From a virus: a DNA stretch of 46,658 nt. Positions 1 through 46,658 of the stretch are shown one piece after another (positions within the stretch are counted from its first letter, which is position 1; every line of letters begins with the position of its first letter). Made by a program: the position numbers and the translations under genes. The notes below the pieces were generated by a model. It was not told where the DNA came from. It was given only the letters and a program-made list of their open reading frames with translations, and did not search any database. Location: IMG/VR virus record IMGVR_UViG_3300042479_000609, positions 1 through 46,658 of that record. One strand, given 5' to 3'.

Positions 1-101
1 ACACACACATCACGGAACGTTACTGCTCGGTCCCCAATGATCTCGGTACGTTCGGGTTGCCATTGCTTGTATTCGTCTGGATAAGTGCTTGTTATTGCCA
101 T
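1..101 (-). CDS. Partial hypothetical protein, 5' end only
   Basis: An open frame starts at an ATG at 99-101 and runs off the left edge of the window without a stop (33 codons visible, beginning MAITSTYPDEYKQW). I do not recognise it. The start lies only 5 nt after a TATAAT box (107-112), so the transcript would be leaderless or nearly so, as at three other genes in this window. The stub is too short for a functional call; an ATG further downstream could also be the true start. Confidence 0.5.
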   Translation of the reverse strand, partial: MAITSTYPDEYKQWQPERTEIIGDRAVTFRDVC

Positions 102-106
102 ATGCT

Positions 107-136
107 ATTATAGCACAAAGATTTAGTTATTTGCAA
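107..136 (-). promoter_or_regulatory. Sigma70-type promoter for the gene leaving the left edge
   Basis: On the minus strand TTGCAA (131-136) and TATAAT (107-112) are separated by 18 bp. The box ends 5 nt before the ATG at 101. It overlaps the stop end of the upstream SGNH gene. The -10 is perfect and the -35 matches 4 of 6. Confidence 0.5.
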
Positions 137-1097
137 TTAAATTGGTGTTATATAATTTTAAATAAAGTTCTGCGTAATGTTGATGTTGTAACGGTCCTGG
201 ATGAGCATTATCGCTACCAAAATCTAAAAAGTCATACTGATATTGAAGTTGAACAAATTCAGGTATGTTATAATGCTTATATATACTCAGTGGATCAAAC
301 ATCAATCCAACTGCCACTAACTTTGCACCTGCTTTTTGGCAAAAATTACTAGCCCTTCTAACAGCAAGAACGTTCTGCCAATACAACGTAGGATTATCAA
401 TCAAGTTAATAGGAAAAGCATTGTTGAGTGTTGGAATGAGTTCATATCTGGAACGGTTTAAATGCAAAATTGTTTTGTCGGCGGTAACCACTGGCATTCT
501 ATTTTGTGTAGTTATCCCCCAAAAGACAATATCACCGGGACGTAGGTCAGATCTTGAAATCTGATCACTTTGCCATATAATACTACTACCGGGTAGTGTT
601 AAATCACTATATGGTAAGTTTAATTTTTGTGAAACTAGATGTTTCCATGTTTGTAATTGTGTTACACCAACTCCGTAGGATATACTGCATCCTACTGCCC
701 AAAATTGCTTACTGGCTACTCTTTGATCTTGCAGAAAATCTGCGGCCAAAAAATCATATGGCGTAGATAACTTACCAGCATTATCGACCTTTCCACTTTG
801 TGCGTGAAAAAGTAAGATTGTATGCAGGGATTCTCTTTGCTTGCTGAAATGATCTTTTGTTTCGTCACTCCAGACGCCATTGGGCGGCCGATAAAATATC
901 TTATCAGCCTTGCGGCAAACTTTATCAAGTTCTTTTAAATTACCCATATCGGCTGCCGACGTATAGACAGTTGCACCGATTGGATTGTTTATGAAAGAAT
1001 CTATATTCTCAAATGTTAGTAAGTATGCTGTAGGATCAAAATTTTTAGCCTCTGTGGCTAACTCCTCAAACACATCACCAACAAATAAGTTAAACAT
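123..1097 (-). CDS. SGNH/GDSL hydrolase-like protein
   Basis: A 324-aa protein whose C-terminal two thirds resemble the SGNH hydrolase fold. Block I is GCSISYG with the putative nucleophile Ser138. A Gly-containing LPGSS block follows near residue 170, and a C-terminal DNAHPG motif could supply the Asp and His. The family includes esterases and carbohydrate O-acetyl esterases or transferases; the substrate cannot be read here. The first 130 residues are not recognised. It overlaps the end of thyX by 8 nt, so the two are probably cotranscribed. It is one of four SGNH-like proteins in the window (others at 15922, 33563 and 44238). No signal peptide is seen, so it should act in the cytoplasm. 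Confidence 0.65.
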   Translation of the reverse strand: MFNLFVGDVFEELATEAKNFDPTAYLLTFENIDSFINNPIGATVYTSAADMGNLKELDKVCRKADKIFYRPPNGVWSDETKDHFSKQRESLHTILLFHAQSGKVDNAGKLSTPYDFLAADFLQDQRVASKQFWAVGCSISYGVGVTQLQTWKHLVSQKLNLPYSDLTLPGSSIIWQSDQISRSDLRPGDIVFWGITTQNRMPVVTADKTILHLNRSRYELIPTLNNAFPINLIDNPTLYWQNVLAVRRASNFCQKAGAKLVAVGLMFDPLSIYKHYNIPEFVQLQYQYDFLDFGSDNAHPGPLQHQHYAELYLKLYNTNLIANN

Positions 1098-1761
1098 TTT
1101 TTACTAAATCATCCGCCATTGGGAAGATTGCTGTGATGGCTTGAGCACAAGCTCTTGCAATTTCTTGATGTTCTTTTTGTGTGCCGTTGGCTGAACGCAA
1201 TTCAATAAAGTGAATCCATGAGCGCAAGGTACCATTCATGTACAAGCGACTTTCAATTAGTCCTTCGGGTAACACAGCTCGGGCTTGTTCTTTGGCTATG
1301 CCGTTTTTAATAGCCCATTCGTATTCACGTTGGGCCGCATAGATAACTCGTTGTTGCGCACGAAACCATTCATTTTGCAACAAGGTGTCTTCGGTTTCTA
1401 TGCTGTTTTGTCTATTCTTTGTGTCTTGGAGTCGTGCTTCTCTATGTACGAAGTTAAGATCCTTTGTTGGATCAGCGTAACGCTGGGAGAATTCTTGAAA
1501 ACTAAAACTTCTGTGTCGCAAGATTTGTCTTGCAATGTCTCTTGTTGTGGTGATTTCCATGCAGGCTGACACCATTTCGAGTGGGCTCCAGTGTTGGTGC
1601 TTGACCAAGTATCGGATGAGTTTTTCTGATGTATCTGTGTTGAGCTGATTGGAGGGATTGCTGACACGGGCGCAATACGCAATGAGTTCTTGCGCATCTG
1701 CAATGCCCATATCTGCAAATCTCTCTGTTGGCTGTGAATAGGATAATAGTTGAACATCCAT
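1090..1761 (-). CDS. thyX: Flavin-dependent thymidylate synthase
   Basis: ThyX makes dTMP from dUMP using methylene-tetrahydrofolate, FAD and NAD(P)H. The 223-aa length is typical. The ThyX signature RHR-x7-S is seen as RHRSFSFQEFSQR (residues 82-94), preceded by HWSPLEM (about 57-63), and the C-terminal region has LRSWIHFIELR, also typical of the family. It lies between a small phage protein (5 nt upstream) and the SGNH protein (8-nt overlap). With dCMP deaminase (12510-12947) it would supply thymidylate during phage replication. No Shine-Dalgarno is obvious, which suggests translational coupling. Confidence 0.95.
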   Translation of the reverse strand: MDVQLLSYSQPTERFADMGIADAQELIAYCARVSNPSNQLNTDTSEKLIRYLVKHQHWSPLEMVSACMEITTTRDIARQILRHRSFSFQEFSQRYADPTKDLNFVHREARLQDTKNRQNSIETEDTLLQNEWFRAQQRVIYAAQREYEWAIKNGIAKEQARAVLPEGLIESRLYMNGTLRSWIHFIELRSANGTQKEHQEIARACAQAITAIFPMADDLVKNV

Positions 1762-1766
1762 GATAT

Positions 1767-2069
1767 TTATAAGTTGCCTAATAGTTTATCTGTTTCGGGT
1801 TGAAGAATATCAGCCACAGCCTCAATGTCAAGAATAAAATCCATGTTAACAATGTCATCTTGGTTTTCTTGAATAAAACGTTCAACAACTACATGAATAT
1901 CATCAATGTTAAGGCCTTGCTTTTTTAACGTTTGAAAGTTGATGGTTTTTTGCTTTTTATCAACAAGTTTAAAAACCATTTTCTTAACACACTCAAGAGG
2001 AATATGATTTAAATCAACATCATTGATAATCGCCTCCCACTTTTTTAAAAAGTCCTCACCTCGTTGCAT
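1767..2069 (-). CDS. Hypothetical protein, 100 aa
   Basis: A small, charged, probably helical protein with no motif I recognise. The start overlaps the 3' end of the upstream 230-aa gene by 14 nt, and thyX begins 5 nt after its stop, so it sits in a compact operon running 2948 to 123. No signal peptide or membrane segment. Confidence 0.7.
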   Translation of the reverse strand: MQRGEDFLKKWEAIINDVDLNHIPLECVKKMVFKLVDKKQKTINFQTLKKQGLNIDDIHVVVERFIQENQDDIVNMDFILDIEAVADILQPETDKLLGNL

Positions 2070-2748
2070 CCGCTACCGCCTTTTTTGTTCTAGTGCGTTT
2101 GGTGGTAGTTTTAGTTTGTGGTACTCCTGACATTTGTGCGGCTTCAGACTTTAATCTGGCACTCTCAGCCAATAAGCCTTGTGCTTCCCTTTCCATGCGA
2201 TCTGCTTGAGCCAATCGATCACGGGCAAGTTGTACATCGTCTAGTGCTAGTGCGGCATCAGATCCTGCAACATTTGATCCTCGTTGTAGGTTTGATCCTG
2301 AGCCAACTTCACGACCAAAGTCGTCTCGGCGATTTACTTTTCCAGTCATTCCACGATTTTTGTCAAGGTCGGCCATTTCACGAATAGCACTTTCTCCCAA
2401 CCTCATCTTACGAATGATGCCATTCATTTCTTCAAGATTGACATGGCTAGATGCACTAGCAGTAACAGTGACCTGTTTTGCCTGCACCTTTTTAATCATG
2501 CCTTCTGCATGTAAAGTTTGTAGCATGGGACGACCATCAGAAAACAATGTACGGAATAATGCATCCCCAAGATTTTCTGCTGACTGACCCTCTGGTGATT
2601 CTAATGTACGCATGATAGAATCATGTAAATGTACTGCCAGGGTGTCTGGGTAGACAACCAACGCCATGTGCTCTTCTCCTGGCACTTCTCGAAATACAAT
2701 AGCAACCTTACGGTCACCGTGTTTACCAATATGTTTGATCATATTCAT
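2056..2748 (-). CDS. Conserved phage-type hypothetical protein, 230 aa
   Basis: The N-terminal domain (about 1-75) begins MNMIKHIGKHGDRKVAIVFR. A long Ala/Glu/Arg/Leu-rich stretch (about 165-210) should form a coiled coil, and the tail is rich in Lys, Arg and Thr. From memory, similar proteins with the same start occur in marine T4-like and uncultured phages next to a short partner like the upstream gene; the function is unknown. It overlaps the upstream gene by 4 nt and the downstream one by 14 nt. A structural or scaffolding role would be a guess from the coiled coil and basic tail only. Confidence 0.75.
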   Translation of the reverse strand: MNMIKHIGKHGDRKVAIVFREVPGEEHMALVVYPDTLAVHLHDSIMRTLESPEGQSAENLGDALFRTLFSDGRPMLQTLHAEGMIKKVQAKQVTVTASASSHVNLEEMNGIIRKMRLGESAIREMADLDKNRGMTGKVNRRDDFGREVGSGSNLQRGSNVAGSDAALALDDVQLARDRLAQADRMEREAQGLLAESARLKSEAAQMSGVPQTKTTTKRTRTKKAVADATR

Positions 2749-2948
2749 TCTCCTTTGTTGTTTTCTTCGGCAATTGATGCCTCTGCACGTGATATAACTG
2801 AGTTTACAAAAATAGTAAGTTTGTCATATACGTCACCAATTGATTTCATCTCGTCGGCTCTAAAAGCGCCTCGGCTACAAGCCAAATCTATGATGTTCTT
2901 TATCACAATAAGATCTGTGATTTTAATTTGATTGTCGGTATCATCCAT
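2745..2948 (-). CDS. Conserved small phage protein, 67 aa
   Basis: A short acidic helical protein (ITDLIVIKNIIDLACSRGAF in the N-terminal half). It precedes the 230-aa protein with a 4-nt ATGA overlap. Short proteins with the pattern IRNIIDLA.RGAF are, as I recall, paired with that larger protein in other phages; the role is unknown. It follows a terminator and no strong Shine-Dalgarno is visible, so its promoter is unclear. Confidence 0.7.
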   Translation of the reverse strand: MDDTDNQIKITDLIVIKNIIDLACSRGAFRADEMKSIGDVYDKLTIFVNSVISRAEASIAEENNKGE

Positions 2949-2968
2949 ACTGATATTTACTGAATAAA

Positions 2969-2998
2969 AAACCCGGAAGAATAAAATCCTCCGGGTTT
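2969..2998 (-). terminator. Rho-independent terminator after the VWA gene
   Basis: A 9-bp stem AAACCCGGA/TCCGGGTTT with a 12-nt loop. On the minus strand the stem is followed by a run of six T, just downstream of the stop of the 3018-4310 gene. Confidence 0.85.
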
Positions 2999-3017
2999 AT
3001 TACGGGTTTTGGACAAA

Positions 3018-4310
3018 TTAGTCTTGGTCGCCTTCACCGTACAATGCCCAAACACCAAATGGTGGTTCAGGATTGCGGTCACCGTGTATGATCCATAGCG
3101 TGTCACAGTAATTGGGATCGCCCCAGCTACCAAACGGATAGCCGTCTGTGAATACCACAAGTTTTTTAGGCTCAATTTCGGCACCCTTGAGGTACTTAAA
3201 AATAGCGCCAAATTCTGTACCACCACCACCTTGGATGTTGTATTCTGTGATATCTTCCAAGTTGTCGCTGTCATACTGTTGTGGGTTGTATGTGTCTGTG
3301 TCAAATGTAAACACATGAATACGATACGAGTCAAACGATTCCATAATGCCTTGAATCTCACTTAGGAAGTCTTTGCATTGTTCTGTACTAATTGAACCCG
3401 ACGTGTCAATGGCCACAGCAATGTCAATGGCGTCATTGGTCTTCATGCCAGGCATTACAGCATCCATGTCCCAACCTTTGCGGCTGGTACGCATCCAGGA
3501 GTAGTCACTTTTGATAGTGCTTTCTAATTGCATACGAAGCATCTCACGCCAGTCCATCACAGGCTCTGTCAATTCTTGAAGCATGCGTTTGACACCTGCG
3601 GGTAAATTGCCAGCATCGCAGGTTTGTGCGGCGCTTAAAACAGCAGACTTGATCTCGTCACGAATGCGATCTTTTTCTTCTTGCGAAAGCTTTGGTCGTC
3701 CTTTGCCTTCTTTGTCGCCATCACCATCGTCATCGCCACTGCCGTCACTTTCATCATCGCCATCCATGTGTTCATCGAGCATTTTGTCAATGAGCTGATC
3801 TATATTGAGTTTTTCTGCGTTTTCGTACAAGATATCATAGATCTCTTCCGAACTTTTACCTTCATATTTTTGATCATACAAACATGGTACGCTGGTGATG
3901 AATTCACCTACTTTGTGTTTCTTTAAGTCTGCATTAACACAATAATCGTTTGCAATATTCCAAAGTTGATGATCTCTGTTGCCTTTACGTCCAAAGTGAT
4001 CGTAGACACAATGTAGTACTTCGTGTCCAAACAAGAACTCAATTTCTTTAGGTTTCAAAAGTTTAATAAAGCGACTATTATAGTAGAAGTTGCGGCCATC
4101 TGTGGCGGCAGTACTACACCACTCATCGGCATTGATAAGTTTTAAACGAGTTGCCAGGTTGCCAAAGAAACTGGTCCGGAGCAACATGCCAACTCTTGCA
4201 GTAACAAGTAATTCACGAACTTCTCTATCCAATTTAGGATCTGTCGGTCCAATTAGATTTTTAAACTTCTTAGAAAGTTCTTTTTTGTTTTCGGTAGTTG
4301 CAGTACTCAT
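3018..4310 (-). CDS. VWA-domain putative metallopeptidase (partner of MoxR)
   Basis: A 430-aa two-part protein. The N-terminal part carries a zinc-peptidase-like HEVLH (96-100) followed by CVYDH. A strongly acidic Gly/Asp/Glu linker spans about 183-205. The C-terminal part is a von Willebrand A domain with MIDAS motif DTSGS (302-306) and DGYPFG near the end. The architecture fits the DUF2201-like metallopeptidase plus VWA family, which is commonly found with MoxR AAA+ ATPases; one lies upstream at 5003-6103 with two small genes between. The pair may remodel or activate a metal-dependent protein complex, but the client is unknown. It has its own consensus promoter at 4337-4365 and a clear terminator. 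Confidence 0.85.
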   Translation of the reverse strand: MSTATTENKKELSKKFKNLIGPTDPKLDREVRELLVTARVGMLLRTSFFGNLATRLKLINADEWCSTAATDGRNFYYNSRFIKLLKPKEIEFLFGHEVLHCVYDHFGRKGNRDHQLWNIANDYCVNADLKKHKVGEFITSVPCLYDQKYEGKSSEEIYDILYENAEKLNIDQLIDKMLDEHMDGDDESDGSGDDDGDGDKEGKGRPKLSQEEKDRIRDEIKSAVLSAAQTCDAGNLPAGVKRMLQELTEPVMDWREMLRMQLESTIKSDYSWMRTSRKGWDMDAVMPGMKTNDAIDIAVAIDTSGSISTEQCKDFLSEIQGIMESFDSYRIHVFTFDTDTYNPQQYDSDNLEDITEYNIQGGGGTEFGAIFKYLKGAEIEPKKLVVFTDGYPFGSWGDPNYCDTLWIIHGDRNPEPPFGVWALYGEGDQD

Positions 4311-4336
4311 TTAGGCTCCTTGTTTAACTATACTGT

Positions 4337-4365
4337 ATTATAGCAATTATTGATTTATTGGTCAA
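4337..4365 (-). promoter_or_regulatory. Consensus sigma70 promoter for the VWA gene
   Basis: TTGACC (4360-4365), 17 bp, TATAAT (4337-4342), 27 nt before the ATG at 4310. The -35 lies inside the end of the preceding gene. It has the TTGACY-N17-TATAAT form repeated through the window. Confidence 0.88.
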
Positions 4366-4726
4366 CTGTATGTGCCAGTTGAAAATAGGCCAGTTCTTTG
4401 TCTGTGGCCAGGTAAATTCTCAAATCATTGTAGCAATTGGTCCAGGACCAGTGCGGATTACATTCTACAGGTAGGTCTTTGGAGTTTGGTTTAACCCAAC
4501 CACCTTTGACTGCCATCATTGGTACTTTGGTTACTAACCAACTGTGAATCTCTTCATATTGCCTAACTTCGGCACTCCAGCCATATGCTTCTGTTAGAAA
4601 TTGCAATGCTTGATTGTAGGCCAACGGCCCTTCTCCGTTGCTCATGCGCTGACTAAATCCAACGTAGTATTCAAACCAACTACGGTATCTATAGCGGCCG
4701 TCTAATTTGTATATATTGTATTTCAT
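4355..4726 (-). CDS. Hypothetical protein, 123 aa
   Basis: An aromatic-rich soluble protein (many Trp and Tyr, for example YRYRSWFEYYVGFSQRM) without a recognised domain. The start overlaps the stop of the upstream 78-aa gene by 4 nt (ATGA). Its 3' end carries the -35 box for the VWA gene. It lies between moxR-like and VWA genes and may belong to that operon; this is context only. Confidence 0.7.
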   Translation of the reverse strand: MKYNIYKLDGRYRYRSWFEYYVGFSQRMSNGEGPLAYNQALQFLTEAYGWSAEVRQYEEIHSWLVTKVPMMAVKGGWVKPNSKDLPVECNPHWSWTNCYNDLRIYLATDKELAYFQLAHTVDQ

Positions 4727-4959
4727 CTTAGATATTTAAGGCCAAATAAAGTAGCATCGTGTGGATCTCTAAAAATAAAATCCACAGTCCATGTATCAAC
4801 TTGAGTATCCATATTTAGGATTGGGCTTTGGTAGTACCAACGACTTTTATCTCTGCCAAAATCTTGGTAGACTTTTTTGAGAAAAGTCTGGACCTGGTGG
4901 TGACTGTACGGATCAAAACTAATCCGTACAGTAGCATAAGAGGGAGTCTGTTCATGCAT
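4723..4959 (-). CDS. Hypothetical protein, 78 aa
   Basis: The open frame extends upstream to 5139 inside the MoxR gene, but that part reads as shadow sequence. The ATG at 4957-4959 (MHEQTPSYATVRISFDPYS) gives a sensible protein. It ends in an ATGA overlap with the next gene. No family recognised; it sits 43 nt after the MoxR stop. Confidence 0.65.
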   Translation of the reverse strand: MHEQTPSYATVRISFDPYSHHQVQTFLKKVYQDFGRDKSRWYYQSPILNMDTQVDTWTVDFIFRDPHDATLFGLKYLR

Positions 4960-5002
4960 AGCCCTATGCCTTCGTTTAGGAAGTTGAACAGACTCCAAAC
5001 AC

Positions 5003-6103
5003 TTAGCCGTTAGCCTGCAAGATGTACTTGCCGTAACGTTGATGAAACTCGTCAAAGTTCTTGAGCTTGGTAGGCATGAACGGCAAGTTGTATGTGGTAA
5101 GCGCAATTCTAGCACCCATAACAACCAACTCTGTTTCAAAGTTTTTCATCATGTAGCCAATAAAGTTGTCTGCCATTTCATGGAACTTCTTGTCATCGAC
5201 CTTGGCCTCAACAGCATCTTTAAGTTCGTAGCACATTGACACTACCAACGAATACATGGCACTTACTTCTTTGACTTTTAGTTCTGTCTCTTTGCCACGC
5301 AAGATATCTTCCGGCTTGGGCAGTTTACTAGCAATCTTGCGATGAGCCATAAACTTAACAGCAAGTCCTTCACCAACACTACCTGCAATTAAGTCTGTAA
5401 GTGTGGTGTCGTCTGTGTCCTCGTCTGCCAACAGTTCGCTAACAAAGGTCCACGAACGTGGTGTAGCAAAGGCACGGCTGGAGCTCTTGGCATCAAAGTC
5501 GTACAAGTCTTGTTTGGCAAATGTAATGTAGCCAACAACGTCTTTGTGGATTTGATTGCGAACAGCCCAGTCTTGCCAGCTTGAAAAGTCCACACGCATC
5601 TCCACGTGAACAAAACGGTTTGCCAATGGAGTAGGCATACGATATGTAACACCTTTGTCGCTTTCACGATTACCTGCGGCAATCATTACAACATTGTCGG
5701 GCAATTTATATTTGCCGATACGACGATTCAAAACAAGTTGGTAAGCCGCGGCCTGTACAGCAGGAGCCGCCGAGTTCATTTCATCCATGAACAAAACCAC
5801 AACTGGATACTTACTGGCCAACTCTTCATCGGGCAAGTCAATGGGCGGTGCCCAATCCATCTTACCAAGTTCTTTGTTATAGAACGGAATACCTCGAATA
5901 TCTGTAGGATCCATTTGACCCAAGCGAAGGTCGATCATAAAGCCGCCGAGATCCTTGGTAATCTCTGCAACAACGTCGGACTTGCCAATGCCGGGAGGAC
6001 CCCACAAGAACAAGGGACGTTTTTTAGCAAAACATTTTTTAATTGCACGACGAGCACCTTCTGAGGTAACTGTACGGTGATCTGATGCTGATACTTTTGG
6101 CAT
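5003..6103 (-). CDS. MoxR-type AAA+ ATPase
   Basis: A 366-aa AAA+ ATPase. Walker A is GPPGIGKS (35-42) and Walker B is VVVLFMDEMN with D107 and E108. The text after it (SAAPAVQAAAYQLVLNRRIG, then AAGNRESD with the sensor Asn) is characteristic of MoxR-like proteins. MoxR ATPases act as chaperones together with VWA-domain partners, and such a partner is encoded at 3018-4310. It has its own consensus promoter (6140-6168) and starts the moxR/VWA operon. Conserved in T4-like phages of aquatic bacteria as far as I recall; its role in infection is unknown. Confidence 0.9.
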   Translation of the reverse strand: MPKVSASDHRTVTSEGARRAIKKCFAKKRPLFLWGPPGIGKSDVVAEITKDLGGFMIDLRLGQMDPTDIRGIPFYNKELGKMDWAPPIDLPDEELASKYPVVVLFMDEMNSAAPAVQAAAYQLVLNRRIGKYKLPDNVVMIAAGNRESDKGVTYRMPTPLANRFVHVEMRVDFSSWQDWAVRNQIHKDVVGYITFAKQDLYDFDAKSSSRAFATPRSWTFVSELLADEDTDDTTLTDLIAGSVGEGLAVKFMAHRKIASKLPKPEDILRGKETELKVKEVSAMYSLVVSMCYELKDAVEAKVDDKKFHEMADNFIGYMMKNFETELVVMGARIALTTYNLPFMPTKLKNFDEFHQRYGKYILQANG

Positions 6104-6139
6104 AGGGCTATTTCTTTCTTAAGTTGTTACAATACTAAT

Positions 6140-6168
6140 ATTATACAAAAATCTGTTTTACTGGTCAA
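6140..6168 (-). promoter_or_regulatory. Consensus sigma70 promoter for the MoxR gene
   Basis: TTGACC (6163-6168), 17 bp, TATAAT (6140-6145), 36 nt before the ATG at 6103. Confidence 0.88.
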
Positions 6169-6596
6169 CTGTTTTCTGCAAGTTCTTCTTCTTCATTGTC
6201 CCAGTCTGAGTCACTAGAGGTTTCAATTTCTATATGACCAAACTTGAGCAACCCGGCATCTGCAGAAACTTCAAACGGGTATTCAAATTCAACGAATGCA
6301 CCAAGTTCCTGCAAAAATTCTTGTGAGTATTCCTCATCTTGGATGTCTTCGATACGAATGCAACCAATACTGCCCGAATCCACTGAGTGACTAGTTCGCA
6401 TATTGGAACCGTAAGTACCGTCACCGTATGCAGTACCAAAACTGGCAAAGCGTCGACCATCTTTTAGTGTAAACTCACCTTCTACACCCCGCCCTGGTGA
6501 TCCAGGCGGAAAGAACAAACCAACACATTCGTCCCAGGCATCGTGCATGACATAGCACAGATCACCAACGTAATATTTTCCTGCGGGCATTGTCAT
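6165..6596 (-). CDS. Hypothetical protein, 143 aa
   Basis: Begins MTMPAGKYYVGDLCYVMHD, a start I associate with a conserved family of unknown function found in bacteria and phages. The middle is Gly-rich (GTAYGDGTYGSN) and probably beta-rich; the C-terminus is very acidic. A GGAAT Shine-Dalgarno sits 5 nt before the first ATG. It follows the 55-aa gene by 9 nt. An ATG two codons later (MPAGKYY) is an alternative start. Confidence 0.75.
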   Translation of the reverse strand: MTMPAGKYYVGDLCYVMHDAWDECVGLFFPPGSPGRGVEGEFTLKDGRRFASFGTAYGDGTYGSNMRTSHSVDSGSIGCIRIEDIQDEEYSQEFLQELGAFVEFEYPFEVSADAGLLKFGHIEIETSSDSDWDNEEEELAENS

Positions 6597-6605
6597 ACCA
6601 ATTCC

Positions 6606-6773
6606 TTAAGAGTTAACAGTTTGATAAGGGCTAAGTTCCTCGGCGCTGTCAGAGTCAGAAGCTTCATAAACCCATGTAATCGGCACTTCTAAAATTCTTG
6701 CCACTGTCACAGGCAGGTAGCCTTCTTCGAGCAAGTCATTGATCTCGATTGATAATTCTGCCATTCTACTCAT
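6606..6773 (-). CDS. Small putative helix-turn-helix protein, 55 aa
   Basis: ATG at 6771-6773, stop at 6606-6608. The segment GYLPVTVARILEVPITWVYE reads like a short helix-turn-helix, and the C-terminus is acidic. It starts 3 nt after the stop of the 76-aa gene and ends 9 nt before the 143-aa gene, so the three probably share the promoter at 7032-7060. DNA binding is an inference from the pattern only. Confidence 0.6.
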   Translation of the reverse strand: MSRMAELSIEINDLLEEGYLPVTVARILEVPITWVYEASDSDSAEELSPYQTVNS

Positions 6774-6776
6774 AGT

Positions 6777-7007
6777 TTAACCCCAGTCCTTTTTGTCACC
6801 GTATTGTTCGTTCCAGTCGTAACCGGCATTGTATTCTGCAATTTCTTCATCTGACATAGCAGTAACCTTGTCACCATTGTATGTTCCTTCAGGGAACCAG
6901 TGAGGATTACGGTCGCGATGATAGTAAGAATCGGCACTACCACGATCGTACAAGGATCCGTGGCGCTTGCGATCAAACTGTGGTAGCATTTCAAGTGTAA
7001 CTGTCAT
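6777..7007 (-). CDS. Hypothetical protein, 76 aa
   Basis: A hydrophilic protein rich in Tyr, Asp and Arg (RKRHGSLYDRGSADSYYHRD). No recognised domain. An AAAGGAG Shine-Dalgarno precedes the ATG, and a consensus promoter lies at 7032-7060. First gene of a small operon continuing to 6165. Confidence 0.75.
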   Translation of the reverse strand: MTVTLEMLPQFDRKRHGSLYDRGSADSYYHRDRNPHWFPEGTYNGDKVTAMSDEEIAEYNAGYDWNEQYGDKKDWG

Positions 7008-7031
7008 AGTCTACTCCTTTAATATATGTAT

Positions 7032-7060
7032 ATTATAATAGAATTAGAATTACTGGTCAA
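7032..7060 (-). promoter_or_regulatory. Consensus sigma70 promoter for the 76-aa gene
   Basis: TTGACC (7055-7060), 17 bp, TATAAT (7032-7037), 24 nt before the ATG at 7007. It overlaps the end of the 59-aa gene. Confidence 0.88.
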
Positions 7061-7229
7061 CTGGTGCAAACATCTTGCTACCGTTTTCCATGACTACACG
7101 ATATGCTTCCATTGTTTTTTGTGTTTGGGCAAGTGGGCTTTTTTGGATAAATTGCATCATTTCCAAAAATCCCATACCCAGAAACTCTGCATCTTTTTGT
7201 ATAACTTTAATTGCTGTGATTGTCTGCAT
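7050..7229 (-). CDS. Hypothetical protein, 59 aa
   Basis: ATG at 7227-7229 (MQTITAIKVIQKDAEFLGMG), stop at 7050-7052. It has AGAGGAG as Shine-Dalgarno and its own consensus promoter (7259-7287). The protein is helical and soluble with several Met and Gln; no family recognised. Its last codons (PVDQ) are written by the -35 box of the next promoter. Confidence 0.7.
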   Translation of the reverse strand: MQTITAIKVIQKDAEFLGMGFLEMMQFIQKSPLAQTQKTMEAYRVVMENGSKMFAPVDQ

Positions 7230-7258
7230 ACTGGCTCCTCTTTGTTAAACTATGCTAT

Positions 7259-7287
7259 ATTATAGCAAATTGGGAAATATCGGTCAA
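7259..7287 (-). promoter_or_regulatory. Consensus sigma70 promoter for the 59-aa gene
   Basis: TTGACC (7282-7287), 17 bp, TATAAT (7259-7264), 29 nt before the ATG at 7229. Confidence 0.88.
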
Positions 7288-7293
7288 CCAAAA

Positions 7294-7677
7294 TTAAACC
7301 CAGCTGTCAACCATCATAACGGGCTTCTTCATCACTCGTTTGACAAAGTCCTCGGGCTCGTCATCTGCACGGACTAGCACAAAGCCCATGCTCTCTACCA
7401 AGTCCACCTCGCATACCTGCAGGTCCACCGCGGCCGCTTCAAATGCAATGTTCATTTTGGTAAGGGCATACTTAACGCCTGCTTGGAAGGCCTCGTACTC
7501 GTTTGCGCCTGTTTCATCAAAGTCAAACTCTGTTTCCATAATGTGGGCAAACTCTTGTCCATCTGCCACGATGAACTTGTTTATCTTCTTCCAGTTGCTC
7601 TGCTTCTCACTGTCAAAGTGGTCACAGCACTCGTTAATGTCAAAACTAGCAAAGTTGTCATAGTTTACTGTAGTCAT
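7294..7677 (-). CDS. Hypothetical protein, 127 aa
   Basis: An acidic soluble protein (FDFDETGANEYEAFQAG in the middle) with no recognised domain. It is a single-gene unit with a consensus promoter at 7709-7737; the next promoter's -35 lies just after its stop. Confidence 0.75.
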   Translation of the reverse strand: MTTVNYDNFASFDINECCDHFDSEKQSNWKKINKFIVADGQEFAHIMETEFDFDETGANEYEAFQAGVKYALTKMNIAFEAAAVDLQVCEVDLVESMGFVLVRADDEPEDFVKRVMKKPVMMVDSWV

Positions 7678-7708
7678 TTCTCGCTCCCTTTTGTGTTAAC
7701 ATGTGTAT

Positions 7709-7737
7709 ATTATAGCAAATGGGCAAATTCTGGTCAA
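7709..7737 (-). promoter_or_regulatory. Consensus sigma70 promoter for the 127-aa gene
   Basis: TTGACC (7732-7737), 17 bp, TATAAT (7709-7714), 31 nt before the ATG at 7677. Confidence 0.88.
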
Positions 7738-7767
7738 CCACAGGAATTGTGGTATTTTTGCAACAAA

Positions 7768-7790
7768 AAACCCTACATTTTGTAGGGTTT
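7768..7790 (-). terminator. Rho-independent terminator after the PP-loop gene
   Basis: A 10-bp stem AAACCCTACA/TGTAGGGTTT with a 3-nt loop. On the minus strand the stem runs into a T tract (TTTTTTG). It lies 34 nt after the stop at 7824. Confidence 0.85.
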
Positions 7791-7823
7791 TGTGTGTGGG
7801 TTTAATGCAACAGTCTGTCAAAT

Positions 7824-8993
7824 CTATGCCATTAAATGACCATGTTTTTGTAGATAAAAATGACCGTTTAGCATGCCCACAAATCCATCAAACTTGTTGT
7901 CAAAAGTATATTTTAAATATTTTTTATCAATATTTTTTTCAATATGTTCTATGCCCTTGAACCAACATTGATACTCTTTGGTATCTTTGAACCCTTGAAA
8001 AAACCAGTCGTCCCACTCGCACCAAATTGGGCTGGATGATTTTTGAACTTGAAATGTGTCTAATTTCCAATTTGGATAGATTATACCGCGAGAAATGACT
8101 TCATAGGCTTGTCGACTTGCAAAACCAGGAGTGGGCCAGGTCAGTATAGATTTTAACATTGGATTTTGTTCAAACCATGTCATGATCATGTGCGACTGTT
8201 TAATTATAATTTCAGGCAGGTCTGGACTCCAATAAAATAATACCAACTCTGCATTATCATAGTCTTGATTATTCAGTCCACCTTGGCAATTGTTAACTAG
8301 AGTATCTAGGAAATAAACAGCATATTTGTTGTCCTTGATACACACCCGAGGTTTATCGATACCCACAACAATTGCAGTTTTTAATCCTCGGTCCAAGTTT
8401 ACTAATTGTCCTTTTTCTCGAGTGTTTGAATAACGAGTTACAAAGTGAGGATTAAGATGTTCTCTAGTTGTTTTTAACCACTCTTCCCCGTCGTAGTTTT
8501 GAAAACTACTGACAGTTGCCTGCGACACATCGTAATAGGTTATTTTTGTATTGGGACTGCGAGATCGTATTTGGTCTAGTCCCATACGAGTTGTTAACTC
8601 AAATTCTGCTTCGATGTTTCTTGCATCAGTCACACCACGATTGGCAATAACAGTAGGAGTGTGTGACCTATTCCAGATGGTTACAATTTCATCAATATGA
8701 CATCCAGCATCAAAAAAAGCATCAACTAGAGTTTGGCTGTCACTCCCACCGCTATAATTTACTATAACATAGTCGTATTTTTCTCGTATCTGTCGAGCTC
8801 GAATCTTATACAGATCTAGTATACTAATCTCTGGTTCGTGTGTCCAATTAGCGGTATTCCAGACGTTATCACAAAACTGCCACTGTGGGTAGTTGTTTAT
8901 TTTGGTCCCAGCAATACATGCATCTATTTTGCTTCTGTATTGCTGGTCACCAACTGTATAAAACCCAAGTTTGGGATTGATACCATTAATCAT
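7824..8993 (-). CDS. PP-loop (N-type ATP pyrophosphatase) family protein
   Basis: A 389-aa protein with the PP-loop motif SGGSDS (81-86) after a beta strand (YDYVIVNY), as in adenylating enzymes of the PAPS-reductase, NAD synthetase, QueC and TilS type. These enzymes activate a carboxyl or carbonyl group or sulfate with ATP. The C-terminal half is aromatic-rich and not recognised. A QueC-like role is conceivable because FolE, QueD and QueE lie elsewhere in the window, but its length and motif context differ from QueC, so I do not assign it. It overlaps the start region of the downstream operon order: the Bug-type gene upstream ends at 8990, overlapping by 4 nt. Confidence 0.75.
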   Translation of the reverse strand: MINGINPKLGFYTVGDQQYRSKIDACIAGTKINNYPQWQFCDNVWNTANWTHEPEISILDLYKIRARQIREKYDYVIVNYSGGSDSQTLVDAFFDAGCHIDEIVTIWNRSHTPTVIANRGVTDARNIEAEFELTTRMGLDQIRSRSPNTKITYYDVSQATVSSFQNYDGEEWLKTTREHLNPHFVTRYSNTREKGQLVNLDRGLKTAIVVGIDKPRVCIKDNKYAVYFLDTLVNNCQGGLNNQDYDNAELVLFYWSPDLPEIIIKQSHMIMTWFEQNPMLKSILTWPTPGFASRQAYEVISRGIIYPNWKLDTFQVQKSSSPIWCEWDDWFFQGFKDTKEYQCWFKGIEHIEKNIDKKYLKYTFDNKFDGFVGMLNGHFYLQKHGHLMA

Positions 8994-9925
8994 TGAATTG
9001 GTAAATTAAGCTGTTTAGAAATAATTAAGAATTTTCTCTTCTCTTCTTTTAAGAACTCAGCTGGGGAAAAGTCTTTTGCAGGTGCCATGTATAGAGATTT
9101 TAACTCACGTTGAACTTCTGCAGAACTGGCTACGGTCCTGACATGTTGTAAAACTTCAGGATCGGCTCCTCGATTGGCTATTAACAATGACCATCTGTAG
9201 TATTGATGATCGTTGATTTTGAGTTCTTGAAGGGTAGGAACATTTTTAAAAGCGTCTACTCTAGCAGGACTACCCACAGCCACAGGCACTAGTTTGCCAG
9301 AGCTGATGTGCTGATCAAGCAACATTGCGGATTCGTTAAGATAAGTTAATTGGCCTCCCAAAAGATCTGCTATAGCAGGACCTTTGTACGGTATATGAAC
9401 AAAGTTTTTTTTGTCGCCAGCAACCAATGCTGATATAGTATGCCCAGCACCACCGAGCCCTGAGCTTCCGTAGTTTACCTCTCTAGTTTTGGTATAGGTC
9501 ACAAAGTCCTGCCAATTCTTTATTCCAGTTTGAGAATTAACCACTATTACTGAAGGCTCTGTTCCTAGATGCGCTACAGTAACAAAATCCGTGCTTGGAT
9601 CATAAGCGTTGGTGCTTGGATTTAAAATAGGCAAACTAACCAAAGAAGGTCCGGCAACCAACAGTACAGTTTCCCCTGGAGTTTTTAGCGTGGCCATGTG
9701 AGCGTGGGCAATCCCGCCACCTGCTCCCAGTTTGTATTCAATTTGAACTCGATATCGATTTTTGTCAATAGCTGACTCAATCACACGAGCAACACGGTCA
9801 GCACTTCCGCCTGCGGAGTACTGCACCATAATTTTGATTTCTTTGGGCGGCTGGTTAGCCATGCTGGACATTGAAAGTGCGCACAGCAATAAACCAAAAC
9901 AAAATGATAATGATTTTTTAATCAT
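8990..9925 (-). CDS. Bug/TctC-type periplasmic solute-binding protein
   Basis: 311 aa from the ATG at 9923-9925, chosen because an AAGGAAAT Shine-Dalgarno and a Sec signal peptide (MIKKSLSFCFGLLL..., cleaved after about residue 22) begin there; the open frame reaches 10066. The mature part has the family hallmarks IKIMVQYSAGGSADRVAR near the N-terminus, YGSSGLGGAGH, and HIPYKGPAIADLLGGQ. Bug proteins bind small carboxylates in the periplasm, usually for tripartite tricarboxylate transporters, and are greatly expanded in Betaproteobacteria. No TctA/TctB partner is present. It looks like a host-derived gene; in a phage it might alter uptake or sensing. Length is close to normal. Confidence 0.85.
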   Translation of the reverse strand: MIKKSLSFCFGLLLCALSMSSMANQPPKEIKIMVQYSAGGSADRVARVIESAIDKNRYRVQIEYKLGAGGGIAHAHMATLKTPGETVLLVAGPSLVSLPILNPSTNAYDPSTDFVTVAHLGTEPSVIVVNSQTGIKNWQDFVTYTKTREVNYGSSGLGGAGHTISALVAGDKKNFVHIPYKGPAIADLLGGQLTYLNESAMLLDQHISSGKLVPVAVGSPARVDAFKNVPTLQELKINDHQYYRWSLLIANRGADPEVLQHVRTVASSAEVQRELKSLYMAPAKDFSPAEFLKEEKRKFLIISKQLNLPIQ

Positions 9926-9996
9926 GTAATATTTCCTTAAAAAGTTGAATTGTAATGCTTGTGAAAGAATTCCACTTACAGTAGGCGTTCTGTTAT

Positions 9997-10026
9997 AGTA
10001 TAACAGTAAAGACATCACTATGTCAA
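9997..10026 (-). promoter_or_regulatory. Sigma70 promoter for the Bug-type gene
   Basis: TTGACA (10021-10026), 18 bp, TATACT (9997-10002), 71 nt before the ATG at 9925. Confidence 0.75.
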
Positions 10027-10100
10027 GCGTCGATTTGATCTGACGTCGGCCCTGCCGGCGTTGCAAAATTATTTATAAACTGAAATAACCTGGTCAAAAA

Positions 10101-10122
10101 AAAGCCCACTTCGGTGGGCTTT
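10101..10122 (-). terminator. Rho-independent terminator after the DUF4214-like gene
   Basis: Stem AAAGCCCAC/GTGGGCTTT with a 4-nt loop; T tracts follow on both strands, the longer one (nine T) on the minus strand just after the stop at 10128. Confidence 0.85.
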
Positions 10123-10127
10123 TTAAT

Positions 10128-11027
10128 TTAAGCTACAAACGGAGTGTATTCAATACCTGTTGTGGCCAAGCCAACTAGGCCAATAGTGGTTTCAAACGCT
10201 GCCAACTCACTGGCAGCAACTAGTACATCGGCTTGACTCAACTTGCTGTTAGTCATCCATGCTGTATAGTCTGTGACCTGTGCCAATGTAGCATCTGTAC
10301 CGAACACATTTTTGTAAACGTGCTTGATGAATGTTTCATCGCTAATGCCACCCGCATCTGCTTTGTAAACTGAAGTATTCAACAGGACTTCTGCCAACTG
10401 CTTGTTGGTCCATCCTGCGTCGGCAAGATGAATACCAATACCTTTGTATGCGTTGGTTACATCTGCTGTGCCCAATGCGGCAGCTAACAAAGCGTATACA
10501 TCACCTGCACGACCCGCGGCATCATAAGCAACGGCTTTGTCTGTGAACACCACACGCTCATGGTCAGCAAGATTGAATTCCATGTTGCTGACTAATGTGC
10601 TGGCCAAAGTGACTTTAGCGGCAGTTTTGGTTGTTGTGAACTCAGTGCTTTTACCGCCCATTGCGTAGGTGTCAATGCCAGCGGTACCAGTAACATCAAC
10701 AACAACGTCAACTGTGCCATCACCAACACGGCCGGTACCTACTACACCGAATGTAGCAACTTTGCCAGCAGTACCAACTGTGGCAACTGTGACGATCAAG
10801 TTGTTTGTACTTGTACCGCCCAACGCTGTACCCGCAAGAGTGATTGTGTCACCTGCCGCATAACCTGAGCCTGCACTGGCTACCAAGCTGTCAAGAACAA
10901 CGGAGTATACTCCATCAGTTTTAGTAACATCAAACGCGGCGCCAGTGCCTGTACCGCCTGTTAGGCCTGTAACATTTTGGTAAGTGGCATTAACTGCTTT
11001 GTCTTTGATTGTAATTGTTGTAGTCAT
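10128..11027 (-). CDS. DUF4214-like secreted or virion surface protein
   Basis: A 299-aa Gly/Thr/Ala/Val-rich protein. The N-terminal third has GTGTGAAFDV and GSGYAAGDTITL, a beta-rich repeat I associate with phage structural and adhesin proteins. The C-terminal half, with FIKHVYKNVFGTDATLAQ and DYTAWM, matches the DUF4214 pattern found in adhesins and S-layer-like proteins. No signal peptide is seen, which fits a virion protein or type I secretion better than Sec export. It has its own promoter (11053-11082) and terminator, so it is a single-gene unit. The GC and Ala content is higher than in neighbours. Confidence 0.65.
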   Translation of the reverse strand: MTTTITIKDKAVNATYQNVTGLTGGTGTGAAFDVTKTDGVYSVVLDSLVASAGSGYAAGDTITLAGTALGGTSTNNLIVTVATVGTAGKVATFGVVGTGRVGDGTVDVVVDVTGTAGIDTYAMGGKSTEFTTTKTAAKVTLASTLVSNMEFNLADHERVVFTDKAVAYDAAGRAGDVYALLAAALGTADVTNAYKGIGIHLADAGWTNKQLAEVLLNTSVYKADAGGISDETFIKHVYKNVFGTDATLAQVTDYTAWMTNSKLSQADVLVAASELAAFETTIGLVGLATTGIEYTPFVA

Positions 11028-11052
11028 AATATTCCTTTAAATTAACTAGTGT

Positions 11053-11082
11053 AGTATATAGTGTTTCTACTGATGCAGTCAA
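11053..11082 (-). promoter_or_regulatory. Sigma70 promoter for the DUF4214-like gene
   Basis: TTGACT (11077-11082), 18 bp, TATACT (11053-11058), 25 nt before the ATG at 11027. Confidence 0.75.
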
Positions 11083-11096
11083 CAAGAAATCAACTG

Positions 11097-11120
11097 AACT
11101 TGTGCGTACACGCACAAGTT
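11097..11120. other. Hairpin between the DUF4214-like and membrane protein genes
   Basis: Inverted repeat AACTTGTGC/GCACAAGTT around a 6-nt loop. No T tract follows on either strand, so it is at best a weak terminator for the 11151-11390 gene. Confidence 0.4.
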
Positions 11121-11150
11121 TGTCACGGAAAATAAGTTTTTTGCCAAACA

Positions 11151-11390
11151 TTATCCAACATAATATTTGTATAACATACCAGCTGTGTAAATGGTTAGCA
11201 ATACACTATTGGATGTGATCATTGACTTGTGACGCATTTGTATGCTAACAGCCAACCACAACCCGGTTTCTAAAAAACACATGATTGCACCCAGTGGATA
11301 AAAGTCTAAAGACACGCAGACCGCACCAGCAATTGAAATTGTGGTAGCAGTCCATTCGATTATTGCTTGTCTATTTAACTTCATACTCAA
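11151..11390 (-). CDS. Small membrane protein, 79 aa (TTG or ATG start)
   Basis: Two or three hydrophobic segments (about residues 15-30, 32-50 and 60-75) separated by short polar turns. No family recognised. The frame can start at TTG (11388-11390) or at ATG two codons later (11382-11384). A strong promoter (TATACT at 11393-11398) ends so close that +1 falls between these two codons, so the mRNA is probably leaderless with the ATG as start. It is flanked by a terminator upstream, giving a single-gene unit. Confidence 0.65.
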   Translation of the reverse strand: MSMKLNRQAIIEWTATTISIAGAVCVSLDFYPLGAIMCFLETGLWLAVSIQMRHKSMITSNSVLLTIYTAGMLYKYYVG

Positions 11391-11392
11391 CT

Positions 11393-11422
11393 AGTATAAC
11401 ATAGACAAGAATGCACAGTCAA
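11393..11422 (-). promoter_or_regulatory. Sigma70 promoter for the small membrane protein
   Basis: TTGACT (11417-11422), 18 bp, TATACT (11393-11398). The -35 box abuts the T tract of the preceding terminator, and the -10 ends 8 nt before the ATG. Confidence 0.75.
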
Positions 11423-11426
11423 GAAA

Positions 11427-11448
11427 AAGCCCACCAATTAGTGGGCTT
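11427..11448 (-). terminator. Rho-independent terminator after the outer-membrane gene
   Basis: Stem AAGCCCAC/GTGGGCTT with a 6-nt loop, then TTTTTC on the minus strand; 22 nt after the stop at 11471. Confidence 0.85.
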
Positions 11449-11470
11449 GTTTAATCTAATCTACTAGAAA

Positions 11471-12025
11471 TTAGAAACTGCGTGTGTAGAACATATTGTA
11501 ACCATTCTGACGTGAATCACCGGTGATTCTATCAAATCTAAAACCCACAGCATCCTTTTTGTTGATTGCATATGCTACGCCAGCACGTACTGTATTAGTA
11601 GTGTCTTTGTTTACATTGGCATTGTCTGTGGCTGTGCGATAACGGTAAGCAACTCTAGCTGTTAGACTAGGAGTTAAAGGAACAGCAATACCAGGCTCAA
11701 TAGAGTAGTATGTAAACTGACCGCTAGTGCCATATCTTTGGCCTAGTGCTACTTTGGTATAACCTTTGACAGAACCAAACAATGGAGTAGTTGCAGTACC
11801 ACCGACTTCTAAGCGTGTGCTAACTGAATTTGTGTTATCAGTCTGACTAGATGCAAGTTGCGTGTGAACACTGAATGTGTTGTTGATACTTTCACTCAAT
11901 GTAAAGTTAGTGCCCATTTGGTCGTTACCGCCAATGGTGTCGCCTTTTCCGCCTTCAATTGTAATTGAACCAGCAAACGCTGTGCTACTGATCGCAATAG
12001 AAATAATTGCTAAAATTTTCTTCAT
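11471..12025 (-). CDS. Outer-membrane beta-barrel protein
   Basis: 184 aa with a clear Sec signal peptide (MKKILAIISIAISSTAFA, cleaved after residue 18). The mature part has alternating polar and hydrophobic beta strands (VAYRYRTATDN, GVAYAINKKDAVGFRFDR) and ends in ...YTRSF; a C-terminal Phe is the classic BAM recognition signal. About eight short strands would make a small barrel of the Lom/OmpX type. In phages such proteins can change the infected cell surface and limit superinfection; here that is inference. An AAGGAAAAC Shine-Dalgarno precedes the ATG. Promoter: a TTGACC occurs at the far upstream end (near 12116) but no good -10 is paired with it. Confidence 0.8.
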   Translation of the reverse strand: MKKILAIISIAISSTAFAGSITIEGGKGDTIGGNDQMGTNFTLSESINNTFSVHTQLASSQTDNTNSVSTRLEVGGTATTPLFGSVKGYTKVALGQRYGTSGQFTYYSIEPGIAVPLTPSLTARVAYRYRTATDNANVNKDTTNTVRAGVAYAINKKDAVGFRFDRITGDSRQNGYNMFYTRSF

Positions 12026-12129
12026 TTTTGTTTTCCTTAAAAAGAGAATGAGCTTTAAATCATTCGCTACTATGTATTAGAGTTTGTGGTAACATCAATT
12101 AAAATTTGGGGTATTTTGGTCAAAAGAAA

Positions 12130-12145
12130 ACCCGCCGAAGCGGGT
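12130..12145 (-). terminator. Rho-independent terminator of the tmRNA
   Basis: Stem ACCCGC/GCGGGT with a 4-nt loop (UUCG on the transcript), followed on the minus strand by TTTCTTTTG. It lies directly after the 3' part of the tmRNA coding piece. Confidence 0.85.
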
Positions 12146-12146
12146 C

Positions 12147-12500
12147 TCTGAGTTTCTGTTACGAGGTATGTCTTACCCTAGACGGCTTTTATCAAGCTGC
12201 CAATGCGAACTGTGAGTCGTTTGCATTTACTTTTTTTGCTTCTACAACCGGGTTACCCCTGTCCTACGGCTTCTGCATTGCCGAGCTGTCCACTAATTTA
12301 CTTGTTGCCCTGTCGAATCTAGGTCAGGCCCATCAAAAAGACTTTTTATAATCCAAAACATATAGTTGACTACAACTAAGATGCCCCACATATAAACCCA
12401 ATGCCAATTCTCAAACATAAAAATCCTTTTGGTGGACCTGGGGGGATTCGCACCCCCGTCCAGAACACTTTTCTCTTTGCTTCATACAGCAATAACTCTT
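12147..12500 (-). ncRNA. ssrA: Circularly permuted two-piece tmRNA
   Basis: Read on the minus strand, the acceptor piece comes first: GGACGGGGGTGCGAATCCCC and then CAGGTCCACCA, with the mature 3' end at 12430. A spacer of about 98 nt follows. The coding piece then begins at 12331 with GGGCCTGACCTAGATTCGAC, the typical tmRNA 5' end. GGGCCTG pairs with CAGGTCC over all 7 acceptor bp, which proves the permutation. The resume frame at 12192-12224 encodes the proteolysis tag ANDSQFALAA followed by TGA. tmRNA frees stalled ribosomes and tags the product for degradation. Permuted tmRNAs are known in Alphaproteobacteria, some Cyanobacteria and a group of Betaproteobacteria. The 5' end of the acceptor piece (about 12500) is estimated. 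Confidence 0.92.
12192..12224 (-). other. tmRNA tag reading frame
   Basis: GCA AAC GAC, then codons for S Q F A L A A and TGA: tag ANDSQFALAA. The ALAA end is the ClpXP/ClpAP degron found in most SsrA tags. Confidence 0.9.
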
Positions 12501-12509
12501 ACTTATTGA

Positions 12510-12947
12510 TTATACGTCAACAGTTTTATTGACTGTTACTCCTGATTTCTCTAAAAACTTTATGCCTGAATCATCTCGGTATGCTTTGCCATAAAATACT
12601 CTGCGTATGCCGGATTGATAAATCAGTTTGGCACATTCAATGCACGGAGCATGAGTAACAAACAAATCAGCACCGTCTCCGCTTTCTGTGCTCTTGGCTA
12701 ATTTTGCAATGGCGTTGGTTTCTGCGTGAAGTACTTCTGGCTTTGTTTTCAATTCATAATCACCAGTTTTATCCCAAATCTCATCTTCACAGTTGTTATC
12801 CCAACCAGCAGGCATGCCATTGTAGCCAATACTGATAATTCTATCATCCTTGACCACAATAGCACCCACATGTAATCTACGAGCATGGCTGAGTTCTGCA
12901 AATGTTTTAGCAACATCCATGTAGGCTTGAATAAATTTTTCTTTCAT
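12510..12947 (-). CDS. dCMP deaminase
   Basis: A 145-aa zinc deaminase converting dCMP to dUMP, the substrate for ThyX. Zinc and catalytic motifs are HAE (74-76) and PCIEC (101-105), and the N-terminal LSHARRLHVGAIVVKDDRI is typical of the family. The open frame reaches 12986, but the extra residues lie inside the previous gene; the ATG at 12945-12947 follows that gene's TAA by one base, so coupled translation from there is preferred. The gene ends about 10 nt before the tmRNA acceptor piece. Confidence 0.92.
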   Translation of the reverse strand: MKEKFIQAYMDVAKTFAELSHARRLHVGAIVVKDDRIISIGYNGMPAGWDNNCEDEIWDKTGDYELKTKPEVLHAETNAIAKLAKSTESGDGADLFVTHAPCIECAKLIYQSGIRRVFYGKAYRDDSGIKFLEKSGVTVNKTVDV

Positions 12948-12948
12948 A

Positions 12949-13539
12949 TTAGTCCACACTTGGTCCGTTGCCGTTTTTAAAACCAACTACACCGCCTTCT
13001 GCCTCAATGCGTTTGATCACATCTTCAAACAAGATAGGTGTAAAGTCTGTTTGTTCCACGCATACACAATGATAGCGAACGTCGACTACAGGGATGCCAT
13101 ACTTGCCCACAGGTTCCATCATCACACGATTGGCATGAAGGTGACCATGTATGTTGACACCAAATCTGCCCAGGCTTGCTGTATGGATAGGGATATGACT
13201 CAATATCATTCCGTTCATCACATGGTATGCCCGAAGTTCACGAAAGTACTCTCTGTATTCGTCATCGCGGAAGATATCATGGTTTCCACGGATCAACACC
13301 TTGTCTCCGTTTAATCGATGTAATGTCTTTAATGCTCGACGATTGATAACAACATCGCCCAGGTGATACACCTTGTCACTGGGACGCACACGGTCGTTCC
13401 AACGTCGGATCATTTCCTCATCCATTTCGTCAGCATCATCCCAGGGACGAAGTTTTGTAACTCCGTCATCTCGTGTGAAGCGGCAGACACCCATGTGACC
13501 AAAGTGCGTGTCGCTGACTAAAAATACACTAGGCATCAT
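12949..13539 (-). CDS. Metallophosphoesterase (calcineurin-like)
   Basis: About 196 aa with all dimetal motifs in order: SDTHFGH (about 9-15), LGDVV, RGNHD (about 89-93), SHIPIH and NIHGHLH. Such phage proteins act as phosphodiesterases or phosphatases on nucleic acids or nucleotides; the substrate is unknown. Two tandem ATG codons are present; the second (13534-13536) is better spaced from the GGAGGG Shine-Dalgarno. It has a consensus promoter at 13561-13589 and is followed by dCMP deaminase. Confidence 0.88.
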   Translation of the reverse strand: MMPSVFLVSDTHFGHMGVCRFTRDDGVTKLRPWDDADEMDEEMIRRWNDRVRPSDKVYHLGDVVINRRALKTLHRLNGDKVLIRGNHDIFRDDEYREYFRELRAYHVMNGMILSHIPIHTASLGRFGVNIHGHLHANRVMMEPVGKYGIPVVDVRYHCVCVEQTDFTPILFEDVIKRIEAEGGVVGFKNGNGPSVD

Positions 13540-13560
13540 GCCCTCCTTTCTTTAACTTAA

Positions 13561-13589
13561 ATTATACAATTGTTTGAGTTACCAGTCAA
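13561..13589 (-). promoter_or_regulatory. Consensus sigma70 promoter for the phosphoesterase operon
   Basis: TTGACT (13584-13589), 17 bp, TATAAT (13561-13566), 21 nt before the first ATG. Confidence 0.88.
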
Positions 13590-13607
13590 CTGTTTTTGTA
13601 ATAAAAA

Positions 13608-13807
13608 ATAGTTAAAGGCACTACCCTGTGTTTAAAGCATTAGGTTTTATCAACGGTATCAGCGTTGCCGTAACACTCCCATCAGCATGTTCAACCAAGT
13701 GCCACTTGGCTCGGCCAGTATATCGGCTACAGTAGGCTATGGGTGATCACTTCCCTGGTAGTTAGGATCTGCTGGCTAGGCTTTCTTTCGCTCACGCCTT
13801 TAACTAT
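13608..13807 (-). ncRNA. Candidate structured RNA downstream of rpoZ
   Basis: A 200-nt stretch without a gene, closed by a perfect 12-bp inverted repeat (13608-13619 with 13796-13807). On the minus strand the closing stem is followed by TTTTTTATT, like an intrinsic terminator. Inside are further hairpins, for example CCAAG/CTTGG and CAACG/CGTTG. It begins 4 nt after the rpoZ stop, so it would be the 3' end of that transcript or a processed small RNA. It does not match tRNA, RNase P, 6S or tmRNA as far as I can judge by eye. Confidence 0.5.
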
Positions 13808-13811
13808 TGCA

Positions 13812-14060
13812 TTAAAAAACTTTGTCTGAACGTCTGGGTCGACGGTCGGGATTTTTCACTTCTGTAGGTTTTAACAAATACTCTCTACCCACATGTCCTG
13901 TTTCAATTTCCTTAAGAGCAGTAACCAATGCTCCATTTGTGGAAGCAATGTGAGAGCGATAGCCGTTGCGAAGTTCTCTAACTCTGCGACTTGCAATTAG
14001 CACAAGATCAAATCGATTACCAACTTGTTCTACTGCATCTTCTGATGTAATTCTTGCCAT
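13812..14060 (-). CDS. rpoZ: RNA polymerase omega subunit
   Basis: 82 aa beginning MARITSEDAVEQVGNRFDLV and continuing LIASRRVREL, the diagnostic N-terminal region of bacterial omega. A conserved TALKEIETG segment follows near residue 50. Omega binds beta' and helps assemble and stabilise RNA polymerase. An AAGGATTAAC Shine-Dalgarno precedes the ATG, 8 nt after the 391-aa gene. Omega genes are rare in phages; this copy could replace or compete with the host subunit (inference). The C-terminus is short and basic rather than acidic. Confidence 0.88.
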   Translation of the reverse strand: MARITSEDAVEQVGNRFDLVLIASRRVRELRNGYRSHIASTNGALVTALKEIETGHVGREYLLKPTEVKNPDRRPRRSDKVF

Positions 14061-14068
14061 GTTAATCC

Positions 14069-15244
14069 TTAAATGTATTTTTGATGTAGGCGTTGCGAGT
14101 CATCGCCTAAGTCTTTTATTAATTTAGCATTGTAATAAAAGTGTTCTGTGTGATTGTTGTAATAGTTTTTTAAATCATTAATGCTGTGATCTGCAATTAA
14201 CTTTTTAACTGATTGCATTGCCAATGATACCCTTTCGTGAAAATCACGCACTCCTTGATATCTGTAATCAATCAAGTCATGCGGGAACCAAAATCCTTGT
14301 GCTTCTAAATTACTTACTGCATTATAACAAAGAGGTATAGCTACCAAATGATGCCAAAAAGCTCTCATAGTTTTCTCTGTGAATTCTTGATGTAAATCAT
14401 TGTTTTTTGTTTCTCTGATCACCGAAGCAAAGCAACAGCGGTTGTTATTCCATGTAAAACTATCAACAAAACAAAATTGCTGAACTCTTTTTTTAATTGC
14501 AGTATTGTTGTTGATATTTTTTATTTTAACCTCACCATCGCTGTTGACTTTTGTGTCATACAATGATGATATTAAATCAATAGTGTCCTGACTTTTAAAA
14601 TAAGTGATTTGTTCTGCATAGTCTAATAGCAGTTGTTTTGATGGTAATTTATACAGACTATCAAATAAACAATAATCTAAAAACTCCAATACTCGCATGG
14701 CAATGTATGATCTATCATTGTAGTGTTTTGTACCACCTGCCCAGTAACTAAAATGATATTGCATCATTTTATTTTTTTCAGAGACTATGTCTGGATGACT
14801 AACAAATTCACTCGGGCTAAAACAAGTACGATAAGCACACTCGCAATAGGCCCAAGACAACTCAACAATTAAAAAAGATTTTTCGTGATAAATGCTACAC
14901 CATTCTTTCCACCATTCTTTCATTCCCAAACTCTGACCTAACACCACAGTGATGTTTTCTATATCAGCACATTTTGTGCGTAACCACTGATGCAGATAAA
15001 CCATTAACTCTTCGCTGATGTATTCTTGGTACAATATAGCCACAGGCTGTGCAAAACTTGTACCAAAATCAAAATGTTGTGTTAATGTATCAAGTGTAGA
15101 AAAAACAAACTGTTTTAATTCAGCCGAATTTAACGTATCAGTGTTGGATATCAAATCATCGCCAATTCTACAGACTATTTTGTAATCTGTTGGTTGTTGA
15201 CTTGTTCTAATGTACCTAACAACATCTTCGTTGGTGATGTTCAT
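14069..15244 (-). CDS. Glycosyltransferase-like phage protein, 391 aa
   Basis: The C-terminal half carries FTEKTMRAFWHHLVAIPLC, then LEAQGFWF and DYRY...FHERVS, which resemble the pattern FTEKT...GFKTF...YD in the 23383-24471 protein. Phage proteins with this C-terminal pattern are usually annotated as glycosyltransferase-like; the substrate is unknown. The N-terminal half is not recognised. It starts in an ATGA overlap with the acetyltransferase-like gene and is followed by rpoZ. Confidence 0.55.
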   Translation of the reverse strand: MNITNEDVVRYIRTSQQPTDYKIVCRIGDDLISNTDTLNSAELKQFVFSTLDTLTQHFDFGTSFAQPVAILYQEYISEELMVYLHQWLRTKCADIENITVVLGQSLGMKEWWKEWCSIYHEKSFLIVELSWAYCECAYRTCFSPSEFVSHPDIVSEKNKMMQYHFSYWAGGTKHYNDRSYIAMRVLEFLDYCLFDSLYKLPSKQLLLDYAEQITYFKSQDTIDLISSLYDTKVNSDGEVKIKNINNNTAIKKRVQQFCFVDSFTWNNNRCCFASVIRETKNNDLHQEFTEKTMRAFWHHLVAIPLCYNAVSNLEAQGFWFPHDLIDYRYQGVRDFHERVSLAMQSVKKLIADHSINDLKNYYNNHTEHFYYNAKLIKDLGDDSQRLHQKYI

Positions 15245-15675
15245 GGGTATTCGTAATTGATAGTCAAATTGTTAATTCTAAAAGTGTTTGCACCGTTTTT
15301 AATATGGAATTTTTTAGCCATTTCTGTGGGAGGACTCAGAGTAACAAATCTTTTAATATTGGGTTTGTTTTCTCTTATGTGTTTGACTGCGTCTAGAATA
15401 AGTTCACGACCTGCACCGGGTGCATAACTCCAAATAGTATAAAAAACTACTACACTAGGATCAGTAACTGGTTCAAATAATTCGCTTTCATCAAGCGGGA
15501 TAATGTTTTGATAGCTAGCACAAGTGATAGCTTTGGCTTTACCATTTTCATCACGAAGCACAAATATATCTCTGTTTGTGCCTATGCGACTACTAGTAGG
15601 GATGTGAGGGCGAACTGGATCTTCTTTGAGCAGTTCAATGATGTTATCTGTGAATGATTGGACAAAGTGTAGCAT
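15241..15675 (-). CDS. GNAT-like acetyltransferase, 144 aa
   Basis: From the ATG at 15673-15675 (AAGG Shine-Dalgarno); the open frame continues upstream only through a tRNA gene. The order of strands and the segment SYAPGAGRELILDAVKHIRE followed by KKFHIKNGA suggest a GNAT fold with an acetyl-CoA loop and a final LNxxF-like strand, but the canonical Q/RxxGxG/A is weak. First gene of the operon continuing into the 391-aa gene and rpoZ. Confidence 0.5.
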   Translation of the reverse strand: MLHFVQSFTDNIIELLKEDPVRPHIPTSSRIGTNRDIFVLRDENGKAKAITCASYQNIIPLDESELFEPVTDPSVVVFYTIWSYAPGAGRELILDAVKHIRENKPNIKRFVTLSPPTEMAKKFHIKNGANTFRINNLTINYEYP

Positions 15676-15728
15676 GGTAACCTTATATATGACGTTATGT
15701 GTGTATTTAATATTAAAGACTAATATAA

Positions 15729-15803
15729 TGGCCGGCCCTGAGAGGATCGAACTCCCACCTCCAGGTTCGAAGCCTGGAATGATATCCATTTCACCAAGGG
15801 CCG
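15729..15803 (-). tRNA. tRNA-Arg(TCG)
   Basis: Acceptor CGGCCCT, anticodon loop CTTCGAA in stem CCAGG/CCTGG, T-loop TTCGATC, CCA encoded. Reads CGA and possibly other CGN codons. Confidence 0.93.
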
Positions 15804-15806
15804 ATA

Positions 15807-15880
15807 TGGTGCTCTCAACAAGAATTGAACTTGTGTTTCGCCCTTACCAAGGGCGTGTAATGCCATTATACTATGAGAGC
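15807..15880 (-). tRNA. tRNA-Thr(GGT)
   Basis: Acceptor GCTCTCA/TGAGAGC, anticodon loop TTGGTAA in stem CGCCC/GGGCG, CCA encoded. Three nt separate it from tRNA-Arg(TCG). Confidence 0.93.
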
Positions 15881-15921
15881 AGAATTTGTAATATTGATAA
15901 AGTTTTAGTGTAAATAAAAAC

Positions 15922-16647
15922 ATGCCTAATTATGATTCCTTTTATAAAAATCTTGCTAACAAAACTGTAGACTGGTTGCCCATGGACACTGAAGAATTAT
16001 ACAAGAAAAATCTTGACAAACGCCACGGTGATCTAGTACTACAGGGCTGGATAGATAATCACTTTACATATGAATTTAACTCACATGGGTTTAGGTGTAA
16101 AGAGTTTACTGACAAACCTAGTATCATGTTTCTTGGGTGTAGTTTTACAATGGGCATGGGGTTACCTGTAGACTTAATTTGGCCTGAGTTAGTATCAACA
16201 AATCTAAATTTACAATGTGTTAATCTTGGCATTGCCGGCTCCTCCGCTGATACAGCATTTAGGTTATGTCATGGATGGCTAGATAAAATTAATCCAACCA
16301 CAGTTATTTTTATGCAACCTCCGGGCATAAGATGTGAACTGGTAACCAACGATAATATTAAAAATGTAGATATTGAAGATCCATCAACAAAAGAGTTTAT
16401 TAAACTTTGGACAGTAGACGAAAATAACAATTATTTCAACACTGAAAAAAATACATTAGGTATACAAATGCTGTGTACTGCCAAAGGAATCAAGTGTGTT
16501 ACAGTTAATGCTAACGCACTCACATCAAGCTACTCTAATTCACTTGGTAGAGACCTTTGCCATCCGGGCATTGACAGGCATCGAGTTTTTGCTGAACGAT
16601 TGTCAATGAAGCTTGGAGCGGACAGAGAGAATCGAACTCTCAACTAA
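15922..16647 (+). CDS. SGNH/GDSL hydrolase-like protein (plus strand)
   Basis: A 241-aa protein and one of very few plus-strand genes. Block I is LGCSFTMGMG with Ser74, GIAGSSAD follows, and the C-terminal RDLCHPGIDRHRVFAERLS supplies the Asp/His block. It belongs to the same broad group as the proteins at 123, 33563 and 44238. Its last 11 codons run into the tRNA-Gly(GCC) gene on the other strand, and the stop lies inside that tRNA, so the C-terminus may have been set by insertion next to the tRNA. No promoter or strong Shine-Dalgarno is visible. Confidence 0.7.
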   Translation: MPNYDSFYKNLANKTVDWLPMDTEELYKKNLDKRHGDLVLQGWIDNHFTYEFNSHGFRCKEFTDKPSIMFLGCSFTMGMGLPVDLIWPELVSTNLNLQCVNLGIAGSSADTAFRLCHGWLDKINPTTVIFMQPPGIRCELVTNDNIKNVDIEDPSTKEFIKLWTVDENNNYFNTEKNTLGIQMLCTAKGIKCVTVNANALTSSYSNSLGRDLCHPGIDRHRVFAERLSMKLGADRENRTLN

Positions 16648-16687
16648 ACCTTGGCAAGGTTTCGGGTTACCATTACACCATACCCGC
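16614..16687 (-). tRNA. tRNA-Gly(GCC)
   Basis: Acceptor GCGGGTA/TGTCCGC, anticodon loop TTGCCAA in stem AAACC/GGTTT, CCA encoded. It overlaps the convergent 3' end of the plus-strand SGNH gene by 34 bp. Confidence 0.93.
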
Positions 16688-16688
16688 A

Positions 16689-16841
16689 TCAACTTGGCAC
16701 CATATGTGGAATGTACGGAACTGCTCTTGGTCCACCATACAGTTGTTCAAAAAGCTTTTTGGCTTCTTTTACGTCCTGTGCATATATTCTTTTCTTCTCT
16801 TCACCTTGCGGTGTTCTAACAGTGGTTTCGTACATTGGCAT
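16689..16841 (-). CDS. Small conserved phage-type protein, 50 aa
   Basis: ATG at 16839-16841, stop at 16689-16691. The sequence runs MPMYETTVRTPQGEEKK at the start and AVPYIPHMVPS at the end. Proteins with this start and end are, from memory, recurrent in phages of aquatic bacteria; the function is unknown. It starts 2 nt after the stop of the YkuK-like gene and ends next to tRNA-Gly. Confidence 0.7.
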   Translation of the reverse strand: MPMYETTVRTPQGEEKKRIYAQDVKEAKKLFEQLYGGPRAVPYIPHMVPS

Positions 16842-16843
16842 TC

Positions 16844-17314
16844 TTAGGCTACTTTCAAACTTTTGAAACGATCGGCAGCATAGCTGGCAGCAAATGCATC
16901 GGGTTTAACAAACGGTACAACATTACATGTTCCTTTGATATAGCCAATGGCCTGGCTGATAACACAGCTAGATCCATATTGATCATCGGGGTTAATGTCT
17001 AAGTGTACTTCAACCTGTCTACCTTCAAGTACATCTGCTAGCTTTAGGTACAACTCGCTGACCTTATACACTTCGGACATAAGGCGCATTGCTGGCCTAT
17101 GGACTTTGTGATCGTAATCACGTTCACGTTGTACTTCACCAAATAACTTGCAACCGTTATTTCCGTTGATGTGTACAACAACAGCCAAGACATAGTCAGC
17201 ATGCCATTGACCATCAATGCGCATACGTTCAGAGTCACAGCCTAGATAAATTTTAGTATCTGGCCCTTGTGCTTCAATAAAGCTCTTGACTTCTTCTAGA
17301 TTGATTTTTTTCAT
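16844..17314 (-). CDS. RNase H-like protein of the YkuK (DUF458) type
   Basis: 156 aa with an RNase H-fold pattern: IYLGCDSERM as first strand with acidic residue, then HADYVLAVVVHINGNNG, a middle Glu-containing helix, and EVHLDINPDD. This resembles the YkuK/DUF458 family of predicted RNase H-like proteins of unknown role. The gene has an AAGG Shine-Dalgarno and lies 11 nt after the D-Ala-D-Ala peptidase and 2 nt before the 50-aa gene. Confidence 0.65.
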   Translation of the reverse strand: MKKINLEEVKSFIEAQGPDTKIYLGCDSERMRIDGQWHADYVLAVVVHINGNNGCKLFGEVQRERDYDHKVHRPAMRLMSEVYKVSELYLKLADVLEGRQVEVHLDINPDDQYGSSCVISQAIGYIKGTCNVVPFVKPDAFAASYAADRFKSLKVA

Positions 17315-17325
17315 GGTTACCTTGG

Positions 17326-18105
17326 TTACGAGTTGGGATCAAGTACATGGCTATACATGATGTCCTTTACTGTAGCTGTTCTTTCGTTTTTGTTTTTACT
17401 TCCTAGTACTACAATTATGTAGTCTTTGTCTTTTTCCGTTACAAACAAACTCATACACCAACCGGCGGCACTGGTAAGACCAGTTTTGCTGATTACAATA
17501 TTGTCAAATTTAAATAACAGTGATTGATTGGTATTGTTTAAATTTACAGTTCGTGTTTTCTTTTTGGCTAGGGTAGCAATGGCAACATTCTTTTTAACTG
17601 ATGTTTCTCTGATAAACCAATAACTGGATGCTGTTTGTATCATGTTGGCCACATCATATACTGTGCTGACATTGAACACGCCCAGGCCAGTTGGATCAAT
17701 AAATGCAGTATTGTTCATATCCCACATTTTGGCATGTAGGTTCATTTGTTTAACAAATGCGTGTCTACCGCCAGGATAATCTTCAGCAATGGTTTCGGCA
17801 GCGGCATTATCACTGCGAACCAACATTGCATTTAACAGCTCGTGTCTGGTATAATATTGTTTAGGTAAACTGCTCGTGACACGATTACTGAGCAAAAGTT
17901 TTCTACTTAGATCTTTATCGTAGTCAAGGGTTACCATTGCAGTCATTAATTTAGTAATGCTGGCAATAGAACGAACTTGCTCGCCATTATGTACATATCG
18001 TGGGTGGTTGGAATTTACATCCAATACCAGAATGCTTGAATTGCTAGGAAATGCATAAGAGGGTATGCTAACAAGTAATACAAGCATTACAAAAAGTCTC
18101 TTCAT
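17326..18105 (-). CDS. D-alanyl-D-alanine peptidase, PBP7/S11 type
   Basis: 259 aa with a Sec signal peptide (first about 18 residues, MKRLFVMLVLLVSIPSYA). Serine penicillin-binding motifs are in order: SITK (49-52), SDN (98-100) and KTG (207-209). The length and composition fit PbpG/PBP7-like endopeptidases, which cut D-Ala-meso-DAP cross-links in the periplasm. In a phage it could loosen peptidoglycan for lysis or remodel the wall during infection (inference). An AAAGGAAG Shine-Dalgarno precedes the ATG. It heads the small operon down to 16689. Confidence 0.88.
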   Translation of the reverse strand: MKRLFVMLVLLVSIPSYAFPSNSSILVLDVNSNHPRYVHNGEQVRSIASITKLMTAMVTLDYDKDLSRKLLLSNRVTSSLPKQYYTRHELLNAMLVRSDNAAAETIAEDYPGGRHAFVKQMNLHAKMWDMNNTAFIDPTGLGVFNVSTVYDVANMIQTASSYWFIRETSVKKNVAIATLAKKKTRTVNLNNTNQSLLFKFDNIVISKTGLTSAAGWCMSLFVTEKDKDYIIVVLGSKNKNERTATVKDIMYSHVLDPNS

Positions 18106-18138
18106 GATGCTTCCTTTGTTCTATTATATATGCTAAAT

Positions 18139-18215
18139 TGGTGCCCCAGAGGAGACTCGAACTCCTAAAATTTGGCTTCTAAGACCAACACGTATACCAA
18201 TTCCGTCACCGGGGC
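18139..18215 (-). tRNA. tRNA-Leu(TAG) with a short variable loop
   Basis: Acceptor GCCCCGG/CTGGGGC, D-loop of Leu type (GAATTGGTATA), anticodon loop CTTAGAA in stem TTGGT/GCCAA, T-arm AGGAG/CTCCT, CCA encoded. The variable region is only ATTTT (5 nt), whereas bacterial tRNA-Leu normally has a long extra arm. Confidence 0.88.
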
Positions 18216-18227
18216 TTTAAATACAGT

Positions 18228-18431
18228 ATGATTGATTGTAACACATCTACTGACATATTGTATGAGAAATCGGCAAAACAGTCTTATATTTCTCCAACTT
18301 ACCATAGTACACATCGTGTATTTGTTCCTGACCCACTGTTGAATACATCCAAACCTAAGTTTATTCCTGATCCATTGTTGGTACCAAGAGACGGAATCGA
18401 ACCTCTAAAGGCCGCTATTCTAACCAGATAA
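18228..18431 (+). CDS. Possible small plus-strand protein, 67 aa
   Basis: An open frame with an internal repeat VPDPLLNTSKPKFIPDPLL. The two copies differ at the DNA level mainly by synonymous changes (GAC/GAT, CTG/TTG), which hints at real coding. The last codons run into the tRNA-Phe 3' fragment, so the C-terminus may be replaced. No Shine-Dalgarno is seen. Confidence 0.3.
   Translation: MIDCNTSTDILYEKSAKQSYISPTYHSTHRVFVPDPLLNTSKPKFIPDPLLVPRDGIEPLKAAILTR
18378..18403 (-). repeat. Direct repeat copy 1: fragment of a tRNA 3' end
   Basis: 26 nt matching the T-arm and acceptor end of tRNA-Phe (18923-18948) with one mismatch. The remnant, with traces of a D-arm up to about 18430, has a broken T stem and no 5' half, so it is a tRNA pseudogene. 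The two copies are 545 bp apart in the same orientation. Confidence 0.8.
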
Positions 18432-18457
18432 ATATATCAACAAAAGGAAATGTAATT

Positions 18458-18922
18458 ATGTCAATAATAACACTTATAAGACAATATTTTCGACGACTAG
18501 GGTTGTTGTCTCCCTTGAGTTTTGATCAACAGATCTGGGGAGCCAAGAGCCTTATGGATCTACATCAAAACGGATCTAAATTTTATCTTGCTGAGGCTGA
18601 CCGTAATGGAACTATGTATACCTGCTGGCAAGGATCCGAAGATACCAAACCTTATGCTATAACTGTTGACATTACAGGACATGCTACTGGCCCCACGTTT
18701 GATGACTCCCGTGTGGCTGAGTGTCAGGCATTTGTATATCCACCTACCCTGAGTTGTAATCAGGCACAGCAGGCCATGACCAAAGCAGGTATTACAGACA
18801 CCTGGCTGTTTTGCAGGTTGCGTCAAACTGTTGATTATCGAGGAAATCCTTTTTATGATTTTACATTTGATGGTCGCCAACCTGTGCATGTAGATGCTGT
18901 AACAGGCCAGATCACTCAGTAA
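18458..18922 (+). CDS. Hypothetical protein in a tRNA-flanked cassette (plus strand)
   Basis: 154 aa with an AAGGA Shine-Dalgarno at good distance. The C-terminal half contains YDFTFDGRQPVHVDAVTGQI, like a small secreted or immunity-type beta domain, but I do not recognise the family. There is no clear signal peptide. It runs against the prevailing strand and lies exactly between two copies of the tRNA-Phe 3' end; its stop is one base before the tRNA-Phe CCA. It looks like a captured or inserted gene. Confidence 0.65.
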   Translation: MSIITLIRQYFRRLGLLSPLSFDQQIWGAKSLMDLHQNGSKFYLAEADRNGTMYTCWQGSEDTKPYAITVDITGHATGPTFDDSRVAECQAFVYPPTLSCNQAQQAMTKAGITDTWLFCRLRQTVDYRGNPFYDFTFDGRQPVHVDAVTGQITQ

Positions 18923-18948
18923 TTGGTACCAAGAGACGGGATCGAACC
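18923..18948 (-). repeat. Direct repeat copy 2: 3' end of tRNA-Phe
   Basis: Second copy of the 26-nt repeat, here part of the intact tRNA-Phe gene. Confidence 0.8.
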
Positions 18949-18999
18949 GCCCACACCCGGATTTTCAGTCCGGTGCTCTACCAACTGAGCTATCTTGGC
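18924..18999 (-). tRNA. tRNA-Phe(GAA)
   Basis: Acceptor GCCAAGA/TCTTGGT, anticodon loop CTGAAAA in stem CCGGA/TCCGG, T-loop TTCGATC, CCA encoded. Its 3' end is duplicated at 18378. Confidence 0.95.
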
Positions 19000-19001
19000 A
19001 T

Positions 19002-19077
19002 TGGGGTAACTAATGGGAATCGAACCCATATTAACGGAATCACAATCCGTGGTGTTGACCGTTACACTATAGTCACC
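19002..19077 (-). tRNA. tRNA-His(GTG)
   Basis: Acceptor GTGACTA/TAGTTAC with an encoded G(-1) opposite C73, the histidine identity element. Anticodon loop TTGTGAT in stem ACGGA/TCCGT, CCA encoded. Confidence 0.95.
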
Positions 19078-19082
19078 ATAGA

Positions 19083-19367
19083 TTAATCTTGATCAGGCGG
19101 CAATCCATTGCTGTGTCGATCACGAGGAGTATCGGTGTCCTGAAACATTCGTTTCTCTTGCTGTGTCAACTCTTTAAAGGTTTTTCTAGGATTACTGCAC
19201 ATCACACAATTTGGGGTGCCACAGTTCATGGCATGATGTTTGGCAAACTTATGTGGCTCTTCAACTGGTATCCCAAATTCTTTGGCAATTTTGATTTGTT
19301 TGTTAACAGCGTTTTTGTCTTTCTGTAGACGCTTGCTATGTTTGAATTTATCGGTTTCGTTTGACAT
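19083..19367 (-). CDS. Small cysteine-containing protein, 94 aa
   Basis: Start at the ATG 19365-19367 with GGAG upstream; the frame extends further only into tRNA-Ser. A basic N-terminal half is followed by MNCGTPNCVMCSNPRK, a compact Cys cluster (C-x4-C-x2-C) that could bind zinc, and then KRMFQDTDTPRDRHSNG. Similar short proteins with a NCG..NC..C.NPRK motif occur in bacteria and phages; the function is unknown. Confidence 0.7.
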   Translation of the reverse strand: MSNETDKFKHSKRLQKDKNAVNKQIKIAKEFGIPVEEPHKFAKHHAMNCGTPNCVMCSNPRKTFKELTQQEKRMFQDTDTPRDRHSNGLPPDQD

Positions 19368-19381
19368 TGAATACTCCAATT

Positions 19382-19473
19382 TGGTGGAAGCGGTGAGATT
19401 CGAACTCACGGACCCTGTTAAGAGCCGACAGTTTTCAAGACTGTTGCCATAAACCTGACTCGACCACGCTTCC
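19382..19473 (-). tRNA. tRNA-Ser(TGA)
   Basis: Acceptor GGAAGCG/CGCTTCC, anticodon loop CTTGAAA in stem ACAGT/ACTGT, long variable arm, CCA encoded. Confidence 0.95.
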
Positions 19474-19476
19474 TAA

Positions 19477-19914
19477 TTAATTTACCTGAGATTCAGGTTT
19501 AATTTTTCCCCATTCAATAAAATTAAATACTCTCTCAACAATAAAGAAAAAAGTCATATTTGTCAATGCCTGTGCTATTGCAAATAGCACAGCGTTGGAC
19601 CCACTGCTTTTAATAATGAATATTGCAATCAAGTAAGAAACCGTCATGGTGATTGCACGATAGATAATGGTTTTAATTACACTACGTTTGATATCGTCAA
19701 CCCCTGAATCGTTTCTTGCCCATCCAGTAAGCAACCACAACCTGTCATGTACGTAATAAATTGCTGTACCTACCACAATTACAATTAGTCCGACTATGCC
19801 AGCCGATGCCATGCTAGCGCCGAATAGCAGTGATAACAACATGATAGCTACCACTGAGAAAAATCTGTATATAACTGCTTTTACTATTGTTCTTGTTTGT
19901 GTTTCTTTTATCAT
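19477..19914 (-). CDS. Tandem DUF2061-type membrane protein
   Basis: 145 aa made of two related halves, each starting with R-x-I-V/I-K-x-x-I-Y-R and ending in an aromatic (H/V)-(D/E)-R-x-W/F...W motif (AIYYVHDRLWLLTGW and FFIVERVFNFIEWG). This is the pattern of DUF2061, a small two-helix membrane family of unknown function; here two copies are fused, giving about four transmembrane helices. It lies between tRNA-Ser and tRNA-Trp. Confidence 0.75.
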   Translation of the reverse strand: MIKETQTRTIVKAVIYRFFSVVAIMLLSLLFGASMASAGIVGLIVIVVGTAIYYVHDRLWLLTGWARNDSGVDDIKRSVIKTIIYRAITMTVSYLIAIFIIKSSGSNAVLFAIAQALTNMTFFFIVERVFNFIEWGKIKPESQVN

Positions 19915-19936
19915 ATGGCTTTCTTATATTTAATAC

Positions 19937-20010
19937 TGGCGTACCCACTAGGACTTGAACCTAGACTGACGGTTTTGGAGACCGCAATGCTGCCATTACA
20001 CTATGGATAC
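19937..20010 (-). tRNA. tRNA-Trp(CCA)
   Basis: Acceptor GTATCCA/TGGGTAC, anticodon loop CTCCAAA in stem GCGGT/ACCGT, CCA encoded. Confidence 0.94.
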
Positions 20011-20014
20011 AAAT

Positions 20015-20092
20015 TGGAACAACGGGTGAGATTTGAACTCACGACTTTACGGATTTGCAATCCGTTGCATTTGACCACTCTGCCACCGTTGC
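20015..20092 (-). tRNA. tRNA-Cys(GCA)
   Basis: Acceptor GCAACGG/CCGTTGT, anticodon loop TTGCAAA in stem ACGGA/TCCGT, T-loop TTCAAAT, CCA encoded. Confidence 0.93.
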
Positions 20093-20097
20093 ATAAT

Positions 20098-20174
20098 TGG
20101 TCGGAATAGTAGGATTCGAACCTACGACCTCCTGGTCCCAAACCAGGCGCACTACCAGGCTGTGCTACACTCCG
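20098..20174 (-). tRNA. tRNA-Pro(TGG)
   Basis: Acceptor CGGAGTG with a 3' TATTCCG strand, anticodon loop TTTGGGA in stem CCTGG/CCAGG, CCA encoded. Confidence 0.94.
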
Positions 20175-20180
20175 AATAAC

Positions 20181-20255
20181 TGGTGGGTGATGAGAGGATC
20201 GAACTCCCGACAAACTGCGTGTAAGGCAGCGACTCTACCGCTGAGCTAATCACCC
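20181..20255 (-). tRNA. tRNA-Val(TAC)
   Basis: Acceptor GGGTGAT/ATCACCC, anticodon loop CTTACAC in stem CTGC/GCAG, CCA encoded. Confidence 0.94.
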
Positions 20256-20261
20256 TAAACC

Positions 20262-20335
20262 TGGAGCGGGGTAAGAGAATCGAACTCTCCGCATGAGCTT
20301 GGAAGGCTCAGGTATTACCACTATACGAACCCCGC
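20262..20335 (-). tRNA. tRNA-Gly(TCC)
   Basis: Acceptor GCGGGGT/ACCCCGC, anticodon loop CTTCCAA in stem TGAGC/GCTCA, CCA encoded. Confidence 0.95.
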
Positions 20336-20353
20336 ATTGTAATTTACTTATAT

Positions 20354-20428
20354 TGGTAGCCATGGACAGTTTCGAAATGTCGACCCTTGCCTTATCAAGA
20401 CAATGCTCTTCCTCTGAGCTACACGGCT
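20354..20428 (-). tRNA. tRNA-Ile(GAT)
   Basis: Acceptor AGCCGTG/CATGGCT, anticodon loop TTGATAA in stem TTGTC/GGCAA, T-arm with one mismatched pair, CCA encoded. Confidence 0.9.
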
Positions 20429-20434
20429 AAAATC

Positions 20435-20510
20435 TGGCAGGAGATATAGGATTCGAACCTATGCGTGTCGGAATCAAAATCCGATGCCTTGACCAACTTG
20501 GCGAATCTCC
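20435..20510 (-). tRNA. tRNA-Gln(TTG)
   Basis: Acceptor GGAGATT/ATCTCC region, anticodon loop TTTTGAT in stem TCGGA/TCCGA, CCA encoded. Confidence 0.93.
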
Positions 20511-20519
20511 AACAAAGCC

Positions 20520-20595
20520 TGGTGGTAATAGTTGGACTCGAACCAACGATAGGTTGCGTATGAAGCAACTGCATTAGCCACTATGCTATATTACC
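20520..20595 (-). tRNA. tRNA with CAT anticodon, probably elongator Met
   Basis: Acceptor GGTAATA/TATTACC, D-stem GCAT/ATGC, anticodon loop TTCATAC in stem GTTGC/GCAAC, CCA encoded. It lacks initiator features. Met is preferred over Ile2 because the copy at 29515 looks more like Ile2. Confidence 0.85.
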
Positions 20596-20710
20596 ATATA
20601 GAGGCACTCTCAACAGCAGGCCTAGGAGGCAATCTAGTTGCTGAAACTTTTGCATCTGCAGATACTCAGCTTCTTCTCCCGCTTTGACTTACGCCAAGAA
20701 TGCTTTTATA
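20596..20710. other. Folded spacer between tRNA-Met and tRNA-Lys
   Basis: No gene seen. The ends of the spacer (CCATATAGAGGCA including two tRNA bases, and TGCTTTTATATGG) pair over 13 bp with two G-U wobbles on the plus strand, bringing the two tRNAs together; on the minus strand the wobbles become A-C mismatches. Confidence 0.35.
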
Positions 20711-20786
20711 TGGTAGGACGTATTGGATTCGAACCAATGACCAATAGATTAAAAGTCTACTGCTCTACCAACTGAGCTAACGTCCC
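20711..20786 (-). tRNA. tRNA-Lys(TTT)
   Basis: Acceptor GGGACGT/ACGTCCT, anticodon loop CTTTTAA in stem TAGA/TCTA, CCA encoded. Confidence 0.95.
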
Positions 20787-20839
20787 ACAAATCTTACCAC
20801 TCTTATCACTGTCCATTTGGACTCTCCTTAAAAATTTGT

Positions 20840-20914
20840 TGGTGGAGGATAGCGGGGTCGAACCGCTGACTGAAGCTTGCAAAGCTACTGTGTTCCCAAC
20901 TATACCAATCCCCC
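20840..20914 (-). tRNA. tRNA-Ala(TGC)
   Basis: Acceptor GGGGGAT/ATCCTCC; the G3-U70 pair typical of tRNA-Ala is present. Anticodon loop TTTGCAA in stem GTAGC/GCTTC with one mismatch, CCA encoded. Confidence 0.92.
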
Positions 20915-20920
20915 AAAAAC

Positions 20921-20997
20921 TGGTACCACCTGAGCGAGTTGAACGCCCTACCCCCAAGTTCGTAGCCTGGTGCTCTATCCAAATGAGCTAAGGTGGT
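20921..20997 (-). tRNA. tRNA-Arg(ACG)
   Basis: Acceptor ACCACCT/AGGTGGT, anticodon loop CTACGAA in stem CCAGG/CTTGG, CCA encoded. The anticodon A34 would need TadA to become inosine and read CGU, CGC and CGA. Confidence 0.92.
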
Positions 20998-21002
20998 ATA
21001 AA

Positions 21003-21078
<76 letters not shown>

Positions 21079-21084
21079 TATATC

Positions 21085-21160
21085 TGGCTCCTCGACCTGG
21101 GCTCGAACCAGGGACAACTTGATTAACAGTCAAGTGCTCTACCAACTGAGCTATCAAGGA
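21085..21160 (-). tRNA. tRNA-Asn(GTT)
   Basis: Acceptor TCCTTGA/TCGAGGA, anticodon loop CTGTTAA in stem CTTGA/TCAAG, T-loop TTCGAGC, CCA encoded. Confidence 0.94.
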
Positions 21161-21192
21161 ATAAAATAGTTAACACACTCCGAGGAATGTAT

Positions 21193-21248
21193 GTATTAAA
21201 GCACTCTAAAATACTTAGGCTGCCTGTTCTTAAAGAATGCTTTAATAC
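21193..21248. other. Hairpin with 11-bp stem downstream of tRNA-Asn
   Basis: GTATTAAAGCA (21193-21203) is the exact complement of TGCTTTAATAC (21238-21248), around a 34-nt loop. No T tract. The stretch 21161-21346 holds no gene I can see; further weak pairing occurs around 21310-21340. Confidence 0.5.
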
Positions 21249-21346
21249 GCTGTAATTTTTCACTTCACAAAAGAAGCTTCATCCTACAGGCCGCCCATTT
21301 GCCCATGTTTTAAGTGCAGGTCAGGCTCGCGTTGCCTATGCACACT

Positions 21347-21532
21347 TTATGCTTTGCTAGTTTCAATCACTCTATTTCGATTGCCTGTTAGCAGTTGCAT
21401 TCTTGTGAATTTACCTTCAATCAATTTTTTTGTCATCTCGGGAGTGAGTGCGTACCCTAGTCCTTCGTTGGCTCTTTGATCAATTTCTGTGTAAACACAC
21501 TTATGTTCAGTTTTACTTTCTTCTCTAATCAT
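21347..21532 (-). CDS. Hypothetical protein, 61 aa
   Basis: A charged soluble protein (KTEHKCVYTEIDQRANEG near the start) with AAGGAAC as Shine-Dalgarno. No family recognised. A strong terminator (21551-21575) lies just upstream, so it depends on read-through or on an unseen promoter. Confidence 0.65.
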   Translation of the reverse strand: MIREESKTEHKCVYTEIDQRANEGLGYALTPEMTKKLIEGKFTRMQLLTGNRNRVIETSKA

Positions 21533-21550
21533 TTGTTCCTTAAAAACAAA

Positions 21551-21575
21551 ACCCCAGGGTTTTTAGTCCTGGGGT
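21551..21575 (-). terminator. Rho-independent terminator inside the tRNA region
   Basis: Stem ACCCCAGG/CCTGGGGT with a 9-nt loop, then TTTGTTTTT on the minus strand. It would stop the tRNA transcript from 23070 unless antitermination operates. Confidence 0.8.
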
Positions 21576-21600
21576 CCTTTTAGAATTTGATGTATTTTTA

Positions 21601-21732
21601 TTACATCTTGTCTCCTACGGACCCCTGCGTACCTGGAATTGTAATCCCACAGTTAAAATTAAAACCGCGTGACCAGGCAGATGCTGTCTGGTGCATAATG
21701 GGTTTCAACGATAATGTGAAATGCTTGTTCAT
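21601..21732 (-). CDS. Possible small protein, 43 aa
   Basis: ATG at 21730-21732, stop TAA at 21601-21603; it ends GFNFNCGITIPGTQGSVGDK plus M, a plausible but unrecognised sequence. No clear Shine-Dalgarno. A terminator follows 26 nt later, supporting transcription of the segment. Confidence 0.35.
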   Translation of the reverse strand: MNKHFTLSLKPIMHQTASAWSRGFNFNCGITIPGTQGSVGDKM

Positions 21733-21790
21733 CTTAGTTTCTATTGTACTTTATTTATGTCTTAGAGTCAACCTCTAAGGTAAAAATTTT

Positions 21791-21810
21791 GTGTTGTATT
21801 TATACAACAC
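21791..21810. other. Perfect hairpin downstream of initiator tRNA
   Basis: GTGTTGTA/TACAACAC around a 4-nt loop. A very similar TGTTGT...ACAACA hairpin lies near 23107-23125 upstream of the tRNA promoter. Possibly a processing or termination signal. Confidence 0.4.
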
Positions 21811-21818
21811 TCCTGTGT

Positions 21819-21893
21819 TGGTTGCGGGGGAAGGACTCGAACCTCCGGCTTCCAGGTTATGAGCCTGGCGGTCTACCACTGACGTACCCCGCG
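21819..21893 (-). tRNA. Initiator tRNA-fMet(CAT)
   Basis: Begins CGCGGGG, with the unpaired C1-A72 of bacterial initiators, and ends CCCCGCAACCA. Anticodon loop CTCATAA in stem CCAGG/CCTGG; only two of the three usual G-C pairs next to the loop are present (A29-T41 replaces one). Confidence 0.93.
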
Positions 21894-21915
21894 GTAAAAG
21901 TTAGAGTTTTTATGT

Positions 21916-21991
21916 TGGCGGTCTTAGGGGGTAACGATCCCCACTCTTACGGCGTGACAAGCCGTCGTGCGTCCATGAACACTTTAAGACC
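21916..21991 (-). tRNA. tRNA-Asp(GTC)
   Basis: Acceptor GGTCTTA/TAAGACC with discriminator G, anticodon loop TTGTCAC in stem ACGGC/GCCGT, CCA encoded. The T-loop reads ATCGTTA instead of TTCGAAT, an unusual form. Confidence 0.88.
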
Positions 21992-21994
21992 AAA

Positions 21995-22147
21995 TTTTTA
22001 TAGTCAAGCACCGAGAATGCCAATTTAGACGTCCGGTGCTTCCGTGTCAAAGCCGATGCAGTTATATCAGGATCAGTCGCCGGCCGCTGTGACCCGAATA
22101 GTGTATGCGTCCATACACGATACCTTATCGATGCTTGACTATAAAAA
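21995..22147 (-). ncRNA. Candidate structured RNA with 16-bp closing stem
   Basis: 153 nt without a gene between tRNA-Asp and tRNA-Tyr. A perfect 16-bp inverted repeat (21995-22010 with 22132-22147) closes it. Inside, GTGTATG/CATACAC forms a 7-bp hairpin and AGCACCG/CGGTGCT another. The second hairpin competes with the closing stem for four bases, so two states are possible. The strand is assumed from the tRNA array. Confidence 0.5.
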
Positions 22148-22152
22148 CAAAA

Positions 22153-22238
22153 CATTTTTAAGTACATTTAAACCTTTCTTCAGTGCTATGGACACTATCT
22201 CCTATTCCAAGTAGGCGTAGGGTATGTACTTAAAAATG
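22153..22238 (-). ncRNA. Candidate tRNA-like structured RNA with 14-bp closing stem
   Basis: 86 nt closed by a perfect 14-bp inverted repeat (22153-22166 with 22225-22238). On the minus strand it holds CCTA-CTTGGAA-TAGG and AGTG-TCCATAG-CACT, two short hairpins with 7-nt loops in the order of an anticodon arm and a T arm. It has no TTCRA T-loop and no CCA end, so it is not a normal tRNA. Confidence 0.45.
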
Positions 22239-22437
22239 CTCTGCATCCCCCGGCGGTAATTATAGAGTATCAAGATATGACGCTATCATACCCATCACAC
22301 ACTCCTTCCACCCGCTTCCCGACAGGAACCGTTATCGCATTGCCAGCGGCCTTTGGGTTTAAAGACTACCACCCGTAGTTGTCACACTACTTCTCATCCT
22401 GTGGGTCACAGTATCCAGAGACTAATCCGGAACGTTC
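22239..22437. other. Gene-free stretch with short hairpins
   Basis: No coding frame or tRNA seen. Small hairpins are visible (CTGTG/CACAG at 22399-22411; CCGCT/AGCGG and GTAG/CTAC elsewhere), suggesting transcribed structured spacer. Confidence 0.4.
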
Positions 22438-22523
22438 TGGTGGAGATGGATGGATTCGAACCACCGCGCTTTTTACAGAACAGATTTACAGTCTGCCGCC
22501 TTCAGCCACTCGGCCACATCTCC
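22438..22523 (-). tRNA. tRNA-Tyr(GTA)
   Basis: Acceptor GGAGATG/CATCTCC, anticodon loop CTGTAAA in stem CAGA/TCTG, long variable arm, CCA encoded. Confidence 0.95.
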
Positions 22524-22528
22524 ATGTC

Positions 22529-22603
22529 TGGTACTCGATAGCGGAGTCGAACCGCTCTTATGCGGATGAAAACCGCATGTCCTAACCGATAGACGAATCG
22601 AGC
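22529..22603 (-). tRNA. tRNA-Glu(TTC)
   Basis: Acceptor GCTCGAT/ATCGAGT, anticodon loop TTTTCAT in stem GCGG/CCGC, CCA encoded. Confidence 0.94.
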
Positions 22604-22611
22604 AAATAAGG

Positions 22612-22676
22612 GAGAGCCACGGTTGCAGGACCTAGTGCTTTGTTACCAAAGGAAGTATCCAGGCGATGTGACTCTC
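22612..22676 (-). ncRNA. Folded spacer RNA between tRNA-Glu and tRNA-Ser(GCT)
   Basis: The ends pair as GAGAGTCAC/GTGGCTCTC, 9 bp including a U-G wobble that is only allowed on the minus strand, i.e. the tRNA transcript strand. CTTTG/CAAAG forms an inner hairpin with a GTAA loop. Not a tRNA (no T-loop, no CCA). Confidence 0.45.
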
Positions 22677-22682
22677 AAAACT

Positions 22683-22772
22683 TGGCGGAGCGACTGGGAG
22701 TCGAACCCAGTCAACGCTTTAACACGTTGTACGGATTAGCAATCCGCTGCCTTACCGTTCGGCCACCGCTCC
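22683..22772 (-). tRNA. tRNA-Ser(GCT)
   Basis: Acceptor GGAGCGG with CGCTCC 3' strand, anticodon loop TTGCTAA in stem GCGGA/TCCGT, long variable arm, CCA encoded. First tRNA of the array after the leader. Confidence 0.95.
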
Positions 22773-22780
22773 AAAATTTA

Positions 22781-22995
22781 CTATATTAAAAAATACTAAA
22801 GGAACCATTGTGCATCTATGTCTACCTATACAACCGTCTTGTATAGGCCTGCACGGTCATTACTGCCTACATGCTCCGCCGCTTTTCTGGACATTTCTGC
22901 CCGGTTTCATAGACCTAGTTTGAGCGTGGGCGGCCCCACTGTCCTCGCTGTAGATCCCTAACGGTGTAGGTAACCTTTAATACATTTTAATATAG
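22781..22995 (-). ncRNA. Candidate structured leader RNA of the tRNA operon
   Basis: 215 nt without a gene between the boxA-like site and the first tRNA. An 11-bp stem (22781-22791 with 22985-22995) and, after a symmetric 5-nt internal loop, a 6-bp stem (22797-22802 with 22974-22979) close it. Inside on the minus strand: CCTATACAA/TTGTATAGG (9 bp), GTGGG/CCCAC, GCCGC/GCGGC, and GGGCA-GAAA-TGTCC with a GNRA tetraloop. Could be an RNase III or RNase P processing platform, or a stable RNA in its own right. Confidence 0.55.
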
Positions 22996-23029
22996 CAACC
23001 CTTGCGGGCTACTATACAAAAACTCTAAC

Positions 23030-23043
23030 ATTGTTAAAGAACA
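23030..23043 (-). promoter_or_regulatory. boxA-like antitermination sequence
   Basis: Minus strand reads TGTTCTTTAACAAT, very close to the rrn boxA (TGCTCTTTAACAA) that binds NusB-S10 and lets RNA polymerase pass terminators. It lies 27 nt downstream of the -10 box of the tRNA promoter, the position expected for a leader. Confidence 0.7.
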
Positions 23044-23069
23044 TTGTTGATTTCTCAACGTATGCATCA

Positions 23070-23098
23070 ATTATATGATACTTTGCAATTTTTGTCAA
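23070..23098 (-). promoter_or_regulatory. Consensus promoter of the tRNA operon
   Basis: TTGACA (23093-23098), 17 bp, TATAAT (23070-23075): a perfect sigma70 match, stronger than the others in the window, pointing into the array. Confidence 0.9.
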
Positions 23099-23162
23099 CT
23101 ACTTGTTTGTTGTATTTTTACAACACTCTGTTGTTGCCCGGAATTGCTTCCTTCATGTTTCT

Positions 23163-23191
23163 ATTGTACTAGATCTGTCAATTCTGGTCTA
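23163..23191 (-). promoter_or_regulatory. Possible second, weaker promoter upstream of the tRNA operon
   Basis: TAGACC (23186-23191), 17 bp, TACAAT (23163-23168). A 12-codon frame and a TGTTGT/ACAACA hairpin lie between it and the main promoter. Confidence 0.4.
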
Positions 23192-23205
23192 CCTACAAAA
23201 AGAAA

Positions 23206-23224
23206 ACCCGCCTAGTTGGCGGGT
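23206..23224 (-). terminator. Rho-independent terminator before the tRNA operon
   Basis: Stem ACCCGCC/GGCGGGT with a 5-nt loop, then TTTCTTTTT on the minus strand. It separates the tRNA promoter from the genes above 23240. Confidence 0.88.
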
Positions 23225-23246
23225 CTTTATTAGCAGTACTTTCTAG

Positions 23247-23351
23247 TTATCTAGATTTCCCAAGACCCGCATTGCACATGTGCTCATAGTTGTAACTCAC
23301 GAAATCTCGTGCGTCACACTTGGTGTACATGGACAATGATTGATAGTTCAT
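23247..23351 (-). CDS. Possible leaderless small protein, 34 aa
   Basis: ATG at 23349-23351, stop at 23247-23249; the protein contains KCDARDFVSYNYEHMCNAG. A TATAAT box (23358-23363) ends 6 nt before the ATG, with ATAACA at 17 bp as a weak -35. A terminator follows its stop. The promoter, frame and terminator together make a tidy unit, but no homolog is known to me. Confidence 0.4.
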   Translation of the reverse strand: MNYQSLSMYTKCDARDFVSYNYEHMCNAGLGKSR

Positions 23352-23382
23352 AGTACTATTATATATCCATAATCTGTAATTG

Positions 23383-24471
23383 TTATAGAATTTTATCAGC
23401 GGTGTTAACTAGGTCGTCAAACTGTTTAATTTGCCATTGATGCTGTTTGGCAAGATTGAGAATATTATCAACATTATTGCAAGCTAATTTTATTAAATTT
23501 TGATGATTGTGTTTGATATCGTTAATTAAATCATTCTCTAGGGCATCGATGTTATTAACTAAAAATTCCACGTTTTCAACAATTGCATTTAATCGTTGTT
23601 CGTGGTTAAGTATGTTGTCATATTTAACTGGCAAATATTCTTCAAAGGTTTTGAACCCCATAGTTGATAGTTGTTTGAGTACACCAGGAATTCCAGCAAT
23701 TATAAAAGCATGATTATTTAATATTGGAATCCAGGTTTTTTCTGTGAAAAAAACAGTATCAAACGAATTTGTATTATTAAATATAGTTTCGGGTACAATT
23801 GAAAAACCTGTACTATCATAAAGTTTAACGTCGTAAGGTACCGGAAGAAAAAAATAAGAGTGGCCAGACGGTTTAAATTTAACACTATCTGGTTGACGTT
23901 GATATTTGTTTGTAAAATCAATGTATTCGTCAACTGTTATTTCAGGCACAGTTGAATGTTCTTGATTAATTTTATCTTTAATTGGATAAAACGACCATAT
24001 GCTGTTTTCTAACAAATTCTTCTGTTGTAACTTATATAACAATCGAGTTCTGTTGAGTTTAGATGGTTTGCCAGTTAAGAATAAAAATGGATTTTTTACA
24101 TCGGGTATTTTTTTAAAATCGCATAGTTTTTTAACTACAACTTCGTTATAGATTCTAACCAAGAAATAATCAATTAACAAAACATCATCAACAGCTGGAT
24201 CTAACAAGTCTTGGTAATATGGTTGATACCAGGAATCAAGTATAACAAAAATTCTTCCTTTTAATTTTCTTTTTGCTGTTTGTACTAGGTTTTTATACCC
24301 TTGTCTCCAGTTAGTAGACATTTTATAATAAGGTACTTCCCACACACTAGCTAAAATAGTATCACAGTCTGTGTCGTACTCTTTAAGAAAATTTTCAGCC
24401 TGTTCAACGGAAAAAGTATCTCCTTGAAAGATATATGCTTCACATCTGATGACTTGATGTTTTTTGTGCAT
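23383..24471 (-). CDS. Glycosyltransferase-like phage protein, 362 aa
   Basis: The C-terminal half has FFTEKTWIPILNNHAFIIAG, then LSTMGFKTFEEY and KYDNILNHEQR, a pattern of phage proteins often annotated as glycosyltransferase-like; the 14069-15244 protein is a distant relative. The N-terminal half has a Rossmann-like run (LKGRIFVILDSWYQPYY). Acceptor and donor are unknown. Its ATG overlaps the ahpD stop (TAATG), so it is the third gene of the ahpC operon, an odd partner for peroxide defence. Confidence 0.6.
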   Translation of the reverse strand: MHKKHQVIRCEAYIFQGDTFSVEQAENFLKEYDTDCDTILASVWEVPYYKMSTNWRQGYKNLVQTAKRKLKGRIFVILDSWYQPYYQDLLDPAVDDVLLIDYFLVRIYNEVVVKKLCDFKKIPDVKNPFLFLTGKPSKLNRTRLLYKLQQKNLLENSIWSFYPIKDKINQEHSTVPEITVDEYIDFTNKYQRQPDSVKFKPSGHSYFFLPVPYDVKLYDSTGFSIVPETIFNNTNSFDTVFFTEKTWIPILNNHAFIIAGIPGVLKQLSTMGFKTFEEYLPVKYDNILNHEQRLNAIVENVEFLVNNIDALENDLINDIKHNHQNLIKLACNNVDNILNLAKQHQWQIKQFDDLVNTADKIL

Positions 24472-24977
24472 TAGCTGTTCAGAACTTTGGCCACCGAATT
24501 CATAACACTGGCAATACGGCCAATATCACGTAATTGCTCTACTGTGTATCCTTCTTGCTTGAGTGTTTCGTAGTGCGCTTTCACACAGAAGTGGCACTTG
24601 CCCACAATACTTGCGGCTAAACTAAATGCCTCAAAGTTTGACTTGGTAGTTCCACCGTGACTGGCAATGGCATTCATGCGTAACTGTGCTGGCAATCCTT
24701 TAAGAGCAGGATCGTCAGCCATCTCAACGTAGGGATACCATACATTGTTCTGTGCCATAATTGAAGCGGCGGTCATTGCTGATTCAGCATGTACTGGTTG
24801 ATCCGCTAACATAACAGCTAATACCTTTCCGTTACCAGTTGCGGCGAGTGCGGCCACAGCACAACCCATGGCCACATCAGCATCCAATGTGCTACGCACA
24901 AGAACAGCATCAAGGTTTAACTTGGTGTCCTTGGCGTAGTCTGGCAACGCAGTTTTAATTGCGTCAATAAATGCCAT
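24471..24977 (-). CDS. ahpD: Alkylhydroperoxidase AhpD-family protein
   Basis: 168 aa of the carboxymuconolactone-decarboxylase/AhpD family. The redox motif is C128-HF-C131 with His135 (GKCHFCVKAHYETL). AhpD reduces oxidised AhpC or acts as a weak peroxidase. It overlaps ahpC by one base (TAATG), confirming a functional pair. The length matches AhpD. Confidence 0.92.
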   Translation of the reverse strand: MAFIDAIKTALPDYAKDTKLNLDAVLVRSTLDADVAMGCAVAALAATGNGKVLAVMLADQPVHAESAMTAASIMAQNNVWYPYVEMADDPALKGLPAQLRMNAIASHGGTTKSNFEAFSLAASIVGKCHFCVKAHYETLKQEGYTVEQLRDIGRIASVMNSVAKVLNS

Positions 24978-25537
24978 TATAGTGTCTCGCCGCCAACGGT
25001 ACGGTTACAGGCACATAGTTCGCCAGTCTGTAACGCATCCAACACACGCAGAGTTTCTTCTGGGCTACGACCAACATTCAAGTTGTTCACAGTAACGTGC
25101 TGGATAACGTTGTCTGGGTCAACGATGAATGTGGCACGAAGTGCGGCACCTGCTGGAGCATAGAACACGCCCAACTGCTCAATAAGACTTACACCGCCAC
25201 GTTCTTCGCCAGGTTGGTGACGAGCAGTATCAGCAAACTGGTGATGTATAATCTTGCGCAAGTCATCGTGTGACTTTTGCCATGCTACCTTACAGAACTC
25301 GTTGTCTGTCGAGCCTGTGAGTAAAACTGCATCACGCTCGGCAAAGTCACCTGCTAATTTGTCATATGCTACAATTTCTGTAGGGCATACAAATGTAAAG
25401 TCCTTTGGATAGTAAACAATTACTTTCCACTTGCCTTCAAATGATTTTTCTGTAATTGTATAGAAGGCATCTTCTGGTTGTCCTGGCTTGACACCTGTTA
25501 CTGCAAATGGGGTTAATTTATCGCCAACTGTTTTCAT
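24977..25537 (-). CDS. ahpC: Peroxiredoxin AhpC
   Basis: 186 aa two-Cys peroxiredoxin. Peroxidatic Cys51 is in FTFVCPTEI and the C-terminal GELCACNR holds the resolving cysteine(s) (C175/C177), as in the AhpD-linked subgroup of actinobacteria and proteobacteria. It removes H2O2 and organic peroxides in the cytoplasm. It has its own promoter (25586-25614) with an inverted repeat at the transcription start. The full-length sequence looks host-derived. Confidence 0.94.
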   Translation of the reverse strand: MKTVGDKLTPFAVTGVKPGQPEDAFYTITEKSFEGKWKVIVYYPKDFTFVCPTEIVAYDKLAGDFAERDAVLLTGSTDNEFCKVAWQKSHDDLRKIIHHQFADTARHQPGEERGGVSLIEQLGVFYAPAGAALRATFIVDPDNVIQHVTVNNLNVGRSPEETLRVLDALQTGELCACNRTVGGETL

Positions 25538-25561
25538 GTTATTTTCCTTTGTTAAAATGTT

Positions 25562-25581
25562 ACTCAGTGTTTGTACTGAGT
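25562..25581. promoter_or_regulatory. Inverted repeat, possible operator of ahpC
   Basis: ACTCAGT/ACTGAGT around a 6-nt centre, placed just downstream of the -10 box. It may be a repressor site or a 5' hairpin in the mRNA. It does not match an OxyR site by eye. Confidence 0.4.
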
Positions 25582-25585
25582 GTTT

Positions 25586-25614
25586 ATTATAATATTATAT
25601 ATCTATATAATCAA
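25586..25614 (-). promoter_or_regulatory. Promoter of the ahpC-ahpD operon
   Basis: TTGATT (25609-25614), 17 bp, TATAAT (25586-25591), 48 nt before the ATG at 25537. Confidence 0.75.
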
Positions 25615-25683
25615 GCAGATTTATGGATTTTTCTTGAAATTGTTTTAATAACGACAATAGAAAAAATCAATAACTCTTGTTAA

Positions 25684-25708
25684 AAAGCCCGGACAATGTC
25701 CGGGCTTT
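25684..25708 (-). terminator. Rho-independent terminator after groEL
   Basis: A 10- to 12-bp stem AAAGCCCGGACA/TGTCCGGGCTTT, then TTTTT on the minus strand, 5 nt after the groEL stop. Confidence 0.9.
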
Positions 25709-25712
25709 TAGA

Positions 25713-27631
<1,919 letters not shown>

Positions 27632-27741
27632 ATTTTTCTCCTTTAAATTAAGCAAGATTTTATTCATGACCCATGAATGGCATCACGAATCAATATTTAT
27701 AATTCGTTATTTTATACTATACAAAAAATATTTGCAACCAA

Positions 27742-28098
27742 TTAGGTAAAAGATAACTCGGTTGTAATTTTATGCAGTCGGTCAAATCTAAAACTACGCC
27801 ATTCTTGTTTTTCCAAGTCATACACCCGCACAACATCCTCTGTGGGTTCTTTGCGTTCTTTCTTGGGGAGTGCCGATTCTGTAACAGTTTCCCATTTGAT
27901 CAAGTCGTGATTAAGAGTACATTTCATTTGTCGAATTGTACCATCAGCCTTGACAAACTCAAGGCTGACAGAACCTGCTTGTAGCAAACTACGCACCCAA
28001 TCTCTAATGACCATTTTCTGCGTGTCATCTGCTTCTTGGTACTGTGTGCCAGGAGCACTTTTAAGCAGTCGTACCATTTCTTGTTTAGACCAATCCAT
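27742..28098 (-). CDS. DUF2693/WYL-like small phage protein, 118 aa
   Basis: VSLEFVKADGTIRQMKCTL in the middle, then VVRVYDLEKQEWRSFRFDRL near the end. This is the pattern of a phage SH3-like protein family (DUF2693), related to the C-terminal part of WYL domains. Function unknown. Seven nt separate it from the upstream 72-aa gene. Confidence 0.65.
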   Translation of the reverse strand: MDWSKQEMVRLLKSAPGTQYQEADDTQKMVIRDWVRSLLQAGSVSLEFVKADGTIRQMKCTLNHDLIKWETVTESALPKKERKEPTEDVVRVYDLEKQEWRSFRFDRLHKITTELSFT

Positions 28099-28105
28099 AA
28101 TTACC

Positions 28106-28324
28106 TCACTTGTGTTTTAATGCAAACCAACTGGCAGTTGCATTGTTGTAAAAGAAAAAAATTGTATATTTAGGTTTCATTTCGTGACCATTTATTGCAT
28201 CAAACTTGGGAGGATGATATTGAAAGTCAAAGTCGGAGCCTTGTTGAAGACCGCTGTCTCTCAACTCTTGTACTATTTCCATAACACGAGTTGGGTTGTG
28301 TCCTTCGAGAGTTACTTCGATCAT
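28106..28324 (-). CDS. Hypothetical protein, 72 aa
   Basis: Starts at the ATG 28322-28324 with GAGGTGG upstream; a GTG two codons earlier is also possible. MIEVTLEGHNPTRVMEIVQE suggests a ferredoxin-like alpha/beta fold. Unknown function. It overlaps the upstream gene's stop by 4 nt. Confidence 0.65.
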   Translation of the reverse strand: MIEVTLEGHNPTRVMEIVQELRDSGLQQGSDFDFQYHPPKFDAINGHEMKPKYTIFFFYNNATASWFALKHK

Positions 28325-28539
28325 GCCCACCTCAGTAAGAACAATGTTAACATTTTTTCATCTCTAAATTCAAATACACCTTCTCCGATGAATCTCCAAC
28401 CATCTATTGCATTATTTCCAAATTGCTCTTTGCACCAATCTATGCAAGGTGTCCACCCCACATATACATGTTTAGAAACGCGACCGTTTACAGGAGGCGT
28501 AATACTGGCCACATACCACCCTGATAAACTGTTAATCAT
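28321..28539 (-). CDS. Hypothetical protein, 72 aa
   Basis: The ATG at 28537-28539 overlaps the upstream stop (ATGATTAA, 8 nt), suggesting coupled translation; an in-frame ATG at 28566 lies deep in the previous gene. Trp- and Phe-rich with ITPPVNGRVSKHVYVGW. No family recognised. Confidence 0.6.
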   Translation of the reverse strand: MINSLSGWYVASITPPVNGRVSKHVYVGWTPCIDWCKEQFGNNAIDGWRFIGEGVFEFRDEKMLTLFLLRWA

Positions 28540-29083
28540 CTTCCCATTCAATTGGCGTCCATCCAAGTTTACGTAGATCTTCTCGGATCTCTTCTGTGAC
28601 TACACCTTCGGCAACGTAGTCTCTGCCATCAGAATCCAATGTGGGTTCGTACCCATCTAATCCAAAACCGTTTTCTTTGTTACCAATGCCGCTACAGTAC
28701 CAATCAATGTAGTCGCCTTTTTCTTGCATGTCTGCAATGATACCACCACTATGACGCCAACTACAACTCCACCGCTGATTCTTTAAGATAGGCCAAGTTT
28801 CTAATTTTTGAAACTGCATGTTACACATGGCCGCATACAAGTTCTGTGCATAATTGTCGCTGGCTTTTACTTTGTCACAGATCCATAAAGTACTGCGTAG
28901 ATCGTACTCCATATTGTCTTTTTGCCACTCAGGATCGTGGATCTTGTTAGCATCGTCAATCTTGATCTGTTCCCACATGTCAATATAGTCTTGGTCAGGC
29001 TCTTGGCCTGCTTCTTCTGCCCGCTTGATAGCACCTTCTACTTGGAAGGTATTACGCTCAGGACTGCTGTTTATCTTGGTCAT
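28532..29083 (-). CDS. Conserved phage-type hypothetical protein, 183 aa
   Basis: Charged and Trp-rich (RWSCSWRHSGGIIADM, then KGDYIDWYCSGIG). The HSGGI.A.....DYIDWYCSG segment looks like a protein I recall from T4-like phages, without known function. It overlaps the upstream gene by 4 nt and the downstream one by 8 nt. Confidence 0.7.
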   Translation of the reverse strand: MTKINSSPERNTFQVEGAIKRAEEAGQEPDQDYIDMWEQIKIDDANKIHDPEWQKDNMEYDLRSTLWICDKVKASDNYAQNLYAAMCNMQFQKLETWPILKNQRWSCSWRHSGGIIADMQEKGDYIDWYCSGIGNKENGFGLDGYEPTLDSDGRDYVAEGVVTEEIREDLRKLGWTPIEWEDD

Positions 29084-29325
29084 TGCAGTTTTCTTGTGGG
29101 CTCGTCGTTAAAACTGTTAAACAGTTTTTCTGCCAGCGCAGGATCTTCTTCCATGAGTTCTTCAAAGTCCACAGCTCGACTTTGTTCTGCTAATTCTTCT
29201 GGTGTTAGATTAGAAAACATTTCAACAAGCTCTTTCTGCAAAGCATCAAGTTCTTCTTGTGTTCCATCAAAATCATCAAATGCACCAGGTGCAAACTCTA
29301 CTTTTGATTTCTGCGAATTAGTCAT
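29080..29325 (-). CDS. Acidic small protein, 81 aa
   Basis: A very acidic helical protein (FDGTQEELDALQKELVEMF in the middle) rich in Glu and Leu. Recurrent in phages by my recollection, function unknown. It is the first gene after the three-tRNA group 29341-29592 and overlaps the next gene by 4 nt, so the mRNA and tRNAs probably share a transcript. Confidence 0.7.
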   Translation of the reverse strand: MTNSQKSKVEFAPGAFDDFDGTQEELDALQKELVEMFSNLTPEELAEQSRAVDFEELMEEDPALAEKLFNSFNDEPTRKLQ

Positions 29326-29340
29326 TGTAAATCCTTGTTA

Positions 29341-29415
29341 TGGTCCGGCCTACAGGAATCGAACCTGTATTGATAGCTTAGAAGGCTACTGTTCTGTCCA
29401 TTGAACTAAGGCCAG
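29341..29415 (-). tRNA. tRNA-Arg(TCT)
   Basis: Acceptor CTGGCCT/AGGCCGG, anticodon loop CTTCTAA in stem GTAGC/GCTAT, CCA encoded. Reads AGA and AGG. Confidence 0.93.
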
Positions 29416-29420
29416 GTTGT

Positions 29421-29507
29421 TGGTGCGACTGGCCGGAATCGAACCGGCATGCCCTTGCGAGCGAGAGATTTTAAGTCTCTTGTGTCTACCTATTTCACCA
29501 CAGTCGC
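29421..29507 (-). tRNA. tRNA-Leu(TAA)
   Basis: Acceptor GCGACTG/CAGTCGC, anticodon loop CTTAAAA in stem AGAGA/TCTCT, long variable arm (CGCTCGCAAGGGC region), CCA encoded. Confidence 0.95.
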
Positions 29508-29514
29508 AATTGTC

Positions 29515-29592
29515 TGGTGGGCCGTCTGTGAGTCGAACACAGCACCAATGGATTATGAGTCCACTGCTCTAACCAACATGAGCTAACGGCCC
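29515..29592 (-). tRNA. tRNA with CAT anticodon, possibly Ile2
   Basis: Acceptor GGGCCGT/ACGGCCC, D-arm TTAGCTCATGTTGG, anticodon loop CTCATAA in stem TGGA/TCCA, CCA encoded. The context GACTCATAATC and the TTGGT after it resemble tRNA-Ile2, whose C34 is made lysidine by TilS to read AUA. Elongator Met is the alternative. Confidence 0.85.
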
Positions 29593-29608
29593 TATAAACG
29601 TAATTATA

Positions 29609-30154
29609 TTAGAATTTGTTTTTGTTGTCAACAACTGAATCCATACCCAGCAGACCCAATTGTTCTCGTAGGACTTGTTCGACCATTTGATTAAATGTAA
29701 TGTCGCGTTCGTGTGCCATTTTCATCAGTGTAAACATGCCATCATCTGACAGATCAATAGGCACACTCACACGGGTATCATACACTTCTCCGGCTTTGAT
29801 AGCAAGACATTTTTGGATAAAGTCGTCGTCCACTTCTAGATCCACATAGTCAACATCGTCCCAGGCTTGGTTCAGCATTTCGCCGCGAGTCTTGGCTTCT
29901 TTGTTGTACTTTTTAACATAGTCGGGATTGATCATGCGATATGCACGATTGTTGGTGTAGTCGCAGACTGCTACTTCGTAGACCTTTTGACTCTTGGTAC
30001 TGAATACAATATTGAAACTCCACCCACCCTGGTCGTGAACACCGTTCCAGCTACTTAGCTGGTAACTATTTGATCCGTAACAGTCCCAGCCAAAATCACC
30101 ACCTTCGGTGATTTTATAGTCAACTAGTTCCATCCATTCTTTCATTGTGATCAT
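29609..30154 (-). CDS. Conserved phage-type protein with helical C-terminus, 181 aa
   Basis: The first 110 residues are Trp/Tyr-rich (GGDFGWDCYGSNSYQLSSW). The last 45 (MFTLMKMAHERDITFNQMVE and on) resemble the helix-helix part of ribbon-helix-helix proteins. Function unknown. It has its own consensus promoter at 30180-30208 and is followed by three tRNAs. Confidence 0.7.
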   Translation of the reverse strand: MITMKEWMELVDYKITEGGDFGWDCYGSNSYQLSSWNGVHDQGGWSFNIVFSTKSQKVYEVAVCDYTNNRAYRMINPDYVKKYNKEAKTRGEMLNQAWDDVDYVDLEVDDDFIQKCLAIKAGEVYDTRVSVPIDLSDDGMFTLMKMAHERDITFNQMVEQVLREQLGLLGMDSVVDNKNKF

Positions 30155-30179
30155 ATGATATACTCCTGGTTAGATACTG

Positions 30180-30208
30180 ATTATACACTTATGCAATTTT
30201 AAAGTCAA
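30180..30208 (-). promoter_or_regulatory. Consensus sigma70 promoter for the 181-aa gene
   Basis: TTGACT (30203-30208), 17 bp, TATAAT (30180-30185), 25 nt before the ATG at 30154. It probably also serves the tRNA group 29341-29592. The -35 lies inside the end of the 50-aa gene. Confidence 0.88.
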
Positions 30209-30341
30209 CAAGACAACAACGTGTTTGATGTTTTTCATGTCGTTGGTATGCCGTTTTTAATTCTTCTTTGCGCATGCGATATTTTGGTGTGCGCAAATCT
30301 TTGGCAACAAAGTTTCTAGGTTTGGATTGTTTGATTTTCAT
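30189..30341 (-). CDS. Small basic phage-type protein, 50 aa
   Basis: ATG at 30339-30341, stop at 30189-30191. It reads MKIKQSKPRNFVAKDLRTPK followed by YRMRKEELKTAYQRHEKH. The NFVAKDLRTPKYR motif is recurrent in phages by my memory; very basic, perhaps nucleic-acid binding. It follows the GIY-YIG-like gene by 9 nt. Confidence 0.7.
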   Translation of the reverse strand: MKIKQSKPRNFVAKDLRTPKYRMRKEELKTAYQRHEKHQTRCCLVDFKIA

Positions 30342-30350
30342 ACTGCACCA

Positions 30351-30692
30351 TTAAAAGTTAACTCCACGAACATCAGTATTTAAGTTGGGCTTCATGCTAC
30401 GGATCATGTCACGCTCAAAATTGTGAGCTTCTGTTTTGCCACGCACCACAGCCATCACACGAACAGTGAATGAGTCAGTACCACGCTCACGCATGGTCTC
30501 GTACAGCATCCATGACTTGTCTTCAGAACGCATACGATAAATGTGTTTGTTGCAACGAACCAACACACTCTTTTTAACGGTGCTCATGGTCTTGGCTGTG
30601 ACACCAATGTAGAAGTCTGTACCGCTTTCGATCATATAAATGATGTGAGTGCGGTCTGTACGCTTTTTACGGGTTACTGTTTTTGTGTTCAT
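30351..30692 (-). CDS. GIY-YIG-like nuclease domain protein, 113 aa
   Basis: From the ATG at 30690-30692: after a basic N-terminus comes HIIYMIESGTDFYIGVT, matching the IY...YIG signature strands, then RCNKH with an Arg on the following helix, and RDMIRSMKPNLN with Glu/Asn at the end. It could be a stand-alone GIY-YIG nuclease. The frame extends upstream to 30779, but a TATAAT box ends 6 nt before this ATG, so the transcript would start at the ATG itself. Confidence 0.7.
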   Translation of the reverse strand: MNTKTVTRKKRTDRTHIIYMIESGTDFYIGVTAKTMSTVKKSVLVRCNKHIYRMRSEDKSWMLYETMRERGTDSFTVRVMAVVRGKTEAHNFERDMIRSMKPNLNTDVRGVNF

Positions 30693-30698
30693 GTATAT

Positions 30699-30727
30699 AT
30701 TATAGCAAAATGGGCATTTCCAGTCAA
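30699..30727 (-). promoter_or_regulatory. Consensus sigma70 promoter, leaderless arrangement
   Basis: TTGACT (30722-30727), 17 bp, TATAAT (30699-30704). Only 6 nt separate the -10 box from the ATG at 30692, so +1 is expected at or next to the A of the start codon. Confidence 0.88.
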
Positions 30728-30751
30728 CCAAACACAACTGTGGTAAAAAAG

Positions 30752-30765
30752 CCACAAAATTGTGG
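30752..30765 (-). terminator. Rho-independent terminator after the 118-aa gene
   Basis: Stem CCACA/TGTGG with a 4-nt loop, then CTTTTTT on the minus strand. Confidence 0.65.
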
Positions 30766-30784
30766 TAAAAAAACAACAAAATAA

Positions 30785-30848
30785 GATAATACTCAAGTAT
30801 TACCTTGATAATCCGATAATATTATCAATAATATCTGATAATATTATA
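30785..30848. repeat. Spaced GATAAT repeats, possible operator or iterons
   Basis: GATAAT occurs at 30785, 30807, 30815 and 30837, i.e. with spacings of 22, 8 and 22 bp. Two of them extend to GATAATATTAT (30815 and 30837), and the first of those is a perfect 12-bp palindrome. The intergenic region is extremely AT-rich. Confidence 0.5.
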
Positions 30849-30859
30849 GTGGATTATAG

Positions 30860-31216
30860 TTACCCGGAATAACTGTCGAGAAACTTTTGTAAATCCCCGT
30901 ATAAAGTTGCCAACATTGCTTCCTTACTAGAAAACATAACTAGCTGTTTATTTTTTGAATCAATATAATAAGGAAAGGTCAGTTTACGGTCTAGTGCCAA
31001 TAGACCTTTCTTATTGAGATTTTTAAACTCAATCGGCACATTCCAACTTTCAATCTCTAAGAATTGAAAAGCTTTGTAGCCGTAATCAGTAAGTCGTAAC
31101 CCACCATTGGATCGAATATTACAGTACCAAGTCTTGAGTGCTTTTTCTGTGGTTACAGATAATGAATTGGGTAATAATTCAACTAACGTTTGTGTTAGTT
31201 CATTTTTGTTTACCAT
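30860..31216 (-). CDS. Hypothetical protein, 118 aa
   Basis: Contains LRLTDYGYKAFQFLEIESW and FPYYIDSKNKQLVMFSSKEA, perhaps a winged-helix-like fold. Function unknown. It overlaps the upstream gene by 17 nt. Confidence 0.7.
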   Translation of the reverse strand: MVNKNELTQTLVELLPNSLSVTTEKALKTWYCNIRSNGGLRLTDYGYKAFQFLEIESWNVPIEFKNLNKKGLLALDRKLTFPYYIDSKNKQLVMFSSKEAMLATLYGDLQKFLDSYSG

Positions 31217-31502
31217 CTGGAAAAATCTGGGGACCTTGCTTTAATAACACCACTGAGAATTTGTCAGTCTTGAATTGTGTGTTAAGTTTTTTTGCTAGAT
31301 TAATTGCATGGCCGCTGTTGGAAAAACTAACCTTCTTGTACTTGGGGCCAGGATATTGAATTAGCATATTTGATGTTTTGAGGTTGATAGGTAGCCCGTC
31401 AAAAAACACAGCCCATATCCCTTCAGCCGCAAGTACCTGTTCGGTCTTGTAATTGACTTTGTTGGTTAGTTCTACTAGAACTTTAGGTTTTGGTCTGCTC
31501 AT
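31200..31502 (-). CDS. Hypothetical protein, 100 aa
   Basis: A basic alpha/beta protein (PKVLVELTNKVNYKTEQVLA near the start) with no recognised domain. It forms a pair with the 118-aa gene. An AGGAG Shine-Dalgarno lies upstream. A short tandem TAGGTAGTTT repeat occurs before it (31535-31557). Confidence 0.65.
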   Translation of the reverse strand: MSRPKPKVLVELTNKVNYKTEQVLAAEGIWAVFFDGLPINLKTSNMLIQYPGPKYKKVSFSNSGHAINLAKKLNTQFKTDKFSVVLLKQGPQIFPDGKQK

Positions 31503-31554
31503 TGTTAAACTCCTACTTTTATTTATCCCGTTATGTAGGTAGTTTTAGGTAGTT

Positions 31555-31761
31555 TTAGAATGAGCCGCCGACAACCTCAATGCTGGTTACGGGTTCCACA
31601 GGGGTTGCAGTAGACTGTTCACGTAGTACTTGAAGACTTAAAAGTAATTTTGTAATATCCCCGTGCAAGTCCCTGGCTTCGTTGATGGTCATGATCAAGT
31701 CACGTTGACTTCTGCTTTCTGCCGCTTTGACTCGATCGATGAATTTGTTAATGTGTAACAT
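31555..31761 (-). CDS. Hypothetical protein, 68 aa
   Basis: A helical protein (RVKAAESRSQRDLIMTINEA in the first half), probably a coiled coil. The ATG overlaps the MazG-like stop by one base. No family recognised. Confidence 0.65.
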   Translation of the reverse strand: MLHINKFIDRVKAAESRSQRDLIMTINEARDLHGDITKLLLSLQVLREQSTATPVEPVTSIEVVGGSF

Positions 31762-32135
31762 TATGTTCTTTTTAGATAAGGTGCTAGATTAGGAGGGGTC
31801 CACCCCACTGGCTTTAATACCTTACCATCTTCACGTTTACGCACCTTGCCAGTTAACTTGTCGATTTTGGCAAAGTTTGTACTCATGACTTCTTTCCACG
31901 CACCTTCACCGTCAAACCCAGCTGACTGTATGGCACCGATAGTCACAACCAAGATGTCGATCAGTGCATCCAAGCACTCCACATCATTGTTATCGGCTAA
32001 TGCTTGTTGAAGTTCTTTAAACTCTTCTTCGATTAACGCACAATACATATCATATTGTGTACCATTGAATTCACCCACTGTTTGGTCGCAGGCTCTCATA
32101 AATTTTTCTTGATCACGAAACGGATTTGTCACAGG
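31761..32135 (-). CDS. MazG-like nucleotide pyrophosphohydrolase, 124 aa (GTG start)
   Basis: EEEFKEL and the following acidic DALIDILVVTIG make the EExxE...D pattern of the all-alpha NTP pyrophosphohydrolases (MazG, dUTPase-2 and HisE group), which cleave NTPs or dNTPs to monophosphates. The GTG at 32133-32135 is chosen because GAGGAAG lies 7 nt upstream; an ATG at 32099 would truncate the first helix. It overlaps the previous gene by 23 nt. Confidence 0.75.
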   Translation of the reverse strand, partial: PVTNPFRDQEKFMRACDQTVGEFNGTQYDMYCALIEEEFKELQQALADNNDVECLDALIDILVVTIGAIQSAGFDGEGAWKEVMSTNFAKIDKLTGKVRKREDGKVLKPVGWTPPNLAPYLKRT

Positions 32136-32562
32136 CTTCTTCCTCGGTATAAAATGGTCCAGTGTATGGATAACGCTGAAGTGTAATAAGTTTTGGACAT
32201 TGTACAACATTCCAGACTCGTCCGGTCTTTAATCGATACCATCCTGCGGCAAACCACGACTTGGATTTTTCTTCCTGCGTCCAAATAGGCAGTTGACGTT
32301 TAACATCAAAAATTGGATTATATGGATGGTCTGTGGTTGGATATCCGTGTACTTGGTTAGGTTCAGGTACAGATCTTTGTTTAATAGGTTCAAAGTCAAT
32401 GCCAATACGTTGTTGCACCATACTCAGTGTTTTAAAACACGTGGTTAGATCTTTTATTTTAACAGAAAATCCGTCAGGTCCAGATTCAATGTTACCAATC
32501 TTACGATCGTTTTCTTTCAAGATCCAATATTGATTTGGAATAACTGCTTTAGCTATGATCAT
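32113..32562 (-). CDS. Conserved phage-type hypothetical protein, 149 aa
   Basis: Begins MIIAKAVIPNQYWILKENDRK, then KIGNIESGPDGFSVKI; the middle is Pro/Gln-rich and the end FAAGWYRLKTGRVWNVVQCP. I recall similar proteins next to the FEN nuclease in T4-like phages of aquatic hosts. Function unknown. It overlaps the nuclease stop by 14 nt. Confidence 0.7.
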   Translation of the reverse strand: MIIAKAVIPNQYWILKENDRKIGNIESGPDGFSVKIKDLTTCFKTLSMVQQRIGIDFEPIKQRSVPEPNQVHGYPTTDHPYNPIFDVKRQLPIWTQEEKSKSWFAAGWYRLKTGRVWNVVQCPKLITLQRYPYTGPFYTEEEACDKSVS

Positions 32563-33556
32563 TTAATACTCCTTGATATGTTGCGTTTAGCCAGCGAGCA
32601 AACTGTTCGGGATTTTCGCTGATACGACTAAGCTCGTACTTGCCACAAAACTTCATAAATCTGACACCAACTTGTCCAATGTCTCGATGACTAATCTGTT
32701 CACATATTGCTTGATCGACTTGTTGTTTAATTTCTTCTGGTTGTTCACCAAGATCAATTAAATGTCGATTGCGTTCGTAGTCATCTAACACACGATGTTC
32801 TAGACCGTTGTGGTCGGTCCAACGCTGAAGCATGAGATTGTTCCAAGCATATCCTTTTTTATTCATGTCGTCAAATGCTTCTTGCAAGCCAATTTTGTTT
32901 TTAGTTCCTTTAAGGCGTACACCCGGGAAGGCACTAAAAACATTATCGGATGTGTCACCACGCATGCATTTTTCAAATAGAAGCCACTTTGGATTTGGAA
33001 TAGTTTTAGGTTCTTTTGTTTTCTTATCAATTACAGGTTTACCCTTGGCATCAAAGATACCATTAATTGTAAGAAGTTCATCAGTTATGCCATTGTACTG
33101 TTGCACATTGTCCGCCAGTAACTGCACAAAATCTGTGTCGCTTGAAATGATAATATGATTGTCTTGTGGGTGCAGAGCAGTCCAACGTGCAATTACATCA
33201 TCTGCTTCTGCATTAGGGTGTCGGATTACTGAACAGTTTGTTTGCTCTAGCAAATATTTAGTCAGATTATCATAAGTTTCCCAGAACAATTTGTCTTCTT
33301 CTTGCTCTTTTTCTGACATGGCCGCACGTGATTCTGCACGGTTTGCTTTGTAGGGCTTGTAAAAATCCTTACGCCAGCTACGACCTTCGAGTGCAAATAC
33401 CACATGGTCTGCATTAAATTGTCGTGCTACTTTGTTAATTGAAGCCAGTGTAATGTGTAATGCGTATCCAATTTTTTCCCAAGCATCTTCTGCCCTGTAG
33501 GCCACATGTCTAGCACGAAAAAACATGTTAGAAGTATCGATTAAAAGATATTGCAT
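32549..33556 (-). CDS. FEN/T4 RNase H-like 5'-3' exonuclease
   Basis: 335 aa with the FEN nuclease acidic sites: LIDTSN (D7), EADD (E117, D119, D120), SSDTDF (D140, D142) and GDTSDN (D201, D204). FEN-family enzymes remove RNA primers and flaps during replication, like T4 RNase H. A small helix-hairpin-helix region follows the last site. The neighbouring SGNH gene is 6 nt upstream. Confidence 0.9.
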   Translation of the reverse strand: MQYLLIDTSNMFFRARHVAYRAEDAWEKIGYALHITLASINKVARQFNADHVVFALEGRSWRKDFYKPYKANRAESRAAMSEKEQEEDKLFWETYDNLTKYLLEQTNCSVIRHPNAEADDVIARWTALHPQDNHIIISSDTDFVQLLADNVQQYNGITDELLTINGIFDAKGKPVIDKKTKEPKTIPNPKWLLFEKCMRGDTSDNVFSAFPGVRLKGTKNKIGLQEAFDDMNKKGYAWNNLMLQRWTDHNGLEHRVLDDYERNRHLIDLGEQPEEIKQQVDQAICEQISHRDIGQVGVRFMKFCGKYELSRISENPEQFARWLNATYQGVLNDHS

Positions 33557-33562
33557 TTTGCC

Positions 33563-34267
33563 TCAAATCAAATGGTTACTGATAACATATTGTAGCATAT
33601 GATTGCTCCAAAAGCTATGGGCAGGTTTACCAAAATGATAAGAACTGGGTGCTACTGTATCAAACCCACGTTGTGTAAGTGTATCCGAAAATGTAGATTT
33701 TGGTTTGTAAGGATCCATGTAACTTACTCCCCAACTGCGTTGATCAGTAATTTTAGAAAAATCTGAGTTACCATTAAAAAACACATGCTTGACATTTAGA
33801 TCATTGAGTCGGCAATGCAGTTGCCATATATCGTTGTGTGCTTGTTCGGTTTTTAATTGCCAATCGATTCCAATAATATAATTTCTGTATTTTTCTTGTA
33901 GCTCTTGTGGAACGTCGTCAATTCCACTGGCGTTCACTTGATAATAAACACCGTTGTGTAACCATTCTTCTCGTTCCCAGGTACTCCATTGAATAATCAT
34001 CAATGTTTCGTACAGATTACTGGCATGCTCTGTTAGGTATTTTTCTGTGGTTCTAATAATACGTGCATTTGAACTAGCAGACTCAGCATCGTACCAAAAA
34101 CCCGCTTTGATTGCATCAGCTAATGTTTTGCCCCACGTGGCAATAATATTTTCAGGATGTGGTCTACGACCCATGTAGACATAGCGTTGGTCATCCTCTG
34201 CAAATGCATATGGTGTGACAATTTCTGCACCAGCTGTGTGACTATCGCCGTTTACATATAAAATCAC
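33563..34267 (-). CDS. SGNH/GDSL hydrolase-like protein (GTG start)
   Basis: 234 aa; block I is NGDSHTAG right at the N-terminus with Ser9, and a late YHFGKPAHSFWSNHM supplies the C-terminal His. The start is GTG, overlapping the upstream TGA (GTGA). No signal peptide. Third of the four SGNH-like proteins here; the acyl substrate is unknown. Confidence 0.65.
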   Translation of the reverse strand: MILYVNGDSHTAGAEIVTPYAFAEDDQRYVYMGRRPHPENIIATWGKTLADAIKAGFWYDAESASSNARIIRTTEKYLTEHASNLYETLMIIQWSTWEREEWLHNGVYYQVNASGIDDVPQELQEKYRNYIIGIDWQLKTEQAHNDIWQLHCRLNDLNVKHVFFNGNSDFSKITDQRSWGVSYMDPYKPKSTFSDTLTQRGFDTVAPSSYHFGKPAHSFWSNHMLQYVISNHLI

Positions 34268-34431
34268 ACCAGTTCCTCAACAATGCCAAGCACTTCGGCT
34301 ACAATTAACAATACACCAGCATGTACTATAAAGCCGGAAATTAACGCACCACCTGCTGTAATGCGTAACACACTTTTGACAAGGCTAACATAAAAATGTC
34401 CCTTGCTTGTGTCTTTAGGTTGGATTTCCAT
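34264..34431 (-). CDS. Small membrane protein, 55 aa
   Basis: ATG at 34429-34431, stop TGA at 34264-34266. After a polar N-terminus (MEIQPKDTSKGHFYVSLVKS) come two hydrophobic segments ending in EVLGIVEELV. It overlaps the cytidylyltransferase end by 17 nt and the SGNH start by one GTGA. I recall similar small proteins in phages of aquatic bacteria. Confidence 0.65.
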   Translation of the reverse strand: MEIQPKDTSKGHFYVSLVKSVLRITAGGALISGFIVHAGVLLIVAEVLGIVEELV

Positions 34432-34900
34432 CTTTTAATACCTTAAATGTTTCTGCGTGAACTACCCGCTTCCTTAAACTCGAACTACTGAAACTATGAT
34501 CACGTTTGTTAAACACAATTTCAATGCCTCTGTCATAGCATTCGCCTTGTCCTGAGAACTCTTTCTCAGCATATTCTACACCCAAGATACGCACATCCAG
34601 TGGCAGGATCAACAACAGGTCAATTAGATCTTGCTCGGTTTGGTACACCACAACTTCGTCTACATAGCGGCAGGCTGCCAACTGTATTTGTCTCTCAACA
34701 ATACTTTGCACAGGATGATTTTTAGTATCAGGACGATCAATGGTAGGGTCTGTTTGTAGTCCGCATATCAAGTAATCGCAGTGATTCTTTGCTTCACTGA
34801 GCATGGCAATATGCCCTGCGTGTAGCATGTCAAAGGTCGAGAACGTGATGCCAATTTTTTTACCGTCTGCTTTGAGTTGTTTAATGTGATTGAAAATCAT
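34415..34900 (-). CDS. Cytidylyltransferase-like protein (TagD/glycerol-3-P type)
   Basis: 161 aa from the ATG at 34898-34900 in an ATGA overlap; the longer frame lies in the previous gene. GITFSTFDMLHAGHIAML (17-34) carries the HxGH nucleotidyltransferase motif, and SSSSLRKRV near the end is the second signature. Relatives activate glycerol-3-phosphate or similar alcohol phosphates to CDP derivatives, or make NAD or CoA precursors. With the sugar genes further on it may supply an activated precursor (inference). Confidence 0.85.
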   Translation of the reverse strand: MIFNHIKQLKADGKKIGITFSTFDMLHAGHIAMLSEAKNHCDYLICGLQTDPTIDRPDTKNHPVQSIVERQIQLAACRYVDEVVVYQTEQDLIDLLLILPLDVRILGVEYAEKEFSGQGECYDRGIEIVFNKRDHSFSSSSLRKRVVHAETFKVLKDGNPT

Positions 34901-35271
34901 GAAATTTCTTTTCTTCCGCCGCCTAGGTCTCGTTCTCTGGTGTATGTATTGGGATTCATTGCCTGCTCTTGTTCCCATGTTTCCATCACCACATGTCTGC
35001 AGACATTTTGGAACCATTGGTCGACTATGTCAGCATCTGTTTTTCCCGCATATCCTGCACGTAGCAGATTGGCTACAAATTTTTCATTCCAGTCAAGGTC
35101 AAATGCACCTTGATGCATATTATTGGCATCAATTTCTAAACCTAGTATTGCCACATAAGGCTCTCCACGTTCAGTAGCTAACTCTTTTTCTGTTTTCTTA
35201 GGAGCCTTTGCTTCTTTTGGTTGCTCGGGTTGTTTTGTTTTTTTCTTAAAGAACTTGTCAAACAGTTTCAT
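34897..35271 (-). CDS. Conserved phage-type hypothetical protein, 124 aa
   Basis: A Lys/Pro/Glu-rich N-terminus (to about 30) is followed by a compact part GEPYVAILGLEIDANNMHQG...GAFDLDWNEKFV and CRHVVMETWEQEQA. The pattern F(D/E)LDWN..F...L..AGY recurs in T4-like phages by my recollection; unknown function. TAAATG junction with the upstream membrane gene. Confidence 0.7.
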   Translation of the reverse strand: MKLFDKFFKKKTKQPEQPKEAKAPKKTEKELATERGEPYVAILGLEIDANNMHQGAFDLDWNEKFVANLLRAGYAGKTDADIVDQWFQNVCRHVVMETWEQEQAMNPNTYTRERDLGGGRKEIS

Positions 35272-35535
35272 TTATGCCCACCCTCCTGCTCTAGCAATCC
35301 CAATGATCCCAACTAGGATCCAGAAAGCATTTAACAGCGTGTATGCTGGATCTCTCTTTAGTCTAGCACAATATGTTAATAGAATAGCATCTAAAGTATT
35401 GAATACCCATACAAACATAAACGGACTAGCCGGGCCTAACCATGACACCAAACTAAAACTAATGATACGCATGATAACCCCAATCATTTCCATTTGTGGC
35501 ACATGAGACTTAATGTAATTTAAAACAAAATTCAT
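35272..35535 (-). CDS. Small membrane protein, 87 aa
   Basis: From the ATG at 35533-35535 directly after the QueE stop. Three hydrophobic stretches (about 15-35, 38-55 and 65-85) with LKRDPAYTLLNAFWILVGI near the end. The N-terminal extension of the frame lies inside queE and is rejected. Function unknown. Confidence 0.7.
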   Translation of the reverse strand: MNFVLNYIKSHVPQMEMIGVIMRIISFSLVSWLGPASPFMFVWVFNTLDAILLTYCARLKRDPAYTLLNAFWILVGIIGIARAGGWA

Positions 35536-35536
35536 T

Positions 35537-36418
35537 TTATTTCCCCCATCCGTTGCCCCATAGGTCAACGTGTAGTCTTGGACTGTAGTAATAACCACGA
35601 CTGCATGCCCAGTCTGCCACACGAACACGATTCTGCGCATAAGGAGTAACCACACCACCCTGTGGCATAACGTAAACAACACCGGTAAATCCACCTGCTC
35701 TAAATTCTTTAACTGCACGTTCTACTTCTGCAAAATGTTCGTTGGTTTCAACAACAAATTTGAGATATACTGTGCCTAGTGCTTGATAGCTGGCAACAAT
35801 GTCAGGACAGATTGCTTCCTCCCAACTCTCACCGCTGGCACTGAGCTTGGCACTGACTGAAAATGTAATTTCGCGATCTTTCTTGCCGCCCAATGGAGCT
35901 CGTTGCCATTCGTGCATGAAATCTTTAAAACTGGGTTGCAATTTTTGAGTACCATTGGTTTCAAATGTAATGTTACGCAAATCTCCCATGTTTGGGTTAC
36001 TAATTAATTCTTCATATGCACGTTGCCATCCCAACAACGGCTCACCACCTGTGATAACCAAATGTACATCATTACCATTGTCTTGTACCCATTTGTGATT
36101 GGGTGTCAATGCCAACATTTGATCTACCAGCTTATTGTTATCAATAGTTGGACTTAGGTCTTTAAAGTCCGGATGCCAGCTGGCATAACTGTCACAGCCG
36201 GTATTGACCAATGGCAAGTCTTCAAACTTTTTAAAAGGCTGGATCAATTTGTGAGTTGCCGCAATGTCAGTGGCTTCATGACTCACTTCCCCTGGGGGCA
36301 TACCAAATCCTGCACATTTAAAGTTACAGCCAAATGTGCGTAAAAAAACACTGGGTACACCAACAAAGCGTCCTTCACCTTGTGCGGAGTAAAACAGTTC
36401 GCTTACTTTTATTTTCAT
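35537..36418 (-). CDS. queE: QueE-like 7-carboxy-7-deazaguanine synthase with split Cys motif
   Basis: 293 aa from the ATG at 36416-36418. QueE is a radical SAM enzyme turning carboxytetrahydropterin into 7-carboxy-7-deazaguanine. The N-terminal FYSAQGEGRFVGVPSVFLRTFGC and the later HLVITGGEPLLGWQ are typical. The usual CxxxCxxC is not continuous: Cys31 and Cys35 (CNFKC) are followed by AGFGMPPGE, and the third ligand seems to be Cys75 in TGCDSYASW, which aligns with the usual CDTxYxW. An insertion of about 37 residues therefore separates ligands 2 and 3. It is grouped with a radical SAM gene, and QueD and FolE lie further upstream. Confidence 0.85.
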   Translation of the reverse strand: MKIKVSELFYSAQGEGRFVGVPSVFLRTFGCNFKCAGFGMPPGEVSHEATDIAATHKLIQPFKKFEDLPLVNTGCDSYASWHPDFKDLSPTIDNNKLVDQMLALTPNHKWVQDNGNDVHLVITGGEPLLGWQRAYEELISNPNMGDLRNITFETNGTQKLQPSFKDFMHEWQRAPLGGKKDREITFSVSAKLSASGESWEEAICPDIVASYQALGTVYLKFVVETNEHFAEVERAVKEFRAGGFTGVVYVMPQGGVVTPYAQNRVRVADWACSRGYYYSPRLHVDLWGNGWGK

Positions 36419-36419
36419 A

Positions 36420-37268
36420 TTATGTTCCACATGATATCAAACACTGATTGTGTGTTAGATCTAGTTTATTATACAGTAATTCGTCAATGCTGTCAAATTT
36501 TTCTACTGGAGCAAAAAAACAACATGTACTCAGTTTTCCTGATGCGGCTAGATACATCGAAGGCGGCAATAAATGTATACAATTTTTTGGATCAACCACA
36601 GTTGATATTTTTGGCATACGTATCAGATGTTGAAATTCCACCGGTGGTAAAAGATCAAATTCCTCTCCAGTTCTATAATTTTTGGCCAATTGACGATTGC
36701 GATATAATTTAACCAATTTAAAATGTTTAAATCCTAGTTTTTGGCTAGTGCGTATACAATCTTTAACCTGATGTTCGTTGTGTGCATATGGTATAAATTG
36801 CCATGTTGCTGTTCCACCAGCTGATATAAATGCCTTGGCATTTTCAATTACTTTGTTATAGTCTGTGCCTTGCCGATATATTTCGTGTACACCTTTTAGC
36901 CCATCTATACCAAACCAAACGTCATGATTGATGTCAGTTAATAAATTTGCTAAATCTTTCCACCATGCAGTAGTTCTTAAGCTACCGTTGGTATGTATTT
37001 GTATTTTTTGAGTGTGACGTTTAGCAAGTTTAATCAATTCAATAAAATTGTGAGCTATCACTGGATCACCGTAGTTTCCGCAAAATTGTATGCCGTCCAA
37101 CATTGGCAGTTGATTTAGAATATCAGCTAACCGATCAGTTTCAAGATCTTGTTCAACCAGTCCTGGCTTCAATCCATATCCATTGTTGTTTCTGGGACAA
37201 GCCGGACACCAAGCATTGCATTTTGAACTAGCTTCAACATGAAGCCATTTGATGTCACTGGCTTTCAT
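36420..37268 (-). CDS. Radical SAM protein with SPASM-like end
   Basis: 282 aa from the ATG at 37266-37268. The radical SAM motif is CNAWCPAC (C17, C21, C24), then GIQFCGNYGDPV and HTNGSLR, and a C-terminal cluster of cysteines (NCIHLL, STCCFF, NQCLISC) that could hold an auxiliary Fe-S cluster. Its substrate is unknown. It ends 1 nt before queE, so the two are cotranscribed. The end lies in an overlap with the MazG gene's 3' part. Confidence 0.8.
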   Translation of the reverse strand: MKASDIKWLHVEASSKCNAWCPACPRNNNGYGLKPGLVEQDLETDRLADILNQLPMLDGIQFCGNYGDPVIAHNFIELIKLAKRHTQKIQIHTNGSLRTTAWWKDLANLLTDINHDVWFGIDGLKGVHEIYRQGTDYNKVIENAKAFISAGGTATWQFIPYAHNEHQVKDCIRTSQKLGFKHFKLVKLYRNRQLAKNYRTGEEFDLLPPVEFQHLIRMPKISTVVDPKNCIHLLPPSMYLAASGKLSTCCFFAPVEKFDSIDELLYNKLDLTHNQCLISCGT

Positions 37269-37533
37269 ATATGGTTGACCACTGCTGTAACTTTTTTCTT
37301 TTATTTTGAACAGCGGCTTGTATACTAGCATCATCAATAATTTTAAGTTCTCTAAGCAATTCAACCATGCACAGTACATCGCCTACTTCTTCGCACAACA
37401 TTTCTCTATTGGACATTCCACGTTTCAGATGAATTTCATCTATGCCAAATCTACGTATCTTGCTTACAATTTGTATAACCTCAGCACACTCTTCCTGGAG
37501 GATATCCATCACTTCGTTTATTTTTGAGTTCAT
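37255..37533 (-). CDS. MazG-like pyrophosphohydrolase domain, 92 aa
   Basis: LQEECAEVIQIVSKIRRFG followed by LCEEVGDVLCMVELL gives the EExxE...ExxD pattern of single-domain MazG proteins of phages. Such enzymes hydrolyse dNTPs or (p)ppGpp-like nucleotides; substrates here are unknown. It overlaps the methyltransferase stop by 4 nt and the radical SAM start by 14 nt. Confidence 0.8.
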   Translation of the reverse strand: MNSKINEVMDILQEECAEVIQIVSKIRRFGIDEIHLKRGMSNREMLCEEVGDVLCMVELLRELKIIDDASIQAAVQNKRKKLQQWSTIYESQ

Positions 37534-38300
37534 AACTTCTTTGCTTTTACCAAAAGATGCCAGCCTAAATATTCTTTAACTGCTTCTCTCATTAATTCGG
37601 GCATTGCTTCAAACCACGGCTCAAGTTCAAAAATACCCTGCTTGTATTTTTCTACATTATACATAAAGCAATGACTTTGTCGTAAGCGTAACACATCGAA
37701 ATCTTCTTTTAGCAACTCGTGTATTTCTTCTGAAGTATATGCTTCTGCATAAGGACAATTTGCCTGAGCTTCAAATTGATCTAGACCTTTTCGAATCATA
37801 GCATACTTCCAGGAGTTTTTGGCATAGACCATAAATCTAAACTCGCCGTCGGGTGTTAACAAACTGGCAACAGTTTTAATATGATCTTGCATGCCTGGGT
37901 AATGATGCAGGACTCCGTAGCTGTAGACCAAATCAAATTGTCCTAAGTCTAACACTTTGCGGTCAGTGATGTCAATATTGTAAAACTCACCTTCGAGGTC
38001 ATAGACATTGAATCTTTGCTTGCACAAATCTAAACTGGCATCTGACAAATCAATGCCCACGTATTCGGCACCGTGACGAGCAAACTGTTCAGCATCCGTG
38101 CCAATACCACATCCAATTTCTAATACACGTTTACCTCGCCAACTGTGAAATCCAGCAAAATCAAGGATGTGTGGTTCAGCACGATATCGTTTGCTTGTTA
38201 CTTCGTCAAAGTACTGTTCAGAGCCAATGGTAGCACTACTGTGCCCAACATTACATGGTTGTGTGTTCCAGTAGTCAAGAATTCTTTTTTGTAAGTCCAT
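37530..38300 (-). CDS. Class I SAM-dependent methyltransferase, 256 aa
   Basis: Motif I VLEIGCGIGTDAEQFARHG, GIDLSDASLDLCKQRF, and FDLVYSYGVLHHYPG are classic small-molecule methyltransferase signatures (UbiE/COQ5-like). It starts 2 nt after the glycosyltransferase stop. The acceptor could be a sugar, lipid or modified base; not readable from sequence. Confidence 0.85.
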   Translation of the reverse strand: MDLQKRILDYWNTQPCNVGHSSATIGSEQYFDEVTSKRYRAEPHILDFAGFHSWRGKRVLEIGCGIGTDAEQFARHGAEYVGIDLSDASLDLCKQRFNVYDLEGEFYNIDITDRKVLDLGQFDLVYSYGVLHHYPGMQDHIKTVASLLTPDGEFRFMVYAKNSWKYAMIRKGLDQFEAQANCPYAEAYTSEEIHELLKEDFDVLRLRQSHCFMYNVEKYKQGIFELEPWFEAMPELMREAVKEYLGWHLLVKAKKL

Positions 38301-38302
38301 AA

Positions 38303-39145
38303 TTAATTAAATTTTGCCATTTGTTTATTTGGGTCAAACTCATCAAGCATTCTAACCCACGGGTCTTGTTTGTTTGCCAGTACATTCATAAACCAACTAA
38401 CATCTTCACCTCGAGCATGCATAAACCAAGCAATTCGACTAGCATCTAAAAAGCGTTGACGTCGATGGTCAAAGTGATTAAAGTCTCTAGGATCTTCAGG
38501 CCGACCCTCGTACATAATTCTATTCTGAAAAGTTTCGTCGTTATTATTACCGGTTAGGTCGTGTCGATCGTGTAGTACATCAACGGAAATAGTTTCCATG
38601 ATATTCAATATATAGGCAATCTGACTAATCCATGCGTCGGAAAGTTGATGTGCGCTTAGATAATCAAATAACATTAACCAATCTCTTGGCACAATTGGAA
38701 ATACAGCATAAGGGTGTTCATTGTGTGTGGGCATTCTCAACACACGAAACTTACCGGTGTGCTCTTTTATTCGACTGTCCCAGCCCTGTGTTTGCATGAG
38801 TGCATCGTCGTTCCAGAACATTAACCAACGTGCATTGCTTTTTTTAGCCAGTGCTGTTACATATTCATTCAAGCGAGTGTAGCCAACCGGTTTAAATTCC
38901 AATATTGACGTTGAAATACCTCGACTGTCAAAATCTTTAAAAATATTTTTTGCCGCCCACTCAATAGACTCTGTGTCATCATCATCCATGCCCAGTAAAA
39001 TTTGTATTGATTTTACATCATCGGCGTGGTCAATCAGGCTGTTTAGACTATCGAGCAATGCAGTTGTGCGTCCTCGTGTGGGTAATAATACAGCCACATC
39101 ATATTTTGGCTCTAAAATTAAAGCTGGTATTTCAATTAATTTCAT
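38303..39145 (-). CDS. Glycosyltransferase family 2-like (GT-A) protein, 280 aa
   Basis: VAVLLPTRGRTTALLDSLNS at the N-terminus and MDDDDTESIEW are GT-A features. RWLMFWNDDALMQTQGWDSR has the DxD-like metal site. Acceptor and sugar unknown. It overlaps the QueD gene by 4 nt and is followed by the methyltransferase. Confidence 0.75.
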   Translation of the reverse strand: MKLIEIPALILEPKYDVAVLLPTRGRTTALLDSLNSLIDHADDVKSIQILLGMDDDDTESIEWAAKNIFKDFDSRGISTSILEFKPVGYTRLNEYVTALAKKSNARWLMFWNDDALMQTQGWDSRIKEHTGKFRVLRMPTHNEHPYAVFPIVPRDWLMLFDYLSAHQLSDAWISQIAYILNIMETISVDVLHDRHDLTGNNNDETFQNRIMYEGRPEDPRDFNHFDHRRQRFLDASRIAWFMHARGEDVSWFMNVLANKQDPWVRMLDEFDPNKQMAKFN

Positions 39146-39675
39146 TCAAATAAATCCTCGTTCCATTCTCTATGGCCTTCTCTAAAAGCCATGTTTGCTT
39201 GTGTTTCACGCACTTCCACTCGGTAGCACCATAAACGACTTGCTTCGTACTCTCCCCAAAAGTCAGGAATGTAAACACCGTTCACATACTTGTACAGCAT
39301 GTCTGCAAGTGATTCACATCCAACTCGGGGCAAGATTGTGAGCTTGGCCAGTTTACGACGTTCCATTTCTTTGTAGAATTCTAGTTCCGGATCATCGGCA
39401 CTGACCAAGGTTGTGTGATCAAATTGATCTTCTAAAATCTTTTTAAGTTCTTTGAGACCACCATAGTCAGCGGCCCAGTTGCGGACGTCAAGGTGGTTGG
39501 TACCAAAGTAAAACTTCATACTAAACGAGTAACCATGATTCAAGTTACAATGACTGTCGGCTCTCCACTGTCGGTAGGCACACGGAAATGCATCAATGTA
39601 CTCTTTGGTACTGGTAAACTTGTAGGTCACCGGACGATACTTTTGCTCGACTACTGCGTTAAAATTGTCTGACAT
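39142..39675 (-). CDS. queD: QueD-like 6-carboxytetrahydropterin synthase variant
   Basis: 177 aa of the 6-pyruvoyl-tetrahydropterin synthase family: CAYRQWRADSHCNLNHGYSF (32-51), DVRNWAADYGGLKEL, FDHTTLVSADDPE and a final YRVEVRET. Normal QueD binds zinc with three His (one early, two in HGH). Here the second is HGY and the early His is not evident, so the metal site differs. It should work after FolE (40453-41136). A TATAAT box lies at 39694-39699. The active-site Cys43 is in the usual place. Confidence 0.8.
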   Translation of the reverse strand: MSDNFNAVVEQKYRPVTYKFTSTKEYIDAFPCAYRQWRADSHCNLNHGYSFSMKFYFGTNHLDVRNWAADYGGLKELKKILEDQFDHTTLVSADDPELEFYKEMERRKLAKLTILPRVGCESLADMLYKYVNGVYIPDFWGEYEASRLWCYRVEVRETQANMAFREGHREWNEDLFE

Positions 39676-39693
39676 GCTTTTCTCCTATGTTAA

Positions 39694-39722
39694 ATTATAG
39701 CATAGACAGCAGAATTTGTATA
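39694..39722 (-). promoter_or_regulatory. Probable promoter of the queD operon
   Basis: TATACA (39717-39722), 17 bp, TATAAT (39694-39699), 18 nt before the ATG at 39675, with AGGAG between. The -35 is weak (4 of 6). Confidence 0.55.
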
Positions 39723-39756
39723 GCGGGATGATGCTCTAAAGACCGCTGAAGCTTGA

Positions 39757-40449
39757 CTACTTGGCTTCTACCACAATACGAATATTTCCGTCCATTTGTT
39801 CATTGTGAGTGCTAATGTCAACGTCCACAATCAAATAATTACAATCTATATTTGATAACGCATCACGGATAAACTGATTGTACATTGCACCGTTGGGCTT
39901 TGCTGTGTTAAAAAGTTTAATTAAATCAGTTTCACTTGTAAAGTCAGTGAATCTTTGAAAATTTAATGCCAGATATCCTCGCCCGCCAGGTTTGATCATT
40001 GAAACAAATTGTTGTATTTGATTCTCAAATTTAGTTAATGAACAAAAATGCAAGGCACAAATTGAAAATACTGATTCAAAATATTGTTGATGATTTTTAA
40101 CATATTCATCATCAAATTGATCATCAATGTCTCGATAGTCATCATTGAAATCTACACCAACAATATTAGGTATATATTTTTTAAAAATATTCCAGCCACA
40201 TCCTATATCATATATTGTGTCCGGAGATTTTTCCAACAATGGTTTTAGATAATAAAAAGGTGTTAGAGAAAAATAAGTCTCTCGTAGCCGATCTCCCCAC
40301 ATTTGTCTAGGAGTACTTGCATGTTTTTGATACGGCCAGTGTTTGGTCCAGACTAAATGGTCAAAGTCTTTTTCGAGAGTCCGGTATAAATCTGTATTCA
40401 GAAACTCTTCTTTAAATTTGGATACATTGTATTCGTTTACGTTATTCAT
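39757..40449 (-). CDS. SAM-dependent methyltransferase, 230 aa
   Basis: TIYDIGCGWNIFKKYIPNIVG is a methyltransferase motif I followed by VDFNDDY, and MIKPGGRGYLALNF is the post-motif strand. Target unknown. It starts 3 nt after folE, suggesting cotranscription. Confidence 0.75.
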   Translation of the reverse strand: MNNVNEYNVSKFKEEFLNTDLYRTLEKDFDHLVWTKHWPYQKHASTPRQMWGDRLRETYFSLTPFYYLKPLLEKSPDTIYDIGCGWNIFKKYIPNIVGVDFNDDYRDIDDQFDDEYVKNHQQYFESVFSICALHFCSLTKFENQIQQFVSMIKPGGRGYLALNFQRFTDFTSETDLIKLFNTAKPNGAMYNQFIRDALSNIDCNYLIVDVDISTHNEQMDGNIRIVVEAK

Positions 40450-40452
40450 ATA

Positions 40453-41136
40453 TTAATTTCTTTTACACGCATTAACAATATTCATAAACTCGTTACGAAC
40501 TGATGGATCACTCTTGAATACTCCGCCAAGTTTGCTAGTAACTGTTGACGATCCTGTGTCCTCTACGCCGCGACTCTTTACACAATAGTGTTGAGCATCG
40601 ACTACCACCGCAATATCATCAGTGTCAAGAATGTATTGTAGAGCATGATATACCTGTTCTGTCAGACGCTCTTGAATTTGTGGACGTTTGCTAAAGTATT
40701 CAACAACACGATTGATCTTAGATAAGCCCAAGACTTTTTGTTTGGGAATGTAACCCACAGTTGCTACACCATCAATCACAACAAAGTGATGTTCGCAATT
40801 GCTTTGTACGTTGACATTACGTTCAATAACCATTTCATCGTATTTCATCTTGTTGTCAACTGTAGTACATTTTGGAAACGCTTCATAGTCAAGACCCCAG
40901 AAGATTTCATTAACATACATCTTGGCCACACGCTTTGGTGTATCCATTAGACTATCATCACTAAGGTCTAAACCCAACACTTCCATGATATGTTTAAAGT
41001 CTTTTTCGATTAACTCAATTTTATCTTTACGATCAACTGCATGTTGAAATGTAGGAGTTTCTACACCACACTTGACCAAGTGTTTGTGTACTAGTAGACC
41101 CAATTCAGGGTCGCATTTTGTTTTGTTGTATGACAT
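40453..41136 (-). CDS. folE: GTP cyclohydrolase I (FolE)
   Basis: 227 aa converting GTP to dihydroneopterin triphosphate, the first step to folate and 7-deazaguanine. Zinc ligands Cys114 and His117 lie in QSNCEHHFVVIDG and Cys185 in AQHYCVKSRG; GLSKINRVVEYFSKRPQIQE and the C-terminal TSKLGGVFK are standard. The family match is strong. It has a TTGACT-N17-TAAACT promoter and a hairpin in the leader. Confidence 0.95.
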   Translation of the reverse strand: MSYNKTKCDPELGLLVHKHLVKCGVETPTFQHAVDRKDKIELIEKDFKHIMEVLGLDLSDDSLMDTPKRVAKMYVNEIFWGLDYEAFPKCTTVDNKMKYDEMVIERNVNVQSNCEHHFVVIDGVATVGYIPKQKVLGLSKINRVVEYFSKRPQIQERLTEQVYHALQYILDTDDIAVVVDAQHYCVKSRGVEDTGSSTVTSKLGGVFKSDPSVRNEFMNIVNACKRN

Positions 41137-41175
41137 ATTGATATCCTTCCTTACGCGGATTTTAAATTTTGATAT

Positions 41176-41195
41176 TTGCTACCTTTGTGTAGCAA
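41176..41195. other. Hairpin in the folE leader
   Basis: TTGCTAC/GTAGCAA around a 6-nt loop, between the folE promoter and start codon. No T tract directly after it, so a leader structure or weak terminator of the upstream gene. Confidence 0.4.
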
Positions 41196-41207
41196 GAATA
41201 TTTATTA

Positions 41208-41236
41208 AGTTTAACAGATTTATTTAAAAAAGTCAA
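41208..41236 (-). promoter_or_regulatory. Promoter of folE
   Basis: TTGACT (41231-41236), 17 bp, TAAACT (41208-41213), 72 nt before the ATG at 41136. Confidence 0.65.
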
Positions 41237-41772
41237 ATCCTAAAGCCTGAAATTTGGAGAGTATATTTGTCTTCCATGCCTGCATTACAGCTTAGATGTT
41301 GGATATCACTATCCCACATCCAGCCCTCGCCCTGTTTCCAACCAACACTGGTTTCAAAAGTATTGTCCGGGGAAATGTATTGAATCATTTGCCCAAATTT
41401 GTAATCTTCCAAATAGACATTGGCTCTGACTTTTAGTTCAGTACGTTCAGGAAATCGTTTTTTAATTTGGTAGAATGTATCTTTGTGCAAGGTGGTTATA
41501 CAGCCAGGTTGTTGTCTAATACTTGACATAGTGACAATTTCCATACCTAACTGTTGACCAATTTCTATAAAGTCTATCTGATCCGGAGTCCACCAAAGTT
41601 GATTAATTTTAGTATTTTCATAACAGTAACTTTTTGGCAATCCACCATAGGATGCATAGATGTCAGCCATTTCGGTCACCTGATGTTTGATACAGGTATC
41701 TTCGTGTGTGGTATAGTCGGCATTTAGAAAAATACCAAAATTATAGTCTAGTTTAATTTTTTGTACAAACAT
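41233..41772 (-). CDS. 2OG-Fe(II) oxygenase-like protein, 179 aa
   Basis: A jelly-roll protein with LHKDTF (His96, Asp98), DIQHLSCNAG (His159) and a final SGFRI (Arg178): the HxD...H...R set of Asp/Asn beta-hydroxylase-like 2-oxoglutarate oxygenases. The substrate is unknown; with an aminotransferase and methyltransferases beside it, a small-molecule or sugar tailoring role is possible. It follows the aminotransferase-like gene by 3 nt. Confidence 0.7.
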   Translation of the reverse strand: MFVQKIKLDYNFGIFLNADYTTHEDTCIKHQVTEMADIYASYGGLPKSYCYENTKINQLWWTPDQIDFIEIGQQLGMEIVTMSSIRQQPGCITTLHKDTFYQIKKRFPERTELKVRANVYLEDYKFGQMIQYISPDNTFETSVGWKQGEGWMWDSDIQHLSCNAGMEDKYTLQISGFRI

Positions 41773-41775
41773 TTT

Positions 41776-42372
41776 TTAATCCTCAATGGTTATTTGTCTA
41801 CAGTCTGGATAATCAACATACACGGGTTGCGGCCTATTAACCTTGATTACGTTGAGCAGGTCCAAACCAATTTCTGCTTCTTCTATGGTGGGCTTGTAAT
41901 GATAACCCACCTTGAACACCTGCTGTGATTCCCATGGCTTGATAGCTAAGTCTCTGCCGTCGTAGCGTTGAGCCAGCATGATATTGTAGGCTTCGACATC
42001 ATCCAGCAAGATAGCACCACCACGACCAATGTGAAGTGGTTTGCCATGCCCAAAGCTCAGGCAGGTCAATGTGTCCGGACGATACATATCTTGTTCGAGT
42101 CTACGTGCTGAATCCCAAATGCGTGTGCCTACAAAAGGGTATTCGCCGACCCAGCGTTGCCAGGCATGATCAAGGTACTCGTATTTGATACCTAACTTGT
42201 GCATGGTCATTGGAATACTCAAATAGGTATAAGGAGTAAACTTGCACTCCTTGACTTGATCGTATCGCAAACACAGTTCAATAGCATGCGTACAACAATC
42301 AGTCATGATTGCATATGGCGCACCGGTAAACTCTGCTAGAGCTTGTTCAAATTTTAATATTTTGTCAAACAT
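41776..42372 (-). CDS. Short DegT/DnrJ/EryC1-like aminotransferase, 198 aa
   Basis: From the ATG at 42370-42372, overlapping the upstream stop by 8 nt. FEQALAEFTGAPYAIMTDCC at the start and SFGHGKPLHIGRGGAILLDD in the middle match sugar aminotransferases; the Lys in HGKPL is the expected PLP lysine. Typical members have about 370 residues; this one lacks most of the C-terminal domain, as some phage and minimal homologs do. It would aminate a keto-sugar, but a reduced function is possible. Confidence 0.7.
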   Translation of the reverse strand: MFDKILKFEQALAEFTGAPYAIMTDCCTHAIELCLRYDQVKECKFTPYTYLSIPMTMHKLGIKYEYLDHAWQRWVGEYPFVGTRIWDSARRLEQDMYRPDTLTCLSFGHGKPLHIGRGGAILLDDVEAYNIMLAQRYDGRDLAIKPWESQQVFKVGYHYKPTIEEAEIGLDLLNVIKVNRPQPVYVDYPDCRQITIED

Positions 42373-44245
42373 TGTCAATTTTGTTAATTCTGTTTTTTGA
42401 TACTGATGCTCGTCGACCAAAATATAATTGTTCAAAGAAGTCCTGTTTGTTTTTATGCTTAAATGGATACGAAATTTCAAGTGTGTTTGGAACGTTTAAT
42501 TCGTCAGAGTTGTTGAACACATAATCGTAAATGTTGTATTGATAGTCAACAGTATACGGGTAACTACCTTCATAATGATGTAGATAATCAGATTGCAACA
42601 ACATTACTTCTTTATAAATTTCAGGATCCAACTCGCAAAATTCGTTGTTAATAATTTGATAAATTTCTTCAAGCGTCAAATCAACATTATCAAACAATAT
42701 GTGGATACTGGTCCAAAGCGCACTATGCCCATCCCTGTTTGGAATAATACTTTCGCCACTTTCTAAAAAAGAAACAATAAAATTCTTCATTCTATAGTAT
42801 TCTTGAGTCAGTAAACTAGTACTAGGACCGTTAACAATTTTATTTTCAATTTGAGAATAGAAATCGTAGTAACTGATATTTTTATGTTTTCTTAGGAACC
42901 TACTTAGAATATGCGTGATGCCACTATAGTGATAAGTCATTATAATATAACTAAACAAATAACTCTTAACAAAATCCTCAAGGGGCATGTACTTTGTGGC
43001 TTTGACTACTACTTCTTTTTCCATAATATCATCACCCTCATTAACTAATGCACCAGTTACAAACTTTGGAACAGCAATACTTTCAATCTGGTGCAGAGTC
43101 CGTTGCTCATAGCTGTTGAGTTCTGAGTTTTCTAATAATTGTGCAAGCCAAACATCCAGGCTGTTGTGTTGCCCGGCCTCGAGTATCAGCCCATGATTTT
43201 GTTTCCAAGTTTCATAGGTCTCATAGGGTAGTCCGAGGATCATTTCAGTGTATGCTGGAATACCATTTTTAAAACATTCTTCTAGCATTTCTTTAAGATC
43301 GCTGATTTCCATATTCTTTCTTTTGATAGCATCGAGAACTTGGTCGTTCATGCTTTGCACACTGACAGTAAATCCTCTATTTTTATCATTACTAAAAAAT
43401 ATTTTTGCAATTTCTATAATTTTTTGTTTTGCATTTTTAGCCCATTGGGCAATAACAACATGCGGAAATCCCTTTGTGTTTTGTAATTGATGGATGTGTT
43501 GTGCAAACTTTTTATCTCTTTCATAGAGCATGCCAAAATTTGCATCAGCAATAAACAAATATGCAACACGATTGTTAGCCATCCAAGTAAGCTCGTCTAG
43601 TACCCGATCTTCTGCAAATTTAAGAACCTTGCTGTATGTTAAGCTACCCCAATCACAAAAAGTACATGAATACGGGCATCCACGGTTGGTTTCTAATACT
43701 CCTTGCCAGTAATACTCAGGATTATCCTTGACTATTTTATCAAACACACCCGATGTGTATGGGCTTGGGTACTCTAAGTTGGCCATTCTAGCAAACGTAC
43801 TAACTTTTTTAATTGGTTTATTATGATATAATGATAATAGTATATCTAAAAATGCCGGCTCACCTTCACCATTGACAATTGTATCAACATATGGATGTTT
43901 CTTAAAGAAAGATTTTTCATAGGGTAATTTAGTAACTTGTGGTCCACCAAATACAATAAGACACTTGGGCCATTTTTCTTTAATAGCCTCGGCTAGTTTT
44001 TTACAATATTCGTAATTCCAGACATAACAACTAAATGCTGCCACGGATGGATTATCAAAGTTTTTAATTGTTTCGTCAATTGACATTCTTTTAAAGACCA
44101 ACTCTTTAAGTGCAAAGTTATCTTTAATCACCGGGTTTTGTACAGCAAAACTCCAAAGGCATCCTACAGAATACGGCAACCAATACCCTTCGGTTCCGCC
44201 AAACACATTTCCATGTGCGGGCTGTAGTAAGTAAACATTATGCAT
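42365..44245 (-). CDS. B12-binding radical SAM protein, 626 aa
   Basis: The N-terminal cobalamin-binding-like Rossmann domain (about 1-140, with CLIVFGGPQVTKLP and NGEGEPAF) precedes a radical SAM core with CPYSCTFC (C190, C194, C197). EMILGLPYETYETWK follows. This is the class B methylase architecture (as in methyltransferases of antibiotic and hopanoid pathways). The long C-terminal region is unique. It probably methylates an unreactive carbon of the product made by this cluster (inference). It overlaps the SGNH stop by 8 nt. Confidence 0.85.
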   Translation of the reverse strand: MHNVYLLQPAHGNVFGGTEGYWLPYSVGCLWSFAVQNPVIKDNFALKELVFKRMSIDETIKNFDNPSVAAFSCYVWNYEYCKKLAEAIKEKWPKCLIVFGGPQVTKLPYEKSFFKKHPYVDTIVNGEGEPAFLDILLSLYHNKPIKKVSTFARMANLEYPSPYTSGVFDKIVKDNPEYYWQGVLETNRGCPYSCTFCDWGSLTYSKVLKFAEDRVLDELTWMANNRVAYLFIADANFGMLYERDKKFAQHIHQLQNTKGFPHVVIAQWAKNAKQKIIEIAKIFFSNDKNRGFTVSVQSMNDQVLDAIKRKNMEISDLKEMLEECFKNGIPAYTEMILGLPYETYETWKQNHGLILEAGQHNSLDVWLAQLLENSELNSYEQRTLHQIESIAVPKFVTGALVNEGDDIMEKEVVVKATKYMPLEDFVKSYLFSYIIMTYHYSGITHILSRFLRKHKNISYYDFYSQIENKIVNGPSTSLLTQEYYRMKNFIVSFLESGESIIPNRDGHSALWTSIHILFDNVDLTLEEIYQIINNEFCELDPEIYKEVMLLQSDYLHHYEGSYPYTVDYQYNIYDYVFNNSDELNVPNTLEISYPFKHKNKQDFFEQLYFGRRASVSKNRINKIDNV

Positions 44246-44936
44246 TTTTTGATTTTTTTATATAATTGTAAATATGCTCTGACCACATTTGGTGACCATA
44301 ATCATTAAGGTGACAATCATTTTTACTTATCGCAACATTGTTGTCAACAATGAAATCCAACATATATCCAGCACCAACAAGTTTTAAATCTTGTGTGCTT
44401 TCTTTGCTAAAATAAAACGGAACATAAGTCCCAGGACACCGCAATTTTACACTATCGGTGTAACTTAGAAAATTGCAGGTTTGTTCGTATAACGAATAAT
44501 AATTGTCAAACCAATTATCATAAAAATTGATCCCAGTTGACGTAGGAGTCAATGTTGACCACTTTTTTTGTGTGTTAAGAAAATTGTTATTACTGCGAAA
44601 TAACTGTTTTGTTTTGGTGGTATACACTAAACTTTTTTTAATAGCTTCTGTGTGTACTGGGTTATCATTGTCAATGATAAAGGATTTTCGTGATGGGTGA
44701 CTCCATCCAATTATTACCAAATCGTTGTCTGTAATTCTGTTAAGATTTTCTAAAAACGTATGATAAATGAAAAAATTATCTGCTCCTGCTTGAGCATAAT
44801 TTTCGTACTCTATATTTAGCTTTTTACTAAGAAGATTGGGCCATCCATGTTCGGGTGACCCAATATTGTAAGGCAAGGACATACTTTGTCCAAATACCCA
44901 AAGTTTACTGTTTTCTATTATACCAAAGCCAGGCAT
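44238..44936 (-). CDS. SGNH/GDSL hydrolase-like protein
   Basis: 232 aa; block I is FGQSMSLPYNIG with Ser18, YAQAGADNFF carries the Gly/Asn block and KNDCHLNDYGHQMW the Asp/His block. This layout resembles SGNH acyltransferases or esterases acting on sugars. Fourth SGNH protein of the window, here next to galE and the B12-radical SAM gene. It overlaps the galE stop by 32 nt. Confidence 0.7.
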   Translation of the reverse strand: MPGFGIIENSKLWVFGQSMSLPYNIGSPEHGWPNLLSKKLNIEYENYAQAGADNFFIYHTFLENLNRITDNDLVIIGWSHPSRKSFIIDNDNPVHTEAIKKSLVYTTKTKQLFRSNNNFLNTQKKWSTLTPTSTGINFYDNWFDNYYSLYEQTCNFLSYTDSVKLRCPGTYVPFYFSKESTQDLKLVGAGYMLDFIVDNNVAISKNDCHLNDYGHQMWSEHIYNYIKKSKNA

Positions 44937-45882
44937 GTTTAATTATATCATCTAGTGAAAACTGCTGTTTCCAATTGGTTAAAGAACTAAATTTATCTGC
45001 GCTGGCAGTCAGGATCTCCGGATCACCATCTCTTTGTGGACCTATTTTTACCTGTAGTTTTAATCCTGTAATTTTTTCTGCTGAATTGATAATGTCCTGA
45101 TTACTTGATCCTGTACTGGTTCCAAGATTATAAGTCCCACTAGGAAGTTCTGCATCAATTGCCAATATGTGTGCATGTGCAATGTCCTCAACATGAATGT
45201 AATCTCTAATGCAGGTTTTGTCAGCAGTGGGATAATTGTTACCATTGAGAGTGAATTCTTGACCATCCCGTAAACTCTCTAACACACGAGCAATAATGTG
45301 TGTTGCATTGGGTGCTTGCCCGTGCTGTATTTTACTATCTGCACCGCAGGCATTGAAATATCGGAATGCAACATATTCTAATCCATAAGCTACTTTATAT
45401 CCTTCTAAAATCCATTCCATAGCCCGTTTTGTTTCTCCATATGGACTAATTGGTTCGCAAGGATCAACTTCGTGACAAGGAGTCATAATTGGATTACCAT
45501 AAACACTAGCACTACTACTAAAGATAATTTTGGGACGATATTCTGCTGGAATACTACAAATTCTATCCAGAAATTGTATGTTCTTTGCAATGTTATTATT
45601 CCAGTATTCTTTTGGATTCTTAACACTGGGTCCAACTAGACTAGTTCCTGCACAATGAATGACCGCGGCTGGCCTGGCGGCCTCGATGACATTGATGATT
45701 TCCTCAGATGCAAAATCCCCTCGATGGAATTGATTTGGTACCAACATTAAATGTTTGGGCAACGTATTCTGATCAACTCCAAGAACTATGTACCCTAACC
45801 GCTTTAACGAAATCATTGTTTGTCCACCGATATACCCGGCAGCACCAGTAACTACTACTAATTTATAAGAGTCAACATTCAT
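44905..45882 (-). CDS. galE: UDP-glucose 4-epimerase-like (GalE) protein
   Basis: 325 aa extended SDR. NAD motif GAAGYIG (13-19), SSSASVYG, and catalytic YGETK (Tyr148, Lys152) are all present, and DKTCIRDYIHVEDIAHAHILA is typical of GalE. It interconverts UDP-glucose/galactose or the N-acetyl forms. It overlaps the glycosyltransferase stop by 4 nt, so it feeds sugar to that enzyme or another transferase here. Confidence 0.9.
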   Translation of the reverse strand: MNVDSYKLVVVTGAAGYIGGQTMISLKRLGYIVLGVDQNTLPKHLMLVPNQFHRGDFASEEIINVIEAARPAAVIHCAGTSLVGPSVKNPKEYWNNNIAKNIQFLDRICSIPAEYRPKIIFSSSASVYGNPIMTPCHEVDPCEPISPYGETKRAMEWILEGYKVAYGLEYVAFRYFNACGADSKIQHGQAPNATHIIARVLESLRDGQEFTLNGNNYPTADKTCIRDYIHVEDIAHAHILAIDAELPSGTYNLGTSTGSSNQDIINSAEKITGLKLQVKIGPQRDGDPEILTASADKFSSLTNWKQQFSLDDIIKHAWLWYNRKQ

Positions 45883-46646
45883 TCAACTTTCCTAACTTTA
45901 TATTTTGCGCCAGCCACATGGTCTCGATATCGATTGCCTGCACGATTCCATTGCTCTCCTTTGCCTTGCATGATATCGCAGATTCTATCAATAGTTCCGT
46001 TGTTCCAGTCACTGATGAGACCAATGTTATGATGAGATTTTTCTAATAGATTATTAAGTTTTCTAACTACATCATCCTCACTCCAGGGAATGTACAGACG
46101 GTCTAGGTCGTTAGCAAATGTTTCTGGAAAACTACGATAAGCAGGGTAAAGCACATTAGCGCCAAGTGTGTCAGCTTCTGAAACTGTGTTTGACACCCAG
46201 TCTTGAAGAGCACAATTGAAAAGAACACGAGTGTCATTAAGAAGAGAGTAATACTCATTTTTAGTTAAGTTTTCATGAATCTCAAGTAATCCACTAGCTT
46301 GTAATTTGCGAGCACGTTTTACATAATTATTATTGTTTGACCGCAACGGACCTCCAGAGAAGATAGCAAAGCTAATCTGAGGCTGTTCTTCTTGAACACG
46401 TTCAGCCAGGTCCATAAAGAAACCTGGTTGCTTTTCTTGGTCAAATCTTGCGGCAAACCCTACCCGCATTTTACGATCGGCAAATGGTTTGATATTTGCT
46501 GTGCCACCTATGCGTTCTAACACTTCTTCTTTGCCAAATGCTAAACCGCTAATATTGTAGATAGGTGCAGTCCAATTGGCAATACGCATGTGGGCTACCA
46601 TTTCTTCGTTGGTAGCCAGTACACCTGTAACAAATTCATTGACCAT
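45879..46646 (-). CDS. Glycosyltransferase GT4-like protein, N-terminal domain missing
   Basis: 255 aa matching the C-terminal nucleotide-sugar half of GT-B enzymes: MRVGFAARFDQEKQPGFFMD, then ISFAIFSGGP, and WVSNTVSEADTLGANVLYP with the E-x7-E-like donor site. GT4 enzymes usually have about 350-400 residues with an N-terminal Rossmann domain. Here a TAA lies in frame two codons before the ATG, within an inverted repeat that ends the window, so the missing domain may be an assembly or amplification artefact rather than biology. Confidence 0.7.
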   Translation of the reverse strand: MVNEFVTGVLATNEEMVAHMRIANWTAPIYNISGLAFGKEEVLERIGGTANIKPFADRKMRVGFAARFDQEKQPGFFMDLAERVQEEQPQISFAIFSGGPLRSNNNNYVKRARKLQASGLLEIHENLTKNEYYSLLNDTRVLFNCALQDWVSNTVSEADTLGANVLYPAYRSFPETFANDLDRLYIPWSEDDVVRKLNNLLEKSHHNIGLISDWNNGTIDRICDIMQGKGEQWNRAGNRYRDHVAGAKYKVRKVE

Positions 46647-46658
46647 TTGTTACAGGTG
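46622..46658. repeat. Perfect 14-bp inverted repeat at the window end
   Basis: CACCTGTAACAAAT (46622-46635) and its exact complement ATTTGTTACAGGTG (46645-46658) enclose 9 nt. It sits within the start of the truncated glycosyltransferase and ends exactly at the window edge. Confidence 0.85.

Follow-up and report, generated by a model that had tools for sequence, protein, structure and literature searches.

Does a large phage carry a working tmRNA in the permuted, two-piece form, and what lies in the segment that separates its two pieces? These questions are raised by a minus-strand locus in the window, a 46.7-kb IMG/VR fragment (46,658 nt) with 28 tRNAs. A dCMP deaminase gene lies just upstream of the tmRNA, and thymidylate synthase, GroEL and radical-SAM genes are also present. 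The initial annotation had proposed a permuted tmRNA with the acceptor piece upstream of the coding piece, and this is borne out by cmscan, ARAGORN and inspection of the sequence. The gene is complete and spans 12491–12147. Its acceptor (3′) piece (12430–12491) comprises the 5′ strand of the coaxial stem, a T-arm with the loop UGCGAAU, the acceptor strand CAGGUCC and an encoded CCA, with CAGGUCC-ACCA ending at 12430. The coding (5′) piece (12147–12331, 3′ end approximate) runs from GGGCCUG, which starts at 12331, to just short of the terminator. Both boundaries (12430 and 12331) and the 98-nt length of the intervening segment (12332–12429, minus strand) had been given exactly. The acceptor stem GGGCCUG/CAGGUCC forms all seven pairs across the permutation, as claimed; the third is a G-U pair (G3-U70), the identity pair of alanyl-tRNA synthetase, and there is no mismatch. 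ARAGORN called a tmRNA* with the tag ANDSQFALAA at 12224–12195; including two stop codons, the tag frame occupies 12189–12224 (minus strand) and the tag ends in ALAA, the usual degradation signal. The T-loop lacks the usual U at position 55, and the same loop is common to most relatives. The Rfam covariance-model check proposed with the annotation gave full-length matches of the window to RF04321 (tmRNA_permuted; 119.2 bits, E = 8e-23, gathering score 47) and RF01850 (beta_tmRNA; 102.5 bits, gathering score 84). Piece order, stem, G3-U70, CCA, tag with stops and model scores together confirm, at the level of sequence, a permuted two-piece tmRNA, which by model match is closest to the betaproteobacterial form. 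A weak match at 22242–22465 (20 bits) was rejected as noise, given its low score and its overlap with a tRNA-Tyr.

Integration at host ssrA is common, and prophages can contain ssrA fragments (PMC9004378), which would fit a non-functional remnant, for example a captured attachment site or a decaying host gene. We regard this reading as very improbable, because both pieces are complete and G3-U70, tag and stops are conserved. Nine of 12 related large-phage records (115–525 kb) score above the RF04321 cut-off, as does the isolate Rb1. In record G004 the tmRNA is cut by the contig end, and G005, taken at first sight of its weak double Rfam matches for a broken tmRNA, is really one gene interrupted solely by a 342-nt spacer that holds an ORF. 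Scanning IMG/VR with the acceptor-piece pattern alone returned 80 loci; the GGGCCTG...TCGA partner lies downstream in 76 of the 76 matches that are not cut by a contig end, and the other 4 reach one. The acceptor pairs of relatives show compensatory changes (GGGCCTG/CAGGTCC, GGGGGTG/CACCTCC, GGGGATG/CATCTCC, GGGGCTG/CAGCTCC and GGGCCAG/CTGGTCC), which also argue against a remnant. All 197 unique relatives retain G3-U70; for this set the 5′ piece was located by its complementarity to the acceptor, and pairing is thus itself a search criterion. The tag frame is kept as well (31 × ANDSQFALAA, 16 × ANDEQFALAA). Failure of tag frame and acceptor stem to be conserved in related genomes had been named as an outcome that would count against the tmRNA; both are conserved.

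Two further features of the relatives were observed. With few exceptions, T-loops of class UGCGNAU in the acceptor piece go with UCGACAGG in the TCGA-NNGG element of the coding piece and those of class GGCAGNN with UCGAUUGG, a correlation that probably reflects co-evolution of the tRNA-like elbow. Several phage tmRNAs, including L091 and L093, encode very long tags (27–30 aa, e.g. ANDNASNVFSFVDFSNARKYVNEDFALAA), some of which end in ALAV or VLA and not in LAA.

The same tmRNA locus, with one SNP in the tmRNA, is present in a 342-kb contig that also carries T4-type Gp23 (PF07068, E = 1e-100), a gene that the window itself does not cover. Because this capsid family matches a contig of such a size with the same locus, the annotation was right to speak of a large phage, and by this marker the window phage is a large T4-type lake phage. 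It was wrong to call a permuted tmRNA in such a phage unusual. The form is already known from phages and is common: of 18,146 phage genomes, 402 carry tmRNAs, with 133 unique structures that include 53 two-piece cases, Methylophilales phage Melnitz carries a two-piece tmRNA (PMC9004378), tmRNA and SmpB have been noted in huge phages (PMC7162821), and our one IMG/VR scan yielded 76 complete examples.

The annotation had further suggested a lineage marker for the host, an idea that the isolates contradict. In a collection of phage isolates, the permuted tmRNA was found in Stenotrophomonas phages Mendera, IME-SM1, Bhz51, DLP_6 and BUCT608, Xanthomonas phages Rb1 and X1, Pseudomonas phage PA_L9, Acinetobacter phage BUCT628 and Ruegeria phage RpAliso. 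The first four of these host genera have a one-piece tmRNA and lie outside the lineages with the permuted form, which is therefore no host marker. The tag fares no better. The degenerate pattern AND[S/T..]QFALAA matched one contig only in 84,980 bacterial and archaeal genomes, a tRNA-dense, phage-like contig in a 0.9-Mb MAG of a small-genome phylum without permuted tmRNA, and the search found the window tag in no clearly bacterial contig. Given this single phage-like match and the hosts of the isolates, the tag was ruled out as a host marker. A weak hint at a betaproteobacterial host may come from a TctC-type (Bug) solute-binding receptor gene in the window (8990–10066, 3.7e-31). The Bug family is greatly expanded in Burkholderiales. 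The window also holds a radical SAM gene cluster (42365–44245 and 35537–37379), with one B12-binding-domain protein and one QueE-like protein. In a related phage contig, L082, ARAGORN called a tRNA with anticodon CUA (tRNA-Pyl, 7729–7803), possibly an amber suppressor.

Ribosome rescue of the virus's own, another proposal of the annotation, is half supported: the RNA is phage-borne, but SmpB is encoded neither in the window nor in 13 related records (14 records in total; control genomes gave the expected matches), and host SmpB would therefore be needed. The missing SmpB and the absence of the phage tag from the sampled bacteria are compatible with an RNA whose main role would be that of a decoy or modifier in host trans-translation, by SmpB titration or phage re-tagging, and not as a rescue factor; RNAs with a tRNA-like domain, such as that of DS6A, can inhibit tmRNA (PMC4131195). 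We think this unlikely, because the tag ends in ALAA, its frame is intact and it is followed by a double stop, none of which a pure decoy would need.

What the initial annotation overlooked is the content of the spacer. The 98-nt segment is predicted not to be part of the mature two-piece RNA, an assignment that draws on the fold and on arm pairing across 148 phage relatives. In the predicted fold the acceptor stem continues directly into an 11-bp stem that closes the spacer; the 5′ arm of this closing stem (12429–12419) pairs with a 3′ arm at 12346–12336. A Shine-Dalgarno-like AAAGGA (12424–12429, minus strand) directly follows CCA and lies within the 5′ arm; in 70 of 73 relatives of the SD type, the Shine-Dalgarno sequence (SD) likewise lies within the helix that closes the spacer. 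Short spacers are hairpins, and in the non-SD class arm pairing averages 10.2 bp, compared with 5.1 bp when arms are swapped between loci. Since the whole precursor segment folds just slightly better than its shuffles (z = −1.8), this arm covariation is the stronger evidence. Downstream of the coding piece, the GC-rich hairpin ACCCGC-UUCG-GCGGGU with its U-run (12121–12145, minus strand), read from the sequence, is a likely intrinsic terminator; the beta_tmRNA model ends in this hairpin, and a simple terminator scan of the window did not list it. Upstream, comparison of the corresponding regions points to a TAAGTA box (12500–12505, minus strand) as candidate promoter. It is one mismatch from a T4-late-like TAAATA box that many relatives have in this position; TTGACA/TATAAT or TAAATA occurs there in many of them. 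A sigma-70 scan gave no promoter match for the window tmRNA.

The sequence AAAGGA-N5-ATG starts a 41-codon frame, MFENWHWVYMWGILVVVNYMFWIIKSLFDGPDLDSTGQQVN (12293–12418, minus strand), with 29 codons in the spacer and 12 in the coding piece; relatives at the same place occur in L236, L124, L165, L256, L282 and L218. In having an SD after CCA and an ORF, the window spacer matches the class of nested genes described below, and the product would be a short hydrophobic peptide, probably of the membrane. It is nevertheless quite possible, if in our judgement somewhat doubtful, that this phage permuted tmRNA is of the ordinary sort, its spacer being processed and non-coding, and that the window frame arose by chance, even if other phages do nest genes. 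Short spacers are for the most part plain hairpins, the open frame taken by itself is marginal (single-sequence shuffle p 0.05), and where the ORF enters the tmRNA body the sequence is set by the RNA and not by the peptide. Against chance, the SD is canonically placed and the ATG occupies spacer position 12, a placement shared by 26 of 70 relatives. The spacer of L236, the one close relative of the window ORF, differs from that of the window at five positions, three of them in the 11-nt leader; the two substitutions in the ORF are one silent change and one V to F, and the peptide is otherwise kept. Five other phages have, at the corresponding position, a 29-aa family that shares W-x6-L-x-V-x-NY-xx-W with the window peptide, and hhalign of the peptide against the L124-family profile gave P = 2.9e-5 (probability 74%, about 14 aligned residues) with a shared NYxxW core. 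We rate the coding evidence for the window's own ORF as moderate.

For the class as a whole the coding evidence is strong. Spacers in an unselected sample of 76 phage permuted tmRNAs range from 35 to 373 nt; in 21 of them CCA is followed by an SD and the spacer contains an ORF of 18 codons or more, and such an SD-led ORF is absent from the other 55. The combination depends on length: 15 of 19 spacers of at least 120 nt have it, compared with 6 of the 57 below that length (Fisher p = 5e-8), and the SD of long spacers mostly lies one to three bases past CCA. Adding a scan that required an SD, and is biased accordingly, together with a scan of another acceptor class gave 197 unique permuted spacers, of which 70 carry SD and ORF (at least 18 codons); these group into 38 sequence families that appear mutually unrelated by sequence. 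The start codon is ATG in 65 of the 70, and in 53 it falls at spacer position 12 or 13. Three families pass Pfam curated cut-offs (DUF2061, 3.5e-20; CxxCxxCC, 1.3e-6; GNAT, about 2e-6). Selection was assessed by Nei-Gojobori dN/dS for pairs within families. Wherever changes suffice, the ratio is 0.06–0.6, with 0.06 for CxxCxxCC, 0.10 for DUF2061, 0.08–0.12 for a 36-aa peptide, 0.13–0.20 for a 122-aa family and 0.25–0.35 for the 29-aa family; for many families of the class these ratios are a clear sign of purifying selection on the ORF. No SD-led spacer ORF was present in the cultured-phage loci with a resolved spacer, and a DUF2061 relative in phage MW202753 has no acceptor motif nearby.

Of 19 multi-member families, 8 have one and the same ORF in tmRNA backbones that differ in T-loop class. 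Because the same ORF is found in divergent backbones, we interpret the spacers as exchangeable cassettes. The ORF stops at the TGA of the conserved tail UGAU-GGGCCUG in 20 of the 38 families and upstream of it in 12; in the remaining 6, including that of the window, the frame continues beyond the predicted cleavage site. Individual spacers showed other features. Longer cassettes in L107, L141, L229, L235 and L274 have GAATAAATA just before an ATG coding for M(R/Q)I(K/N)(E/D)..., a sequence that looks like a T4-type late promoter travelling with the cassette gene. A spacer ORF in L369 (2239–2700), from a different tmRNA class, has a CxC...CCGTC pattern resembling bacterioferritin-associated ferredoxin, with no Pfam match at E 0.01. 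A tRNA-Arg(CCG)-like gene lies inside the permuted tmRNA spacer of L093 (1694–1767, record G008) and resembles a single case that PMC11915505 calls unique.

The betaproteobacterial two-piece tmRNA (RF01850; RF04321) is like that of the window in piece order, acceptor stem, CCA, tag position and full-length model match. However, its spacer, as seen in one Cupriavidus plasmid copy, measures 31 nt and has no SD-led ORF, whereas that of the window is 98 nt long with SD and ORF; the T-loop is UUCGANN in betaproteobacteria and UGCGAAU or GGCAGNN in the phages. The Melnitz tmRNA is likewise phage-borne and permuted, in an aquatic myophage with T4-like transcription genes, but unlike the window it is of alphaproteobacterial type and linked to a glutamine riboswitch, and a spacer ORF is not described (PMC9004378). 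Two further related systems are covered in PMC11915505. Group I introns in tmRNA T-loops carry homing endonuclease genes and so also place a protein gene in a segment removed from the precursor; the phage case involves a permutation spacer and no intron, and its numerous ORF families are small and for the most part not endonucleases. The permuted tmRNA of GCA-2688965 has a tRNA-Ala, also a second gene, inside its spacer, but this is one RNA gene as opposed to the protein-coding cassettes of phages. For the curated tmRNA database (11,946 permuted sequences), the same paper names one tRNA in a spacer, the case called unique, and one repeat. Neither in its accessible passages nor elsewhere in the open-access literature did we find mention of protein ORFs in permuted tmRNA spacers. 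Small protein genes nested in a tmRNA spacer, and recurring in phage relatives, thus appear not to have been described before.

We consider it probable that a large T4-type phage has here a working permuted tmRNA gene, and that a small protein gene is nested in the segment between its two pieces. A single precursor, started at a promoter immediately before the acceptor piece, would fold so that the acceptor stem extends as a helix into the spacer. It would then be cut by tRNA-processing enzymes of the host, with RNase P acting at 12331 and 3′ trimming to CCA at 12430, and the two pieces would remain paired and receive alanine. With host SmpB, the charged tmRNA would rescue stalled ribosomes and tag their products. 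The spacer, excised or unprocessed, may serve as a small mRNA; because its SD is buried in the closing helix, the ORF would be translated chiefly while the 3′ arm has yet to be synthesized, or once processing has opened the helix. A more speculative extension, to which we give little credence, makes the precursor a dual-purpose transcript in which tmRNA maturation excises an mRNA. In cassettes of the window type, which make up 6 of 38 families, cleavage would take away the stop codon. The released message would then be non-stop, and the tmRNA just made would tag the peptide translated from it; the tmRNA gene would in this way contain an ArfA-like sensor that gives feedback on tmRNA activity.

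The spacer of permuted tmRNAs has hitherto been described as a throw-away segment; in this widespread group of phages it seems to be an exchangeable gene slot. A housekeeping-type RNA gene would thereby double as a nest for varied small proteins, with the ribosome-binding site locked in the processing helix, and the spacer genes would link RNA maturation with translation in a way that can be tested. The spacers would be a new place for phage small proteins, which gene callers may miss, and the gene slot is a possible advantage of the permuted form itself.
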